Assembly (NCBI RefSeq): GCF_022867865.1
Contig: NZ_JALIEC010000005.1
Coordinates: 124,001-188,000 of the forward strand
DNA from: Phaeobacter sp. J2-8
GTDB taxonomy: Bacteria; Pseudomonadota; Alphaproteobacteria; Rhodobacterales; Rhodobacteraceae
DNA length: 64,000 bases
Reading direction: 5' to 3'
Of the stretch, positions 1 through 64,000 are shown piece by piece. A program made the position numbers and the translations under genes. Numbering within the stretch: position 1 is the first letter of the stretch; each line of letters begins with the position of its first letter. Below the pieces are notes generated by a model. The model did no database searches, was not told the DNA's origin, and was given only the letters and a program-made list of their open reading frames with translations.

Positions 1-195
1 GATCTGGCGGTGGCCAATGCCAAACTTGGCAACAATGGCATGGCCTCGCTTCTGACCGCCGAACGCTATGCCCTTTTGGGCAAGGCCAAGGACGCCCGTC
101 TTCACGCCACCCGCGCCGAAGCGCTTTTGCCGCGGGGTTCCGGCCCTTGGCGGCGGGCGCAGGATGTGCTTTCTGCCACCAAGAACCTGCGCTGA
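1..195 (+). CDS. C-terminal end of an M48-family metalloprotease (partial)
   Basis: The reading frame is open from base 1 and ends at a TGA at 193-195, so only the last 64 residues are present. They read as helical repeat sequence of TPR type (LLTAERYALLGKAKDARLHA, then a basic end). This resembles the C-terminal TPR tail of periplasmic BepA/YfgC-like M48 proteases, which often precede a DsbA-like gene in Rhodobacteraceae. The zinc-binding HEXXH domain would lie upstream of the window, so the family call is an inference from the tail and from the dsbA-like gene 26 bp downstream. Any other TPR protein is possible. Confidence 0.5.
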   Translation, partial: DLAVANAKLGNNGMASLLTAERYALLGKAKDARLHATRAEALLPRGSGPWRRAQDVLSATKNLR

Positions 196-221
196 GCCGC
201 CCCATGATAACAGGAACCGCC

Positions 222-977
222 ATGACCCGCCTTTTCAAGACAATCACTTTGACCAGCGCCCTTGCCCTTGCCGGCCGAGCATTGGCCAGCGACCTGACCG
301 CGATGACCGATCCGGAACGCGATGCGTTTCGCGCCGAGGTCCGCGCATATCTTCTGGACCACCCCGAGGTGATTTTTGAAGCCGTGGACGAGATGAAACG
401 CCGCGATGCCGCCGCTCAGGACAACATGGATGAAACGCTGGTGCGCAACAACGCCGAGGCGATTTTTGACGATGGTTTCAGCCATGTCGGCGGCAACCTG
501 GACGGTGACATCACCCTTGTCGAATTCATGGATTACCGCTGTGGCTATTGCCGCAAGGCGCATGACGAAGTGAAGGAATTGATCGCTTCAGACGGCAACA
601 TCCGCTTCATCACCAAGGAATTCCCGATCCTGGGGCCTGACAGCCTCGAAAGTTCGAAATTCGCCATCGCGGTGCGCCGTGTGGCTGGCGACGATGCCTA
701 TGTTGCGGCCTCCGACACCTTGATGACCTTTAACGGCAGCGTAAGCGACACCGCGCTGCGCCGCCTGGCTGATGGGCTGGGGCTGGACAGCGACGCCGTG
801 TTGGCCGAGATGAAAAGCGACGAAGTCGCGCGCATCATCGCCGACACCCGCGCCCTGGCGCAAAAGCTGCAAATCAACGGCACGCCGACCTTTGTGATGG
901 GTGACACCATGCTGCGCGGCTATCTGCCGTTGGATGCCATGCGCCAGGTCGTCGAACAGACCCGCGCCGACAGCTAA
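222..977 (+). CDS. DsbA-family thiol-disulfide oxidoreductase, exported
   Basis: The protein has 251 residues. A short signal peptide (MTRLFKTITL, then an Ala/Leu core, cleavage near ALA-S) directs it to the periplasm. A helical N-terminal segment (about 25-85) precedes a thioredoxin fold with the redox motif CGYC at residues 107-110 and a cis-proline loop (NGTPTFVMG) near the end. The helical extension plus CxxC resembles ScsC/BcfH or Com1-like DsbA proteins that form or isomerise disulfides, rather than classical E. coli DsbA. ATG 222 is chosen over upstream starts because an AGGAA Shine-Dalgarno lies 7 bp before it and the signal peptide begins there. It probably forms an operon with the M48 protease just upstream. 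Confidence 0.88.
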   Translation: MTRLFKTITLTSALALAGRALASDLTAMTDPERDAFRAEVRAYLLDHPEVIFEAVDEMKRRDAAAQDNMDETLVRNNAEAIFDDGFSHVGGNLDGDITLVEFMDYRCGYCRKAHDEVKELIASDGNIRFITKEFPILGPDSLESSKFAIAVRRVAGDDAYVAASDTLMTFNGSVSDTALRRLADGLGLDSDAVLAEMKSDEVARIIADTRALAQKLQINGTPTFVMGDTMLRGYLPLDAMRQVVEQTRADS

Positions 978-1046
978 AGCCAAAACAAGCGGCCTCGCAC
1001 CACGACCCGAAAGCGGTTCAAATGGTGCGGGGCCGTATTTTGCGCC

Positions 1047-2180
1047 TTATTCCGCGGCCTTCACTTCGGCGGCGTCGAGTTGCGCTGCCTTCTTCTCGAC
1101 CTCTTCGACGATATGATCAATCATCTGATCGTTGGACATTTTGTGGCTGGCCTTGCCCGCAAGATAGACCATGCCGCTGCCTGCCCCGCCGCCGGTGAAA
1201 CCGACATCGGTCATCAGCGCCTCGCCCGGACCATTCACCACACAGCCGATGATCGACAGGCTCATCGGGGTTTTGATGTGTTCCAGACGCTGCTCCAGCG
1301 TTTCAACCGTCTTGATCACATCGAACCCCTGCCGCGCACAGGACGGGCAGGAAATGATGTTCACACCGCGATGCCGCAGGCCAAGGGATTTCAGAATTTC
1401 AAAACCAACCTTGACCTCTTCCACGGGATCCGCCGACAGGCTGACGCGGATCGTGTCGCCGATCCCCATCCACAACAGATTGCCCATGCCAATGGCGCTT
1501 TTGATGGTGCCGGATGTCAGCCCGCCAGCCTCGGTAATCCCGAGGTGGATCGGCGCATCTGTCGCATCTGCCAGCGCCTGATAGGCAGCGGCAGCCATGA
1601 ACACGTCAGAGGCTTTGCAGGAAATCTTGAACTCGTGAAAATCGTTGTCCTGCAAGACCTTGATATGGTCGAGACCGGATTCGACCATCGCCTCGGGCGT
1701 GGGTTCGCCGTATTTGTCCAACAGGTGTTTTTCCAACGATCCGGCATTGACCCCAATCCGCATCGAACAGCCATGATCGCGGGCTGCCCGGATCACTTCG
1801 CGCACCCGGTCTTCGGAACCGATATTGCCGGGATTGATCCGCAGACAGGCAGCGCCGGCCTCGGCCGCTTCGATCCCGCGTTTGTAGTGGAAATGAATGT
1901 CGGCCACGATCGGCACCGGGCTTTCGCGACAGATTTCCTTCATCGCGCGGGCCGAATCCTCGTCCGGGACCGAAACCCGCACAATATCCGCCCCGGCATC
2001 TGCCGCGCGAATGATCTGCGCCAATGTCCCTTTGACATCGGTGGTCACGGTGTTGGTCATGGTCTGCACCGAAATCGGCGCATCCCCGCCAACCGGCACG
2101 GTGCCGACCATCACCTGACGGCTCTTGCGGCGGTAAATATTGCGCCACGGGCGGACGTGATTAAGGCTCATATCGGACAT
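1047..2180 (-). CDS. ispG: 4-hydroxy-3-methylbut-2-enyl diphosphate synthase (MEP pathway)
   Basis: The product has 377 residues and is full length for the bacterial enzyme that reductively converts MEcPP to HMBPP in isoprenoid synthesis. The N-terminal TIM barrel is clear ([27 protein letters not shown]), and the C-terminal [4Fe-4S] domain shows [11 protein letters not shown] and CVVNGPGEA, which carry the conserved cluster cysteines. It lies downstream of the rodZ-like gene on the same strand with about 108 bp between them, the same order as in many proteobacteria. The start [12 protein letters not shown] is the usual beginning in this clade. No frameshift is seen. Confidence 0.97.
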
Positions 2181-2288
2181 CCCTGCAACAGCGGTGATTT
2201 GTCCTGCAACCTAGTCAGGATTGTCGGTTTTGCAATGTGTCAATGTCACCGGATCCGCATGGATCCGCACAAGCCGGGCAGAGACAGG

Positions 2289-3563
2289 TTATTCGCCGAC
2301 CGGCGCAGCAGGAACAGAGCCAACACGCAGGTTCAATTCTGCCACCATCTTTTCAAGATCGGCATCTTTGGTCGGATCGGCCAGGCTGATACCGTTCGGT
2401 CAGGCTGGCAGCGGCCAGAACCACATTCGACGTCACAGCGCCACGTGGGCCTGCGGGGCCAAATGTCTGGCCGTTGACCGCGAAATAGATCGCGCCGGAC
2501 GCCCCAACCCGCAGGGTCGCAGGATCGTCGGTCTGCGGCACATCATAGGTGTCGCCGGCATTCATCACCGCCTCGAAGACCACCGATCCATCCGCGCCGC
2601 GCACCCGAACCCAGGCCGGGCGCACCGCCACCAGTTGAACCCCCGGCGTTGCGGGTTCCAGAACCTGCGGCAGAATATTGGCAATCGCCTGCTGCAAGGG
2701 CAAATCGCCCGACGCTGCGGCGCTGGCGGTGGCAATTGTCGGCGCGCGTTCGCGCGACGCATGGGCGAAACTTCCGACCCGCGAAGGATCCAGCGTTGAA
2801 ATCGGCGCATCCCGCGCAATCAGCACCGGCACATCAAGAGCTTGTGGGCGGTAAAGCCTGTCCAGCGGCTCCTCGGACGGCGGGGTAAAGACCCCCGCTG
2901 CGCGCACCTTATCCGGGTCGGACTCCCGGCCTGGGGCGCAATACGCCCTGCCCCTTCAAGCGGATCAAGCTCGGCCAGGGCAATTGGTGTCTGATCCACC
3001 GGGGTCAGTTGCACCCGTTGAATTTCCTGCAACACGCTCCACCCGCCATAGCCGATCCCGGCGATCAACATCAGCAGAACCATCATCGACCCGACGGCAC
3101 CGGGTTCGATTCGCGACAGAATGCTGTCGTTTGCCGGGGTGAACGGCATGTTGGGGTCTTTGAAAATATCCCGCTCGCCAGAGGCTCTGGTCGTCAACGG
3201 CGCAGAGGGCTTTCGCGCGCTCGATGCATCGGCGGACATGCCATGGGCGGTGATGAAACCGCTTTCGGCGCAGAATTTCTGAAACGTGGAATCCGGGTCC
3301 ATCCCAAGATACCGCGCATAAGACCGCACATACCCGGCGATGAAACCGGGGGTGTCAAATGCTTCGGGATCACAGTTTTCGATGGCCGCGATATAGGCTG
3401 CCTTGATGCGCAATTCGCGCTGCACATCCAGCAGGGACTTGCCCATGGTGGCGCGTTCGCCGCGCATCAAATCACCAAGGCGCAGATCAAAATCGTCAAA
3501 ACCGCGGGGGCCGACATCTGTCTCTGGTAAAGCTTTATCGCGCCGCGATTTGCGCCCAATCAT
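2289..3563 (-). CDS. rodZ: RodZ-like helix-turn-helix / DUF4115 membrane protein, two frameshifts in this sequence
   Basis: Read across two frame changes this is one protein of about 425 residues. It has an N-terminal cytoplasmic HTH_25 domain (LRLGDLMRGERATMGKSLLD to the RSYARYLGMDP segment), a single membrane helix (GAVGSMMVLLMLIAGIGYGG), a Pro/Asp-rich linker and a periplasmic DUF4115 beta domain (PAWVRVRGADGSVVFEAV). RodZ couples MreB to the cell-wall elongation machinery. Near 2919 a C appears to be missing (GTCGG for GTCCGG), which moves the frame before DKVRAAGVF. Near 2392 one extra base is present; skipping it restores the ending LADPTKDADLEKMVAELN and a TAA at 2289-2291. The rest of the gene is intact, so I read both breaks as probable sequence errors. 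Confidence 0.8.
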
Positions 3564-3646
3564 ACGTCTCTGCCCCGTCTTTCCGCTGCCCTGACTTATG
3601 CCTTACCCCTAAGGCGTAGGGCGATTCGTGCCGCCCCACTTGTTGC

Positions 3647-3658
3647 GCTAACGTTAGC
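3647..3658. promoter_or_regulatory. 12-bp perfect palindrome upstream of rodZ-like gene
   Basis: GCTAACGTTAGC is a perfect palindrome 84 bp before the rodZ-like start and 34 bp beyond the hemA stop. Its half, with flank, reads GTTAGCGCAA on the minus strand, which shares eight bases with the GTTAGCGCTAAC sites before eno and zwf. It may be a divergent operator for the same regulator or an unrelated site. The position between two same-strand genes fits a promoter for the rodZ-ispG unit. The functional call is weak. Confidence 0.3.
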
Positions 3659-3691
3659 ACGGAACAAGAGAAATTGCAGTGACAAAGAAAA

Positions 3692-4927
3692 TCATGCGGA
3701 TAGGTCGGCGCGATTCAGCGCACAATGCGACCAAAGATCGTCCATCGCGTTGACAAGTGCATCCATTTCCCGCGGTCCATGGACCGGCGACGGCGTAAAG
3801 CGAAGCCGCTCGGTGCCGCGGGGCACGGTGGGGTAATTGATGGGCTGAACATAGATCCCATAGCTTTCCAAAAGCATATCACTCAGCTTTTTGGTGTGCT
3901 TGGGATCGCCCACGATGACCGGCACGATATGGGTGCCGTGATCAAAGATCGGCAAGCCCATGCCCTTCAGCCGCAGCTTGAGAATGCTGGCCTGGGTCTG
4001 GTGACGTTCGCGCAGCGCCTGATCGGTTTTCAAATGCCGCACAGAGGCCGCAGCCCCGGCAGCAACCGCAGGCGGGATCGACGTGGTAAAGATGAACCCC
4101 GGCGCATAAGATCTTATGGCGTCACACATTTTGTCGCTCGCGGCGATATAGCCGCCCATCACGCCATAGGCCTTGGCCAGGGTGCCGTTGATGATATCCA
4201 ACCGATGCATCAGCCGATCACGTTCCGCCACGCCACCGCCGCGCGGGCCATACATGCCCACCGCATGGACCTCATCAATATAGGTCAGCGCGCCGAATTC
4301 ATCCGCCAGATCACAAATCGCCTCGATCGGGCCGAAATCGCCATCCATCGAGTAAATTGATTCAAAAGCGATCAACTTTGGCGCGTCCGGGTCGTCGGCC
4401 GCAAGCAGCTCACGCAGATGTGCGATGTCGTTATGACGAAAGATCCGCTTGGCCCCACCGTTGCGCCGGACGCCTTCGATCATCGATGCATGGTTCAATG
4501 CGTCGGAATAGATGATCAGACCCGGGAACAATTTGGGCAATGTGCTTAATGTTGCATCATTTGCGATATAGGCCGAGGTGAACAACAGCGCCAATTCCTT
4601 GCCATGCAGATCGGCAAGCTCAGCCTCAAGTTGCTTGTGATAGATGGTGGTGCCGGAAATGTTGCGCGTGCCGCCCGAACCGGCGCCGGTGGCGTCAATC
4701 GCTTCGTGCATGGCATCCAGCACAACCGGATGCTGCCCCATCCCAAGGTAATCATTGCCACACCAAACGGTGATCGGTTGTTCGCTGCCATCGGGTTTGC
4801 GCCAGATGGCATGCGGGTATTGACCCTGCTTCCGTTCGATATCGATGAACGTGCGATAGCGACCTTCTTCGTGAAGACGGTTCAGAGCAGTTTCAAGCTT
4901 CTCGGTAAAATCCACTTTATGGGTCAC
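3692..4927 (-). CDS. hemA: 5-aminolevulinate synthase (C4 pathway of tetrapyrrole synthesis)
   Basis: The product has 411 residues, the usual length of alphaproteobacterial ALAS, which condenses glycine with succinyl-CoA using PLP to start heme, bacteriochlorophyll and cobalamin synthesis. The glycine-rich substrate loop ([13 protein letters not shown]) lies near residues 81-93, the PLP-contacting YIDEVHAVG near 216-224, and the Schiff-base lysine is Lys252 in GTLAKAYG. The start is GTG at 4927, placed by a GGAGGT Shine-Dalgarno six bases upstream. An FNR-type box and a -10-like TATTAC sit upstream, so oxygen-dependent control is expected, as is known for hemA of Rhodobacter sphaeroides. A paralogous hemT-type gene may exist elsewhere. 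Confidence 0.97.
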
Positions 4928-5078
4928 CGGGTCACCTCCGTTTGCGTGGGGCGGTCTGCCCTGCGTTGGAACCGGACCGTGGCGGATTTCCCGTCGCGGT
5001 CAAATTCACGATCATGAATAAATACAGCGGGGCCCCCCGCCTGACAACCTATGTAATACCTGACCCCATCTTCGGGCA

Positions 5079-5092
5079 TTGATCCAAATCAA
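5079..5092 (-). promoter_or_regulatory. FNR/FnrL box upstream of hemA
   Basis: TTGATCCAAATCAA is a perfect match to the FNR consensus TTGAT-N4-ATCAA. On the hemA strand it is followed after 20 bp by TATTAC (5058-5053), which puts the box centre about 41 bp before the expected transcription start, as in class II FNR-activated promoters. FnrL control of hemA is known in Rhodobacter. The same box is 58 bp before the M20 peptidase gene on the other strand and could also act there. The match is seen; the function is inferred. Confidence 0.8.
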
Positions 5093-5150
5093 AGGTCACT
5101 GGACAGTCGTTTCCGCATCGTTAGGGTCTGACGCAAAAAGGAAACTGCCC

Positions 5151-6545
5151 ATGGATATTTCGCCTGTTCTGACCCGAATCGATTCCGATCTCAATGCGGC
5201 ATCTGACCGCTTGCTGGAACTTCTGCGGATTCCGTCGATTTCAACCGACCCGGACTATCGCGAAGACTGCCAGAAAGCGGCGGATTGGCTGGTTGCGGAT
5301 CTGCAATCTCTTGGCGCCGAGGCGCGCAAATGCCCCACGCCGGGGCATCCGATGGTGATCGGCCATCTGGGCGACACCGGGCCGCATTTGCTGTTTTACG
5401 GCCACTACGATGTGCAACCGGTTGACCCGCTGGATCTGTGGCATGCGGATCCCTTTGATCCCAAGATCGAGGACACCCCAAATGGCCGGGTCATTCGCGG
5501 CCGCGGCGCATCGGATGACAAAGGCCAGTTGATGACCTTTATCGAGGCCTGTCGCGCCTATATTGCCGTGCATGGCAAATTGCCCTGCCGCATCACCTTC
5601 TTTTTCGAAGGCGAAGAAGAAAGCGGCTCGCCCTCGCTTATTCCCTTCATGAAAGAGAACGCCGCAGAGCTGACCTCGGACATTGCCTTGATCTGCGACA
5701 CCGGCATGTTGAATCAGGACACCCCCTGTATCACCACCATGTTGCGCGGGTTGGTGGGCGAGGAAATCACCATCACCGGCCCGGACAAGGATCTTCATTC
5801 CGGCATGTTCGGCGGCATTGCGATGAACCCGATCCGGGTGTTGTCGCGCATTCTGGCGGGGCTGCATGATGATATGGGGCGCGTCACCCTGCCCGGGTTT
5901 TATGACGATGTGCCAGAGCTGCCCGAGGCGATCCGCGACCAATGGGCGGCCCTGGGCGATCCATCGGAACGGGCGCGGGATTTCCTGTCGGCGGTGGGCC
6001 TGTCGGAACCGGCGGGCGAATCGACGCGCACCGGATTGGAAATGATCTGGTCGCGCCCGACCTGTGACGTGAACGGCATCTGGGGCGGTTATACCGGCGA
6101 AGGGTTCAAAACCGTGTTGCCATCGCAGGCGCATGCGAAATTGTCGTTCCGTCTGGTCGGGCAACAAAACCCAGAAACCATCCGCGACGCATTGCGCGCC
6201 TATGTGACCGCACAACTGCCCCCCGATTGCAGCGTGACGTTCAAGGCACATGGCGCATCGCCGGCCGCCACGATGGACACCTCTTCCCCGATGTTCGAAG
6301 CCGCCCGCCAGGCGCTGTCGGACGAATGGCCCAATCCGGCGGTCTTTGCCGGTTGTGGTGGCTCGATCCCGATTGCGGGCTATTTCGGCGATTACCTGTC
6401 GATGCCGGCGATGCTGATCGGCTTTGGTCAGGATGATGACCAGATCCATTCCCCGAACGAGAAATATGATCTGGCCAGTTTCCACAAAGGCACCCGCAGC
6501 TGGGCGCGGGTGTTGGAAAAAATCGGGGCCCAGGCGGGCTCCTGA
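5151..6545 (+). CDS. M20 family metallopeptidase (dipeptidase-like)
   Basis: The product has 464 residues and is cytosolic, with no signal peptide. Zinc-binding motifs of the M20 family are visible: YGHYDVQP (His85, Asp87), GRGASDDKGQ (Asp near 122-123) and FFEGEEESGSP (catalytic/metal Glu near 155-157), with a dimerisation insert in the middle and a late His in DDDQIHSPNEK. The layout matches the M20 dipeptidase/CNDP group that hydrolyses small peptides; the exact substrate cannot be read. ATG 5151 follows an AAAGGAAA ribosome-binding sequence. It is divergent from hemA and 57 bp before a VOC gene that may be co-transcribed. Confidence 0.9.
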   Translation: MDISPVLTRIDSDLNAASDRLLELLRIPSISTDPDYREDCQKAADWLVADLQSLGAEARKCPTPGHPMVIGHLGDTGPHLLFYGHYDVQPVDPLDLWHADPFDPKIEDTPNGRVIRGRGASDDKGQLMTFIEACRAYIAVHGKLPCRITFFFEGEEESGSPSLIPFMKENAAELTSDIALICDTGMLNQDTPCITTMLRGLVGEEITITGPDKDLHSGMFGGIAMNPIRVLSRILAGLHDDMGRVTLPGFYDDVPELPEAIRDQWAALGDPSERARDFLSAVGLSEPAGESTRTGLEMIWSRPTCDVNGIWGGYTGEGFKTVLPSQAHAKLSFRLVGQQNPETIRDALRAYVTAQLPPDCSVTFKAHGASPAATMDTSSPMFEAARQALSDEWPNPAVFAGCGGSIPIAGYFGDYLSMPAMLIGFGQDDDQIHSPNEKYDLASFHKGTRSWARVLEKIGAQAGS

Positions 6546-6602
6546 CGAAAACTGTCAAGGGCGGTCAATAAGACGGTCAGGCAGAAACACAGGAGACCTG
6601 CC

Positions 6603-6986
6603 ATGATCGACCATTCCGGCCTTAGCGTGTCGAACTTTGACGCGGCCCGCGCCTTTTACGATGCCGCCCTTGCCCCGTTGGGCGGGGCGGTGATGATAGA
6701 AATTCCGCTGGAACACACCGGCGGGGTCAAGGTCTGTGGCTATGGCACCGATCGCCCGACATTCTGGCTCAGCGAGGGCGCGGCCCAGACCCCGCCCTGT
6801 CATTTCGCCTTTGTTGCGGCCGATCATGCCCAGGTCCGCGCGTTTTATGACGCTGCACTGGCGGCGGGCGGCACCGACAACGGCGCCCCCGGCCCCCGCC
6901 CGCATTATCACGCGGATTATTACGGTGCCTTTGTGCGCGACCCGGATGGAAACAATATCGAGGCCGTCTGCCACGCGCCGCAGTAA
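6603..6986 (+). CDS. VOC-fold (glyoxalase/bleomycin-resistance family) protein
   Basis: The product has 127 residues, one VOC domain. It starts with the typical MIDHSGLSVSNFDAARAFYDAAL strand-helix (metal-ligand His early) and ends YGAFVRDPDGNNIEAVCH, the standard closing strand with its metal-ligand Glu. Such proteins are small metal-dependent lyases, dioxygenases or binding proteins, and the substrate is not predictable here. An AGGAGA Shine-Dalgarno lies 6 bp before ATG 6603. It follows the M20 peptidase gene by 57 bp on the same strand. Confidence 0.85.
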   Translation: MIDHSGLSVSNFDAARAFYDAALAPLGGAVMIEIPLEHTGGVKVCGYGTDRPTFWLSEGAAQTPPCHFAFVAADHAQVRAFYDAALAAGGTDNGAPGPRPHYHADYYGAFVRDPDGNNIEAVCHAPQ

Positions 6987-7077
6987 CCGGCGGGGTGCGC
7001 ATCCGCTGCGCACCCTTTGCCCATCGCGGGGCGCTGTTCTCTGTCCCGGTTTCCGGCCAAAGTGACCGGACAAGCAA

Positions 7078-7974
7078 TCACAGCGCCACAGTGACCGAAT
7101 AGCCGAATTCGATGCTTTGGCCCGGGTCCAACGCAACGGAATTGGGCCGGTCAGCGATTTGATGGCCATCACCGACATGGGGTGCGGTGCCATGCCAGGG
7201 CTCTATGCACAGAAACGGTGCGCCGGTGGGGCGCCAAAGGGCGAGATCCGGCAGGTTCGTGAAGATGAATTCAAGGCCCCTCCCATCGGGAAGCCCATAA
7301 AACAATGCATCCGAACCGTTCGGGAACACCAGGGCATCATCGACAAACAGCTCTTCGCGAATCTCCAGACGCCCATTCACAAATGGACCGGGGATCGGAT
7401 CGCGACGCAGCAATCCCCCCTCCAGTCTCCGCATGTCCGGCGCGCCGCCCGACGCCAACGACACATGATGCACTGCGTCCCCATCTCCGGCCCCGATCCC
7501 AGTCCCGGTCCCAGCCCCGGGCAGTGGCCAACAGAACGCCGGATGAAACCCAAAGCCAAAGGGCATCACCCGGTCGCTTTCGTTTTCCACCCGCGCGGTC
7601 ACATGCAGCGTCGCCCCGTCCAGCCGGTGCGAAATTTCCAATGTAAGTGCAAAGGGATAGACCGCCCGGCTGTCGTCCGTGTCGCGCAGCACATGGCAGC
7701 ACATCTCATCACTCTGTTCCTTGAGCGCAAAGTTGCTGCGGCGGGCAAAACCATGTTGAGCCATCTTTGCGCTGAAGTCATCCACGGCAATCATGTCGTC
7801 GACCGCACGCCCGACAATCGGAAACAGAACCGGGGCCCGCCCGCCCCAGAACCGCGTGTCGCCATGCCACAGCAAGTCGTCGCCATCATGGGTGCGCAGA
7901 TATTGCATCTCGGCGCCAAGCGACGAAACCGACAGGCTGAGTGCTGCGTTTTGCAGATAGAGTTCACTGGGCAT
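7078..7974 (-). CDS. Aldose 1-epimerase family protein
   Basis: The product has 298 residues with galactose-mutarotase-like fold signatures: an early LGAEMQYLRTHDGDDLLWHGD segment, RAPVLFPIVGR, FGFGFHPAFCWPL with a conserved His, and the late PFLCIEPWHGTAPH. This is the YeaD/LacX-like branch, which interconverts sugar anomers or acts on hexose-6-phosphates. A Gly-rich insertion (GAGTGTGIGAGDGD) near residues 153-166 is encoded by a six-base repeat and is probably a surface loop. The gene converges with the VOC gene at 6986. Confidence 0.88.
   Translation of the reverse strand: MPSELYLQNAALSLSVSSLGAEMQYLRTHDGDDLLWHGDTRFWGGRAPVLFPIVGRAVDDMIAVDDFSAKMAQHGFARRSNFALKEQSDEMCCHVLRDTDDSRAVYPFALTLEISHRLDGATLHVTARVENESDRVMPFGFGFHPAFCWPLPGAGTGTGIGAGDGDAVHHVSLASGGAPDMRRLEGGLLRRDPIPGPFVNGRLEIREELFVDDALVFPNGSDALFYGLPDGRGLEFIFTNLPDLALWRPTGAPFLCIEPWHGTAPHVGDGHQIADRPNSVALDPGQSIEFGYSVTVAL
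7479..7522. repeat. Hexanucleotide repeat inside the aldose-epimerase gene
   Basis: On the plus strand CCC alternates with a variable triplet (GAT, AGT, GGT, AGC) in six-base steps. On the coding strand this gives GGN-NNN codon pairs for Gly-X dipeptides. Because the unit is six bases, slippage would add or remove two residues without breaking the frame. Confidence 0.6.
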
Positions 7975-8132
7975 GGGGTGTTTGTCCTCTTCAGACTTCA
8001 GTCCTTGTCTACGGACCGACTATCCCAATCCATCAATGGAGAGAACCAAAGGCGAGCCCCCACAGCCCGAATTTGACCGGAAAAGCCCAAAATCTATGCC
8101 CGCCGCCAAAGCGGTCCAATCAATGCAGCGCC

Positions 8133-9005
8133 TCAGACAAGCCCGATGAAACGTTCTGGCAGCAGCATTTGGCGCGTGTTTTCGCGCCGGTCGAATTGCC
8201 AGAACCCGGTTTCGCCGCGCGCCTTCCATGTCCGGTGCATCCGCTTGCGCACCCCGGTCAGGTCAAATTCTACCATCTCACGCGTGGCAAAGGCGTCAAA
8301 TACCGCCCGATCCTCGCCACGGGCCTCAGCAAACCAATGGCGACCGATCGAGGCCTCCTTGACCCCGGCCCCGACATCCGCCGTCACCGCATTGCGGCGG
8401 TTCATTGTGTCGACGTAATTGCCGAAATCACAGAATTTCAGATGAAACAGCAACAAAGCCTCTGGCGTCCGCAGTTTCCCGGCTTGGGTGAAATGCCCGC
8501 CCCGCGCGATTTTGGTGCCCAGCGACACCACACAGGGTTTGGAATAATGCGGCGCGACCCGCACATGACGGCGCGGCCCGAGGATGTGATCGGTGATCGG
8601 CTGATCTTCGATATCAATCCGGTGGAGCACCTCCAGCCCCACGGGCGTCAGAACCTGGCGCAGAGGTTGATCGCGCAGGAAATCCAGCAGCCCCCCGGCC
8701 ACCGCCGGGTCAACCACCACCAATTCATCCACGTCGCCCACAATCACATGATCGTAATAACAGCGCAGCCCCTGCACGGTATTGTTCAGCATCCGCCAGC
8801 GTTTCATATCGAAATTCGGGTGCGGATCGCCGGGAATGCCAATGATATTGCAGCCCTGCGCCAGTTCGGCGACCTCTGTGCCGCGACCATGATTGACGAT
8901 GTAGCAATTTTCGCGCCCCAGCTGGTCGCCGTAATGGCGCAGCCAGGCGCGCAGGAAAAAGGCGTCGTCGCGCACCATGGTCAGTGCGGCGGCTGTTGTT
9001 TGCAT
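8133..9005 (-). CDS. Family 2-type glycosyltransferase (DxDE motif)
   Basis: The product has 290 residues, beginning MQTTAAALTMVRDDAFFLRAW, a pattern typical of the glycosyltransferase group PF13704/GT92-like (ALTMVRDE at the N terminus). The metal/nucleotide-sugar motif appears as VGDVDELVVVD near residue 95. The middle (HILGPRRHVRVAPHYSKPCVV) and the end (FHLKFCDFGNYV) also fit. It probably adds a sugar to a surface polysaccharide; donor and acceptor are unknown. The frame is open further upstream, but ATG 9005 is the biological start because the upstream stretch lies opposite the sulfotransferase-like gene and has no family similarity. The two genes are divergent with about 96 bp between them. 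Confidence 0.82.
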   Translation of the reverse strand: MQTTAAALTMVRDDAFFLRAWLRHYGDQLGRENCYIVNHGRGTEVAELAQGCNIIGIPGDPHPNFDMKRWRMLNNTVQGLRCYYDHVIVGDVDELVVVDPAVAGGLLDFLRDQPLRQVLTPVGLEVLHRIDIEDQPITDHILGPRRHVRVAPHYSKPCVVSLGTKIARGGHFTQAGKLRTPEALLLFHLKFCDFGNYVDTMNRRNAVTADVGAGVKEASIGRHWFAEARGEDRAVFDAFATREMVEFDLTGVRKRMHRTWKARGETGFWQFDRRENTRQMLLPERFIGLV

Positions 9006-9101
9006 CTGCGTGTCCTGCTCTTGCACGGGCTTTACCACCCGGTTACCACTTTTCCATAGAATAAAGCGTAAACGCCTTTCAGCAAACGGCAAAGGGCCGC
9101 G

Positions 9102-9862
9102 ATGACAGTTTCGATCCTGGATGATCTGCGCACCGACGGCTGGTCCATCCGCCACCGGGGCCCAGCGCCCAAACGGTTTCAGGTCATGGGCGAGCGGTCG
9201 TCGGGGACCAATTTCATCAAGCGGTTGATTGATGGCAACAGCGGATTGGCAAACTCGGACGTGCTGGGCTGGAAACATGGGGTGCCGGCGATGTTGGCGA
9301 TCCCTGGCGATCTGGTGGTGGTCTGCGTGTTTCGCGGCGCGGAAAAATGGGCGCTGTCGATGCATGCCAAACCCTGGCACTGTCGCCCGCCGATGCAGGA
9401 AATGGCGTTTTCCGATTTCATCCGCGCGCCCTGGGACACACGTGTTGACCGGCCGCGCTATTTCCCCTGGGCCGATGGGCCTGAATATCGCGGCCAGGTT
9501 TTGCAGGCGGATCGCCATCCGATCACCGGCGACATGTATCGCGATCTGTTTGAGCTGCGGGCGGTCAAGATGGCGGCCTTGCTTGGGTTTGCCAACCGCC
9601 ACCCAAATGTTGTTTTTGTCCGCCTGGAGGCCGTGCAAGCCGCGCCAGAGGCGTTTTTGGCGGGTTTGGCTGCCGGGTTGGGAATTGCGGGACTTTCCGC
9701 CCCTATCAGCCGGTGACCAAACGTCTGGGGGCAAAATTCAAACCCGCAGTGGCACATCGCCCGCCGACACCGGAAAAGATGCCCGAGGGCGATCGCAACT
9801 GGATGATGTCACGACTGGATCAACCGTTGGAGACGGCGATGGGATATCACATTCAGGGATGA
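9102..9862 (+). CDS. Sulfotransferase-like protein, frameshifted near the 3' end
   Basis: Reading from ATG 9102, the N terminus holds a sulfotransferase-like P-loop region (KRFQVMGERSSGTNFIKRLI, where GERSSGTN resembles the PAPS 5'-phosphosulfate loop). VVCVFRGAEKWALSMHAKPW follows, resembling the 3'-phosphate-binding region. The first frame stops at 9716. Restoring one G in the GGGA run at 9688-9691 continues the protein as TFRPYQPVTKRLGAKFKP to a stop at 9860-9862, giving about 253 residues. The intact downstream reading argues for a base error. The divergent glycosyltransferase suggests surface-glycan decoration; the function is inferred. Confidence 0.68.
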
Positions 9863-9912
9863 TGTTTGGCGCGTGATGACCGCAGATTTGCGATCATTCT
9901 GAAGAAGGTAAG

Positions 9913-9989
9913 TGGCGCGGTTGACGGGGCTCGAACCCGCGACCTCCGGCGTGACAGGCCGGCACTCTAACCAGCTGAGCTACAACCGC
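9913..9989 (-). tRNA. tRNA-Asp (GTC)
   Basis: The minus strand gives a 77-nt cloverleaf. The acceptor GCGGTTG pairs with CAACCGC, the discriminator is G73 and the 3' CCA is encoded. The D arm is GCTC-AGCTGGTTAGA, the anticodon stem CCGGC/GCCGG holds loop CTGTCAC with anticodon GTC, and the T arm is GCGGGTTCGAGCCCCGT. G73 with the GTC anticodon are the known identity elements for aspartate. It is identical to the copy at 10367-10443. Confidence 0.96.
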
Positions 9990-10174
9990 GCGTGAGGGGC
10001 GGAATAGGATAAGCGCCGCGGGCCGTCAACGACAAAAAGCACCTTTGGCCGGGTTTTTTATCAATTGCGTCGCGTGATTGGTCTTTGTGGGTTTGGCGGC
10101 GAAAATTGCAGGTTCTGATTTGGTGCAATCATACAGTCGCCCCGCCGGAGCGGGCCGAGAAGCCTTGTGCAAAA

Positions 10175-10220
10175 CTGGGGGCCAGCCCCCAGACCCCCGG
10201 GATATTTTGACCAAGAAGAA
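10175..10220 (+). repeat. Dispersed intergenic element, copy A
   Basis: A 7-bp stem hairpin CTGGGGG-CCAG-CCCCCAG (10175-10192) is followed by ACCCCCGGGATATTTTG and CCAAGAAGAA. The 46-bp unit is identical to copy C (35055-35100, opposite strand) and differs by one base from copy E (54910-54955). Read on the minus strand, the hairpin is followed by TTTTGC, so here it could terminate transcription from the upstream tRNA-Asp copy at 10367-10443. The rest of the 377-bp gap between the tRNAs (9990-10366) shows no gene I can support. Confidence 0.8.
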
Positions 10221-10366
10221 ATGGAGAGGCCGGAGGTGCAGCGGCGCAAGACCGCAGGAGATTTGCGGAAATGGTATTGAGGGATACTGGCGGCCGGATC
10301 GGCGCAGGCCAAGCGCCCAATGTGTCACGAAATTGGGCGATGTCGTTTCAACGACTTTAGGGTAAG

Positions 10367-10443
10367 TGGCGCGGTTGACGGGGCTCGAACCCGCGACCTC
10401 CGGCGTGACAGGCCGGCACTCTAACCAGCTGAGCTACAACCGC
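10367..10443 (-). tRNA. tRNA-Asp (GTC), second identical copy
   Basis: All 77 bases are identical to the copy at 9913-9989, with the same encoded CCA and anticodon GTC. A few flanking bases (GGTAAG) are also shared. The two genes lie on the minus strand 454 bp apart with the dispersed hairpin element between them, so they look like a tandem duplication. Confidence 0.96.
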
Positions 10444-10685
10444 GCGTTCGGGCTGATTAGGCCATGGTGCCGGGCGCGTCAAGCGGCTTCGCTGCAATTA
10501 ATGCAGCTTTTTCGCCACAGACGCCTGTGAAAAACCACAAGATGATGTGGGATTTAGGCTCTTTGGCCATAGGGCACAGGGCGGTTTTAAAATTTTCCTT
10601 TGATATTAGCGGCTTGCCGGGCTTTGTTGTTTGGAACTGAATTTTTGCGCGGTCTGCCAGCCGTGACCCCTGGGGAGGGATTATT

Positions 10686-11444
10686 TTGTTGATTTCAAGA
10701 CGTGAGGCCCTGATCCTGGGGGCTGGGACAGCTGCGGCTGGTGTATTTCCCGAAATGGCCGCGGCCAAACCTGTCATTCGGCTGCCAAATGACATTGTCG
10801 CACGTGATGCGGCCACCATCACCGCCGTACGCACGCCGTCGCCGGTGGTGGCGATGACCTTTGACGATGGGCCACATCCGAAGAACACCCCGCGCCTGTT
10901 GGACATGTTGCGCGAGCGCAAGATCAAGGCGACCTTTTATGTGATTGGCAATCGGGTGAAGAGTTGGCCGCAGATTGCCCGCCGGATTGCCGACGAGGGC
11001 CATGAGGTTGGCAACCATTCCTGGTCGCATCCCGATTTGTCGCGCTATTCCAACGCCAATGTACTGAAAGAGATCGACAACACCACAATGGCGATCTGGA
11101 ATGCCACCGGGCGGCCGCCGGTGACCTTTCGTCCGCCATATGGGGCCTTTACCCGCCGCCAGCGGACCTGGCTGAACAGCCAGCGCAATTTGCCCACCAT
11201 CCTGTGGTCGGTGGATCCGGTGGATTGGCGCAGGCCGGGGGCCAATGTGGTGGCGCAACGTATTTTGCAGCATTCCCACAAGGGCGCGATCATTCTGAGC
11301 CATGACATCCATCGCGGCACGATTGATGCCATGCCGCGCACACTGGACGGTTTGACGGGGCGCGGCTTGCGGTTTGTCACCGTCAGCCAGATCCTGGGCT
11401 GGCCAACCTGGCAGAACCGGCGGTTTGCCCGCGCCACATCTTAG
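10686..11444 (+). CDS. Polysaccharide deacetylase (NodB homology domain), Tat-exported
   Basis: The product has 252 residues. It begins with a twin-arginine-type leader (SRREALILGAGTAAAGVF), so export folded through Tat is likely. The NodB/CE4 domain follows: MTFDDGPHPKNTP (motif 1, catalytic Asp-Asp), HEVGNHSWSHPDLSR (motif 2, metal His pair), FRPPYGAFT (motif 3), ILWSVDPVDW (motif 4) and IILSHDIH (motif 5). It should remove N-acetyl groups from a cell-wall or surface polysaccharide. The start is a TTG at 10686 preceded by a strong GGGGAGGGA Shine-Dalgarno at about 10672-10680. The 242-bp gap before it holds no other gene. Confidence 0.9.
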   Translation: MLISRREALILGAGTAAAGVFPEMAAAKPVIRLPNDIVARDAATITAVRTPSPVVAMTFDDGPHPKNTPRLLDMLRERKIKATFYVIGNRVKSWPQIARRIADEGHEVGNHSWSHPDLSRYSNANVLKEIDNTTMAIWNATGRPPVTFRPPYGAFTRRQRTWLNSQRNLPTILWSVDPVDWRRPGANVVAQRILQHSHKGAIILSHDIHRGTIDAMPRTLDGLTGRGLRFVTVSQILGWPTWQNRRFARATS

Positions 11445-11476
11445 GGTCAGGACCCTTTAATCGTGTGCCTAGCGCA

Positions 11477-11935
11477 TCAGCCGCTCTCGGCCTTTTTTTC
11501 CCAGCGGCCCAATTCCTCGGACCAATATTGCGCGGCACAGGCGGCACCGGTCAGGGTTTTCCATTGGCCGCGCGCCTGATCCACGGCCTGGGGATCGTTG
11601 CCATCGAACAGAATACATGTGCGTTCCAGCCGCTGCACCTCGTCCGGGGTCAGGGTCGCGCCGTCAATCGACATGATGCATTGCGGATCATTGCCAGCCG
11701 CGCCGGAGGTCAGCAAAATCGGTTGCAGCGCATCATGCGGACCGCCCGCGCGACCATGTGGCAGGAACCCGTCTTCCGGCTCCAGCCACAGTTTTTCATC
11801 CAGCCAGTCCAGCCGCCCCTCGTCCGGGCCGCGCACCGCCACGCGCCAACCGGCCCCGCGCGCCCGGTCCAGCAGCACCGGCAGGGTCATTTCCAGCGGC
11901 TTGCGTGTCAGGTGATAGAAATAGACCGCGCCCAA
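11477..11935 (-). CDS. holC: DNA polymerase III chi subunit
   Basis: The product has 152 residues of the HolC family: GAVYFYHLTRKPLE at the N terminus, then KLWLEPEDGFLPHGRAGG and a C-terminal segment rich in Trp/Glu. Chi links the clamp loader to single-strand binding protein. The preferred start is TTG at 11935, because it begins the conserved GAVYFYHL and a GGAG Shine-Dalgarno lies 8 bp before it. This places it just after the pepA stop (11940), the pepA-holC order seen in many proteobacteria. Confidence 0.88.
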   Translation of the reverse strand: MGAVYFYHLTRKPLEMTLPVLLDRARGAGWRVAVRGPDEGRLDWLDEKLWLEPEDGFLPHGRAGGPHDALQPILLTSGAAGNDPQCIMSIDGATLTPDEVQRLERTCILFDGNDPQAVDQARGQWKTLTGAACAAQYWSEELGRWEKKAESG

Positions 11936-11939
11936 GGGG

Positions 11940-13415
11940 TTACTCCGTTTCGAACCGATCACGCACCAGACGGTCCAGCGCCATCACACCCCAACCGGTT
12001 GCGCCCTTGGGGGCAAGGTCGGTGTCTTTGCTGACCTGGGCCACCCCGGCGATATCGAGGTGAATCCATGGCGTTTCATCGCGCACAAACCGTTTGAGGA
12101 ACTGCGCCGCCGTAATCGAACCTGCGGGGCGACCACCGACGTTTTTCATGTCTGCCTTCATCGACTTCAGCTGGTCATCATAGCTCTGCCCCAGGGGCAG
12201 ACGCCAGGCGCCCTCGCCCGTGGCGGCGGCGGATTTCAGGAAATCATTGCAGAAGCTGTCGTCGTTGGAAAACACGCCCGCATTGTCATGGCCAAGGCCG
12301 ATGATGACCGCGCCGGTCAGCGTCGCAAGGTCGACCATCGCGGCGGGTTTATAGGTCTCTTGCGTGTACCAAAGCACGTCGCAGAGCACCAAACGCCCCT
12401 CGGCATCGGTATTGATCACTTCGATCGTGTCACCCTTCATCGAGGTCACGATGTCGCCGGGGCGCACCGCGTTGCCCGACGGCATGTTTTCCACCAACCC
12501 GACAAGGCCGATCACATTGGCGGGCGCTTTGCGCAGGGCCAGCGTCTTCATCACGCCGGACACAACCCCGGCGCCGCCCATATCCATGGTCATGTCTTCC
12601 ATACCGGCGGCGGGTTTCAGGGAAATGCCGCCGGTGTCGAACACCACGCCCTTACCAACCAGCGCCAGCGGCGCGTCGCCGGATGTGCCCCCCATCCATT
12701 TCATTACCACAACCTTGGACGGGCTGTCGGACCCCTGCCCGACACAGAGCAGCGCGCCCATGCCAAGCTCGGCCAGTTTGTCTTCTTCCAGCACCTCGAC
12801 CTCGACCCCCAGATCGCGCAGGCCTTCCAGCCGGGCAGCGAATTCGGTGGTGGTCAGCACATTGGCAGGTTCGCTGACCAGATCACGGGTAAAGAACACG
12901 CCTTCGGCCACCGCCGCCATGGGCGCAAATTCCTGCTCCAGTTCGGCGGGTTTCGAACACATGATGGTCAGGGTGGCGGCGCGCGGCGTATCCTTGCCGG
13001 TCTTGTGATCGCCAAATTCATAGCCGCGCAGCGCCAGACCCATCGCCAGATCGGCGATCTTGGCGCGGCCACCGGCCAAAAGCAGAAGGTCGCTGTCACC
13101 GCGCAGTTTCGCCAGGGCCGCCCCGGCGCGTCGTGCGGTGGCGGGATCGGGGCGGCGCGTCAGCTTGATCACATCCAGCGCCTCGGCCTCGAGCCCCGAG
13201 GGCGACAAAAGCGAGACGACATCGCCGTCCTTCATCTTGTCGAACGCGGCACTTTCGGAAAACCGCTTCAACGCCTGACGCGTCAACCGGTTGATCCGGC
13301 GCCCGCCGGGATCCATCTTGGCCTCTTCATCCAGGATAACGACAACCCTGCCGGTGACGTTTTCAATGGTGTCCAACGCGGTTTCGGCAAATGTAATGGC
13401 TGCGGGTGTGGTCAT
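11940..13415 (-). CDS. pepA: Leucyl aminopeptidase (M17)
   Basis: The product has 491 residues and is full length for cytosolic hexameric M17 aminopeptidases, which remove N-terminal residues from peptides; some also bind DNA. The metal and catalytic motifs are present: VGKGVVFDTGGISLKP (Lys, Asp), DMGGAGVVSG and NTDAEGRLVLCD (the M17 signature with Asp, Glu and Arg). ATG 13415 gives the normal MTTPAAITF start. A frame extending to 13709 is spurious because it crosses the divergent lptF. It is probably co-transcribed with holC. Confidence 0.96.
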   Translation of the reverse strand: MTTPAAITFAETALDTIENVTGRVVVILDEEAKMDPGGRRINRLTRQALKRFSESAAFDKMKDGDVVSLLSPSGLEAEALDVIKLTRRPDPATARRAGAALAKLRGDSDLLLLAGGRAKIADLAMGLALRGYEFGDHKTGKDTPRAATLTIMCSKPAELEQEFAPMAAVAEGVFFTRDLVSEPANVLTTTEFAARLEGLRDLGVEVEVLEEDKLAELGMGALLCVGQGSDSPSKVVVMKWMGGTSGDAPLALVGKGVVFDTGGISLKPAAGMEDMTMDMGGAGVVSGVMKTLALRKAPANVIGLVGLVENMPSGNAVRPGDIVTSMKGDTIEVINTDAEGRLVLCDVLWYTQETYKPAAMVDLATLTGAVIIGLGHDNAGVFSNDDSFCNDFLKSAAATGEGAWRLPLGQSYDDQLKSMKADMKNVGGRPAGSITAAQFLKRFVRDETPWIHLDIAGVAQVSKDTDLAPKGATGWGVMALDRLVRDRFETE

Positions 13416-13454
13416 GTCTGCTGCTCCGTGACATCGCGAATATTTCGGGTCTGA

Positions 13455-13468
13455 CACTAGTCCTAGTG
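13455..13468. promoter_or_regulatory. Inverted repeat in the pepA-lptF divergent region
   Basis: CACTAG-TC-CTAGTG is a 6-bp inverted repeat with a 2-bp spacer, 40 bp upstream of pepA. A second inverted repeat, CCCGACA-N11-TGTCGGG, lies at 13529-13553, before the conserved part of lptF. Both are operator-like; no known regulator matches. Confidence 0.3.
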
Positions 13469-13502
13469 CGCGGGACCCCGCCAAACCACCCCCTAACGTG
13501 GC

Positions 13503-14714
13503 ATGCAGGCGAATATCCAGTTTTCCCGCCCGACAAAATCTTCTAGTGTCGGGCAAATCCAGAAGGTTGGGGGACCTGTTGGCCAATTCGACAGATATCT
13601 CATTTCGCAGCTTTTCATGCTCTTCGGCTTTTTCGCATTGGTGCTGGTGGCGGTGTACTGGGTCAATCAGGCGGTGATCCTGTTTGACCAGTTGATTGCC
13701 GATGGCCATTCGGCAAGCGTCTTTCTGGAATTCACCGCCCTGTCCCTGCCACGGGTGATCGGCATGGTTTTGCCGATGGCGACCTTTGCGGCGGCGGTCT
13801 ATGTCACCAACCGGTTGTCAAATGACAGCGAGCTGACGGTGATGCAGGCGACCGGGTTTTCGCCCTGGCGGCTGGCGCGTCCGGTGTTGATCTTTGGGAT
13901 GTCGATGGCGCTGATGATGTCGGTGCTGACCCATTTCCTGATCCCGGCCAGTCTGGAACAGCTAAAAGAGCGCGAGCGCGAGATTTCGGGATCGGTCAGC
14001 GCGCGGCTGTTGCGTGAAGGCGTGTTCCTGCATCCCGCGGATGGCGTGACATTCTATATCCGCGACATCTCGCCCGAGGGGGAATTGGCCGATGTCTTTA
14101 TGTCCGACGAACGCAACCCGGATCGCCATGTGACCTATACTGCGGAACGCGCCTATCTGCTGCGCGATGCGGATGGTCCGAAACTGGTGATGGTGGATGG
14201 TATGGCCCAGGTGTTCGTGCCGGACACGGCCCAGCTGTCGACCACGAACTTTGCCCAGTTTTCGCGCGATATCAGCGGATTGATCACCGATGGTGGCCAA
14301 GGGCGGCGCAAATTGCGCTATGTGCCGACACATGAATTGTTGTGGGATACTGCCGCCGTGTCAGAGGAAATTCGCGAAGACCCCGGCGATGTCGTGCTCG
14401 AGGGTCACAGCCGCATTGCACAGGCGCTGGTCTGTATCGTGGCGGCCTTGATTGGTCAGGCGGCGCTACTGGTCGGTGGCTTCAGCCGCTTTGGCCAGAC
14501 GCGTCAGATCGTGCTGGCGATTTTCATCCTGGTCCTTGTGCAATTGGTCGAAGGTGCGATGACCGAACCGGTGCGCGGCAATCCGGCATTGTGGCCGCTG
14601 GCCTATGCGCATGTGTTCATCGGACTTTTGGTGGCAACGGCGCTTTTGTGGCGCTCTGCCCACCCCGGCGCCATACGCCGGCGCCCTGCCCCGGCGCTTG
14701 AGGGCACATCATGA
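13503..14714 (+). CDS. lptF: LPS export ABC transporter permease LptF
   Basis: The product is up to 403 residues. Six membrane helices of the YjgP/YjgQ type are visible, with the periplasmic beta-jellyroll domain between helices 3 and 4. LptF and LptG form the inner-membrane channel that extracts lipopolysaccharide. Conserved protein begins at QFDRYLISQLFMLFG (about residue 28); the preceding residues are not family-like. No start codon lies in frame between 13503 and that point. If one C were missing at GGCCAA (13581-13586), a TTG at 13579 after GGGGGAC would start the protein as MAQFDRYL. The true start is therefore uncertain. The stop overlaps lptG by four bases (ATGA). Confidence 0.93.
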   Translation: MQANIQFSRPTKSSSVGQIQKVGGPVGQFDRYLISQLFMLFGFFALVLVAVYWVNQAVILFDQLIADGHSASVFLEFTALSLPRVIGMVLPMATFAAAVYVTNRLSNDSELTVMQATGFSPWRLARPVLIFGMSMALMMSVLTHFLIPASLEQLKEREREISGSVSARLLREGVFLHPADGVTFYIRDISPEGELADVFMSDERNPDRHVTYTAERAYLLRDADGPKLVMVDGMAQVFVPDTAQLSTTNFAQFSRDISGLITDGGQGRRKLRYVPTHELLWDTAAVSEEIREDPGDVVLEGHSRIAQALVCIVAALIGQAALLVGGFSRFGQTRQIVLAIFILVLVQLVEGAMTEPVRGNPALWPLAYAHVFIGLLVATALLWRSAHPGAIRRRPAPALEGTS

Positions 14715-15805
14715 CCCTGCACTTTTATTTTGCCCGCCGGTTTACGGTGATCTTTGCCGGAATGTTTGCGGTGTTTTTCCTGTTTGTCATGCTGCTGGAT
14801 CTGATTGAACAGCTGCGCCGCTTCGATGAAGAGGTCGGATTTTCCCAGGTTCTGCGCATCACGCTGCTGAACACGCCACAAGGCCTTTACCAGATGTTGC
14901 CGCTGGTGATGATTCTATCCTCCATTGCGCTGTGCCTTGCTCTGGCGCGGTCGTCGGAATTGGTGGTCAGCCGCGCGTCGGGTCGATCAGGGCTTTCGGC
15001 CTTGTTCGGGCCTTTGGCGGTGGCGGCCCTGGTCGGGGCAATTGCCGTGGCGGCGTTCAACCCGATCGTGGCCGCGACCTCGCAACGCTATCACGATCTG
15101 CGCGAACTTTATGACAGTGGCGGCACATCTACCCTGTCCATCGGGCGCGAGGGGCTGTGGCTGCGTCAGGGCGATCTGCGCGGCCAGACGGTGATCCATG
15201 CGGAGCGGTCCAATCCGACGGCCACGGTGCTGCATGATGTGACCTTCATTGCCTATGCGGCAGAGGGTGGCCCGGTGCGCCGCATCGCCGCCGAAGAGGC
15301 CGCATTGGGCACCGGCGAATGGGTGCTGACCCAGGCCAAGGTCTGGCCGCTAGTGACCGGATTGAACCCGGAAACCAACTCCTTTGTTCACGAAGAGCTG
15401 CATATCCCGTCGACCCTGACCCAGGAACGTATTCGCGACAGTTTCGGCAAACCCTCTGCGGTGTCGATCTGGAACCTGCCGGCCTTTATCCGCCAGCTGG
15501 AAACCGCCGGATTTTCCGCCCGGCGCCATAGCGTCTGGTTACAGATGGAGCTGGCCCGGCCGGTGTTCCTTGTGGCGATGGTGCTGTTGGGCGCGGCCTT
15601 TACTATGCGCCACGCGCGGTTCGGACGGACCGGTCTGGCGGTGTTGACCGCATTGATGCTGGGGTTCGGGCTTTACTATGTGCGCAATTTCGCGCAAATC
15701 CTTGGCGAGAATGGCCAGATTCCCGCATCCCTTGCGGCTTGGGCCCCGCCGGTGGCGGCGGCGCTTATCGGGCTGGGATTGATTTTGCAGATGGAGGACG
15801 GGTGA
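14711..15805 (+). CDS. lptG: LPS export ABC transporter permease LptG
   Basis: The product has 364 residues with the LptF/LptG fold: an N-terminal helix pair (TVIFAGMFAVFFLFVMLLDL, then TPQGLYQMLPLVMILSSIAL), a central periplasmic beta domain (residues about 120-260) and three C-terminal helices. It partners LptF in the LptB2FG exporter. Its ATG overlaps the lptF stop and its stop overlaps the lptD start by one base, so the three are translationally coupled. Confidence 0.95.
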   Translation: MTLHFYFARRFTVIFAGMFAVFFLFVMLLDLIEQLRRFDEEVGFSQVLRITLLNTPQGLYQMLPLVMILSSIALCLALARSSELVVSRASGRSGLSALFGPLAVAALVGAIAVAAFNPIVAATSQRYHDLRELYDSGGTSTLSIGREGLWLRQGDLRGQTVIHAERSNPTATVLHDVTFIAYAAEGGPVRRIAAEEAALGTGEWVLTQAKVWPLVTGLNPETNSFVHEELHIPSTLTQERIRDSFGKPSAVSIWNLPAFIRQLETAGFSARRHSVWLQMELARPVFLVAMVLLGAAFTMRHARFGRTGLAVLTALMLGFGLYYVRNFAQILGENGQIPASLAAWAPPVAAALIGLGLILQMEDG

Positions 15806-17940
15806 TGCTGCGCCGCCTGTGGATCCTTTTACTGGCCTTGATGCCGCTTGCCGTATCTGCGCAGACCAGCGCAGATCAAGGCAGTGTCGATCCGGCCCTT
15901 CTGGTCGCCGATACGGTGGTTGTGACGCCGGATCAACGGTTGATCGCCGATGGCAATGTCGAGGCGCTGTATAATGGCACCCGGCTATGGGCCAAACGCA
16001 TCATTTACATAAGCGACGCCGACCGTCTGGAAATCCAGGGTCCGATCCGCATTGACGATGGTCAGGGCATCGTGGTGCTGGCCGACAGCGCCGATCTCGA
16101 CACCAATCTGGAAAACGGATTGCTAAAAGGCGCGCGGCTTGTGCTGGATCAGCAACTTCAACTCGCCTCGGTTCAGATGGCCCGCGTCGAGGGGCGTTAT
16201 GCCCAGCTGAGCAAGGTCACCGTGACCTCGTGCCAAATCTGCGGCAAGAACGGCCGGGCGCTCTGGTCGATCCGGGCGCGCCGGGTGGTGCATGACCAGG
16301 AGGAACAGCAGCTCTATTTCGATGGTGCGGTGTTCCGGGTGCTGGATGTGCCGCTGATGTATCTGCCGCGGCTGCGGCTGCCCGATCCGACGCTGAAACG
16401 CGCGCATGGCCTGTTGTTCCCGACGATCCGCACCACAACAGAGCTGGGGACCGGCATCAAGCTGCCCTACTTCATCCCGCTTGGCGATCACGCCGATATC
16501 ACGGTCACGCCCTATTTCTCGCAGGAAACCAGCACCGTAGAGCTGCGGTATCGTCAGGCCTTTCGGCTTGGGGATATCGAGTTGAACGGCGCAATAACCC
16601 GCGACACCCTGCGCCGGGACGAAACCCGCGCCTATCTGTTTGGCGAAGGCCAATTCGATCTGCGCGACAATTACATTCTCAGCTTCGATTTCGAGGTCAC
16701 CAGCGACGAATCCTATCTGTCGGAATATGATTATTCCGGCAAGGACCGGCTGGACAGCGAGTTGAGTCTTGGCCGGTCGACACGCGAAAGCGACATGCAG
16801 GCCAGTTTGGTGCTGTTCAACACGCTGCGCGACGACGAATTGAACTCGACCCAGCCGACGATCATTCCCGATCTGCGCTATGAACAGCGGTATCAGCTGG
16901 ACAATGCGCTTGGCGGCGAGTTGCGGCTGGCCTTCGAAGGGCATGGTCATGTGCGCTATTCGTCGAACGATGTTGTCGGGCGGGATGTGACACGGGCCGG
17001 TGTGTCGGCGACATGGCTGGATCAATGGACCTTTGCCTCTGGTGTGCAGCTCGCGGCGCAGGCCGGTGTGGCCTTTGATCAATTCTGGACCGGCGACGAT
17101 TCGACCGTGGCCAGCACGGACAGTTCCCTGACCCCCAGCGCCGCAGTGACCCTGCGCTATCCGTTCCTGCGCATCACCGCCGGCGGCGCGCGGCAATTGA
17201 TTGAACCGGTGGCCCAGATCGGGTGGGTCGGCGGCGAAGATGCCGATGTGGCCAATGATGAAAGCACCCGTCAGGAGCTGGACGAAGGCAATCTGCTGGC
17301 GCTGTCGCGCTTTCCCGAGGCGGACCGGCGCGAACGCGGCAGTTCGACCGTGCTGGGGTTGCGGTTTGTCCATCATGACCCGCGCGGCTGGTCCGGCGGT
17401 CTTGCACTGGGCCGGGTGTTGCGCACCGATACCCTGGATGATTTCACCGCCACATCCGGTTTGAACCTGGCCGAATCCGACTGGCTGATTGCGGCGCATC
17501 TGCGCAATGTTGACGGGCTTTATATTCTGTCGCGCACGCTGGTCGGCGACAATGGCGAAGTCTCCAAATCCGAGGCGCGCGGTGCCTGGTCAAATGACAC
17601 CATCGACCTTGGCGCGTCATTCTTGTTGTTGCCCGCCGACAGCGAAGAAGACCGGGCGGACAAGGTTGCGGAATGGTCGATCGACGGTGCTTACCGCGTC
17701 AACCGTCACTGGACCGCCAGCGCCAGCGCCAGTTACGATATTGTCGACAAACGCGCCTCTGAGGCCGGGCTTGGGCTGGCGTATCGCAACGAATGTATCG
17801 AGGCGGCCTTTACCGCCGAGCGCAAGTTTGCCGATTCATCCAATCTGGACCCTTCTACCACTTATGGGCTAACCATAGCCCTAAAAGGATTCAGCACGGG
17901 CGGCGACGCCGGAGGCTATAGCAGGACATGCAAACAATGA
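15805..17940 (+). CDS. lptD: LPS-assembly outer-membrane protein LptD
   Basis: The product has 711 residues. It starts with a signal peptide (RLWILLLALMPLAVSAQ), followed by an LptA/OstA-like beta-taco domain (DTVVVTPDQRLIADGNVEAL, residues about 35-150) and a long beta-barrel with alternating aromatic strands. The barrel receives LPS from LptA and inserts it in the outer leaflet. Cys pairs seen early (CQIC) and late (NECIEA, CKQ) may form structural disulfides, which would tie in with the exported thiol oxidoreductase. ATG 15805 overlaps the lptG stop by one base. It overlaps surA by 13 bases. Confidence 0.95.
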   Translation: MLRRLWILLLALMPLAVSAQTSADQGSVDPALLVADTVVVTPDQRLIADGNVEALYNGTRLWAKRIIYISDADRLEIQGPIRIDDGQGIVVLADSADLDTNLENGLLKGARLVLDQQLQLASVQMARVEGRYAQLSKVTVTSCQICGKNGRALWSIRARRVVHDQEEQQLYFDGAVFRVLDVPLMYLPRLRLPDPTLKRAHGLLFPTIRTTTELGTGIKLPYFIPLGDHADITVTPYFSQETSTVELRYRQAFRLGDIELNGAITRDTLRRDETRAYLFGEGQFDLRDNYILSFDFEVTSDESYLSEYDYSGKDRLDSELSLGRSTRESDMQASLVLFNTLRDDELNSTQPTIIPDLRYEQRYQLDNALGGELRLAFEGHGHVRYSSNDVVGRDVTRAGVSATWLDQWTFASGVQLAAQAGVAFDQFWTGDDSTVASTDSSLTPSAAVTLRYPFLRITAGGARQLIEPVAQIGWVGGEDADVANDESTRQELDEGNLLALSRFPEADRRERGSSTVLGLRFVHHDPRGWSGGLALGRVLRTDTLDDFTATSGLNLAESDWLIAAHLRNVDGLYILSRTLVGDNGEVSKSEARGAWSNDTIDLGASFLLLPADSEEDRADKVAEWSIDGAYRVNRHWTASASASYDIVDKRASEAGLGLAYRNECIEAAFTAERKFADSSNLDPSTTYGLTIALKGFSTGGDAGGYSRTCKQ

Positions 17941-19160
17941 CATTCGCACCCATTCGCGCCCTGGTGACGGCCCTGACCCTGACACTCGCCACCACAGGCC
18001 CCGCATTGGCGCAGGGCTTGTTCTCGCCTGCGGTCAAGGTCGGCGATCAGGTCATCACCACCTATGAAATCAATCAACGGGCCCTGTTCCTGCAGATTTT
18101 GCGGGCGCCGGGCAACCCACGCGAAACCGCGCGTGACCAGTTGATCGAGGACCGTCTGAAGGTTGCAGCCGCCGAAACGGCGGGGGCCGCACCGTCGGAC
18201 GAGGCCATTCGCGGCGGCATGGAAGAATTCGCAGCCCGCGCGGATTTCACCGCGGAACAGTTCATCGGCGAATTGGGCAAGGCCGGGATTGCACCGGAAA
18301 CATTCCGCGACTTTGTGCGCTCCGGGCTGGCCTGGCGCGAGCTGGTGCGGGCGCGTTTTGGGGCGCAAACCCAAGTGTCCGAAGACGAAATCGACCGCGC
18401 GCTTGCCTCCGGCAACGGTGGGTCTTCCGTGCGGGTCTTGCTGGCGGAAATCATCATGCCCGCCCCGCCGCAAGAGGCACAATCGGTTCTGGCCCGCGCA
18501 CAGCGCATCGCCAAATACACCTCGGAATCGCAATTTGCCGCTGCCGCGCGGCAATACTCCGCCACAAAAACACGTGGATCGGGCGGCAAACTGCCCTGGC
18601 AGAAAATCGAAGACCTGCCGCCGGTTCTGCGGCCATTGGTTCTGGCGCTTGGCGAGGGCGAGGTCACCGAGCCGATCCAGATCCCCAATGCGGTGGCCTT
18701 GTTCCAGCTGCGCGCCATCGAGGAAACCGCATATACCCGCCCCAGCTATTCCGCCGTGGAATATGCCGCCTATTACATGGCGGGCGGGCGCAGCCCCGAC
18801 ACGCTGGCAAAGGCCAACAAGATTGCCGAAAGTGTCGACACCTGTGACGACCTTTACGGCGTGGCAAAGGGCCAGCCGGAAGAGGTGCTTGACCGTGCCG
18901 CGTTGCCGCCTGCCGACATTCCGGCCGATATCGCCATGGAACTGGCCAAGATGGACGCAGGCGAGGTTTCGACCACGTTGACCCGCGCCAATGGCGAGAC
19001 ATTGGTGGTGCTGATGCTGTGTGGCCGCAGCCCGGTGACCGAGGAAGCACAGGACCGCGAGGCGGTGATCGCCGGATTGCGTGCCCGCAAGCTGAACGGT
19101 TTGGCCAATTCCTATCTCGAACAATTGCGCGCCGAAGCCCGCATCATCGTCATCGAATGA
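17928..19160 (+). CDS. surA: Periplasmic chaperone / peptidyl-prolyl isomerase SurA
   Basis: The product has 410 residues. A signal peptide (IRALVTALTLTLATTGPALAQ) precedes the SurA N-domain (VKVGDQVITTYEINQRALFL) and a parvulin-type segment (VLLAEIIMPAPPQEAQ to GEVTEPIQIPNAVALFQLR, residues about 165-265). A degenerate second parvulin-like part and a C-terminal helix follow. SurA guides outer-membrane proteins such as LptD to the BAM complex, which explains its place between lptD and pdxA. The stop overlaps the pdxA start by four bases. Confidence 0.93.
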   Translation: MQTMTFAPIRALVTALTLTLATTGPALAQGLFSPAVKVGDQVITTYEINQRALFLQILRAPGNPRETARDQLIEDRLKVAAAETAGAAPSDEAIRGGMEEFAARADFTAEQFIGELGKAGIAPETFRDFVRSGLAWRELVRARFGAQTQVSEDEIDRALASGNGGSSVRVLLAEIIMPAPPQEAQSVLARAQRIAKYTSESQFAAAARQYSATKTRGSGGKLPWQKIEDLPPVLRPLVLALGEGEVTEPIQIPNAVALFQLRAIEETAYTRPSYSAVEYAAYYMAGGRSPDTLAKANKIAESVDTCDDLYGVAKGQPEEVLDRAALPPADIPADIAMELAKMDAGEVSTTLTRANGETLVVLMLCGRSPVTEEAQDREAVIAGLRARKLNGLANSYLEQLRAEARIIVIE

Positions 19161-20122
19161 GCCCGCAGCCCCCCGCCCCCGTCGCGCTGAGTTGTGGCGA
19201 ACCGGCGGGTGTCGGCCCGGAATTGGCGGCAAAGGCCTGGAATGTGCTGCGTGAGCGTGTGCCGTTCTTTTTGATTGGCGATGCCCGTCACCTGCCCGCT
19301 GATACGCCCCATGTGCGCATCACGGATCCCGCCGAGGCCCCCGGCGCAATGGCGCATGGGCTGCCGGTTCTGCATCGTGATTTTGGCCCCGCGGTTACCC
19401 CCGGCGTGGCACAGGCGGCACATGCCCAACCGGTGATCGACGCCATCGCCGAAGGTGTATCCATGGCGATGTCGGGGCGCGCTGCCGCGCTCTGCACCGC
19501 GCCGATCCACAAGAAGGCGCTGGCAGATGGTGCCGGGTTTGCCTATCCCGGCCACACCGAGTTTCTGGCGGCACTGGCCGGGGTGGACCGGGTGGTGATG
19601 ATGCTGGCCTCGCCCGTATTGCGGGTGGTGCCGGTGACCATTCACATCCCGCTTGTCGAAGTGGCATCGGCGCTGACGCCGCAGCTGTTGGAAGACACGA
19701 TCCGGATCACGCATCGGGGGCTCATCCAGCGCTTCGCGCTGTCTTCGCCCCGGATGGCAATTGCCGGGTTGAACCCGCATGCTGGCGAAGGTGGGCGCAT
19801 GGGGCGCGAAGAGATCGAGGTGATCGAACCGGTCCTCGCGCAGTTGCGCGCTGAGGGGATAGAGGTCGTCGGGCCGATGTCGGCAGACACGATGTTTCAT
19901 GACGCGGCACGTGGGCGCTATGATGTGGCGATCTGCATGTACCATGATCAGGCGCTGATTCCGATCAAGACCCTGGACTTTGACCGCGGCGTGAATGTCA
20001 CGCTGGGCCTGCCGTTTCTGCGGACCTCGCCCGATCATGGCACCGCTTTTGATATTGCCGGGCGTGGCATTGCCAACCCGACATCGATCATCGCCGCGCT
20101 GGAGATGGCAGGCGGCCATTAA
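19157..20122 (+). CDS. pdxA: 4-hydroxythreonine-4-phosphate dehydrogenase
   Basis: The product has 321 residues and is full length. PdxA oxidises 4-phosphohydroxy-L-threonine in DXP-dependent pyridoxal phosphate synthesis. Family motifs: CGEPAGVGPELAAKAW at the N terminus, APIHKKAL, YPGHTEFLAAL with a metal-ligand His, INLNPHAGEGG-like GLNPHAGEGG, MYHDQALIPIKTL with a second His, and the late TSPDHGTAFDIAG with a third. ATG 19157 overlaps the surA stop. It lies 30 bp before rsmA, the standard surA-pdxA-rsmA order. Confidence 0.97.
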   Translation: MSPQPPAPVALSCGEPAGVGPELAAKAWNVLRERVPFFLIGDARHLPADTPHVRITDPAEAPGAMAHGLPVLHRDFGPAVTPGVAQAAHAQPVIDAIAEGVSMAMSGRAAALCTAPIHKKALADGAGFAYPGHTEFLAALAGVDRVVMMLASPVLRVVPVTIHIPLVEVASALTPQLLEDTIRITHRGLIQRFALSSPRMAIAGLNPHAGEGGRMGREEIEVIEPVLAQLRAEGIEVVGPMSADTMFHDAARGRYDVAICMYHDQALIPIKTLDFDRGVNVTLGLPFLRTSPDHGTAFDIAGRGIANPTSIIAALEMAGGH

Positions 20123-20152
20123 GATGCGTATTTTAGAAAGAGAAGAAGCGAC

Positions 20153-21013
20153 ATGGCGACGATAGACGATCTTCCGGCGCTGCGCGATGTGATCACCACC
20201 CATGAGCTGGTCGCCAAAAAATCGCTTGGCCAGAACTTTCTTCTGGATTTGAACCTGACGGCGAAAATTGCCCGTCTGGCCGGTGGGCAGGCCGATGCGC
20301 TTGCCGGGTGTGACATTCTGGAAATTGGCCCCGGCCCCGGCGGTTTGACCCGTGGGCTTTTGGTCGAAGGTGCGCGCCGGGTTCTGGCGATTGAAAAAGA
20401 TGCGCGCTGCATGCCCGCGCTGGACGAGATTGCCGCGCGTTATCCGGGGCGGTTGCAGGTGATCAACGGGGATGCGCTGGAGGTCGATCCACTGGCGCAT
20501 TTGACACCACCGATCCGTATTGCCGCCAATCTGCCGTATAATGTGGGCACGGAATTGCTGGTGCGTTGGCTGACGCCCCCCGCCTGGCCGCCGTTTTGGC
20601 AATCCCTGACCTTGATGTTTCAACGCGAGGTGGCGGAGCGCATTGTCGCGCAGCCCGGCACCAAACCCTATGGTCGGTTGGCGGTTCTGGCCCAGTGGCG
20701 CACAACGCCGCGCATTGTCCTGTCACTACCACCTGAGGCGTTTTCGCCACCACCCAAAGTGTCCTCGGCTGTGGTGCACTTCGAAGCGCTGGATGCGCCG
20801 CGATTTGAGGCCGATGCCGCCATTCTGCAAGAGGTGGTGGCCCGTGGTTTCAACCAGAGGCGCAAGATGCTGCGCGCCAGTTTGAAAGGCATTGTGCCCG
20901 GGGTTGAGGATGTATTGCGCGCGGTTGGCATTGCCCCGACAGAGCGGGCAGAACAGGTGTCCCTGGAAGAATTCTGTGCACTGGCGCGGGCGATAAAGGC
21001 GGCGCGCAGCTGA
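20153..21013 (+). CDS. rsmA: 16S rRNA (adenine1518/1519-N6) dimethyltransferase
   Basis: The product has 286 residues of the KsgA/RsmA family, which dimethylates two adjacent adenines in helix 45 of 16S rRNA. Motifs: [11 protein letters not shown], the SAM-binding [28 protein letters not shown], and the catalytic [14 protein letters not shown] (NLPY). The C-terminal helical domain has [14 protein letters not shown]. It closes the lpt-surA-pdxA operon. Confidence 0.97.
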
Positions 21014-21042
21014 TTCAACCGTTGCGGATTGGAACAGAAAAA

Positions 21043-21063
21043 GGCCACCCGGTTTGGGTGGCC
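21043..21063 (-). terminator. Intrinsic terminator hairpin, best read on the minus strand
   Basis: GGCCACCC-GGTTT-GGGTGGCC is a perfect 8-bp stem. On the minus strand it is followed by TTTTTCTG, so it fits termination of leftward transcription from the DUF4167 gene. On the plus strand no T run follows, although it could still stall rsmA transcripts. Confidence 0.7.
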
Positions 21064-21202
21064 TCACAAATTCTCAGACATTTCAGATCAATCGGGCGCT
21101 CAGTTCATCCGGGTGCACTGGGCTCCGGGTGCACCGGGCATTGCCACGTAAACGACGCAGTCACCCGCAAAACGCACCGGCCAAAAACACACCGGCCAAA
21201 AA

Positions 21203-21233
21203 CGCATCGGCCAAATATGTGTTGGCCGATGCG
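21203..21233 (-). terminator. Strong terminator with a tandem-repeated tail
   Basis: CGCATCGGCCAA, a 7-base loop and TTGGCCGATGCG make a perfect 12-bp stem just beyond the stop of the DUF4167 gene (21250, minus strand). TTTTTGGCC follows directly on that strand. The tail TTTTTGGCCGGTGYG then recurs in about 15-bp steps (roughly 21170-21203). Confidence 0.8.
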
Positions 21234-21249
21234 ACACCACCGCAGACGC

Positions 21250-22247
21250 TTATTCAGCCGCTTGTGATGGCTCGTCTTTTGGACCTTCGGCCGGAGCCTC
21301 TGATGCGGGGGCCTCTGATGTCTTTGTCTCTGCCGCAGTCGTCTTTTTCGTCGTTCTGGTCGACGGCTTTCGCGTCGTCGTTTTTGCCGCCGGCTTCTTG
21401 GCCGACCTGGTCGTGGTCTTTTTCGCAGGCGTTTCCTTGGCACTTACGGTTGCCGGTTCATCGGCGGTTGGCGCCGCTGCGGTGTCCGCTGCTTTTTTGG
21501 TCGATCTACGGCGCGTGGTCTTGGGCTTTGTGACCGCGGCCTCGGCCTTGCTTTCCGGGGTTTCGACCAGACCGCTGTCTGTGTCGTCGCCTGCGATTTC
21601 CATCACATCGGGCTGCGGGGCATCGGGTTGGCTGACATCCGGTTGCGGTGCATCCGCAGGGTCAACGGCCCGGGGCGCACGGGATGTGGATCTCGCCGTG
21701 GCTGGTTTGGCAGCAGGCGGTGTCGCAGTTTCCTGAGGCGCGGGCACCGAGGCGGCCGCAGCATCTGCTGCGGGCGCGTTGGGGCCGGCGCGGCCTGTGG
21801 TTGGGCAGCCTGTGGATGTGAGGACTGTGGATTGGCGGATTGTGGATTGGTAGATTGGCGTGAAGGCGATTGCGGCTGAGGCTGGCCATCATTGCCGTTA
21901 TGAGGCTCACGCTCCTGACGTTCAGACCGTTCACGGTCGCGCTGCGCCTGACGCTCGCGGTTCTGACGTTCCTGCTCTTCGCGCTTGGATTCTTGTTCCT
22001 TTTGCGCCTCGCTCAGCAATCGCAGGTAATGTTCCGCGTGTTGTTGAAAGTTTTCGGTCGCAACCCGATCACCCGACAACTGGGCATCACGTGCCAGTTG
22101 ATTGTATTTGTCGATGATCTGCTGCGGCGTACCGCGCACCTTGCCTTCTGGCCCGGAACTGTCAAAGACCCGGTTGATAATATTGCCGCCCGAAGGTTTG
22201 TTGCTGCGGTTCGATCGCGACCGCGATCGTGACTTCGATGATCTCAT
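21250..22247 (-). CDS. DUF4167 protein with Lys/Ala/Pro-rich histone-H1-like tail, one frameshift
   Basis: Read across one frame change this is about 332 residues. The N terminus is Arg/Ser-rich (SKSRSRSRSNRSNKP) and leads into the DUF4167 core (VRGTPQQIIDKYNQLARDA to ENFQQHAEHYLRLLSEAQ). A highly charged Glu/Arg/Gln helix, a Pro/Gln-rich linker with NPQS-type repeats, and a tail of Lys-Thr/Ala-Lys repeats (KTTTRSAKKPAAKTTTRK) follow. One C seems missing in the run at 21781-21784 (GGGG on the plus strand); restoring it joins QAAPAP to NAPAADAAAAS. The role is unknown; the tail looks nucleic-acid binding. The gene ends 17 bp before a strong terminator and is preceded by a 271-bp gap with no gene. 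Confidence 0.78.
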
Positions 22248-22518
22248 TTAATGTGGTCCAGCCCGTTTCCGTAAGTCTGTGCCGGTCCGCCTGATGCTGC
22301 GCTATTGGCGCATGTTGCTGTAGGCGGTCATGCTCTTGTTCGGCTAATGTCACGCGGGGTTGCGAATGCGACCCGCCAGCGGCGACACCCAAGCAATAAC
22401 CATGTCATGGCATTTCAAACAAGGGGTTAATTCGCATTCGACCTTGGATATGGGTGCAAAAGCGACAGTTTGCCGCCAAATGGCCGAGATTTTGCGTGAA
22501 AAATGCAGCAAAACCGCG

Positions 22519-23346
22519 TCACGCCTTGCGGGCGCTGACGACACGGTCGCGTTTATCAAGATCCGCCACCACCACCACATCGGTCAGACCAGCAGCGGAC
22601 ATCAGCGCCGAAACCGCCGCCCCCTGCTGCCAGCCGATTTCCACCAACAGCCGCCCGCCGGGTTCAAGATGGCGCGGCGCGCCAGCGGCCAGCGCGCGAT
22701 AGGCGCTTAACCCGTCACCTTCGTCGGTCAACGCAAGACGCGGTTCATGCGCCAGTTCCGGCGCCAGATCCGCCATCTCATCCTTGGCGATATACGGCGG
22801 GTTTGACACGATCAGATCGAAACTGCCTTCGACCATGTCGTACCAATCGCTTTGTCGCAGCAATACGCCGTCCCCCTGACCCAGGGCCGCACGATTGCGC
22901 ACCGCCACGTCCAGCGCCGCCGGTGACAGATCGGTGCCCAGCCCCCAGGCCCCCTGGGTTTCCGCCAGAAGCGTCAACAGGATACAGCCCGACCCGGTGC
23001 CAAGATCAAGAACACGTTCAAACGGATGCGACAAAGCCGCTTCGATCAGGGTTTCGGTTTCCGGGCGCGGGTCAAGCACATCGGGGGTCACGATGAATTC
23101 GCGTCCATAGAACATGCGCGTGCCAATAAGATGCGACACCGGTTCACGTGCCACACGGCGGGCAATCAACGCGTCATACCGGGTGATGGTCTCTGCCGTG
23201 ACCTCCTCTGGCAGGACCAGCGTCAACCGCCCCGGATCACAGGCCAGAACATGCGCCAGAATACGGCGGGCATCACGCCCTGCCCCATCAATGCCCACAG
23301 ACTTCAGCGCCCGCGTCGCGCGGGCGAGGATTTCGGTCCCGGTCAT
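22519..23346 (-). CDS. prmC: Peptide chain release factor N5-glutamine methyltransferase
   Basis: The product has 275 residues. An N-terminal helical domain precedes a SAM methyltransferase domain with [13 protein letters not shown] (residues about 112-124) and the catalytic NPPY at 182-185. PrmC methylates the glutamine of the GGQ motif of release factors 1 and 2. It starts within the last bases of prfA (ATG overlapping the prfA TGA), so substrate and modifier are translationally coupled. Confidence 0.96.
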
Positions 23347-24389
23347 TGCATTTCGGCCAGCAAGGTCGCCTGGGCATCCGCGGTCAGCGCGTCGATGATA
23401 TCATCGAGATCACCCTGCATCACCTGATCCAGCTTGTAGAGCGTCAGATTGATGCGGTGGTCGGTCATCCGGCCCTGCGGGAAGTTATAGGTGCGAATGC
23501 GTTCGCTGCGGTCGCCGCTGCCCACCTGAGATTTGCGGTCAGCGCTGCGTTCACTGTCCACCCGCTGACGTTCCAGATCGAACAGCCGGGTTTTCAGCAC
23601 TTGCATCGCGATCTCGCGGTTGCGGTGTTGCGATTTTTCGGCGCTCACCACCATGATGCCGCTGGGAATATGAGTGATGCGCACCGCAGAATCGGTGGTG
23701 TTGACGTGTTGTCCCCCCGCACCAGAGGCGCGCATGGTATCAATCCGAATGTCGCCGGGGTCGATGTGAATATCGACATCCTCGGCCTCTGGCAGCACCG
23801 CAACCGTGGCGGCCGAGGTGTGAATACGCCCGCCGCTTTCGGTTGTTGGCACGCGTTGCACCCGGTGTACGCCGCTTTCGAATTTCAGCCGGGCAAAGAC
23901 GTTTTCGCCTTTGACATGGGCCACCACCTCTTTGATGCCGCCCAGTTCGGTGGCGTTTTCCTCGATGATCTCGAACGTCCAGCCGTGGTTTTCGGCATAG
24001 CGCTGATACATCCGCAAGAGATCGCCGGCAAAAAGCGCCGCCTCTTCGCCGCCGGTTCCGGGGCGGATTTCGACAATCGCCGGGCGCGCGTCTGCGTCAT
24101 CCTTGGGCAACAGCGCCAATTGCAGCGCATGTTCCACCTCTGGCAGACGCTTTTTCAGGATCGGCAGTTCTTCTTCTGCCAACTCCTTCATATCCGGGTC
24201 GGCCAGCATCGCCTCGGCCTCAGCCATATCGTCAAGCAGCTGACGCCATTCGCCAATTTGTTCGACCACCGGGCGCAGATCGGAATACTCCTTGCCCAGC
24301 TTGGCAATGTCACTGCCGCCTTCGGCCATCTTGGCCTCCAGGAATTCAAACCGATCTTCAATCTGGCGCAGGCGGTCTTCGGGGATCAT
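23343..24389 (-). CDS. prfA: Peptide chain release factor 1
   Basis: The product has 348 residues and terminates translation at UAA/UAG. The stop-codon recognition PxT motif is PTT at 181-183, which marks RF1 rather than RF2, and the catalytic GGQ is at 225-227 in [16 protein letters not shown]. It is full length with an N-terminal coiled helical domain. It overlaps prmC by four bases. Confidence 0.97.
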
Positions 24390-24440
24390 GTTTGCTACTT
24401 TGATTTGGCGAAAGTGGAGTTGCTGTGATAAACTGGGAAC

Positions 24441-24731
24441 ATGGTAAGAGAAAGTGCCCTTTTGTTGCTGCTTGCCACATCAGCCAACGCCGATGTGACT
24501 GGACCCGGCGGGAAAACGGTCGATTGTTTCTGCACCGACAGCACCGGATCCCGTATTGAGCTGGGCCAGACGATCTGTTTGCAGGTCGATGGCCGCATGT
24601 TCATGGCGCAATGTCAGATGTCGTTGAACGTGCCGATGTGGCGCGAAGTGTCGCAAGGCTGCCTGGGGGCGAGCCTACCCCAAAGCCTTGATCCAGCTTT
24701 CAATCCGGGCGCGGTTGACGCCCAGATCTGA
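24441..24731 (+). CDS. Small exported Cys-containing protein of unknown function
   Basis: The product has 96 residues with a short signal peptide ([16 protein letters not shown]). Three cysteine-bearing segments ([38 protein letters not shown]) suggest a small disulfide-stabilised periplasmic domain. I recognise the pattern as a conserved hypothetical of Roseobacter relatives but know no function. Its last 57 bases overlap the convergent DUF1499-like gene, so the final residues may be non-conserved. Confidence 0.62.
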
Positions 24732-25097
24732 TTTGCCGAACCGGGCGCGGCTGTACAGTTCCACTGTTGTGGCGTCCCGCAGGGTCAGCGTGGTGTAATC
24801 GGGAAACGCCATAAGGCGACTGCGGGTGACATAGGTGATCTGCCCCTCGGCCAGCGACCCTGCCAGAACCTTGGTGCGCGGCGTGGCGCGGATCTGGGCA
24901 TCAAAGGCCGCCATGCGCGCATTGACGTCACCGGTGACAGCCTCGCGGTAGACATGGTCTTTTTCGCCGTCGATATGGCCCATTTCGCTGCCTTCGGCCG
25001 CAACATGCCAGCGCAGCGGATCGTCCGGCGCAACCCGCACCCAGACCACAGCGCCAACGATCAACAGGATCACAAGTTTTAAAATTACTTTCAACAC
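24675..25097 (-). CDS. DUF1499-type membrane-anchored protein
   Basis: The product has about 140 residues. One N-terminal helix (VILKLVILLIVGAVVWVRVA) is followed by APDDPLRWHV and a domain ending ITYVTRSRLMAFPDYTTL and [21 protein letters not shown], which fits DUF1499. Function is unknown; it is probably periplasmic and tethered. The start is uncertain: GTG at 25097 gives MLKVILK and overlaps the agmatinase stop, and a TTG at 25109 adds four residues. Confidence 0.7.
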   Translation of the reverse strand: MLKVILKLVILLIVGAVVWVRVAPDDPLRWHVAAEGSEMGHIDGEKDHVYREAVTGDVNARMAAFDAQIRATPRTKVLAGSLAEGQITYVTRSRLMAFPDYTTLTLRDATTVELYSRARFGKSDLGVNRARIESWIKALG

Positions 25098-25098
25098 G

Positions 25099-26069
25099 TT
25101 ACGATCCAATCTTCAGATGATTCCAGCCCCAGAGGCATATCAGTTCCACCGCCACATGGGCACCGGCGATTGCGGTGGCGCCTGTGGTGTCAAAAGGCGG
25201 CGAAACCTCGACCACGTCACCGCCCAGAAGGTTGATCCCCGCCAGTTCACGCAGCGCCACAGCCGCCTGTGCGGTGCTCAGCCCCCCCAGACCGGCGTGC
25301 CAGTGCCGGGGGCAAAGGCCGGGTCAAGACAATCTATATCAAAGGTCAGATATGTCGGGGCGTCTCCGACGATCTCCTTGATGCGCTCCGCCGTCTTTTT
25401 CGGCCCGATTTCATGCACTTGCCGGGCATCTATCATCTGCATTCCGTGACGATCGGGATTATCCGTGCGAATGCCGACATGCACAGAGCGCGCCGGATCC
25501 ACCAGCCCCAGCTTGATCGCCTTGTAAAGGAACGTGCCGTGGTCAATCCGCTCCATATCGTCATCGGTCCAAGTGTCGCTATGGGCGTCAAACTGGATCA
25601 CGGACAGGGGGCCGTATTTTTCCGCATAGGCGCGCAGGATTGGCAAGGTGATGAAATGATCCCCGCCCAGGGTAATGCTGCCCGCGCCCGCGGCCAGAAT
25701 ACCCGCCATATGTGCCTGGAGGGCGGCGGGAAATTCCGACACTTTGGCATAGTCGAACGCCAGATCGCCGTAATCAACAATTGATAGCTGTTCCAAGGGG
25801 TTGAAGCCCCAACCAAAAGGCGCATCCGGGCTTTGCAGCGCGCTGGCCTCGCGGATCGCGCGCGGTCCAAGCCGGGTGCCGGGGCGGTTTGTCACCGCCT
25901 GATCAAACGGTACGCCGGTAATCGCAAGATCGACGCCGGTCAGATCCTTGCTGTAGCGGCGACGCAAAAAGGATGTCGCCCCGCCAAAGGTGTTCTCATA
26001 ACTGAGCCCCCGAAGATCCGCGCGCGTAAACGCATCATCCACCGCCGTTTTTGCATCTTCCAGTGCCAT
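25099..26069 (-). CDS. speB: Agmatinase-like ureohydrolase, one frameshift
   Basis: Read across one frame change this is about 323 residues of the arginase/agmatinase superfamily, manganese enzymes that release urea from guanidino compounds. Metal motifs: TLGGDHFITLP, VIQFDAHSDTW (the DAHxD motif) and LTFDIDCLDPAFAPGTGTPVWGG. The frame then breaks in a seven-C run (plus strand 25282-25288) that should have eight. Beyond it the ending LSTAQAAVALRELAGINLL and DVVEVSPPFDTTGATA is intact, to a stop at 25099-25101. The family is sure; the substrate (agmatine, guanidinobutyrate or other) is not. Confidence 0.82.
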
Positions 26070-26158
26070 AGCCCGCTCCTGTTTGCATGGCGGCGCATCT
26101 GGACACTTGCCGCGCGCCGCGACAGATTGCACACAAACCCAAAACCAGAGGCGCTGCA

Positions 26159-26992
26159 ATGGCTGACGACGCATTGATCCACGATCCTGACGGCGGAATT
26201 CCGCGGCTTTTGGAAATCATGCGGCGGCTGCGCGATCCGGACACCGGCTGTCCCTGGGATATCGAACAGGATTTCACTAGCATCGCGCCCTATACCATTG
26301 AAGAAGCTTACGAAGTCGCGGATGCCATCGAACGTCGCGACTGGCCCGAGCTGGAGGGCGAATTGGGCGATCTGCTGTTGCAGACCGTCTATCACACCCA
26401 AATGGGGGCCGAGGCCGGTCATTTCGATTTTCATAGCGTGACCAAGGCGATAGCCGACAAAATGGTCGCAAGGCATCCACATGTGTTTGGCGATGAAAGC
26501 CGGGACAAAAGCGCCGAACAGCAAACTGCAGATTGGGAAAAGATCAAGGCGGCGGAACGTGCGGGAAAGGCCCAGAGCGGCGCGCTGGACGGTGTTGCGG
26601 TGGGATTGCCGGCCTTGTTGCGGGCGATGAAGCTGCAAAAACGGGCGGCGCGTGTCGGATTTGACTGGCCGGAAACCACCATGGTGCTGGACAAAATCGC
26701 CGAGGAATCGCGCGAATTGGTCGAGGCCAAGGAAACGCTACCACAGGACAAAGTCGAAGAGGAAATGGGCGATCTGCTGTTTGTCATGGCCAATCTGGCG
26801 CGGCATCTGGAGGTTGATCCAGAAGCGGCCCTGCGCCGGGCCAATGCCAAATTCCTGCGTCGTTTCAAGTCGATAGAAGCTGCTTTGGCAGCAAAGGGCA
26901 AAACCCCATCCCAATCAGATCTGGCAGAGATGGATGCGCTATGGGACGCGGCCAAACTGGCCGAGCGTTCGGGTGTCAGCGCAGAAAAGTGA
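26159..26992 (+). CDS. mazG: Nucleoside triphosphate pyrophosphohydrolase MazG
   Basis: The product has 277 residues with two MazG domains: the first with TIEEAYEVADAIERRDWPEL and GELGDLLLQTVYH, the second with EESRELVEAKE and EEEMGDLLFVMANLARH. The EExxE...ExxD magnesium sites are visible in both. MazG hydrolyses NTPs to NMP and pyrophosphate, cleaning nucleotide pools or tuning ppGpp. It starts at ATG 26159 and its 3' end overlaps the convergent sulfotransferase-like gene by 17 bp. Confidence 0.95.
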   Translation: MADDALIHDPDGGIPRLLEIMRRLRDPDTGCPWDIEQDFTSIAPYTIEEAYEVADAIERRDWPELEGELGDLLLQTVYHTQMGAEAGHFDFHSVTKAIADKMVARHPHVFGDESRDKSAEQQTADWEKIKAAERAGKAQSGALDGVAVGLPALLRAMKLQKRAARVGFDWPETTMVLDKIAEESRELVEAKETLPQDKVEEEMGDLLFVMANLARHLEVDPEAALRRANAKFLRRFKSIEAALAAKGKTPSQSDLAEMDALWDAAKLAERSGVSAEK

Positions 26993-27832
26993 TCCCGCGA
27001 AACTGGGATATCTTGTCGAGATGCTGCTCATAGCGCGCGCGCAAAAGGGCGATGTCGTCGTCCTGCAAACCGGCAAAGCCGGTCGGCGCCTGCGCGTCGG
27101 CATGATCCGCGATCACCGCCTGCCATTGCGCGCGTGTCAGGGTTTCACCGGCACGATACCGGGCCTGCAACGCCTCTAGCGCGGCGTCGGTGGCCGAAAG
27201 GTTCAGGGCACGTTCCGGTTCGCGAAGCGGCATCGACAGGTCGGGCACAAGCTGATTCAACAGATCCACGCTGCGACCCCTTCTGGTGTAACTTATCACC
27301 ACAAACTCTTGTGGCATAATGATTTTCTGAAACGCACGCACCAGGACCGGCCAGCCACGGTCCATCGCCATGAAATTGGCAGAAACCTCGTGAAACGGTG
27401 CGACGGCATTGTCTTCGGCGCGTTTGCGATAGGCGCTGGTGAACAATGCGTCATAGCTGCGCAGGACCAGAACCATGCGCCGGGGCCGATCGACCCCCAG
27501 GGTCGCCAGCGCTGACCGCAACACCCGCAGCCGGGTTTCGGCGGCAGGGTAAAACCGCCCCCGGTAAAACGGAAACATGCGCCCGGGAATATTCTCTTCC
27601 GACACAATCAACGCGCGGTTCGGCGTTGTGCTGTGGCCCGCCAGAACCCTGGCGGCGACCCCCGCATCTTTCAGCTTCAGCCGAAGATTTCCCCCCGGTA
27701 TCCCGTCGCGCCCCGGATAGGCAGTGTCATATCCCGCCGTCGCCAATGCACCCCGGTTCAGATCGAGACACATCTGAAAGGACGATGTCCCGGTGCGATG
27801 GGCGCGGCATGGATGTAGACAGCTTTGGGCAT
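26976..27832 (-). CDS. Sulfotransferase-like protein, frameshifted near the 5' end
   Basis: From ATG 27832 the protein starts MPKAVYIHAAP. Adding one C to the CCC run (plus strand GGG 27800-27802) continues it as HRTGTSSFQMCLDLNRGAL, a PAPS-loop-like motif of the HxxKTGTT type. The remainder (RMVLVLRSYDALFTSAYRKRAED) matches the second PAPS-binding segment with an RS pair. About 285 residues in total. It is probably a cytosolic sulfotransferase or a related glycan-modifying protein; the acceptor is unknown. The downstream frame alone (from 27773) lacks the nucleotide loop and would be a truncated annotation. Confidence 0.68.
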
Positions 27833-27947
27833 GATCTGCGCTCCGGGGTGGCCTTGGCCTGATATGGCCAGACGGACAGCCACAAACCGCTTATGGACTT
27901 TCGCGGTCCCGGTTGACAAGTTGGCGACGATACAGACAGAGGCAGAG

Positions 27948-28888
27948 ATGACAGCGCGCAAGATCATTATCGACACCGATCCCGGCCAGGACGACGCAGT
28001 GGCCATTCTTTTGGCGCTGGCCAGTCCAGAGGACATTGACGTGCTCGCCATCACCGCAGTGGCCGGCAATGTGCCCTTGGCGCTGACCGCGAAAAACGCC
28101 CGCATCGTCTGTGAATTGGCCGGCAAGCCAGAGGTGCCGGTCTTTGCCGGGTGTGACGCACCGATGCAGCGGCCGTTGGTGACGGCGGAACATGTCCACG
28201 GCAAGACCGGGCTGGATGGCCCGACGCTGCCCGACCCTGAGATGCCGCTGCAAGAGCGGCATGGCGTCGATTGCATCATCGACACATTGCGCAGTGAACC
28301 GGCGGCAGTGTCACGCTCTGCGTGTTGGGGCCGCTGACCAATATTGCCATCGCCCTGCAACGCGCCCCAGAGATTGCAGAGCGTGTGCAGGAAATCGTCC
28401 TGATGGGCGGGGCTTATTTCGAGGTCGGAAACATTACCCCCACCGCAGAGTTCAATATCTATGTGGACCCGGAGGCGGCGGATATTGTGTTCAGATCCGG
28501 CATTCCGATTGTGGTGATGCCGCTGGATGTCACCCACAAGGCGCTGGTCACCCCCGCCCGCAACGCCGCCTTTCGTGCATTGGGCACGCCGGTCGGTGTC
28601 GCGGTGGCAGAGATGACCGATTTCTTTGAACGTTTTGACAAGGAAAAATACGGCAGTGATGGCGCGCCGTTGCATGACCCCTGTGTCATTGCCTATCTTC
28701 TGAAACCCGATCTTTTTCAGGGCCGTCATGTCAATGTAATGGTGGAAACCACATCAGAGCTGACCCTGGGCATGACCGTCGCCGATTGGTGGGGGGTGAC
28801 CGACCGGGCGGCCAATGCGCTGTTTATCGGCGATCTGGATGCCGATGGCTTCTTCACCTTGCTGACCGAAAGGCTTGCCCGACTATGA
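27948..28888 (+). CDS. Inosine-uridine preferring nucleoside hydrolase, one frameshift
   Basis: Read across one frame change this is about 313 residues. The N terminus has the family calcium-site signature KIIIDTDPGQDDAVAIL. Near 28304-28306 one G is missing (GCGGCAGTG for GCGGGCAGTG); restoring it gives EPAGSVTLCVLGPLTNIAIA. NITPTAEFNIYVDPEAAD and HDPCVIAYLL with the active-site His and Asp follow. It hydrolyses ribonucleosides to base and ribose in salvage. Its stop overlaps the GNAT gene start (ATGA). Confidence 0.83.
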
Positions 28889-29334
28889 GCACAAGATTGC
28901 ACCTTGCCGGGCCGGACGACCTTGAGCGGTTGATGCCACTGACCGCCGCCTTTTGCGCGGAAACCGGTATCGACCCGGATGAAAACCGCCGCCGCGACGG
29001 GCTGGCCCCGCTGTTGGCCGGAAGCCCCCATGGCGCGGTGTATCTGATCGGTCCCGCCAAATCGCCGGTGGGGTATATCATCCTCAGCTTTGGCTGGTCG
29101 CTGGAATTTGGCGGCATGGACGGATTTGTCGACGAATTATACATCCGCCCCGCCGTGCGCGGGCGCGGTATGGCGACGGATGTGCTGTACTCCCTGCCCC
29201 GCGCGTTGAAAGACGCCGGTCTGAAGGCGCTGCATCTGGAGGTGCTGCGCGAAAACACCGCCGCACAAGGGCTGTATCGCAAGGCGCATTTCAATCTGCG
29301 CGACAACTATTGTCTGATGTCGCGCAAGCTGTGA
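28885..29334 (+). CDS. GNAT-family N-acetyltransferase
   Basis: The product has 149 residues with one GNAT domain. The acetyl-CoA loop is RPAVRGRGMATDVLYSL (Q/RxxGxG/A pattern), preceded by GFVDELYIR and followed by LHLEVLRENTAAQGLYRKAHF. The substrate is unknown. It overlaps the nucleoside hydrolase gene by four bases, so the two are translationally coupled. After it, 29335-29583 holds no gene I can support. Confidence 0.88.
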   Translation: MSTRLHLAGPDDLERLMPLTAAFCAETGIDPDENRRRDGLAPLLAGSPHGAVYLIGPAKSPVGYIILSFGWSLEFGGMDGFVDELYIRPAVRGRGMATDVLYSLPRALKDAGLKALHLEVLRENTAAQGLYRKAHFNLRDNYCLMSRKL

Positions 29335-29583
29335 CCTTCTGTTGGCCGGGTTTCCGGCCAGGGGGTTAAGCGCCACGGGGGGGAAATGGCCAAAGCCGTG
29401 CTGGCCCCGTTCATGCTGGCCCCGTTCAAAAGGTCAGATGCGCGGCTAGAACGCCCCAGTATCTGCCCAGCCATTGCGCCACTCATCACGCCAATCATCA
29501 CGACCGCCATCGGGACCAAAGACGCTGGTCGCGCTGAATGCGGCGTGATACCGCTGGAGCAAATGTAAAACACGGGCTTCGCG

Positions 29584-30849
29584 ATGAATTTTTTGCAGAT
29601 TACTTCGCTTTTGATTGTTCTGGCCGGGTTGTTTGGCGCGATCAATTACCTTGTCCTGAAATTGCCCGCCGCGATCGGCATTCTGGTTGTGGCCTTGCTG
29701 GCCTCGTTTGGCATCATGTTGCTGGATCTGGCCCTACCGGCCATGGGGTTGGCGGACACCGTGCGCGCCGCAGTCATGGGGTTGGAATTTTCCGATGCCC
29801 TGCTGGAAGGCATGTTGGGGCTGTTGCTGTTTGCCGGTGCGTTACATGTCAAACTGTCCGACCTGCGCGATGAATGGCGCCCGGTTGTGCTGATGGCGAC
29901 GTTGGGGATTGGATTGTCGACGGTGATTGCCGGCTTCGGGTTCCACTGGATCACCGGCATGCCGCTGATGGTGGCGCTGGTGTTTGGCGCTTTGATTTCC
30001 CCCACCGACCCGGTCGCGGTCTTGGGCGTGCTGCGCGAAGCCAACCTGCCAAAACCGCTGGAAACCAAGATCGCCGGCAAATCGCTGTTCAACGATGGCG
30101 TTGGTTATGTGGTGTTTCTGGTGCTGGTCGGCATTGCCTTTGGCGGCACCGGACATGGTGCGGGCCATGGCGACGAAGGCGGCGTGCTTGAATCTGCGGC
30201 GCTGCTGTTTGCCCAAGAGGCGTTTGGCGGTGCGATCCTTGGCATTGTCCTCGGCTGGTTGACCTTCCGGCTGATGCGGCGGATTGACGATTATTCGCTG
30301 GAGGTGCTGCTGACGCTGGGGCTGGCCTTTGGCGGTTATGAGCTTGCGGTGTATTTGCATGTCTCTGCGCCGATCATGGCGGTCTGTGCCGGGCTGTTGA
30401 TTGGCGACATCGGGGCAAAACACGGGATGACCGACCAGACCCGGCAATATGTCGATGCCTTCTGGAAGCTGATTGACGAAATCCTGAATGCGGTCCTTTT
30501 CCTGATGATCGGATTCGAGGTGTTTGCCGTGGCCTTTGACGCCAGCTATTTGAGCGCCGCAGTGATGGCAATCGCCTTGGCCCTGGTGGCGCGGCTGGCG
30601 GCGGTGTCCATTCCCATCCTGTTGCTGAAACCATTCCGAAGCTTTTCCGCCGGGGTGATCCCGATCATGACATGGGGCGGATTGAAGGGCGGCATCTCGG
30701 TCGCGCTGGCGCTGTCCCTGCCCGATGGCGAATGGAAGCCGCTGATCCTGACCGCGACCTATGTTGTGGTGATATTCTCGATTGTGGTGCAGGGTTTGAC
30801 GGTGACACGCGTGGCCAACCGATTTGGCCGCGAACCGGACCTGATGTAA
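29584..30849 (+). CDS. Na+/H+ antiporter, CPA1 (NhaP) family
   Basis: The product has 421 residues with about 12 membrane helices. Family marks: ALISPTDPVAVLGVLREANLP (the TDP of the unwound helix), KSLFNDGVGYVVFLVLVGIAF (the ND ion-binding pair) and MTWGGLKGGISVALALSLPDGEW near the end. It exchanges sodium or potassium for protons, fitting a marine organism. It lies 16 bp before zntB and they are probably co-transcribed. Confidence 0.92.
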   Translation: MNFLQITSLLIVLAGLFGAINYLVLKLPAAIGILVVALLASFGIMLLDLALPAMGLADTVRAAVMGLEFSDALLEGMLGLLLFAGALHVKLSDLRDEWRPVVLMATLGIGLSTVIAGFGFHWITGMPLMVALVFGALISPTDPVAVLGVLREANLPKPLETKIAGKSLFNDGVGYVVFLVLVGIAFGGTGHGAGHGDEGGVLESAALLFAQEAFGGAILGIVLGWLTFRLMRRIDDYSLEVLLTLGLAFGGYELAVYLHVSAPIMAVCAGLLIGDIGAKHGMTDQTRQYVDAFWKLIDEILNAVLFLMIGFEVFAVAFDASYLSAAVMAIALALVARLAAVSIPILLLKPFRSFSAGVIPIMTWGGLKGGISVALALSLPDGEWKPLILTATYVVVIFSIVVQGLTVTRVANRFGREPDLM

Positions 30850-30865
30850 GATGTAGGGGGCGGCC

Positions 30866-31825
30866 ATGGCGCTGTTTGTGTTTGATTTTGCCGCAGACGG
30901 CCAAATGCACGAGGCGGATTTGCACCGGCCCTGCCCGGCGGATCACTGGCGCTGGGTGCATTTCGATCTGAATGATGCTGCCACGGAAACGGATCTGCGC
31001 GCGCTGGTGCCGGCATCCGCCGCCGAGATCCTGTTACAACCTGAAACCCGGCCACGGTCCGTGATCATTGCCGGGGCGATGATCGTAATGTTGCGGGGCG
31101 CGAATTTCAATCCCGGCCAACAAAGCGACGATATGGTCGCGCTGCGGATCTGGGCCACCGATACATTGGTGATCACCCTGCGGCATCGGGCGATTTTCGC
31201 GGTGCAGGATCTGCGCGATGCGCTGCGCGGCGGCATGATCCTGCCCGGTGGCGCGGGTCTGTTGATCGCGGAATTGATCGAAGGTCTGGTTGACCGGATC
31301 GAACAGGTCAGCCTGGGGCTGGACGACACTGTCGACAGCATCGAGGAATCGGTTCTTGTGCCTGGACATGACATTGATGTTCTTGCGCCGCTGCCGCAGT
31401 TGCGCCGGGCGACAATCCGGCTGATCCGCTATCTGCGCCCGCAAAGCGAAACCCTGCGCAAGCTGGAACAGCGCCCCCCCGGTGCGCCACCGGTGCTGCT
31501 GACCCTGCCCGCAGATCGCCTGCATGAAAGCGCCAACCGCGCACAACGCGCATTGGAGGAACTGGATGCGGTGCATCACCGGCTGAACGCCCTGGCGGAT
31601 CACCAATACAACCGCAAGGCCGATCAATTGTCGCGCAATGGCTATGGCCTGTCGGTGATTGCGGCGGTGTTCTTGCCGCTGGGCTTTGTCACCGGATTGT
31701 TTGGCATGAACGTCGGCGGCCTGCCCTGGACCGACACGCCCCTGGGGTTCGTGATTGTCTGTCTCGGCATGGCGGCGGCGGTGGCGCTGGTGATTTTGGT
31801 GCTGCGGTTGCTGCGTCTGATCTGA
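30866..31825 (+). CDS. zntB: CorA-family zinc transporter ZntB
   Basis: The product has 319 residues. A soluble cytoplasmic funnel domain (residues about 1-255) precedes two C-terminal membrane helices with the signature GMNVGGLPW near residue 280 between them. GMN marks the CorA superfamily; GMNVGG(L/I)P is typical of ZntB. It moves zinc, and perhaps other divalent cations, across the inner membrane. Confidence 0.9.
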   Translation: MALFVFDFAADGQMHEADLHRPCPADHWRWVHFDLNDAATETDLRALVPASAAEILLQPETRPRSVIIAGAMIVMLRGANFNPGQQSDDMVALRIWATDTLVITLRHRAIFAVQDLRDALRGGMILPGGAGLLIAELIEGLVDRIEQVSLGLDDTVDSIEESVLVPGHDIDVLAPLPQLRRATIRLIRYLRPQSETLRKLEQRPPGAPPVLLTLPADRLHESANRAQRALEELDAVHHRLNALADHQYNRKADQLSRNGYGLSVIAAVFLPLGFVTGLFGMNVGGLPWTDTPLGFVIVCLGMAAAVALVILVLRLLRLI

Positions 31826-31906
31826 CGCCGCTTTGACGCAACAGGTTACAGATTTCAAAAAACCTGCCACAGTGGTGCGGAATTCACTGCACCGGGAGGA
31901 TATGTG

Positions 31907-32764
31907 ATGGGATTGATGAGCACCTTGGCCAAAGTGGCATTGGGGTATGCGGCCGCACGCGGGGTCGATCAACTTGGCAAGAATCAGGGGCTTGGCGGGC
32001 TTCTGGGCGGGGCCAAGGTCGCGCCGGACCAGGCCCAAGCCAAACAGAATGCCACAGTCGAGGCCATGGACCAAATCCCCGGCATGGATCAGCTGAAAGG
32101 TATGATGGGCCAAATGCAGGAAACCGGTGCCCAGGGCATGGGCAACATGCAGGATATGTTCGCCAAGATGCTGGGCGCCGGTGGCGGCGCGGGCATGAAC
32201 CTGGATGCAATGACCAGCGGATTGATGGGCGGTTTCGGCGGCGCACCCGCAGGCGCATCAGATTCTGGGTCCGGTGGCGGATTGCTCTCCGGGGCGGGTG
32301 GCGCCGGGCTTGCCGGATTGCTGGCCATGGCTGGCGGGGCGGCTGCGGCCTCGGGCAAGGGCGTTGGATCGCTGCTTGATCAATTCAAAGCCGCCCCAGC
32401 CGCACCAGAGGCGGAACAAGCCGCGGGGCTGATGCTGCGCGCAATGATACAGGCCGCCAAAGCGGATGGTGATATCGACGCCGAAGAGAAGAAGAAGATC
32501 CTTGAAATGGTGGCAGATGGCGATGCAGAGGACCTCGCCTTTGTGACCGCGCAACTGAAAGCCAAGCCGGACATTGCCGGACTGGCGCGCGACACGCCGG
32601 ATGCCCAGAAGATGCAGGTCTATTCGATGTCGCTGATGTCGATCCGGGTCGATACCCCCGCCGAGGCGCAATACCTGGATCAATTGGCGGCGGCGCTGGA
32701 GTTGGATCAACAGGTGGTGAACATGCTGCATGTGCAGATGGGTGTGCAGCCGCTTTATGCCTGA
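31907..32764 (+). CDS. TerB/DUF533-type protein
   Basis: The product has 285 residues. A short N-terminal part (LMSTLAKVALGYAAARGVDQ) leads into a long Gly/Met/Ala-rich low-complexity middle (residues about 60-165), then a C-terminal TerB-like helical domain with paired acidic motifs (AKADGDIDAEEKKKILEM and AIDTPAEA-like VDTPAEAQYLDQLAAALELD). This matches the DUF533/YebE group; the function is not known, with possible metal or tellurite-stress links. ATG 31907 is favoured over the adjacent GTG because of a GGGAGG Shine-Dalgarno 9 bp before it. Confidence 0.82.
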   Translation: MGLMSTLAKVALGYAAARGVDQLGKNQGLGGLLGGAKVAPDQAQAKQNATVEAMDQIPGMDQLKGMMGQMQETGAQGMGNMQDMFAKMLGAGGGAGMNLDAMTSGLMGGFGGAPAGASDSGSGGGLLSGAGGAGLAGLLAMAGGAAAASGKGVGSLLDQFKAAPAAPEAEQAAGLMLRAMIQAAKADGDIDAEEKKKILEMVADGDAEDLAFVTAQLKAKPDIAGLARDTPDAQKMQVYSMSLMSIRVDTPAEAQYLDQLAAALELDQQVVNMLHVQMGVQPLYA

Positions 32765-32809
32765 GCGGAGCTGAACAAATCTGACTTAAGCGAATCTGGC
32801 GGAGGATCA

Positions 32810-32868
32810 GGGGGCTTTGCCCCCATCCCTGCAAGCAGGGATTCCCCCAGGATATTTGGAAACAGAAG
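32810..32868 (+). repeat. Dispersed intergenic element, divergent copy B
   Basis: It starts with hairpin GGGGGCTTTGCCCCC, then a second hairpin ATCCCTGC-AA-GCAGGGAT, then CCCCCAGGATATTTGG and AACAGAAGAAG. The right half matches the other copies (CCC-GGATATTT then AGAAGAA), while the left half is different in sequence but also a hairpin. It lies between the convergent ends of the TerB-like gene and the helicase gene. Confidence 0.65.
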
Positions 32869-32948
32869 AAGACGGGGACCGGCGCAACACTCTGGCGCCG
32901 ATCCTTTGATTCAACCGGTCCTTCGATGCAACCGGTCCATTGAGGCGA

Positions 32949-34235
32949 TCAGGCCGCTTTTGAACGGTTGGACCGGCGGCGACGATTTCCGCCCGGCTTT
33001 GCGCTGGGTTTGCCACCTGCATGACCACCACCGCCATTGCGACGACCGGGACCACCGGGACGACCACCGCGGCCGCGACCTTTGCCTTCGGGGGGCGTGA
33101 TATCCTCCCACGGGCGACCAGAGGCGACAGGAATGTCGAGCTTCATCACCTTTTGGATGGCTTTCAATTCGCCCATCTCATCCGGCGCACAGAAGGCAAT
33201 CGCGGCCCCATCGCGCCCGGCGCGGGCCGTGCGGCCAATACGGTGCACATAGTTATCAGCCACATTGGGCAGATCAAAGTTGTAGACATGGCGCACGTCA
33301 GGGATGTCGATGCCACGCGCGGCCACATCGGTGGCCACCAGCACCCGCATCTCGCCCGCACGGAAGGCCGCAAGGGCACGGTCACGCTGGCCCTGGCTTT
33401 TGTTGCCATGGATCGAGGTCGCCGCGAACCCCTGTGCCGCCAGCCCCTTCATCAGTTTTTCCGCACCATGTTTGGTCCGGCAGAACACCAGCGCCAGTTC
33501 ATCACGGTGTTTGTCCAGAAGTTCGGACAACAGGCCCGGCTTATGCGCCTTGGTCACGAAATGCACCGCCTGCGTCACTTTGTCGGCGGCCTTGCCCGGA
33601 GGGGACACTTCGATCCGGATCGGGTTTTTCAGATAGCTGTTGGCAATCTCGTTCATCTGTTTCGGCATGGTGGCCGAAAACAGCATGGTCTGGCGCTCTT
33701 CCGGGATCTCACGTGCGATGCGGCGCAACGCGTGGATGAACCCGAGGTCCAGCATCTGGTCGGCCTCGTCGAGCACCAGAAACGCGGCATCGTCAAGTTT
33801 GATGGCGCGGCGGTCCATCAGGTCGATCAACCGGCCCGGCGTCGCAACCAGAAGATCCGTGCCACGTTCCAGACGTTTGATCTGGGCATTGATGGATTGA
33901 CCACCAACCACCATGCCGGTCTTCACCGGCGTGCCCTCGGCCAGAACACGCATATGTTCAACGATCTGTTTTGCCAGCTCGCGGGTTGGCGCCAGCACCA
34001 ATGCGCGGATCGAACGTGCCGCCGGTTTTTCGCCGTATTGCAGCAGTTGCGCCATCAGCGGCAGACCAAACGCCGCTGTCTTGCCGGTGCCGGTCTGGGC
34101 CAGGCCCATGACGTCGCGACCATCCAGCGCATGCGGGATCGCACGGCTCTGGATGGGTGTTGGTTCAGAAATCCCCATGGTGCTCAAACGTGTCAAAAGA
34201 TGTTTGGGCAGGCCCATCATGTCGAATTGGGTCAA
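32949..34235 (-). CDS. DEAD-box ATP-dependent RNA helicase
   Basis: The product has 428 residues from TTG 34235 (MTQFDMMGLPKHLL), chosen because the conserved Q-motif region starts there and AAAGGA lies about 11 bp upstream. Motifs: PTPIQ at 26-30, Walker A AQTGTGKT 46-53, PTREL 83-87, DEAD 156-159, SAT 187-189, and HRIGRTARAGR in RecA domain 2. The tail is Gly/Arg-rich (GKGRGRGGRPGGPGRR), as in RhlE-type helicases of ribosome assembly and RNA decay. A frame up to 34292 exists but lacks similarity. Confidence 0.94.
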   Translation of the reverse strand: MTQFDMMGLPKHLLTRLSTMGISEPTPIQSRAIPHALDGRDVMGLAQTGTGKTAAFGLPLMAQLLQYGEKPAARSIRALVLAPTRELAKQIVEHMRVLAEGTPVKTGMVVGGQSINAQIKRLERGTDLLVATPGRLIDLMDRRAIKLDDAAFLVLDEADQMLDLGFIHALRRIAREIPEERQTMLFSATMPKQMNEIANSYLKNPIRIEVSPPGKAADKVTQAVHFVTKAHKPGLLSELLDKHRDELALVFCRTKHGAEKLMKGLAAQGFAATSIHGNKSQGQRDRALAAFRAGEMRVLVATDVAARGIDIPDVRHVYNFDLPNVADNYVHRIGRTARAGRDGAAIAFCAPDEMGELKAIQKVMKLDIPVASGRPWEDITPPEGKGRGRGGRPGGPGRRNGGGGHAGGKPSAKPGGNRRRRSNRSKAA

Positions 34236-34556
34236 GGTAAATACGTCCTTTCGGGCCGGGCCCCATGCCCCGCCCTTGATTGCCCCCGACAATGCGGAGG
34301 CGCGGTGGTACGCGCGAAAAGCCTACGCCCGGCAGAATTGCCGCTGACGTTCAGTGCGCGTTTCGGCCCCACGCGTGATTTTGGGAACGGTTGCGGTCCA
34401 TAGATCGGCGCATCGGGCGCTCGGGCTGCTCACGCGGCAGTGGACATCGCTGGGTCCTCTTCTGCCCTTTTGACCACAAAGTCAACCCAGCCTCTTTTCC
34501 ACCCGCCACAAATCGCCTAGACCCTTTGCCGCGCAAGGAGACAATCGGACAGGGTC
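34236..34556. other. Divergent intergenic region between the helicase and fur
   Basis: These 321 bp hold no gene I can support. An inverted repeat TTGAC-CACAAA-GTCAA lies at 34470-34485. Its left arm plus the next base (TTGACC) could be a -35 element, with TCTTTT 17 bp downstream as a weak -10 for fur. An AAGGAG Shine-Dalgarno precedes fur at about 34536-34541. Confidence 0.35.
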
Positions 34557-34967
34557 ATGGGGCAAAACATTCTGGAACGTTGCGAGGCCAAGGGCCTGCG
34601 CATGACCGGCCAGCGTCGGGTGATTGCAGCAGTCCTGGAAGACAGCGAAGACCACCCCGATGTCGAGGCGCTCTACGCCCGGGCCGCCGAACGTGATGCG
34701 GCGATTTCGATTGCGACGGTCTATCGGACAGTGAAACTGTTTGAAGAGGCCGGTATCCTGGAAAAACACGAATTCGGCGATGGCCGCGCCCGGTATGAAG
34801 ACGCCGAACGCGACCATCATGACCACCTGATCGACATGAACACCGGCGCGGTGATCGAATTTGTCGATCCCGAAATCGAAGCGCTGCAAGAACGCATTGC
34901 CGAGAAACTGGGCTATCGGCTCAAGGGCCATCGGCTCGAACTCTACGGCGTGCCAATCAAAAAGTGA
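34557..34967 (+). CDS. fur: Fur-family transcriptional regulator
   Basis: The product has 136 residues. A winged helix (RMTGQRRVIAAVLEDSEDHPDVEALY, AISIATVYRTVKLFEEAGIL) is followed by a metal-binding dimerisation domain (DHHDHLIDMNTGAVIEFVDPEIE). It senses iron or manganese and represses uptake genes. In alphaproteobacteria this branch often acts as Mur (manganese), so the ligand is uncertain. The C-terminal CxxC found in some Fur proteins is absent. Confidence 0.9.
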   Translation: MGQNILERCEAKGLRMTGQRRVIAAVLEDSEDHPDVEALYARAAERDAAISIATVYRTVKLFEEAGILEKHEFGDGRARYEDAERDHHDHLIDMNTGAVIEFVDPEIEALQERIAEKLGYRLKGHRLELYGVPIKK

Positions 34968-35054
34968 TCTGAGAAAGTGATCTGACGGGGCCCCATGCGC
35001 CCACACCACAGCCAAAACACCAACGGGGGCCAAAGCACACCGCCACCTCTCTCT

Positions 35055-35100
35055 TTCTTCTTGGTCAAAATATCCCGGGGGTCTGGGGGCTGGCCCCCAG
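35055..35100 (-). repeat. Dispersed intergenic element, copy C
   Basis: On the minus strand it is identical base for base to copy A (10175-10220): hairpin CTGGGGG-CCAG-CCCCCAG, then ACCCCCGGGATATTTTG and CCAAGAAGAA. It lies 88 bp beyond the fur stop and 131 bp before the EamA transporter gene. Confidence 0.8.
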
Positions 35101-35231
35101 CCTGTCGGCGCGCAGGGCGCGGCGACATTTCACGTCATCCTTTGTACACCGGTGACGGAAATAGCGGGCTTGGCATGGTCACCGCACCGCGTTAGGCATA
35201 GGCCAACCTGCCTAATTTCTGGACATCTGTA

Positions 35232-36110
35232 ATGTATGTGCTGCGCGCGATCCTGTTCATGACGCTGTCAATGGCGTGCCTCGCGCTCAGCGATCTGTTT
35301 ATCAAACTGGCCAGCCAGGGACTTACACCCGGACAGGTGATGTTTTTCCTCAGCACCGGCGGCACCAGCCTGTTTGTGGTCTTGTCGCTGGTGCTCGGCG
35401 TTTCCCTGCGCTCGCGGCATTTCTGGCATCGCAATGTGCTGGCCCGCAATGGTTTTGAAATTCTGGCGGCCATTGGTCTGATCACCGGCATTGCCGGCAC
35501 GCCGCTGCCGATGGTTGCGGCGATCATGCAAACGACGCCGCTGCTGGTCACGCTGGGCGCGGCGGTGTTCCTAGGGGAAACTGTGGGCTGGCGACGCTGG
35601 AGCGCAATTTTTGTTGGTCTGGCCGGCATGTTGCTGGTGATCCGGCCCGGCATGGACGGGTTTGAGCCTGCGGCATTGTTGGTGGCGATGGGCGCCGTCG
35701 GCCTGGCGGGGCGGGATCTGTTGACGCGGCTGGTGCCAAGCGACCTGCCCTCTCTTGTGCTGTCGACATGGGGGTTTGCCGCCACCATTCCGGCCGGTCT
35801 GGTGTTCATGATGTTGTCGACCCCGACCGTGGCAATCGAGGCCCATGCTTTCGCGGCGGTGGCGGCGGCGGTGGTGGTGACCACGGCTGGCTATTATCTG
35901 GTCACGGCGGCAATGCGCATGGCCCCAGCGGCGATCGTCGCGCCGTTCCGCTACAGCCGCCTTGTCTTTACCATGGGGCTGGGGATTCTGGTCATGGGCG
36001 ACAGGCCCGACAACCTGACCTTGATCGGGGCGGCAATCATCATGGCGTCGGGTCTCTACACTTTCCTGCGAGAGCGCCGCCAAGCGACGGCAAAGGGCGC
36101 GGCGGCCTGA
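35232..36110 (+). CDS. EamA/DMT-superfamily transporter
   Basis: The product has 292 residues, ten predicted helices in two EamA halves (residues about 1-140 and 150-285), each ending in a helix like AAVFLGETVGWRRWSAIFVGL or GLGILVMGDRPDNLTLIGAAIIM. DMT proteins export or import metabolites; the substrate cannot be predicted. It precedes eno, but the palindrome at 36114 suggests eno has its own promoter. Confidence 0.88.
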   Translation: MYVLRAILFMTLSMACLALSDLFIKLASQGLTPGQVMFFLSTGGTSLFVVLSLVLGVSLRSRHFWHRNVLARNGFEILAAIGLITGIAGTPLPMVAAIMQTTPLLVTLGAAVFLGETVGWRRWSAIFVGLAGMLLVIRPGMDGFEPAALLVAMGAVGLAGRDLLTRLVPSDLPSLVLSTWGFAATIPAGLVFMMLSTPTVAIEAHAFAAVAAAVVVTTAGYYLVTAAMRMAPAAIVAPFRYSRLVFTMGLGILVMGDRPDNLTLIGAAIIMASGLYTFLRERRQATAKGAAA

Positions 36111-36113
36111 TTG

Positions 36114-37471
<1,358 letters not shown>

Positions 37472-37504
37472 TTTCCGGCGGATGCCGCAGTAAAGTATAT
37501 CTTG

Positions 37505-37543
37505 GGGCCTCTTCGTACCTGCGAAGAGGCCCTTTGCGTTTTT
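37505..37543 (+). terminator. Rho-independent terminator of eno
   Basis: GGGCCTCTTCG-TACCTG-CGAAGAGGCCC is a perfect 11-bp stem starting 34 bp after the eno stop, followed by TTTGCGTTTTT. Confidence 0.92.
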
Positions 37544-37859
37544 AGGGGCAGACTGCCTGTATCGGGATCCGGCCCCGGGTGTCAGAAAGCAGGCCCAATT
37601 GGCCCCGCACCGTCAGCGCCCTGTCGCAAAGCACCGGGGATGCCCGCCGGGTCATGTCGCCCACCTCGCCCCTGTGAACGCAGCTGAACACCCCTAGATG
37701 CCCCGGATGGCCGTCGCACAGCATTGAAACGCCGCCAAACCCGGCTCCCCCCCAATTTTGATGGTGTTGAAGCGAATCGGGATGTGTTTGCGACAAACTC
37801 CCGGTTCTGACCTCCGTTTCTGTTCTCCGGTCCGCTGACTGCGCCCGAAATCCCGCCAC
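37542..37859 (-). CDS. Hypothetical protein, possibly truncated or degenerate
   Basis: The frame gives 105 residues. The C-terminal 65 (from FGGVSMLCDGHPGHLGVF to GRIPIQAVCP) have strong G/C preference in third codon positions and look coding, with three cysteines. The N-terminal part does not look coding and gives no signal peptide or start I can defend, so the gene may have lost its 5' end or hold a further frameshift. No family is recognised. It ends inside the tail of the eno terminator. Confidence 0.28.
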   Translation of the reverse strand: MAGFRAQSADRRTETEVRTGSLSQTHPDSLQHHQNWGGAGFGGVSMLCDGHPGHLGVFSCVHRGEVGDMTRRASPVLCDRALTVRGQLGLLSDTRGRIPIQAVCP

Positions 37860-37929
37860 GTACCTGGGTTACACAACCTCGGAAAAATCGGGTCAGATCC
37901 GGCGGCGCAGGGCAGGAAAACTCACCCAT

Positions 37930-38331
37930 AGCGAGTATATCAAGGGTGTTTTTATCAACCGACCAATCAATAAATATAAATTAAATGACCCATCAACGAT
38001 TAGAATTTATAACCTTTCCTGAAATAAAACCATAACCATTCGGGCAATTCCGGGTTATTAATTTCCCGATCAATTAAAACGGAAACCCGGGTGATTTAGC
38101 GCGAAATTGGCACAGTTAATTATTTGACCCATCAACTGCCACTTTTTTAATCACTTTTAAAAAATTTATTAAAAACAACATGCTACGGCAAAACTTACGC
38201 TACGTAACGTCACCTTATGTGAGGCACCTCACAAATTTTTATTGCACGGTGTTTCTGCGATCATTAAAAACAATATAAAGCAAATAAAATAAAATGAGGT
38301 CGAGAACAGTGAAAAACCTATCCATATCCCT
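37930..38331. other. AT-rich intergenic stretch before a small membrane protein gene
   Basis: About 400 bp here are far richer in A/T than the rest of the window, with runs such as TTTTTTAATCAC and AAAAAATTTATT. The 12-mer TGACCCATCAAC occurs twice (37986-37997 and 38125-38136), with a looser third at about 37955. An operator-like inverted repeat GTGAGG-CA-CCTCAC lies at 38219-38232, and CCGGGTT...AACCCGG arms flank the middle. No ORF of note was seen. It probably holds a regulated promoter for the gene at 38332. Confidence 0.6.
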
Positions 38332-38700
38332 ATGCGCGAACTCTTCTGCGGATACACGCTTGTCATGACTGCCCTGGCGACGCTGGGTGCCTACCATGGC
38401 CCGCTGACACATTCCTGGATGGATTTCAGCCATGTATCGCAGTTTCAGTATACAATCCTGCCGATCGTCATACTGATGTGCATCTTTGCGCTCTGGCTGG
38501 TGATGGGAATTCGCACACAGGTTGCCGCGTTTTTCTCAATCATCTTGATCACGGCACTGATCATGTTTGATGCCGCCGACTACTCGGTCACCGGACCGAC
38601 AGCAGTCTGGGAGTTCGCCCACGCGGCATTCTTCCTGTTTTCCCTACTGACCCTGATTGTTCAGGGCGTCGTCGAAACAGCCCTTGTCCGTGGTGGATGA
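38332..38700 (+). CDS. Small four-helix membrane protein of unknown function
   Basis: The product has 122 residues with about four membrane helices: FCGYTLVMTALATLGAY, YTILPIVILMCIFALWLVMG, VAAFFSIILITALIMF and AHAAFFLFSLLTLIVQGVV. No motif ties it to a known family; DoxX-like small proteins are a loose comparison. The start is uncertain: ATG 38332 has no clear Shine-Dalgarno, and an upstream ATG at 38294 lies in another frame. It sits beyond an AT-rich stretch and is followed by a good terminator, so it is a single-gene unit. Confidence 0.65.
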   Translation: MRELFCGYTLVMTALATLGAYHGPLTHSWMDFSHVSQFQYTILPIVILMCIFALWLVMGIRTQVAAFFSIILITALIMFDAADYSVTGPTAVWEFAHAAFFLFSLLTLIVQGVVETALVRGG

Positions 38701-38758
38701 CAAGGGTTCTTCAAGCCTCTCAGCAAGAAGTGTCTGATCCACCACTCTACCACTAAAT

Positions 38759-38786
38759 GACGGGGGTTCGCCCCCGTCCTTTTTTG
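38759..38786 (+). terminator. Rho-independent terminator
   Basis: GACGGGGG-TTCG-CCCCCGTC is a perfect 8-bp stem with a stable tetraloop, followed by CTTTTTT. It ends the transcript of the small membrane protein gene, 58 bp after its stop. Confidence 0.9.
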
Positions 38787-38825
38787 TCATGCAACCCGGT
38801 CTGCGGCGGCGCGCCGCAAGAGACT

Positions 38826-40427
38826 TCAGTCTCGGTTTTTCAGAACAAAATCAACAAGCTGCTGGGTCGATCCGTCTTTGCCCTCGGCGCTTTCCTCACC
38901 GGCGACAATCGGCCCCAGCGCGGTGGCCAGCTCTTTGCCCAGTTCCACCCCCCATTGATCATAGGAGTTGATGCCCAGGATCACGCCCTCGACAAAAACG
39001 CGGTGTTCATAGAGCGCCACGATCTGACCAAAAACTTCGGGTGTCAGTTTCGGATAGACCAAGGTGGTCGAGGGGCGATTGCCCGCAAACACCCGATGGC
39101 GGGCCTGACGGTCCAGTTCCGCACCTTCAAATTTACCCGCAACCTTTTCGCGCGCCTCGTCCAACGACCGGCCGCGCATCAAGGCTTCGGATTGGGCCAG
39201 ACAATTGGCGACCAAAAGCTGGTGATGATGGGCCAGATCGGGTTCGTGGCCCTCGGCCGCGACCATGAATTCACAGGGGATCACCCGCGTGCCCTGATGG
39301 ATCAGCTGGTAAAACGCGTGCTGGCCATTGGTGCCCGGCTCGCCCCAGACGACCGGACCGGAATTGATCTCCAGATCGCTGCCATCCATCGCAACGCTTT
39401 TGCCGTTGCTCTCCATCTCGAGCTGTTGAAGATAGGCCGGCAGGCGGATCAGACGATTGTCATACGGCAGCACCGCGCGGGTGCCATAGCCCAGGCCCTG
39501 ATTGTGCCAGATCCCGACAAGGGCCAGCAGCACCGGCAGGTTTTCATGAAACTCTGCCGCACAGAAATGCCGGTCCATCGACTGGGCCCCGCGCAGCATG
39601 GCGCGAAACGCCTCTGCCCCGATGCCAATCATCAACGACAGCCCGATCGGACCCCAGACGGAATAGCGCCCGCCGACCCAATCCTCGAATCCGAACACCC
39701 GCGTGGGATCAATGCCAAAATCGGCGGTCTTGTCAGTGGCCGAAGACAGCGCCGCGAATTGCGCCGCAGGGTCGCTGACCTTGTCCGACATCCAGGCCCG
39801 CGCCGTGCGCGCATTGGTCATGGTTTCGATGGTGGTAAAGGTTTTGGAGGCCACAATCACCAGCGTGGTGGTCGGATCCAACCCGCGTAGGGTGTCGGCC
39901 ACATCGGCCCCGTCCACATTCGATACATAGTGAATGCGCGGCCCGTCCGCATAAGGCGACAACGCATGATAGGCCATCACCGGCCCAAGGTCAGACCCGC
40001 CAATGCCGATATTCACGACATCGGTGATCGCCCCGCCCTGCCCCTGAAACCGTCCAGCGCGCACATCTTCGGCAAAGACCTCCATCCGGTCCAATGTCGC
40101 CAAAACATCCGGCATCACATCCTGACCGTCGACCATGACCGCGTCACCATCCAGGTTGCGCAGCGCCGTATGCAGCACCGCCCGCCCTTCGGTTTCATTG
40201 ATCTTTTCACCGGCGAACATCGCATCCCGTTTTGCCGCGACACCGGCGGTTTCAGCCAGTTCCAACAGGGCATTCAGGGTTTCGCTGTCGAGCGTGGTCT
40301 TGGAGTAATCGAACAGGAAATGATCAAATCGGGTCGAAAATGCCGCCCCGCGCCCGGGAGATTCGAACAATTCCAGAATTGTCCGGGATTTCGCGGATTT
40401 GGCCAGGGCATTCAATTTGGTCCACAT
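38826..40427 (-). CDS. pgi: Glucose-6-phosphate isomerase
   Basis: The product has 533 residues, full length. Motifs: [32 protein letters not shown], the signature [20 protein letters not shown], and [15 protein letters not shown] with catalytic residues. It interconverts glucose-6-phosphate and fructose-6-phosphate, feeding gluconeogenic carbon back to the Entner-Doudoroff entry. It is the last gene of zwf-pgl-pgi, 58 bp after pgl. Confidence 0.98.
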
Positions 40428-40485
40428 GGGGTCACGATCCTCAATTGGGTCTTGATGGGGTGATTACCGGTATCAGACGGGCCGT

Positions 40486-41156
40486 TTACGGCGCCCAATG
40501 CACCTGTGCCTCGGACAGGACGGCAGCCACCGGCGCGTCTTTCGGGCTGAGCTGGCGGGCGCGGTTGAGCGCTGTGCGTTTCTCGTCGCCAAAGATGACA
40601 ATATGTTTCGACATCGCGCCATCCAGCACAGGCGCGGTCAGGGTCACACGCGGTTCCGGTGCGCCGGGCGCCCGCATGGCCATCAAGATCGGCGCCTTGG
40701 GCGACAGCGCGCCCTCGAGCTGATCAGCCCCGGGAAACAGCGACGCCGTATGCATATCGGCGCCCATGCCCAGCAACAGCACCTGCACCGGCAAACGCGG
40801 CGTGATCAGGGCCTCTAGCTCGGCCAACCGGTCTTCTGGGGTGTCACTTGGCAGATACATCGGCAACAAAGTGGCCGCTGCGGCCCGATCCACCAAAAGC
40901 CGCTCGCGCAGCAGGCGGGTGTTGGATCGTTCACTGTCCTCTGGCACCCAGCGTTCGTCGCTGAGCATCACATCGACCCGCGACCAATCCAGATCGGCGG
41001 CGCAGAGATCGTCAAAGATCGGCCCCGGCGTTGTCCCGCCCGGCACCGCCATCAAAACCCTGTCCTGATGTTGCAGCGCAGAGCGCAATTCGCGGCCAAT
41101 TTATTGGCCAGGTCAATCACCAACATTTCCCGGTCGGCATATTCGATGAATTCCAT
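40486..41156 (-). CDS. pgl: 6-phosphogluconolactonase, one frameshift near the start
   Basis: Read across one frame change this is 223 residues. From ATG 41156, after a GAGGA Shine-Dalgarno, the protein starts MEFIEYADREMLVIDLANK. One base is missing at about 41091 (GCGAATTG for GCGGAATTG), after which the frame continues ELRSALQHQDRVLMAVPGGTTP. SDERWVPEDSERSN and LLGMGADMHTASLFPG mark the SugarP_isomerase/NagB-like lactonase. It hydrolyses 6-phosphogluconolactone made by Zwf, whose gene is 99 bp upstream. The loss of one G in a core gene points to a base error. Confidence 0.88.
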
Positions 41157-41255
41157 GGCGCGTCCTCACTTCTGTACGGGTTCTGGCGCGCGGGGATGAC
41201 CCGCGGCCTGTCCTGCATCGGTACTACGCCAGCCGCAGGCCCGTTCCAACAGGTT

Positions 41256-42710
41256 TCAGGCTTTGATCTCGCGCCATTTTCGTCCATCCCGGTGCATCAG
41301 CATCAATGCATCTTCCGGACCGGACGACCCGGCATCATAGATTTTCGGCACATCTCCGCGTGCCTCCCAGCCCTCGATGATCGGATCGGTCCAGGCCCAG
41401 GCGGCCTCGACCTCGTCACCGCGCATGAACAGGGTCTGATTGCCACGGATCACATCCATGATCAGCCGTTCATAGGCATCCGGCACATCATCCACATCCG
41501 GGCCCAAAGCGTCCGAGAATGTCATGTCCAAAGGCACATCCACCAGACGCATCCCGCCCGGTCCCGGCTCCTTGATCGTGACGCCCAATTCCATACCTTC
41601 GTTGGGCTGCAAGCGGATGGTCAGGATATTGCGGTGCCGCCCGGCATCTTCGTCAAAGATCGAATGCGGGGTTTCCTTGAACACCACGGCGATTTCGCTG
41701 GTGCGCGATTTCAGCCGTTTGCCCGTGCGCAAATAGATCGGCATGCCGGCCCAGCGCCAGTTCGAGATATGGCATTTCAGCGCCAGAAAGCTTTCGGTCT
41801 TGGACCGGGGGTTTTCGGCATGTTCGCGATAGCTGGCCTCGTCACCGCCGGCATCATACTGGCCGCGCACGATATGATGTGGCTGCACCGGTTCCAGCGC
41901 GCGGATCACCTTGAGCTTTTCGTCGCGCACCGCGTCCGGTTCAAATCGGGCTGGCGGCTCCATCGCGATCAGGCACAGCAATTGCATCAGGTGGTTTTGC
42001 ACCATATCGCGCATCGCACCGGATGTATCGTAATAGCCACCGCGCCCGCCAACACCCACGGTTTCCGCAACGGTCACCTGAATATGATCAATATATTGGC
42101 TGTTCCACAGCGGTTCGAACAACATATTGCCAAACCGCACCGCCATCAGGTTCTGGACGGTTTCCTTGCCCAGATAATGGTCGATGCGATAAATCTGATC
42201 TTCGTGGAAAAACGCCTCAAGCGAGGCATTAAGCGCACGGGCGGTTTCCAGATCCCGACCAAAGGGTTTTTCGACCACGATCCGGCTTTCACGATCCGCC
42301 AGCCCCTTGTTGTGCAGCCGCTCGGCGATATCGCCAAACAGGGACGGCGCAACCGAGAAATAGAACGCCCGCACCATGCCGTCGCGCAGCATTTCATGCA
42401 GCTCGGGCCAACCACCGTCGCCCTTGGCATCCACTTTGACATAGCTCAACCGCTCCAGGAAACCGCCAAGATCCGGGCAGTCTTCTGGCCGCTGCGAATC
42501 AAATTCATTGATCGCATCGCGCACCATCTGGCGATATTCGTCGTGGTCCATATCGGACCGCGCGGCACCAATGATCCGGGCCTCGGTCGGCATTTGACCA
42601 GAGCAATACCGCCGGAAAAGTCCGGGCAGGATCTTGCGCCGGGCCAGATCGCCCGTGCCGCCAAAAATCACCAGATCAAAGGGATCCACCGGAATGACGC
42701 GTGAAACCAT
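41256..42710 (-). CDS. zwf: Glucose-6-phosphate 1-dehydrogenase
   Basis: The product has 484 residues. FDLVIFGGTGDLARRKILPG is the NADP-binding loop, RIDHYLGKETVQNL is the catalytic signature with Lys, and EPPARFEPDAVRDEKLKVI lies further on. It oxidises glucose-6-phosphate, the first step of the Entner-Doudoroff and oxidative pentose phosphate routes. ATG 42710 follows a GAGGA Shine-Dalgarno. The leader carries a CceR-like palindrome and a 14-bp tandem repeat. Confidence 0.98.
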   Translation of the reverse strand: MVSRVIPVDPFDLVIFGGTGDLARRKILPGLFRRYCSGQMPTEARIIGAARSDMDHDEYRQMVRDAINEFDSQRPEDCPDLGGFLERLSYVKVDAKGDGGWPELHEMLRDGMVRAFYFSVAPSLFGDIAERLHNKGLADRESRIVVEKPFGRDLETARALNASLEAFFHEDQIYRIDHYLGKETVQNLMAVRFGNMLFEPLWNSQYIDHIQVTVAETVGVGGRGGYYDTSGAMRDMVQNHLMQLLCLIAMEPPARFEPDAVRDEKLKVIRALEPVQPHHIVRGQYDAGGDEASYREHAENPRSKTESFLALKCHISNWRWAGMPIYLRTGKRLKSRTSEIAVVFKETPHSIFDEDAGRHRNILTIRLQPNEGMELGVTIKEPGPGGMRLVDVPLDMTFSDALGPDVDDVPDAYERLIMDVIRGNQTLFMRGDEVEAAWAWTDPIIEGWEARGDVPKIYDAGSSGPEDALMLMHRDGRKWREIKA

Positions 42711-42774
42711 GATCGTTCCTCTTACTGTCGCTTGGCCGGATATCATCGGGCCGTTGTCGTTAAAACTGGTCGGT

Positions 42775-42830
42775 CGTCGGGTATCTGTCGCCGGGTCTGT
42801 TTCGTCGGGTCTGTGTCGTCAGGTCTATGT
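42775..42830. repeat. 14-bp tandem repeat, four units, in the zwf leader
   Basis: Four imperfect units follow each other exactly in 14-bp steps, with consensus CGTCGGGTCTGTGT. They lie 65-120 bp before the zwf ATG, between it and the operator at 42889. The rest of the 334-bp zwf / radical SAM gap holds no gene. Confidence 0.7.
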
Positions 42831-42888
42831 CTTCATCGTCAGAAAACTGCGGTCGGGCACGGGCGTGGCACAGAGCGACACCAGCCTG

Positions 42889-42904
42889 ACGTTAGCGCTA
42901 ACGT
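42889..42904. promoter_or_regulatory. CceR-like operator before zwf-pgl-pgi
   Basis: ACGTTAGCGCTAACGT is a perfect 16-bp palindrome that contains the GTTAGCGCTAAC core also found before eno. It is 179 bp before zwf and 141 bp before the divergent radical SAM gene. CceR represses Entner-Doudoroff genes in Rhodobacter sphaeroides (from memory), which fits its place here. Confidence 0.8.
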
Positions 42905-43044
42905 AGGCACATTTACCCCGCTTTCCTGCAGAAGTCTAACACGCATTTTGCGCTTCACAATGGCGTCAGACAATCTGTTGACCATTGGCAACGCCACTTT
43001 GGCAGGCTACCCCAGTACCCGAACCAAAAGATTGCGACAAGCCC

Positions 43045-44022
43045 ATGAAAGATCACACAAATTCAATGCCCGCCACGGGGGCTAACTCGGGGCCCAACAC
43101 GGGCAAGTTCATTGATGAAAATTTCACCGCCAATGGTGACGCACGGGCACGTGTTGCGCTGAGCAACCCTGAAACCCTGTGGTTCAACACCGGGACGCTG
43201 TGCAATATCGAATGCGCAAACTGCTATATCGAAAGCTCGCCCAGCAACGAACGGCTGGTCTATCTGACCTGTGCCGAGGTGGTCGATTTTCTGGATCAAC
43301 TGGACGATCGCAAATGGGGCGTTTCGGAAATCGCCTTTACCGGCGGAGAGCCCTTCATGAACCCCGAGATGGTCGCCATGGCGCGCGCATCGCTGGAACG
43401 CGGGTACGAGGTGCTGATCCTGACCAATGCCATGCGGCCAATGATGCGCAAGACCGTGCAGGCCGGCCTGCGGGATCTGCAACGCGATTTTGGCGACAAG
43501 CTGACCCTGCGGGTGTCGCTCGATCATTGGGACCCGGAACATCACGATGCCGAACGCGGCGCGGGTGCGCATGAGAAAACCCTGATCGGCATGCGATGGC
43601 TGGCCGCGGAAGGGGTGAACATGGCCGTGGCGGGGCGGATCGTCTGGGCCGAAAGCGAGGCCGCGGCGCGGGCCGGATATGCCCGGCTGTTTGCCACCGA
43701 AGGCTTTGACATCAACGCCGACAATCCCGGCGACACCGTGTTGTTCCCGGAAATGGATGTTTCGGTCGAAGTGCCTGAAATCACGACAGAATGCTGGAGC
43801 ATCCTGAACAAATCACCGCGTGATGTGATGTGTTCCTCGTCCCGGATGGTGGTCAAGCGCAAGGGCGCCGATGCCCCTGCCGTTCTAGCCTGTACATTGT
43901 TGCCCTATGAGCCCGAATTCGAATTGGGCGCCACCCTGGCCGAGGCCGAGGGTGATGTGGCGCTGAACCATCCGCATTGCGCCAAATTCTGTGTTCTGGG
44001 CGGCGCCAGCTGTTCCGGGTGA
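43045..44022 (+). CDS. Radical SAM protein, orphan
   Basis: The product has 325 residues. LCNIECANCYIES carries the CxxxCxxC [4Fe-4S] motif that binds S-adenosylmethionine, and IAFTGGEPFMNPE is the GGEP loop. A second group of cysteines lies at the end (HCAKFCVLGGASC), with single cysteines in TECWSI and VMCSSS, which suggests an auxiliary cluster as in SPASM/twitch-domain enzymes. The reaction is unknown. It stands alone between the zwf promoter and the DUF3179 gene, with no small peptide gene seen beside it. ATG 43045 is preferred; upstream residues are not domain-like. Confidence 0.8.
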   Translation: MKDHTNSMPATGANSGPNTGKFIDENFTANGDARARVALSNPETLWFNTGTLCNIECANCYIESSPSNERLVYLTCAEVVDFLDQLDDRKWGVSEIAFTGGEPFMNPEMVAMARASLERGYEVLILTNAMRPMMRKTVQAGLRDLQRDFGDKLTLRVSLDHWDPEHHDAERGAGAHEKTLIGMRWLAAEGVNMAVAGRIVWAESEAAARAGYARLFATEGFDINADNPGDTVLFPEMDVSVEVPEITTECWSILNKSPRDVMCSSSRMVVKRKGADAPAVLACTLLPYEPEFELGATLAEAEGDVALNHPHCAKFCVLGGASCSG

Positions 44023-44066
44023 GCAGACCCCGGCAAGGGCCCTGCTCTGCTGTTGTCAGGCCTGCG

Positions 44067-45056
44067 TCACCGCCCAAGCATCCAGGTTCCATCCGGCCAG
44101 AAGGCATGGAAGGCAAAGGCAAACAGCACATCATGGGCCACGTCGCGACCATTGCCGTCGCGCACCCGGATTGTCCCGACCTCCCTGCCCTGATTGATCT
44201 GTCCGCTGTCCAACGCCGAGGCCTGGCCTTCGCGCCATGACAGGGTAAGGCGGGCTTCGGAAATCTCCTGTGCGGTGTCGAAACGCGACAGCGGCCAGGC
44301 CCGATCCCCCACCCGCACCACGCGCATCAGCGCCGGCACCCCATGCGGCGGCAATTCGCCGGAATAAAGGAACGGGCGCACCGACAAATCATATTTCTGA
44401 TAGGGATTGCTGCCATAGCGGCGCGACCAATTCGGCTCTGCCATCACCAGCCCCTCGGGATTGCGGCTGCGAAACTGATCCCAGCTTTCCATCCAGCTTG
44501 GCAACATGGCCAGTTCTGTTCCCAGCAGATCCCCGACAATGGCGGTGCCGACGGCCTGTTGCCACCAGCTCTCGGTTTCGCGGTCATACATCACCATGTC
44601 GGAATTGCGCAGTTTGCCGGACACGCCGAAACTTAGCACGCCATGGGGCGTGCGCCGGTCAAAGGTGATGCCGGAATTGCACAGCGGGCAAAAAGTGACG
44701 GCGACCGGCACACCGCCGACCTGATCGTTCACGATTTCATGCCAGGTCAAATAGCGGATCGGATAGGCGCGCGGCTTGGCGCCCTCGATTTCGAGCGTGA
44801 TCACCGGTTCACGCCCCCCGATCCCGCTGTGGCGCGCGACCGGCACAAACGCCGGATCATCCAGCGCCGGGATACCATCCTTGGGCGGTCCCCCGGATTG
44901 GATTTCCGACCAGGCGTCAACAGTGGTTTGGGAAAAGTCGGTGTTCGGCCATTCCCCGGACCAAAGTTGCGGATTTGCCCCGGCCAGACCGGCCACTGCG
45001 GACAAGATTGCCGCCAGGCAAATTGGTTTGAAAAGGCTTATGGATTTGATTTTCAT
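44067..45056 (-). CDS. DUF3179 exported protein
   Basis: The product has 329 residues with a signal peptide (SLFKPICLAAILSAVAGLAGA). The DUF3179 core shows YPIRYLTWHEIVND, VAVTFCPLCNSGITFDR (CPLCN, possibly metal or thiol chemistry), FGVSGKLRNSDMVMYDRET and ESWWQQ. The function is not established. It is probably periplasmic and oriented toward the radical SAM gene, which it meets end to end with 44 bp between them. Confidence 0.88.
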   Translation of the reverse strand: MKIKSISLFKPICLAAILSAVAGLAGANPQLWSGEWPNTDFSQTTVDAWSEIQSGGPPKDGIPALDDPAFVPVARHSGIGGREPVITLEIEGAKPRAYPIRYLTWHEIVNDQVGGVPVAVTFCPLCNSGITFDRRTPHGVLSFGVSGKLRNSDMVMYDRETESWWQQAVGTAIVGDLLGTELAMLPSWMESWDQFRSRNPEGLVMAEPNWSRRYGSNPYQKYDLSVRPFLYSGELPPHGVPALMRVVRVGDRAWPLSRFDTAQEISEARLTLSWREGQASALDSGQINQGREVGTIRVRDGNGRDVAHDVLFAFAFHAFWPDGTWMLGR

Positions 45057-45179
45057 GGCGCACCCCCTTGTAACAGGATGCGCTGTCAGGGGGCCGGTTG
45101 CCTAGCCCCCTGCACGCGGGTTTGATCGTCCGTGGGTCATCACGTGACACCACGTGACCCCAGGCGAGACTGGCCCTGC

Positions 45180-45761
45180 CTAGTCGGTGACCGTGACCGT
45201 GGTCATGACATCAGCCTCGCCCACAACCGCACCATTGCCGCCGGTTCCGCGTTTGATCGCATCAACCACGTCCATGCCTTCGGTGACCTTGCCCACCACG
45301 GTGTATTGACCGTTCAGGAAATGCCCCGGTTCGAACATGATGAAGAACTGCGAATTGGCGCTGTTCGGGTTCTGGCTGCGGGCCATGCCGACCACACCGC
45401 GATCAAACGGCGTATCGGAAAATTCAGCCGGAAGATCGGCGCGATCTGAACCGCCCCGTCCTGCCATCTGCATGGAAAAGCCCGCCACGCTGGTGTTGCC
45501 GAATTCGACATCGCCGGTCTGTGCCATGAAACCGTCGATCACACGGTGAAAGACCACGCCGTCATAGGCGCCTTCGCTGGCCAATTCGGTGATCTGGGCG
45601 ACATGTGCCGGGGCGATGTCTTCGAACAGGTCGATGGTGACGGTGCCGTTGGCCTCGCCCGCGATGTCGATTTCCAGCCCCGTTGCGCCCACCGGCGCGC
45701 CGCCCAACATGACCAGCACAGGGCTGGCCAGAAGGGAGAATGCAATTGCCAGCTTAGACAT
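45180..45761 (-). CDS. Cyclophilin-type peptidyl-prolyl isomerase, exported
   Basis: The product has 193 residues. A signal peptide (LAIAFSLLASPVLVML) is followed by the cyclophilin domain: VVFHRVIDGFMAQTGDVEFG, MARSQNPNSANSQFFIMFEPGHF and YTVVGKVTEGMDVVD. It should speed proline isomerisation in the periplasm. It starts eight bases inside the end of the cytosolic paralogue, so the two are an operon from a tandem duplication with one copy gaining a signal peptide. Confidence 0.95.
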   Translation of the reverse strand: MSKLAIAFSLLASPVLVMLGGAPVGATGLEIDIAGEANGTVTIDLFEDIAPAHVAQITELASEGAYDGVVFHRVIDGFMAQTGDVEFGNTSVAGFSMQMAGRGGSDRADLPAEFSDTPFDRGVVGMARSQNPNSANSQFFIMFEPGHFLNGQYTVVGKVTEGMDVVDAIKRGTGGNGAVVGEADVMTTVTVTD

Positions 45762-46260
45762 CTGCGGCCACCTTGACCGAAATCATCCGGTCCGGGTTCG
45801 CAGGCGGCTCGCCACGTGTGATCGCATCGACATGTTCCATGCCGGAAATCACCCGACCATAAACAGTGTATTGGCCGTTGAGGAAATCATTGTCCTTGAA
45901 GTTGATGAAGAACTGCGAATTCGCCGAATTCGGGTTCTGCGACCGCGCCGCGCCCAGGGTGCCACGCGCATGCGGCAGTTTGGAAAACTCTGCCGGAAGG
46001 TCAGGCAGCGACGAACCGCCGGTGCCTGCGGCACGCAGGTTAAATCCGTCTTCCATATCGCCGTTCTGCACATCGCCGGTTTGCGCCATGAAACCGTCGA
46101 TCACCCGGTGAAAGGCGACATTGTCATATTCACCGGCGCGGGCCAGTTCCTTCATCCGTTTGGTGTGCTCTGGTGCCACATCGGCCAAAAGCTCGATTGT
46201 GACGGTGCCACCGGCCAGTTCCATCAGGATGGTGTTTTCGGGATCTTTGATTTCGGCCAT
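45754..46260 (-). CDS. Cyclophilin-type peptidyl-prolyl isomerase, cytosolic
   Basis: The product has 168 residues with no signal peptide. VAFHRVIDGFMAQTGDVQNG, GAARSQNPNSANSQFFINFKDNDF and YTVYGRVISGMEHVDAI show an intact active site. It is the paralogue of the exported enzyme directly downstream and is divergent from pgk. Confidence 0.96.
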   Translation of the reverse strand: MAEIKDPENTILMELAGGTVTIELLADVAPEHTKRMKELARAGEYDNVAFHRVIDGFMAQTGDVQNGDMEDGFNLRAAGTGGSSLPDLPAEFSKLPHARGTLGAARSQNPNSANSQFFINFKDNDFLNGQYTVYGRVISGMEHVDAITRGEPPANPDRMISVKVAADV

Positions 46261-46393
46261 CTGGGCCTCCTGTTGCCATACTTGACCTGATACCTAATCA
46301 GCCACGCCCCGGTCGGCAAGCGCGTGATTGACGCGGCGCGCTAAGCGGCCAAACAATGCCTCAACCGAAATCCCCCTGCACAGGAGCGGCGAC

Positions 46394-47570
46394 ATGGGCT
46401 GGAAAACACTCGACGACATGGATCTGGATGGCAAAGTGGTGCTGACACGGGTCGACATCAACGTGCCGATGGACAACGGCAAAGTGACCGATGCCACCCG
46501 GATCGAACGCATCATCCCCACACTCAAGGACATTCTGGCCAAGGGCGGCACGCCGGTGATGCTGGCGCATTTTGGCCGCCCCAAGGGAAAATTCGTACCC
46601 GAGATGAGCCTGCGTCAAGTGGTGCCCGCGCTGGAGGCCGCCTTGGGCCAAAGCGTGACATTCATCGAAAAGCCGTCGCGCGACGAGATTGACGGTCTGG
46701 CCAAAGGCACCGTGGTGCTGGTGGAAAACACCCGTTTCAGCGAGATGGAAGAAAAGAACGACCCGAAAATGGCCGCTTTCCTCGCCTCGCTTGGCGACAT
46801 CTATTGCAACGATGCGTTTTCGGCGGCCCACCGCGCGCATGCTTCAACCGAAGGTGTGGCGCGGCTGTTGCCGTCCTGCGCCGGGCGTTTGATGCAGGCA
46901 GAACTGTCGGCGCTGGAGGCCGCATTGGGCAAACCAGAACGCCCGGTGGTGGCCGTGGTTGGCGGCGCCAAAGTGTCAAGCAAGCTGGACCTGCTGGGCA
47001 ATCTGGTCAGCAAGGTCGACCATCTGGTGATTGGCGGCGGCATGGCCAACACGTTCCTTGCGGCACAGGGCATTGATGTCGGCAAATCGCTGGCCGAACA
47101 CGACATGACCGACACCGCCCGCGAGATCATGGGCAAGGCCGAGGCTGCGGGCTGCACCATCCTGTTGCCGGTCGATGTGGTTGTCGCGCGTGAGTTCAAG
47201 GCCGGTGCCGACAATGAAACCGTCGCCGCAGACGCCTGCCCCGCCGATGCAATGATTCTGGATGCCGGTCCCGCAACGGTGGCCGCCGTGGCCGAGGTTC
47301 TGGCCGGGGCAAAGACCCTGATCTGGAATGGCCCGATGGGTGCGTTTGAAATCGAACCGTTTGATGCCGCCACAAATGCCGCCGCCAAACAGGCCGCGGA
47401 TCTGTCCAAAGCGGGCAAACTGATTTCCGTGGCCGGTGGCGGTGACACGGTTGCCGCATTGAACAAGGCCAGGCGCGGCAGGGGATTTCACCTATATCTC
47501 GACCGCTGGTGGCGCTTTCCTGGAATGGATGGAAGGCAAGGAACTGCCCGGCGTCGCCGCTCTGGGCTAG
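46394..47570 (+). CDS. pgk: Phosphoglycerate kinase, one frameshift near the 3' end
   Basis: From ATG 46394 the protein runs intact for about 359 residues: [15 protein letters not shown] (the N-terminal substrate-binding signature), [31 protein letters not shown] and [13 protein letters not shown]. It then breaks at about 47471, where one A appears to be inserted. Skipping it gives [22 protein letters not shown] and the normal ending [11 protein letters not shown] with TAG at 47568-47570, total about 391 residues. Without this correction the frame reads on wrongly for another 130 residues into the aldolase leader. Confidence 0.93.
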
Positions 47571-47682
47571 GCCCGCGCCACGCCGAGGCGGTAAATCCCG
47601 CCCCGGCCCGTCACAACACCCCCCGGGCAAATAAACCGGCCTTTTTGCATCGGTTTTTGCCCGGGTTTGCATCAAGAATGCA

Positions 47683-47713
47683 GCGGTTTGGACACGGTCC
47701 CGGTCCAAACCGC
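47683..47713. other. Strong hairpin in the leader of the aldolase gene
   Basis: GCGGTTTGGAC and GTCCAAACCGC form a perfect 11-bp stem with a 9-base loop. No T run follows on the plus strand, so it is not a standard terminator. A partial CceR-like half site (GTTAGCGC, 47729-47736) lies 16 bp beyond it, and the aldolase ATG is at 47832. It may be a leader structure or a regulatory hairpin. Confidence 0.5.
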
Positions 47714-47831
47714 TTCGAGGCGCCAGATGTTAGCGCCACCACATTGCAAGCCTCTGACCGCTCGCTTACCACTCCGCCCAAAGGGGGCGATAATCCCCCT
47801 GGGATCACATTTTTGGGACGGACAAGACATT

Positions 47832-48725
47832 ATGACCAATCAGGCAATGGCCGATCAAATGGCCAACAAAATCGGCTTTATCGCAGCACTCGACCAATCC
47901 GGCGGCTCGACCCCCAAGGCGCTGCGGCTTTATGGCGTGACCGAAGATGCCTATTCGGGTGACGAAGAAATGTTCGCCAAAGTGCATGAAATGCGCGCCC
48001 GCATTATCAAATCCCCCGCCTTTACCGGGGAAAAGGTGATTGGCGCCATCCTGTTCGAACGTACCATGGACGGCGACATCGACGGCACCCCCACCGCTGA
48101 ATATCTGTGGAAAGAATGCGGTGTCGTGCCGTTTCTGAAGGTCGACAAAGGTCTGGCCGAGCCCACAGATGGCGTCAAAATGATGAAACCAATGCCTGAG
48201 TTGGATTCGCTTTTGGCCCGCGCAGTGACCAAGGGCATTTTTGGCACCAAAATGCGGTCGGTGATCGACGCGGCCAACCCGGCCGGGATCGCCAGCGTTG
48301 TGGCACAGCAATTCGAAATTGGCCGCCAGATTGCCAGCCACGGTCTGATGCCGATCATCGAACCCGAGGTCACAATCACCATCGCGGACAAGGCCGAAGC
48401 CGAAGAAATGCTGCGCGACGAAATCCTGAAGAACCTCGACGCCCTGCCAGAGGGTGAGAAGGTGATGTTGAAACTGTCGCTGCCGACAGTGGCCAATATC
48501 TATCAACCGCTGATCAACCATCCGGCAGTGATGCGGGTTGTGGCGCTTTCGGGTGGGTATTCGCGCGACGAAGCAAATGCCAAACTGGCCCAGAACACCG
48601 GCATGATTGCCAGCTTCTCACGTGGCCTGTCCGAAGGTCTTTCGGCGCAACAATCCGACGCCGATTTCGACGCCACGCTGGCCAAATCGGTGGACTCGAT
48701 CTGTGAGGCCTCCAAAGCCGGGTAA
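47832..48725 (+). CDS. Fructose-bisphosphate aldolase, class I
   Basis: The product has 297 residues of the bacterial class I FBP aldolase family found in Rhodobacterales. [30 protein letters not shown], the PFLKVDKGL segment, [10 protein letters not shown] and [10 protein letters not shown] are visible; the Schiff-base lysine is probably the Lys in KLSLP. It cleaves or forms fructose-1,6-bisphosphate. ATG 47832 follows GGACGGACAAG. It is a single gene after pgk, with a terminator behind it. Confidence 0.93.
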
Positions 48726-48775
48726 GCCCGACACCGGCGCAGCTTCAGTTCGTCTCACTGTCAATTCATGCTTGC

Positions 48776-48802
48776 GGGCGGTCCCATGGATCGCCCGTTT
48801 TG
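48776..48802 (+). terminator. Rho-independent terminator of the aldolase gene
   Basis: GGGCGGTCC-CAT-GGATCGCCC gives a 9-bp stem with one G-U pair, followed by GTTTTGCTTTG, 51 bp after the stop. Confidence 0.75.
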
Positions 48803-48969
48803 CTTTGTGGCCGTCGGTTGTCACATCGGCCCCCCCTCCGGCCAAACCGGGATTTTTCCCGATTGCCGCAGAAAATTGCCCATCGGGGAACATTGGGGAT
48901 TCACAGGGCGAATCACTTGTGGCATAGTCATGACATCGCATCCGACAAGAGATGCATTCGAGGCAGTAA

Positions 48970-49272
48970 ATGAGCAAAAGTCCCACCCGCCGGAACCTCG
49001 TTCCTCTTAGCGTGTTCGCAATTGCGTTTACGTTAGGGGCCTATTTTACCTTTGCCGCTGTGCAGGGGGATTTTGGGTTGTTCCGGCGGGCTGAGATTTT
49101 GGCCGAAGCCGCGCGATTTGAAGCGGAACGTGACATCCTGCGGGGCAAGGTTGCCGAAATGGAAAACCTGACCCATCGCCTGTCTGACGAATACCTTGAT
49201 CTGGATCTGCTGGACCAACAGGCGCGCGATGTGCTGGGTCTGATCCGCACCGACGAGATTGTGATCCGTTAA
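48970..49272 (+). CDS. ftsB: FtsB/DivIC-like septum formation initiator protein
   Basis: The product has 100 residues: one N-terminal membrane helix (LVPLSVFAIAFTLGAYFTFA), then a coiled-coil (residues about 40-75, with RAEILAEAARFEAERDIL), then LDQQARDVLGLIRTDEIV, typical of the family. It helps recruit FtsW/FtsI at the septum with FtsL and FtsQ. Its place before pdhA is the usual order in alphaproteobacteria. Confidence 0.88.
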   Translation: MSKSPTRRNLVPLSVFAIAFTLGAYFTFAAVQGDFGLFRRAEILAEAARFEAERDILRGKVAEMENLTHRLSDEYLDLDLLDQQARDVLGLIRTDEIVIR

Positions 49273-49393
49273 TCCAAAGCCGCGAAATCACTGCCCGTGC
49301 TGCGGTCTTCGACCTGATCGCGCACAATTGACCGGTGACACGCATATCAACCTGCATTGCAATCCTTTTCGACCCCGCGTAGGCTTGGCGATA

Positions 49394-49407
49394 GTTTAAT
49401 GCTAAAC
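49394..49407. promoter_or_regulatory. Inverted repeat just before pdhA
   Basis: GTTTA-ATGC-TAAAC ends 23 bp before the pdhA ATG, partly overlapping where a -10 element or start site would be. It looks like an operator for the pyruvate dehydrogenase genes; no regulator can be named from the site alone. Confidence 0.4.
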
Positions 49408-49430
49408 CATTCGCACGGGAGGGTGCCGCA

Positions 49431-50428
49431 ATGGCCACACGCAGGGCAGCCAAAAAGCCGAACATTTCCAAAGACGAATTGATCCGATTTTACCGGGACA
49501 TGCTGCTGATCCGCCGGTTCGAGGAAAAGGCGGCCAGCTTTACGGCATGGGGCTGATCGGGGGGTTTTGTCACCTTTATATCGGACAAGAGGCGGTTGTT
49601 GTCGGGCTGGAGGCCGCCACTGAAGAGGGCGACAAACGCGTCACATCCTATCGCGACCACGGTCATATGCTGGCCTGTGGCATGGACCCGAACGGCGTCA
49701 TGGCGGAACTGACCGGACGTGCGGGCGGCTATTCCAAGGGCAAGGGCGGCTCGATGCATATGTTCTCGAAAGAGAAACATTTCTACGGCGGCCACGGCAT
49801 CGTCGGCGCGCAGGTGCCGATTGGCGCCGGGCTGGCCTTTGCCGATAAATACAAGGAAAACGGCCGCGTCACATTCACCTATTTCGGGGATGGTGCCGCC
49901 AATCAGGGCCAGGTCTATGAGACATTCAATATGGCCGCGCTCTGGGATCTTCCGGTGGTTTTTGTGATTGAAAACAACCAATACGCCATGGGCACCGCGC
50001 AACAACGTTCGACCTCGACACCCGATCTCTATACCCGTGGCGCCGCATTTGGCATCCCCGGCGAAGTGGTGGATGGCATGGATGTGCTGGCGGTCAAGGC
50101 GGCGGGCGAAACCGCTGTCGGCCACTGCCGCGCGGGCAATGGCCCCTATATCCTTGAGATCAAGACCTATCGCTATCGCGGCCATTCGATGTCGGACCCG
50201 GCCAAATACCGCACCCGCGAAGAAGTGCAGAAAATGCGCGAAGAACGCGATCCGATTGAACAGGTGCGTGCGCTTTTGCTGAACGGCAAACATGCCAGCG
50301 AAGAAGATCTGAAATCCATCGACAAGGACATCAAACAGGTGGTCAATGCGGCGGCAGATTTCTCACGCGAGAGCCCGGAACCGGATCTGGCAGAATTGTG
50401 GACCGATATTTACGCGGAGGTCGTGTGA
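49431..50428 (+). CDS. pdhA: Pyruvate dehydrogenase E1 component, alpha subunit, one frameshift near the start
   Basis: From ATG 49431 (after GGGAGGG) the protein starts MATRRAAKKPNISKDELIRF and breaks at 49532, where GCGGCC lacks one G. Restoring it gives FEEKAGQLYGMGLIGGFCHL, and the frame runs on to TGA at 50426-50428, about 332 residues. The thiamine-diphosphate motif is YFGDGAANQGQVYETFNMAALW followed by NN, and YRYRGHSMSD is the phosphorylation-loop region. It decarboxylates pyruvate together with PdhB. Starting instead at 49547 would lose the conserved N terminus. Confidence 0.94.
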
Positions 50429-50811
50429 TGGCGCATTTTGAAATTCATGCCGCCGATACCGGTGCGGCACAGGCGTTTTACGCTGGCCTGTTCGGCTGGG
50501 AATTTGCCGCCATGCCCGGCGCAGAGGATGTGGAATATATGCTGATTTCCGGCCCCGGTCTTGACGCGGGTCTGAGCGGCGGGCTGATGAAACGCATGGA
50601 CGGCACACCCGCACCCGGCAGTCCGGTCCGCGGCTGCACCCTGACCTTCGAAGTTGCAGATTGCGACGAACGATATGCCTGGGCGCTGGCCAACGGGGGC
50701 GCAGAGGCCCTGCCACCCACCGATTTCCCCGGCGTGGGGCGCGCGGCCTATGTCGAAGATGGACAGGGCAACATTGTCGGCTTTGTGACGCCTGACCAAG
50801 GGGGGCTTTGA
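50428..50811 (+). CDS. VOC-fold protein encoded between pdhA and pdhB
   Basis: The product has 127 residues of the glyoxalase/bleomycin-resistance fold: MAHFEIHAADTGAAQAFYAGLFGWEF at the start, LTFEVADCDERYAWALANGG in the middle and AAYVEDGQGNIVGFVTPDQ at the end. Its ATG overlaps the pdhA stop by one base (TGATG) and it ends 3 bp before pdhB, so it must be co-transcribed and coupled to the E1 genes. A role in protecting the complex from a reactive by-product is a guess; no substrate can be read. Confidence 0.85.
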   Translation: MAHFEIHAADTGAAQAFYAGLFGWEFAAMPGAEDVEYMLISGPGLDAGLSGGLMKRMDGTPAPGSPVRGCTLTFEVADCDERYAWALANGGAEALPPTDFPGVGRAAYVEDGQGNIVGFVTPDQGGL

Positions 50812-50814
50812 TCC

Positions 50815-52203
50815 ATGGCCACAGAAATTCTCATGCCCGCCCTGTCCCCCACGATGGAAGAAGGCACACTGGCCAAATGGCTGGTAAGCGAAGGTGACAC
50901 CGTCGCCTCTGGCGATATCATCGCCGAGATCGAAACCGACAAAGCGACAATGGAATTCGAAGCGGTCGACGACGGCACCATTGGCAAATTGCTGGTGGCG
51001 GCTGGCACGGCCTCTGTATCGGTCAACACGCCGATTGCCCTGCTGCTGGAAGACGGTGAAAGCGCGGAAGACATAGAGGTCAAGACCGCCCCGGCCACAG
51101 CCACCACCGCACCAAAAGCAACGCCGGACCAAACCACCAAAGAAGCCGCAACGACGCCCCCCGCACCCCAAGGCGGTCAACCACAGGTCGCGCCGCAACC
51201 GGATTGGCCCGAAGGCACCGAGGTCAAACAACAAACCGTCCGCGAAGCGCTGCGCGACGCCATGGCCGAAGAAATGCGCGCCGACGGCGATGTCTATCTG
51301 ATGGGCGAAGAAGTCGGCGAATATCAGGGCGCCTACAAGATCAGCCAGGGTCTGCTGGATGAATTCGGCCCCAAACGGGTGATCGACACGCCGATTACCG
51401 AACATGGCTTCACCGGCATCGCGGTGGGCGCGGCCTTTGGCGGGCTGAAACCGATCGTCGAATTCATGACCTTCAACTTCGCGATGCAAGCGATGGATCA
51501 GATCGTCAATTCCGCCGCCAAGACGCTTTACATGTCCGGCGGCCAGATGGGCGCACCGATGGTGTTTCGCGGCCCCAACGGCGCGGCCGCCCGTGTGGGC
51601 GCGCAACACAGCCAGGATTTTGCCGCCTGGTTCGCCCATATTCCGGGTCTAAAGGTGGCGATCCCCTATTCCGCCTCCGACGCCAAGGGCCTGTTGAAAT
51701 CGGCCATCCGCGACCCCAATCCGGTGATTTTCCTGGAAAACGAAATCCTTTATGGCAAAAGCTTCGACGTGCCGGTGATGCAGGATTTCACAATTCCCTT
51801 CGGCAAGGCCCGGATCTGGCGCGCCGGCAGCGATGTCACCATTGTCAGCTTCGGCATCGGCATGACCTATGCGCTGGAGGCCGCTGAAAAACTGGCCGAA
51901 GACGGGATCAACGCCGAGGTGATCGACCTGCGCTGCCTGCGCCCGCTCGACACCGCCACTGTCATCGCCAGCGTACAAAAGACCAACCGCTGCGTGACTG
52001 TAGAAGAGGGGTTTCCCGTCGGCGCCATCGGCAATCATATCTCTGCCGTGCTGATGCAAGAGGCGTTTGATTATCTCGACGCGCCGGTGATCAATTGCAC
52101 CGGCAAGGATGTGCCGATGCCCTATGCCGCCAACCTGGAGCGGCACGCCCTTGTCACCACGGATAAGGTCATCGCCGCAGTGAAGAAAGTGACCTATCGA
52201 TGA
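50815..52203 (+). CDS. pdhB: Pyruvate dehydrogenase E1 component, beta subunit with N-terminal lipoyl domain
   Basis: The product has 462 residues. A lipoyl domain (1-80) carries the attachment lysine Lys43 in [10 protein letters not shown]. An Ala/Pro/Thr-rich linker (about 85-140) joins it to the transketolase-like E1-beta part ([56 protein letters not shown], and C-terminal domain). A lipoyl domain on E1-beta is a known alphaproteobacterial feature. Its lipoyl part is nearly identical to that of PdhC. Confidence 0.96.
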
Positions 52204-52325
52204 CCGGCCCCGCCCGATTGAGATGTGACACCTGCACCCGACCTGTCAGGCGCGCCCGCGCGCCCCTGGGGGCCCTCTTGCATCCGATGCAGCACCAAGA
52301 CCAAGGTTCCCTTGCCCCCCCGTCC

Positions 52326-52380
52326 CTTCTTCTGTTCTGAAATATCCCGGGGAGCGCGAGGGGTTGACCCCTCGCTCCCG
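52326..52380 (-). repeat. Dispersed intergenic element, divergent copy D
   Basis: On the minus strand: GGGAGCGAGGGGT-CA-ACCCCTC-GCGCTCCC, an imperfect long hairpin, then CCGGGATATTTCAG and AACAGAAGAAG. The right half matches the family, and the hairpin is of another sequence. It sits between pdhB and pdhC, 35 bp before the pdhC start, in the opposite direction to the operon. Confidence 0.65.
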
Positions 52381-52414
52381 ACCTGCCCCCGATCGCCTCG
52401 CCTGGAGAGAAGCC

Positions 52415-53716
52415 ATGCCAACCGAAATCCTCATGCCCGCCCTGTCCCCCACGATGGAGGAAGGAACCCTTGCGAAATGGTTGGTGAAAGAGGGTGACAC
52501 CGTCAGTTCCGGCGACCTCTTGGCCGAAATCGAAACCGACAAGGCCACAATGGAATTCGAAGCGGTGGACGAAGGCGTCATTGGCAAGCTGCTGGTGGCG
52601 GATGGCACCGCCTCGGTCAAGGTCAACACCCCAATCGCGGTGCTGCTGGAAGACGGCGAAACCGCCGGCGACATCCCCAACACAGCCGCCGCATCGGCCC
52701 CTGCCGCGCCCTCTTCGGCGCAAGAGACACCGCCTGCGCCCGACGAACCACAACCCGCCCAGACACCGCAGGACGCCGAGGGCACGCGCATCTTCGCCTC
52801 GCCCCTGGCTCGCCGCATCGCTGCCGACAAGGGGCTGGACCTCGCCCGAATCAAGGGCACCGGCCCGCACGGCCGCATCGTCAAAGCCGATGTCGAAGCT
52901 GCGGAAGCCCGGCCGATGACGCCCGCCAGGGCGGAAGAGGCCCCCACACCCGAATCCGGGCCCCAATCCGCGCCTGCCCCGGCATCGCCCTCCGCCGGCC
53001 AGGTCGCTGCGCTCTACCAAGGCCGCGACTTCACCGAGGTGCCCCTCGACGGCATGCGCAAGACCATCGCCGCCCGCCTCACCGAGGCGAAGCAGACCAT
53101 CCCGCATTTCTATCTGCGCCGCGACATCCAGCTCGACGCGCTGCTGAAATTCCGCGCCGATCTCAACACACAGCTTGCCCCGCGCGGCGTCAAACTCTCG
53201 GTCAATGATTTCATTATCAAGGCCTGCGCCAACGCCCTGCAACTGGTGCCGGATGCCAACGCGGTCTGGGCCGGGGACCGCATTCTGCGGCTGACCCCGT
53301 CGGATGTCGCCGTTGCCGTGGCGATTGAGGGCGGCTTGTTCACCCCGGTCCTGCAAGATGCTGACAAGAAATCACTGACGGCTCTGTCAGCCGAAATGAA
53401 AGACCTCGCGGCCCGCGCCCGCGACCGCAAACTCGCCCCACATGAATATCAGGGCGGATCCTTTGCCATTTCGAACCTTGGCATGTTCGGGATCGAGAAT
53501 TTTGACGCGGTCATCAACCCGCCACATGGCGCGATCCTGGCGGTTGGCGCCGGGGTGAAGAAACCCGTGGTCGATGCCGAGGGCAATTTGGCCGTGGCCA
53601 CCGTCATGTCGGTCACCCTGTCAGTCGATCACCGGGTGATTGACGGCGCATTGGCCGCTGAATTGCTGGCTGCGATCAAGGACGGGTTGGAAAATCCCCT
53701 GACAATGCTGGCCTGA
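52415..53716 (+). CDS. pdhC: Dihydrolipoamide acetyltransferase (pyruvate dehydrogenase E2)
   Basis: The product has 433 residues. A lipoyl domain (1-80, Lys43), an Ala/Pro linker, a peripheral subunit-binding domain ([19 protein letters not shown], about 128-167), a second linker and the catalytic acetyltransferase domain ([20 protein letters not shown] onward, ending with active-site VDHRVIDGA). It moves the acetyl group to CoA and forms the core of the complex. ATG 52415 follows GGAGAG. No E3 gene lies downstream in this window. Confidence 0.96.
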
Positions 53717-53956
53717 ACCGCAGGCCAGCAACACTGACCTGAAACACTGGCTTGAAACATTGGCCAGATCCATCGGCCAGCATCACTGGGCCCAGCCAAA
53801 GCTGGACCCAGTCTGATCCTGTGACAGACTGATCCTGTAACAGATCCTATTTTATCGGGCTGTGACCGTATCTTGTGACGGCTGGCATCGCTTTTGCCAG
53901 CGCCAACCCTGGGTTGGAGCAGACTGTTGCAATGCCGGGTTCAATTCCCGCAGCGG
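53717..53956. repeat. Repeat-rich gap between pdhC and cysE
   Basis: No gene is seen. A hairpin lies at 53786-53811 (CTGGG-CC-CAGC, CAAA loop, GCTG-GA-CCCAG), followed by two copies of CTGATCCTGT (53813-53822 and 53830-53839). Several CTGGCC/GGCCAG stretches can pair as well. The pdhC and cysE genes converge here, so this is probably a bidirectional termination region. Confidence 0.45.
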
Positions 53957-54766
53957 TCAGGCACCAGAGCGCAGGATCTGATCCATCGACATTGACGGCT
54001 GGGCGCACCCCGCCTCTCCGACGATTTTCGCAGGCACACCGGCCACGGTCTTGCAGGCCGGAACCTCGCTCAGCACCACCGAACCGGCAGCAATGCGCGA
54101 GCAATTTCCAATGTGAATATTGCCCAGAACCTTTGCCCCGGCGCCAATCAACACACCGTCGCCAATCTTTGGATGGCGGTCCTGTTCTTCCTTGCCCGTG
54201 CCGCCCAGCGTCACGGAATGCAGCATCGACACATTGTCGCCCACCACCGCCGTTTCACCGATCACAATCGAATGGGCATGGTCGATCATGATACCCTTGC
54301 CGATTTTTGCGGCCGGATGAATATCAATCCCAAACACTTCGGACACCCGCATCTGAATGAAATACGCCAGATCACGCCGCCCCGCGGTCCAAAGCCAATG
54401 CCCGATGCGATAGGCTTGGATCGCCTGAAATCCCTTGAAAAACAGCACCGGCTGCAAATAGCGATGGCACGCCGGGTCGCGGTCATACACGGCGGCAATA
54501 TCTGCCCGTGCCGAACGCCCGATTGTCGGATCAGAGGCATAGGCCTCGTCACAGATTTCCCGCAGGATCTGTTCCGACATTTCGCCCGAAGCGAGCTTTA
54601 GCGAATTACGGTAACTCAGCGCGCGTTCCAGTGACGGATGGTGCAGCACGCTTTGATGGATCAAACCGCCCAACAGCGGTTCATCTTTCACGGCCTGTTC
54701 CGCTTCTTCCAGAATCTGCGCCCAAATTGGGTCGACTTGGGCTAACTGCGTTTGTGTCCGGGCCAT
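53957..54766 (-). CDS. cysE: Serine O-acetyltransferase
   Basis: The product has 269 residues. The N-terminal helical domain (VDPIWAQILEEAEQAVKDE) is followed by a left-handed beta-helix with hexapeptide repeats (IHPAAKIGKGIMIDHAHSIV, IGETAVVGDNVSML, PKIGDGVLIGAGAKVLGNI). It makes O-acetylserine for cysteine synthesis and is probably feedback-inhibited by cysteine. ATG 54766 follows GAGGA. An upstream in-frame extension to 54895 is not family-like. Confidence 0.96.
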   Translation of the reverse strand: MARTQTQLAQVDPIWAQILEEAEQAVKDEPLLGGLIHQSVLHHPSLERALSYRNSLKLASGEMSEQILREICDEAYASDPTIGRSARADIAAVYDRDPACHRYLQPVLFFKGFQAIQAYRIGHWLWTAGRRDLAYFIQMRVSEVFGIDIHPAAKIGKGIMIDHAHSIVIGETAVVGDNVSMLHSVTLGGTGKEEQDRHPKIGDGVLIGAGAKVLGNIHIGNCSRIAAGSVVLSEVPACKTVAGVPAKIVGEAGCAQPSMSMDQILRSGA

Positions 54767-54909
54767 GGTATCCTCGCATCGCGGTGTCGGGTGTGAGGTA
54801 TACCATGTTCGCGGCGTCTGCCAAACGCAATCCTGTGATGAGGAAGCGAAGGAATTGGAATGGGTTCCTTGTGGGGTGGATCCAATGTTGCGCATGGATC
54901 TGCTTCACC

Positions 54910-54955
54910 CTGGGGGCCAGCCCCCAGACCCCCGGGATATTTTGGCCAAGAAGAA
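54910..54955 (+). repeat. Dispersed intergenic element, copy E
   Basis: Identical to copies A and C except for one base (TTTTGGCC for TTTTGACC): hairpin CTGGGGG-CCAG-CCCCCAG, then ACCCCCGGGATATTTTG and CCAAGAAGAA. It lies upstream of cysE and beyond the end of the gene at 55007-55300. The gap 54767-55006 holds no other feature I can support. Confidence 0.8.
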
Positions 54956-55006
54956 TGCCAAGCGACGTTTACAAGGGGCGCAGGTTGGAGATGGGGCCAA
55001 CCACGG

Positions 55007-55300
55007 TTAGCGCCGCCGTGTGGATCGCCATTCCAGAAGCAGGTGAAACACCGTTTCCAGACAACGACAATAAGCGTCTTCCCCAAGCGGGGGTTCTGCT
55101 GCCAAGGGCCGCACACGGGCGGCGGCCATCAGCGTGCCATTGCCCCAATCGCGATGTGCGCGACCGAGGCGTTTGGCATAGCGGTCTGCGAAGTCCGCCT
55201 CTTCTATCATCCGCCGGCAGAGGCCTTCGCGCGCCTCTGCCGGCACCATCAACATGGCGCGGGCGGCCGCCGTCACATCGCCATGAAGAACCGGTCGCAT
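55007..55300 (-). CDS. Small conserved protein next to the gene transfer agent genes
   Basis: The product has 97 residues, starting MRPVLHGDVTAAARAMLMV. It is helical, with GLCRRMIEEADFADRYAKRLGR and a Trp/Arg end. I recognise it as a conserved hypothetical that follows GTA gp15 in Rhodobacterales (DUF7742-like, from memory); the role is unknown. It starts 4 bp after the gp15 stop, so it is the last gene of the GTA transcript or is at least coupled to it. Confidence 0.7.
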   Translation of the reverse strand: MRPVLHGDVTAAARAMLMVPAEAREGLCRRMIEEADFADRYAKRLGRAHRDWGNGTLMAAARVRPLAAEPPLGEDAYCRCLETVFHLLLEWRSTRRR

Positions 55301-55304
55301 CCGA

Positions 55305-58300
55305 TCACACCTGCCAGCGGGCAAAAGGCCCCGGACCATAGACATCCGAAATCTGTGCCACCTCGATGTGGACACCAGGTCCAGCACCATCAGCAGATTG
55401 CATCGCTGCGGAATAGGCAAACATCGGTGTGTTCAATGTCACCTCGCGCAGCACGGTGATCCCGTCCATCACACGCAACAGATAGCTTTCGTTTGCCTCG
55501 CCCAGGGGCACTTCGGCAAGATCCCAGCTGTCACCGCCGATCCGCGTGCGCCGCACCCATGTCAGGGTCAGATCGCCAGCGGACCAGACCCCTTTCAGAT
55601 GCACCGGGGAATAGGGCCGCAACCCATTGCCATCAAACGCATGCACCTCGTGTTCATACGACGGATCACTGACCGGCCGTTGCGCCGGACCCACGCGATA
55701 GTGCCGCGCAATGCGCCGGGCCGAGGACGGCAGGTTGATCTGTTCCGGCGCACCGTCGATCAGAACCACATATGCGCCCTCAGGCCAAGATGCAGGCATG
55801 AAGGCATCCGTGCCCAATTGCCCGCGCAGCCGATGGCTGAGCATCCAGGTGTCGACATCGACAAGCTCTGCATCGCGAAACTGAAACAACTCCCATCCGC
55901 CGGGTGTCCCATCACCGATTGCACAGAGGTTGCCACCGGCCAGCAGCGCGTCATCGTCAATCGAACTGAACGCGCCAGTGGTCAATTTCACCTGCACCGC
56001 ATCGCCGCGATCAATGATGCCCGACGGGGCGGAAAACAACGGGGTTTGCGTGACGCCGAATGTGGCGCGGGCGGCAAAGATGTCGTTCAACTGATAGTTG
56101 GAATCCTGTGCGGAATCATACAGCGCGACACTGCCAGGCCAGGGTTTGGCGGCCACTGCCAGATGCGGCGCATGCGGCACCTCGTCACCAGTCAGAAGTG
56201 GCAGATCCAGGAACAATGGCAACACCGGCACCGGCGGCACAAAGGCAGCCACAGTTGCGGGATCATCCTCGATTTCCACCGGCTGATAGACTTCTGGTTC
56301 TATGCGCACCGCCTCGACGATCTGTTCGCGACCGACCTCGATCCGGTCGACCCGATACAGCGCCCGCCCAGCGCCCTCTGGCAGGGACACGACATCGCCA
56401 GCCGCCACATCAAGCCGCGACGGCGGCAGGGCAAAACGCGCCTGTTCACGTGCCACCCGCGCCTCGGCCAGCCAGCGTTCCACGGTTTGACGCCCCTCGG
56501 CCCGTGTCAGCACCAACGGCACTTCGCTGCGCGACACCGTATGGGTGGCCTCGTCCGGCATCACCGCTTCTTCGGCGATGGTTTCATAGTCCCCATCCGA
56601 CTGGATGAAATCCAGACGCACCCGCCCCGCCATCTCGGCCTCGGAGCTGCGGTTCTGGGACAGGGTGCCATCCAGATCGTCATTTATCGCCAGAAGATCG
56701 GCATCAATCTCAATCGCGTCACGCCCAGCGCGCATGATGAAATGCAACACCCCCGCGCGTTCCACGGCATCAAAACCGAAATGCAACATCAGGGGCTGCA
56801 ACAGGGTTCGCATATCGCCGATATTGCCGCTGGTATAGCCGCGAATGAACCCGCGCAGATCAGACACATCAAAGGCGGGCACACCGGCGTCCAAGCAGAT
56901 TTCCTCGACCAGGCGCGCCAAGGACATGGCAGAGGCCCGGCCATTCATCCAATGGCCGCGGGCATAGTTTCCGCTATCGGTCCAAAGAGCTGAATTGGCC
57001 GGGAAATACGGATAGGGCCGCGTATCCCAGGCCCAGACAAAGGCCCGGTCCATGTCGACCATCGCGCCGCCGTATTCCTCGGACACCGGGTTGTTGGTCG
57101 CGTCGCCCCAGTAATCGGTGACCGCGCGCAGATATTGCCGCTGGATCAGCTCGTCCCGCCGCCCGTCGGAAAACTTTGGCAGGCTGGATTCGCTCGACTT
57201 TGGATCAAGGAACTTATTCGGCTGATTGGTGCCCTTGTCGATCGCAGCACAGCCGAATTCAGTGAACCAGATCGGCTTGCCCTGGGGCACCCATTCGGTG
57301 GCATTGGCCTGGCGTTCACCGGCTATCCGGTTGTGATGCGGGTTGGACCACCAATTGCGGATATCCTTGTACCGATAGATCCACGGCTCGTCATGGGCGC
57401 CATCGGTGATGGGTTCACGCCGTTGCGCGGCCATGGCCTCTGGGGTTGGATAATACCAATCATAGCCCTCGCCCCCCGCCACATTGCCGCGCAGGTAGTC
57501 CAGATTGTAGATCGAGCCAACACCGGCATCCGCATGGTCCTTGCCATCGCGCCAATCCGACAGCGGCATGTAGTTGTCGATCCCGACAAAGTCGATTTCG
57601 CTGTTGGCCCAAAGCGGGTCAAGATGGAACAGCACATCACCAGAGCCATCCTGCGGGTGATAGCCGAAATATTCCGACCAATCCGCCGCATAGCCGATCT
57701 TGGTATTGGGCCCCAGGATCTGGCGCACATCAGCAGCCAGCTGGATCATGGCGGCCACCGCCGGAAATCCCCCGTCCGCGCCGCGAATTTGCGTCAAACC
57801 ACGCATTTCCGAGCCGATACAAAACGCATCCACCCCACCCGACGCCGCGCAAAGCGCCGCGTAATGCAGGATAAACCGGCGATAGCTCCATTCCTGGGGC
57901 CCACTGTAGTCGACAGTGGCATGGATCAGGGTCGGCGTGTTTTTTAGGACATCAAGGATATCTTCATAGACCTCGGTTTCATCCAACACGGTGAAATCGC
58001 CGGGCTGGGCGGTGCCGAAAAACGCGGCGACCTCTGCCTCGGCTGCGGCGGTGCCATCCGTTGACCCGCTCTGGCCCGGTGCTCTTTCGGTGGTGATCCG
58101 TCCACGCCAGGGCAGCACGGGCTGGTCCGACGCATCACTATAGGGATCGGGCAAGCCATTACCGGGCAGCTGATCCATCAGGATGAAGGGATAGAACATC
58201 ACCGATTGCTCGCGCTCTTTCAATGCGCGAATACCTTCCAGCACCGCCCCATCGGAAATGGCACCGCCATAGACCGGCCGGTCCTCGCCGTCGCGCGCCA

Positions 58301-59297
58301 CCAATTCCACTTCGGTGCGCTCCAACCCGGACACCCGCCAGGCCATGCCCTTGCCGTCAAATTCGGATTGTTCGACCTTGGGCTGGATCTGGCACTGACC
58401 AGCGCGCAGATCATTGCCGAACCAGCTGACAATCAGTGATGTCGCGCCCATGTTTGGGCATTCCTGGGTCAACTGATCCAACGAGGTTTCGATATCGCTT
58501 TTGCCCGCCGGGGAATTGACGTTGGCCATACGGAAATCGCCGGGCCCGTATTTGTATTTCACCGGCGTGGTTGCCAGCGCATATTCACCGGTGCCGGGCA
58601 CAAGCGCGACCCCGCGCAGGTTATGCGGCACTTCGGCGGCGCCGTCGGTGACCGAGACTTGCGCCGGTTTGGACACTTCAAAGCTGAACTGCGGCACGCG
58701 ATTGCCAAATTCCGAAAGGTCCAGATCCTCCAGCACGACATAGGCCGTGCCGCGATAGGCCGGCACCGCCCCCGGGCCTTCGATGGCCTCGATCTTGGGG
58801 TCGGGCAACTGATCTTCGCTGCCGGTATAGACCCGCAGGTTCAGGCTATCGCGCGGCACTTCCTCGCCATCGGCCCAGATCCGACCGATATTGGTGATCT
58901 CACCCTCGCAGACCGCAATCGCCAAGTTGACGGTATAGGAATAGGTGGTGGTCTTGACCTTGGGTTGTGACGGCGCGCCTTTGCCGCTGCCACCGCTGGT
59001 CTTGGTATTCACATGTTCGGTGAAATTGCTGGCCCATAGCACATGACCGGCCATGCGCATCCGGCCATAGCTGCGGGCAATGGGGGCGCCTTCACCGGCG
59101 CGGTTGACGCGGAACCGATCAATGCGGTTTCCTTCAACCACCACTTCGGATCCCTGCCCCATCAGGCGCTGATCAATGGTGCGCCCCACGGTTGCGCCAA
59201 TGAAACGGCCAACGGCCGTCAGGCTCAGACCCAAAAAGGTGCCACCGACAGCGCTGCCAAGCGCCGCGCCCGCTGCGGAAAGTACAATCGTCGCCAT
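55305..59297 (-). CDS. GTA gp15, baseplate megatron / host-specificity protein
   Basis: The product has 1330 residues, intact. A hydrophobic start (GAALGSAVGGTFLGLSLTAV) precedes tail-hub domains. A GTA TIM-barrel-like domain spans about residues 430-750 (FCIGSEMRGLTQIRG, FVGIDNYMPLSDW, WFTEFGCAAIDKGTNQPNKF), and a phage-tail-3 domain follows (residues about 770-930, GFDAVERAGVLHFIMRAGRD). In the Rhodobacter capsulatus particle this protein forms the tail tip that contacts the recipient cell. It is the largest protein in the window. Confidence 0.93.
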   Translation of the reverse strand: MATIVLSAAGAALGSAVGGTFLGLSLTAVGRFIGATVGRTIDQRLMGQGSEVVVEGNRIDRFRVNRAGEGAPIARSYGRMRMAGHVLWASNFTEHVNTKTSGGSGKGAPSQPKVKTTTYSYTVNLAIAVCEGEITNIGRIWADGEEVPRDSLNLRVYTGSEDQLPDPKIEAIEGPGAVPAYRGTAYVVLEDLDLSEFGNRVPQFSFEVSKPAQVSVTDGAAEVPHNLRGVALVPGTGEYALATTPVKYKYGPGDFRMANVNSPAGKSDIETSLDQLTQECPNMGATSLIVSWFGNDLRAGQCQIQPKVEQSEFDGKGMAWRVSGLERTEVELVARDGEDRPVYGGAISDGAVLEGIRALKEREQSVMFYPFILMDQLPGNGLPDPYSDASDQPVLPWRGRITTERAPGQSGSTDGTAAAEAEVAAFFGTAQPGDFTVLDETEVYEDILDVLKNTPTLIHATVDYSGPQEWSYRRFILHYAALCAASGGVDAFCIGSEMRGLTQIRGADGGFPAVAAMIQLAADVRQILGPNTKIGYAADWSEYFGYHPQDGSGDVLFHLDPLWANSEIDFVGIDNYMPLSDWRDGKDHADAGVGSIYNLDYLRGNVAGGEGYDWYYPTPEAMAAQRREPITDGAHDEPWIYRYKDIRNWWSNPHHNRIAGERQANATEWVPQGKPIWFTEFGCAAIDKGTNQPNKFLDPKSSESSLPKFSDGRRDELIQRQYLRAVTDYWGDATNNPVSEEYGGAMVDMDRAFVWAWDTRPYPYFPANSALWTDSGNYARGHWMNGRASAMSLARLVEEICLDAGVPAFDVSDLRGFIRGYTSGNIGDMRTLLQPLMLHFGFDAVERAGVLHFIMRAGRDAIEIDADLLAINDDLDGTLSQNRSSEAEMAGRVRLDFIQSDGDYETIAEEAVMPDEATHTVSRSEVPLVLTRAEGRQTVERWLAEARVAREQARFALPPSRLDVAAGDVVSLPEGAGRALYRVDRIEVGREQIVEAVRIEPEVYQPVEIEDDPATVAAFVPPVPVLPLFLDLPLLTGDEVPHAPHLAVAAKPWPGSVALYDSAQDSNYQLNDIFAARATFGVTQTPLFSAPSGIIDRGDAVQVKLTTGAFSSIDDDALLAGGNLCAIGDGTPGGWELFQFRDAELVDVDTWMLSHRLRGQLGTDAFMPASWPEGAYVVLIDGAPEQINLPSSARRIARHYRVGPAQRPVSDPSYEHEVHAFDGNGLRPYSPVHLKGVWSAGDLTLTWVRRTRIGGDSWDLAEVPLGEANESYLLRVMDGITVLREVTLNTPMFAYSAAMQSADGAGPGVHIEVAQISDVYGPGPFARWQV

Positions 59298-59309
59298 CAG
59301 ATGGACTCC

Positions 59310-59744
59310 TTATGGAAATGCAAATCGCGCCACGATGCGCCGCGCCCAGGGGGCGCTCAGTGGGCTTTCGGTAACACCATGGCCGGTATAGGAATGGATG
59401 AAACTGGCGTTGGCGCCGACCTGCGCCTGAATCCCCAGATGTTTGGCCACCGCCCCATCCCGCATGCGAAACAACAGCACATCACCGGCCCCGGCGCTGT
59501 CCAGAGGTTTCGGGCAAAGATGCTGCGCCGCCGCGCGCCACAGCCGTTCCTGCCCCTGCGGTTCAGACCAATCGCGGGTATACGCAGGCGGGATTTCCGG
59601 CTCTGCGCCCTGAACCTCCCGCCAAACCCCGCGCAACAGGCCCAGACAATCGCACCCGGCACCGCGCACCGAGGTTTGATGCAGATAGGGCGTGCCGATC
59701 CAGCCGCGGGCGGCCGCGACCACTTTGGATGCCGGTATAGTCAT
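59310..59744 (-). CDS. GTA gp14, NlpC/P60 cell-wall peptidase
   Basis: The product has 144 residues. The catalytic Cys is in GAGCDCLGLLRGVW (Cys33 by position) and the His in VAKHLGIQAQ (His102), as in NlpC/P60 enzymes. In GTA it is thought to cut peptidoglycan during DNA delivery. It lies 12 bp before gp15 and its start overlaps the gp13 stop by four bases. Confidence 0.92.
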   Translation of the reverse strand: MTIPASKVVAAARGWIGTPYLHQTSVRGAGCDCLGLLRGVWREVQGAEPEIPPAYTRDWSEPQGQERLWRAAAQHLCPKPLDSAGAGDVLLFRMRDGAVAKHLGIQAQVGANASFIHSYTGHGVTESPLSAPWARRIVARFAFP

Positions 59745-60625
59745 CGGCGGCTCCCCCCCGACTTGCTCCCGGCACGCGCCGGGTTGACCAGCAGCCAGTC
59801 ATCTTCCGGCACATCGGGGAAGCCGCGATAATTCAACAGATTGTCAAATTTGAAGCGGCATGTTTCCAACCGCTTGTCACAGCCTGCGGTCAATCTTACC
59901 TGGTCGCCGACCATGATCGGCAATCGCAGCGGTTCCCACAATTCAATCTGCTGGCCATCCTCGATCAACTCGTCGCGTTTGACCGCACCGAACAATCCCG
60001 CCGCTGCCCCGCTGAGCACATCCATGCGCCCGCGTCGGAACCATGCGGGTTCAAACGCGCCCCCGGCGTCAATGACCACGGTCGAAGTTTCCTCGACAGC
60101 CAGAACACTGCCTTCCCAGGTGAACCCCGGCGTCGACAGATCGAACTTGCAACCGCCATCCCCCAGGACCGCCGTGCAAGGTGTTTGGAACACCCGTCCG
60201 AACGGACGGTTCAACGCCTCGGACAAACCACGCAACTCGGCTTCGAACGCGCCGTCAATGCGCCGCATCTCACCGATGGTGCCGCGAAACTGTAGGTGGC
60301 GCTGGCTCACATCCTGCCAATTGACCAACCAGGCCCGCACTTCTGCCCCGTCAAAGCGACCAGCAAGGATATCAGCCTCGGTGATGGCGGCATCTGACAG
60401 CGCACCTACGGCCTCGGAGTTGTCAACAGACAGCCCGGTCCCCTGTTGCAATGCCATTGCGCTCAGACCGCTGTCAGCGCGGAATGTCATGCCATCGAAA
60501 CTCAATTCGCGGTCATGATCGGTAAAGCCAAACGCGGTGCCATCCGCACGGTTGATCGCCCAGGCACGGCAAAGCGTCGTATGACCGCTTTCCAAATGTG
60601 CCTTCATCTCCCCAGAAAGTGTCAT
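59741..60625 (-). CDS. GTA gp13, baseplate hub protein (DUF2163)
   Basis: The product has 294 residues of the DUF2163/BR0599 family: TTLCRAWAINRADGTAFGFTDHDREL at the start and GCDKRLETCRFKFDNLLNYRGFP at the end, with paired cysteines (CTAVLGDGGCKFDL) that may bind a metal or iron-sulfur cluster as described for the GTA hub. It shares one base with gp12. Confidence 0.92.
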   Translation of the reverse strand: MTLSGEMKAHLESGHTTLCRAWAINRADGTAFGFTDHDRELSFDGMTFRADSGLSAMALQQGTGLSVDNSEAVGALSDAAITEADILAGRFDGAEVRAWLVNWQDVSQRHLQFRGTIGEMRRIDGAFEAELRGLSEALNRPFGRVFQTPCTAVLGDGGCKFDLSTPGFTWEGSVLAVEETSTVVIDAGGAFEPAWFRRGRMDVLSGAAAGLFGAVKRDELIEDGQQIELWEPLRLPIMVGDQVRLTAGCDKRLETCRFKFDNLLNYRGFPDVPEDDWLLVNPARAGSKSGGSRR

Positions 60626-61257
60626 CAGATCCGCACCTCGACCACTGGCACATTCGGCACTTCACCCGCCTGGAAAGAGGACACCGACGTGGCAATCCGA
60701 TCCGTGTCAAACCGCACCGGCACGTCAAATTCGAACCCCGCGGTGATTTCCGCATCCTGAAGCGGCGGGCTGGCAAAGGTCACAATGCCGGTTGTCTCGT
60801 CCACATCCCAGTGGATGCTTTCCTGCAACTCGTCACCTTGAACACCAATCCGCACAGAGCCCTGCACAGGCTTGGTCACCACACGCGCATATTCCGCCGC
60901 ACCAGAGCGATAGGTCTTGATCAGCTGATAATGAACAGAGGCCCCATCGCCCAGCGCAATCACCTGATCGCGATAGGCGACTTCCTGACTTGCGGGACAG
61001 GTCTTGTAGTCCGACCAATCCTTCCAGCGGAACCCGAACAGCTGACCACGGCGAGCCTCGAAAAAGCCGATCATCGTCTCGATGTCGTCCAGCGACCGCA
61101 GGCCAAGCCCGGCGTCATAGCGGTGGCGCGACTGCGACCACGGCGTGTTGCGTTCTTCGAACCCATTGGCCAGCGTGACCACGTCGGTCCGCCGCTCTGG
61201 TCCGCCGACCGAGCCAAAGCTCAGGTTGGCGGGAAACCGCACTTCATGAAATGACAT
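60625..61257 (-). CDS. GTA gp12, distal tail protein (DUF2460)
   Basis: The product has 210 residues of the TIGR02217/DUF2460 family: MSFHEVRFPANLSFGSVGGPERRTDVV and the end VPVRFDTDRIATSVSSFQAG. It connects the tail tube to the hub. It ends on the base that begins gp13. Confidence 0.93.
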   Translation of the reverse strand: MSFHEVRFPANLSFGSVGGPERRTDVVTLANGFEERNTPWSQSRHRYDAGLGLRSLDDIETMIGFFEARRGQLFGFRWKDWSDYKTCPASQEVAYRDQVIALGDGASVHYQLIKTYRSGAAEYARVVTKPVQGSVRIGVQGDELQESIHWDVDETTGIVTFASPPLQDAEITAGFEFDVPVRFDTDRIATSVSSFQAGEVPNVPVVEVRI

Positions 61258-61272
61258 GGAACTTCCCTCCGT

Positions 61273-61923
61273 TTACCGGTTGCGACCGCCGCGCGCCAAC
61301 ACGCGGCTCATCTGTGCGGCAATCTGGCTTTGACTGCGCTGGAACCCTTGGGCGTCCGGGGTCTGGATATTCATCACCACATTGATGGGTCGGCTCCCGC
61401 CCGAGGCCTGCACGCCCAGCTTGCCGTTCGGCCCGCGCGCCAGTGGCATGATCGCTTCGGGACCGGCCTCGCCCATCAATCCCATACCGCCACGCATCGG
61501 AAAATGCACCGGCCCGTTGACCACCCCACCATTGGCAAAAGGCGTCACACGGCCCTGGGTGAACGCACCGCCCTTCTCGAACGGCATCAGACCATTGACG
61601 ACACCGCCCAACATCGAGCCGAAATGATCCGTCACCGGTTTCATCGCGGCGTTATAGGCCGCATTGATCATGGACTGACCGATCACGCCCAGCGCCTCGG
61701 AAAACTTCATCCCGTCCAGCACCACACCGTCGATTGCCTTGCGCAGCCCCCCCGACAGGGTCGAACTCAGAACCCGCGCCTGATTGCCCGTCGCCGAAAA
61801 CGTCTGGTGAATACGCTTCAACTCGGTATCAAATCCCGCCGCCAGCGTGCTGGCAGAGCCAAGCGATTGCGCCAGCGCATCGACCTGAAGGTCGAGATCA
61901 TCCAATCCGTTCACATCTTCCAT
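61273..61923 (-). CDS. GTA gp11, tail tape-measure protein
   Basis: The product has 216 residues. An N-terminal helical part (DLDLQVDALAQSLGSASTL) leads to a hydrophobic middle (KFSEALGVIGQSMINAAYNA) and a Gly-rich end (GGVVNGPVHFPMRGGMGLMG). The short length fits the short tail of GTA particles; phage tape-measure proteins are usually much longer. Confidence 0.87.
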   Translation of the reverse strand: MEDVNGLDDLDLQVDALAQSLGSASTLAAGFDTELKRIHQTFSATGNQARVLSSTLSGGLRKAIDGVVLDGMKFSEALGVIGQSMINAAYNAAMKPVTDHFGSMLGGVVNGLMPFEKGGAFTQGRVTPFANGGVVNGPVHFPMRGGMGLMGEAGPEAIMPLARGPNGKLGVQASGGSRPINVVMNIQTPDAQGFQRSQSQIAAQMSRVLARGGRNR

Positions 61924-61927
61924 CGCC

Positions 61928-62152
61928 TTATCCTTTCCCTTGGTCTGTCCCCGTCAAATCCGGTCCCGTCCCGTCGTCGGGAAAGGCCGCAATCAACTGG
62001 TCCAGCCGGTCACGGGTCAGCGGCGCATTGCCGCCGCCGACCCCAAGCATCAGCATCAATTCCGCCAGCGTCAGCGCCCAGAATTCCGCCGGGCGCAGAC
62101 CCAAACCGCGCAGACCCGCCGTCATCAATCGGGGCCAGTTGATCCGGTTCAC
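61928..62152 (-). CDS. GTA small tail-assembly protein (Rcc01693-like)
   Basis: The product has 74 residues: WPRLMTAGLRGLGLRPAEFW, then ALTLAELMLMLGVGG. This is the small conserved frame between gp10 and gp11 of Rhodobacterales GTA clusters, related to phage tail-assembly chaperones. It overlaps gp10 by four bases. Confidence 0.8.
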   Translation of the reverse strand: MNRINWPRLMTAGLRGLGLRPAEFWALTLAELMLMLGVGGGNAPLTRDRLDQLIAAFPDDGTGPDLTGTDQGKG

Positions 62153-62472
62153 ACCGCCTCCTCAGGCACCATGAAGGCCCGTGCCAACAATTCTGCCGCG
62201 ACCTTGGCCGCGCCAATCGGCCCCCCCGCGATCTCGGCCTGAACCAGATCGCGGGGCCCACCGGACCATCCGCCGCCGCGCAACCCCGCCACAATCAGCG
62301 CCAGCACATCGCGACCCGAAAACTGACCGGTCTCGAAACGCTCCACCAGATCCACCAGTGATCCGGTCTCCAGCGCCTCTTCCAGCTCGGCCAATGCACC
62401 CAGGGTCAGCTTGAGCACATGCGCCGTGCCGTCGATGGTCAGCATGACCTCGCCCCTCCACGGATTGGTCAT
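62149..62472 (-). CDS. GTA gp10, tail-assembly protein
   Basis: The product has 107 residues: MTNPWRGEVMLTIDGTAHVL, TLGALAELEEALETGSL, GRDVLALIVAGLRGGG. It fits the GTA gp10 family (GTA-type tail chaperone). It starts 3 bp after the gp9 stop and overlaps the next gene by four bases. Confidence 0.87.
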   Translation of the reverse strand: MTNPWRGEVMLTIDGTAHVLKLTLGALAELEEALETGSLVDLVERFETGQFSGRDVLALIVAGLRGGGWSGGPRDLVQAEIAGGPIGAAKVAAELLARAFMVPEEAV

Positions 62473-62475
62473 TGC

Positions 62476-62889
62476 TTACAGCGCCACGAAGGTCAGCTCA
62501 CCCGCAGAGGCGAGTGAAAGCTCATATGTGGCTTCGCCATTATGGCTACCGGCATATTCCAGCCCGGTGACCTGAAACGGGCCTTCGATGGTGCCGAAAT
62601 CCGGCACAATCACCTGAAAGTCCGGCACTTCGCCGTCAAAGAAGATCTGACGCGCGCGTTCATCCGTGGCGTCGTCCTTGAAAATCCCGGCACCGGAGAT
62701 TGCTGCGCTTTTCACGCCAGCCCCGCCAAGAAGCTCACGCCAGCCCCCCGCACTCTCAAGCGATGTGACATCCACCGCCTCTGCATTGAAACTGATACGT
62801 GTGGCGCGCAGCCCCACCATGGTTTCGAATTGCCCAGCGCCGCTGAGATCGACCTTGATCAAAAGGTCCTTACCGTTTTGTGCAGCCAT
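62476..62889 (-). CDS. GTA gp9, major tail (tube) protein
   Basis: The product has 137 residues of the TP901-1-type major tail protein family: GKDLLIKVDLSGAGQFETMVG, VDVTSLESAGGWRELLGGAG, and a beta-rich end YELSLASAGELTF. It polymerises into the tail tube. Confidence 0.92.
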   Translation of the reverse strand: MAAQNGKDLLIKVDLSGAGQFETMVGLRATRISFNAEAVDVTSLESAGGWRELLGGAGVKSAAISGAGIFKDDATDERARQIFFDGEVPDFQVIVPDFGTIEGPFQVTGLEYAGSHNGEATYELSLASAGELTFVAL

Positions 62890-62913
62890 GTTACGTACTC
62901 CGCTTTATAAGGT

Positions 62914-63324
62914 TCAGTTGTCTTCGACACGGGCGCGAAAGATCATATCGATCCGCCGCGTTCCGGCTGTGGTGTCTCGTGTGGCCTTGGCCCTCTGAAA
63001 CCAGAGCCCGACCAAACTTCCGCGCGACAGGGCAAGGGCGGGATCGTCCAAAGCATCGCTCACCGCGACCGCCGCTTCTTTGGCTTGTTGAAATCCCGGC
63101 GCATCGGTGATGATGGAAATTCCGATGTCATGTGCCGCGCCGTTGCCGGTCTGATCCGACCGGTCGCGTGCGGTTTCCGTGCCCAGCGTCACATAGATCG
63201 ACGGCAGGCTGCCGGATGGGATCGCATCGTAAATCGCACTGCCGACAATCGCGCCAAGCGCCGCGTCAGCCGACAGATGTTGATAAAGTGCCGTCTGCAA
63301 TGCAACGGCCACCGCGTAACTCAT
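62914..63324 (-). CDS. GTA gp8, tail terminator (DUF3168)
   Basis: The product has 136 residues of the DUF3168 family: MSYAVAVALQTALYQHLSAD, then IYDAIPSGSLPSIYVTLGTE. It caps the tail at its junction with the head. ATG 63324 overlaps the gp7 stop by four bases. Frames extending further upstream are shadows of gp7. Confidence 0.9.
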   Translation of the reverse strand: MSYAVAVALQTALYQHLSADAALGAIVGSAIYDAIPSGSLPSIYVTLGTETARDRSDQTGNGAAHDIGISIITDAPGFQQAKEAAVAVSDALDDPALALSRGSLVGLWFQRAKATRDTTAGTRRIDMIFRARVEDN

Positions 63325-63659
63325 GGTGTCAGCTCCTCTTCGGTGAAACAAATCAGATGGCGCGCGCCGGGGTCGCGTTCGGCGACCGCCTCGATACGCC
63401 AGACGCGGGGGCCCTCGCGGAAACGCTGTCCCGCCGCGGGGCGTGCCGGATCGCCCATCGGGGCGGCACGCACGATCATGCGATAGGCCGTCACCGACAC
63501 CGGCGCCGCAGCCCCACGTGTCGCGCGCCCGCTTCGCGCCGATACATCCGCCCAGATCGTGCCCTGCGGCATCCACATCCGGTCAAAGCCACCGGCCCCA
63601 TCCGGCACATCCTGTGCAGTCTCCAGCACCAGAGCGCGGTTCAATCGTGGCGTGCTCAT
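63321..63659 (-). CDS. GTA gp7, head-tail stopper protein
   Basis: The product has 112 residues of the phage head-tail joining group: LNRALVLETAQDVPDGAGGFDRMW, GTIWADVSARSGR, and the end RHLICFTEEE. It overlaps gp6 and gp8 by four bases each. Confidence 0.9.
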   Translation of the reverse strand: MSTPRLNRALVLETAQDVPDGAGGFDRMWMPQGTIWADVSARSGRATRGAAAPVSVTAYRMIVRAAPMGDPARPAAGQRFREGPRVWRIEAVAERDPGARHLICFTEEELTP

Positions 63660-64000
63660 GCTCTGCCCCCTGTCAGACCGACCCGCATCATCCGATAGCG
63701 TTCGATCAAAGAGGTGACACCAAACGGCATACAGCCCTGGCCCAATGCGGTCTCGTCGCGGTACTCATAGTAATGCGCCGCCAGCAGCATCACCGCCTGC
63801 CCCAAATCGGCTGGCAGCCCCGCCCAGTCCGGCGCATATCCGGCGGTAAAGCGGACAACCGCGCGCCCATTGGTCGCGATGGTCGGAAGACAACTTCCCC
63901 GCGCCGCCAATTGCGGACGCTGCGAATCTTCGATCAACCGATAGACAGCGGGATCGACAATTGTGCTTTGGTCATCGCCATCCAACAAGGCGACCTCGGT
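63656..64000 (-). CDS. GTA gp6, head-tail adaptor (partial at window end)
   Basis: The frame is open to base 64000, so the N terminus lies outside. The 114 residues present include VDPAVYRLIEDSQRP, RAVVRFTAGYAPDWAGLPAD and AVMLLAAHYYEYRDET, the usual end of gp6-like head-tail connectors. The capsid, protease, portal and terminase genes (gp5 to gp1) should lie beyond the window to the right. Confidence 0.9.
   Translation of the reverse strand, partial: TEVALLDGDDQSTIVDPAVYRLIEDSQRPQLAARGSCLPTIATNGRAVVRFTAGYAPDWAGLPADLGQAVMLLAAHYYEYRDETALGQGCMPFGVTSLIERYRMMRVGLTGGRA

Follow-up and report, generated by a model that had tools for sequence, protein, structure and literature searches.

The window, a stretch of 64,000 nucleotides from Phaeobacter sp. 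J2-8, carries at 55007–64000 the tail half of a complete gene transfer agent (GTA) of the Rhodobacter capsulatus type (RcGTA), and relatives of this genome often lose the cluster through a deletion that joins the terminase gene (TerL) to gp15, a reading to which we assign a probability of roughly 0.9. The cluster in the window is itself intact and ordinary for its known kind; a complete GTA set is familiar, and the unexpected part is the recurrence of the same-codon deletion in relatives. At about even odds, alphaproteobacterial GTAs have been inactivated again and again by the same codon-exact excision of ~11.5 kb that leaves a single TerL-N::megatron-C gene, representing either a selected protein (e.g. 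one with which a non-producer defends itself or interferes) or a dedicated DNA rearrangement at two catalytic-Glu codons.

An intact RcGTA-type cluster

Across 55007–64000 and the adjoining flank, gp1–gp15 are open and in order, followed by g16 and cysE. All GTA genes in the window lie on the minus strand, with a single stop each, at the gene end:

63656–64000, minus strand: gp6, head–tail adaptor, 3′ part (TIGR02215, 191 bits); the gene crosses the right window edge and is whole in the flank
63321–63659, minus strand: gp7, stopper/head completion protein (PF05521)
62914–63324, minus strand: gp8, tail terminator (PF11367, E 1.5e-30)
62476–62889, minus strand: gp9, tail tube (PF06199, TIGR02126)
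62149–62472, minus strand: gp10, tail assembly (PF11836)
61928–62152, minus strand: gp10.1, tail assembly chaperone, GTG start (PF09550, TIGR02216)
61273–61923, minus strand: gp11, short tape measure (NF058675 RcGTA_tape, 336.2 bits)
60625–61257, minus strand: gp12, distal tail protein (TIGR02217, PF09343)
59741–60625, minus strand: gp13, baseplate hub (TIGR02218, PF09931)
59310–59744, minus strand: gp14, NlpC/P60 cell-wall peptidase (TIGR02219, PF00877)
55305–59297, minus strand: gp15, megatron, baseplate multidomain protein (NF048004 GTA_megatron, 1894.5 bits; PF13547, PF13550, PF23666)
57258–57260, minus strand: Glu680 codon (GAA) of gp15, within the residues WFTEFGC, the entry point into gp15 in fused relatives
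55007–55300, minus strand: g16, homologue of rcc01699 (DUF7742), last gene of the unit (PF24891, E 2.4e-37; PMC9552610)
53957–54766, minus strand: cysE, serine acetyltransferase, downstream neighbour (TIGR01172, 230.3 bits; PF06426)

The order and intactness of gp6–gp15 proposed by the first-pass annotation are borne out, every named gene being present, open and supported by its family models. The RcGTA-specific tape and megatron matches both exceed their curated cut-offs (220 bits for NF058675, 800 bits for NF048004), and each is the only such match in this genome. Loss of the terminase, portal or capsid gene beside the window was looked for and was not found: in the right flank, gp5 (capsid), gp4 (protease), gp3 (portal) and gp2 (TerL) all have open frames and match their respective families, while gp1, also open, has no match among Pfam or NCBIfam families and is named from its position and its similarity to the same-placed gene in relatives. 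The structural set is thus full and in RcGTA order (terminase, portal, protease, capsid, adaptor, stopper, tube, tape, baseplate, megatron), and both the identity of the cluster as RcGTA type and its intactness are established. Its location, fabF–mltG–gp1…gp15–g16–cysE, is a conserved chromosomal place, as in relatives; the genes we take to be fabF and mltG are so named from their sequences and from the matching genes that relatives carry at this position. A single match to DUF6456 in this genome, presumably corresponding to the C-terminal part of GafA, the GTA activator, says little because the family is present in 47/47 genomes tested, including those without a GTA. DUF6456 is not mentioned in PMC11150451. 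Neither a terminator-like nor a promoter-like site was found at 54600–55500.

RcGTA is expressed in a small fraction of cells, where random pieces of host DNA of ~4 kb are packaged into a small tailed particle, the baseplate of which comprises gp12–gp15 (general background and PMC9552610). By analogy, the intact cluster described here would package ~4 kb of random host DNA in a particle of this kind, and its gene content makes particle production plausible.

The terminal gene g16

The small gene that starts 4 bp past the gp15 stop (97 residues; PF24891 at 127.4 bits, cut-off 27) had been suggested to be an unstudied member of the unit. It is in fact already known as g16, or rcc01699, which is cotranscribed with RcGTA and whose knockout has no phenotype, although its overexpression increased extracellular polysaccharide in R. 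capsulatus (Sherlock and Fogg 2022, PMC9552610). The proposed co-occurrence with gp15 holds in part: where found, g16 almost always abuts the megatron gene (115 of 117 g16-positive genomes in a set of 196 Rhodobacterales, the exceptions being G134, with g16 on another contig, and G142, which lacks the megatron), but no g16 was detected in 77 of the 193 genomes with a megatron, and the gene also occurs where the GTA is broken or gone. The gap between g16 and gp15, computed by hand from match coordinates for the 115 genomes with both on the same contig and strand, is at most 114 bp in 98 and 714–738 bp in 17; the longer gap of ~720 bp holds a DUF2793 gene in both cases read.

A strict tie between g16 and the GTA was rejected, since g16 is equally common with and without the tape gene (102/171 tape-positive versus 15/25 tape-negative genomes; Fisher p 1.0). 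It is not always kept, because G010 lacks tape, megatron and g16 while its congener G043 has a copy. Lineages that bear g16 nevertheless mostly keep it even after deletion of the particle genes, so that this last gene of the unit need not have a role that depends on particles. Relative to PMC9552610, the new observations are the presence of g16 where particle genes are gone, the 79/196 genomes in which no copy was detected, and the ~720 bp gap in 17/115. The protein shows a weak fold likeness to SleB (4fet_A, Z 5.7, rmsd 3.1, 75 aligned), of a kind earlier reported for 4F55 (PMC9552610), and Foldseek returned no match at E 0.001; so weak a likeness was not taken as grounds for assignment as a SleB-type enzyme, a Z of 5.7 lying within the range of common helical arrangements.

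A recurrent fusion of TerL to gp15

The fusion first came to light when the GTA proteins of this genome were compared by tblastn with 22 loci of relatives, the frames of which were then read. In the fused relatives ~11.5 kb is gone, and TerL runs in frame into gp15 at a single codon pair, the TerL Walker B Glu and the gp15 TIM-barrel Glu, identically and with no added bases, in two orders. Deletion between these codons would leave the observed remnant, a TerL-N::megatron-C frame of mostly ~830–900 codons that precedes cysE (and g16 where found). Genome sets were drawn from Rhodobacterales at one genome per species (196 and 390). A protein search that left the joint unconstrained detected the fusion in at least 18 of 390 genomes, a lower bound given that frameshift-split or strongly decayed fusions may be missed, and the joint was identical in 18/18. 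A strict junction-pattern scan recovered 64 GTDB loci, six of them in Rhizobiales, and all 64 read from TerL Walker B sequence directly into gp15, although at L129 just 18 TerL-side residues lie within the record.

The 25 tape-negative genomes of the 196 set comprise 20 that were listed and five (G145, G151, G160, G163 and G169) assigned from their absence in the tape-match list. Eleven carry the exact fusion (G002, G007, G009, G027, G074, G078, G079, G082, G110, G111 and G151); G102, whose fusion lies near the site but is decayed, was left out of the exact count; G020, G091, G095, G138, G142, G145, G160, G169, G001, G005 and G010 have other deletions or losses; and G123 and G163 were assigned to neither class.

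Native arms and separate origins

At the level of sequence, both arms of the fused gene prove native to the host lineage, to within about one residue of the joint. Residue +1 past the joint is that of the nearest intact gp15 in 13/13 comparisons at identity ≥0.80, 22/25 at ≥0.66 and 35/64 over all rows, values reached by 0 of 2000 shuffles. On the other side, the residue before Asp-Glu is that of the nearest intact TerL in 22/25 (0/2000 shuffles) and, at identity ≥0.80, in 10/11 (2/2000 shuffles).

The fused state has arisen many times, with at least 25 separate origins if loss is irreversible. Fused and intact labels change 29 times on the gp15C tree, at least 20 of these changes being forced by well-supported branches; when loss is taken as irreversible, the best tree gives 37 origins, and branches of support ≥95 by themselves still give at least 25, in trees built from gp15C alone by a quick search, where gene exchange could inflate the counts. 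Rows required ≥350 aligned gp15C residues (L056 excepted), and the four trees held 50/26, 59/40, 58/49 and 57/49 fused/intact rows, the last being that of the irreversible-loss count. The decayed L062 was counted as fused in the first three, and the 59/40 tree holds one genome twice (L101, L163). The six Rhizobiales loci were left out of the origin, permutation, native-arm and substitution counts, three of them being present in the 50/26 tree. L178, with a whole gp15C and a cluster deletion, served as an intact row in the native-arm and substitution tests and in the cysE tree. That tree is to be taken lightly, as the cysE query, used for it and in the tblastn comparison of loci, was two bases out of frame; the matches mark cysE DNA, and the identities are not those of the protein.

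Explanations for the shared joint

Homology-driven deletion was rejected, as the two sites share only trivial homology. In the 20 intact clusters in which both sites were found, the exact match that includes the Glu codon spans 2–8 nt (five further clusters, with no match to the site motif, were passed over), and gp2 and gp15 of the same 20 clusters contain 859 to 254,507 better 21-mer pairs than the joint. Neither selection nor a site-specific process readily explains breakpoints that are identical yet lack homology.

In one account, less likely than not, many GTA deletions arise and the in-frame chimera is kept because it is useful, for example by blocking packaging or re-infection or by continuing expression of the downstream genes, such that the same joint is seen repeatedly. 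Consistent with this, the frame is open through both arms in 16 of the 18 exact-junction genomes of the 390 set (G110 rechecked), the downstream arm is full-length at 46 of the 64 pattern loci (three broken, 15 cut by the locus end), and an alignment of 39 fused proteins shows no variation at the residues of Walker A or Walker B. TerL-N is not relaxed on fused branches (50/370 versus 58/351, p 0.35), and N/S ratios of near fused–fused pairs fall within the range of intact pairs, although such low values may simply reflect very recent deletions. An earlier count that suggested stronger TerL-N constraint on fused branches (24/236 versus 58/183, p 1e-5) was withdrawn because it was lost after trimming of alignment ends and systematic choice of trios. 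Against selection, codon exactness exceeds the need of a loosely defined function, and gp15C shows a slight loss of constraint, with nonsynonymous change somewhat higher on fused branches (466/1668 versus 359/1644, p 0.0018; in the null, where the focal rows are intact, 702/2400 versus 632/2425, p 0.063). In addition, the AlphaFold2 model of the fused protein (mean pLDDT 73.9, pTM 0.44) is disordered in the stretch after the joint, and a new folded domain at this position was rejected on that basis.

Alternatively, and with slightly lower probability, one nuclease or recombinase may act at both sites, which have the codon pattern TGG-N6-GAR-NNN-G in common, with joining of the ends, the resulting alleles being young and mostly neutral or slightly harmful. 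Such a process would account for a joint that is identical in both orders without added bases, for native arms, for the W--E--(A/G) codons common to both sites and for the scattered, tip-like distribution of fusions. However, the Trp is absent at some intact gp15 sites (L070, L155), the homology between the sites is trivial, and we know of no enzyme that acts at both.

A single origin followed by horizontal spread of the fused allele, through homologous recombination in the arms, is unlikely. The identical joint would fit, as would the higher share of fusions in some genera (5/24 in g22, which holds Ruegeria, and 3/8 in g8, versus 18/390 overall) and some within-genus comparisons in which, over the first 20 codons past the joint, fused rows looked closer to each other than to intact rows. 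Over 363 pairs, however, a permutation test gave no clear excess of similarity beside the joint: for synonymous change, the observed value was reached in 269 of 500 permutations for the ten codons after the joint and in 35 of 500 for the ten before, and four further bins at or below 26/500 (4, 7, 11 and 26) among 30 tests show no trend toward it. The agreement of residue +1 with the local gp15 largely refutes a single origin, and searches for a mobile carrier found none: no viral contig held the exact junction pattern, 0/16 plasmid records covered 80% of the fused protein, and phage matches were all below 60% identity, with 2/193 covering ≥80%. Junction-tract spread and mobile carriers were rejected on these grounds. 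An assembly artefact is very improbable even though most genomes are draft assemblies, given that the fusion occurs in near-complete or complete contig sets (G002, one contig; G074 and G009, two each) and in many separate projects, that no collapsible repeat lies at the joint, and that the tape gene is missing from 11/11 exact-fusion genomes of the 196 set.

Implications and comparison with known systems

These results touch on why bacteria retain a cluster whose expression kills the cell. A loss that is common, identical and precisely placed would serve as a marker for GTA non-producers, and it provides sets of close relatives that differ in having the intact or the fused form (e.g. the species of L110/L153 and L133/L171). 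It also poses a molecular puzzle, in that an 11.5-kb deletion with at least 25 inferred origins falls on one codon pair without homology, and it cautions that a terminase or megatron match alone should not be counted as a working GTA. Redfield and Soucy 2018 (PMC6209664) treat GTA-minus mutants and cluster deletion in their models of GTA loss and non-producers, and a recurrent identical deletion or a TerL–megatron fusion is not mentioned in the abstract or the passages on this subject. The window's cluster has the same order as RcGTA of Rhodobacter capsulatus (rcc01682–rcc01699, with cysE1 as rcc01700), namely gp1–gp15, g16 and cysE (PMC9552610). The two differ in spacing, as far as the passages of PMC9552610 on this locus describe it: g16 starts 4 bp after gp15 here versus 3 in R. 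capsulatus, and 240 bp separate the end of g16 from the start of cysE here, whereas the two genes overlap by 59 bp in R. capsulatus.

The gene transfer agent cluster

Gene transfer agent (GTA) genes in the window, with the downstream gene
63659-55305, minus strand: gp6 (crossing the right edge) to gp15, the megatron gene, of a GTA of the Rhodobacter capsulatus type (RcGTA)
55300-55007, minus strand: g16, 4 bp past gp15, encoding 97 residues with a Pfam DUF7742 match
54766-53957, minus strand: cysE, downstream of g16

In the flank beyond the right edge (L003), gp6, the capsid gene gp5, the protease gene gp4, the portal gene gp3, the TerL gene gp2 and a gp1-like gene are all open and ordered, and beyond them lie genes that we take, from their own sequences, to be mltG and fabF. 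The terminase, portal and capsid genes have therefore not been lost, and the first-pass annotation was correct in describing the RcGTA-type tail and baseplate genes gp6 to gp15 as intact. The cluster is a complete GTA, ordinary and of a known kind. Between g16 and cysE, at window 54910-54927, visual inspection picked out a GC-rich inverted repeat with arms CTGGGGG and CCCCCAG and no T run; the terminator scan did not report it.

Retention of g16 in Rhodobacterales

g16 was detected in 117 of 196 genomes of the order, and the megatron gene is its neighbor in 115 of the 117, at a gap of at most 114 bp (98 genomes) or of 714–738 bp (17 genomes). The longer gap is filled by a DUF2793 gene in both cases read (L036:661-1371 and L039:559-1266, loci of relatives). 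The encoded DUF2793-domain protein is ~235 residues long, and the gene is possibly a receptor-binding or tailspike gene inside the cluster. The co-occurrence of g16 with gp15, put forward for checking in the first-pass annotation, thus holds as adjacency but not in the other direction, with 77 of the 193 megatron-bearing genomes lacking a detectable g16. Its frequency is equal in genomes without the RcGTA tape gene gp11 (15/25) and with it (102/171). Moreover, g16 is kept in G169 (locus L035), where only the last part of the megatron and part of TerL survive, and in G142 (locus L034), where it adjoins cysE and the stretch from mltG to cysE yielded no particle gene; in G010, tape, megatron and g16 are all absent, though a congener has g16. 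Retention of g16 therefore does not track the particle genes, even though g16 belongs to the GTA unit.

A DUF6456 protein, presumably representing the C-terminal domain of GafA, was present in all 47 genomes tested, GTA-less ones included, which suggests either a further function outside GTA control or that the losses are recent.

A codon-exact TerL–megatron fusion

While the survival of g16 in GTA-less genomes was being examined, a fusion came to light in several genera, in which ~11.5 kb is deleted and a single long reading frame begins with TerL and ends with the megatron. The joint lies at a shared glutamate, which is that of Walker B (W-x-D-E) on the TerL side (Glu164 of the gp2 query, codon at L003:6709) and that of W-F-T-E-x-G-C on the gp15 side (Glu680, window 57260-57258). 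A strict junction codon pattern run over GTDB contigs yielded 64 loci from isolates and MAGs, all 64 reading TerL directly into gp15; 6 are from Rhizobiales, and the other 58 carry names of Rhodobacterales groups or of unassigned alphaproteobacteria. Because the pattern itself requires the exact joint, 390 Rhodobacterales genomes were searched with the whole fused protein instead. Together with earlier loci, this search placed the fusion in 18 genomes, with the identical codon pair at the joint in 18/18 and both arms open in 16; one genome beyond the 18, G102, carries a decayed fusion near the joint site. The exact fusion makes up 11 of the 25 tape-negative genomes of the 196-genome set, and the other deletions read end at differing places.

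Other GTA deletions in relatives
L035 (G169): gp2 joined to gp15 elsewhere than at the shared joint
L169 (G377): gp3 joined to the last part of gp15
L198 (G001): single 1083-codon frame with TerL and the end of gp15
L178 (G305): deletion lying between gp2 and the gp15 start

Origins of the fusion

In trees of the C-terminal gp15 arm, fused entries are scattered among intact congeners. As entries, mostly intact congeners, were added, three successive trees needed 16, 26 and 29 changes, of which well-supported branches forced at least 13, 15 and 20; under irreversible loss, the last tree gave 37 origins, or at least 25 when branches with support under 95 were discarded. The residue directly after the joint tracks the local gp15, the residue before Asp-Glu tracks the local TerL, and fused Ruegeria differ at synonymous positions around the joint. 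Some single comparisons hinted at similarity among fused entries beside the joint, although no clear excess emerged overall, and searches of plasmids, phages and viral contigs found no carrier of the fused gene. We conclude that the deletion arose repeatedly.

Two explanations remain for the choice of this joint. Selection for a chimera of the TerL N-terminal and megatron C-terminal arms would account for the in-frame joint, the open arms and the unrelaxed constraint on the TerL arm; however, the joint is disordered in an AlphaFold2 model of the chimera and the gp15 arm shows slight relaxation, which count against selection or else point to young alleles. A sequence-specific cut-and-join process would account for the exactness of the joint and for the native arms, but we know of no such enzyme. 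A plain microhomology hotspot fails to account for the joint, since, across the 20 intact clusters in which it was measured, exact homology through the Glu codon spans 2–8 nt, and 859 to 254,507 better-matching 21-mer pairs were available between gp2 and gp15 within the same cluster. A large deletion should, we infer, be hard for a GTA to repair, which may give large deletions an advantage relative to point mutations but would not single out this joint.

Comparison with known systems

Among titles and abstract openings returned by searches of the GTA literature, no description of a TerL–megatron fusion was found; passages of one paper call incomplete RcGTA-like clusters abundant and leave the fusion unmentioned (PMC9765227). 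What merits specialist attention is the recurrent codon-exact deletion in relatives, together with the occurrence of g16 in the absence of a GTA. The g16 product is confidently modeled by AlphaFold2 as helical (pLDDT 96.8); Foldseek returned no match reaching E 0.001, and the best structural match on a second look was SleB, a weak one (Z 5.7). A literature search found the word DUF7742 in no paper. The small gene after gp15 is indeed a member of the unit, as first suggested, but not an unstudied one, its position being that of the published R. capsulatus rcc01699 (g16). According to that study, rcc01699 is cotranscribed with RcGTA genes by RT-PCR, its deletion leaves the tested phenotypes unaffected, and its overexpression raises EPS (PMC9552610). 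The two genes occupy the same place, 4 bp after gp15 here and 3 bases after g15 there, and the weak SleB lead is the same in both (PMC9552610).
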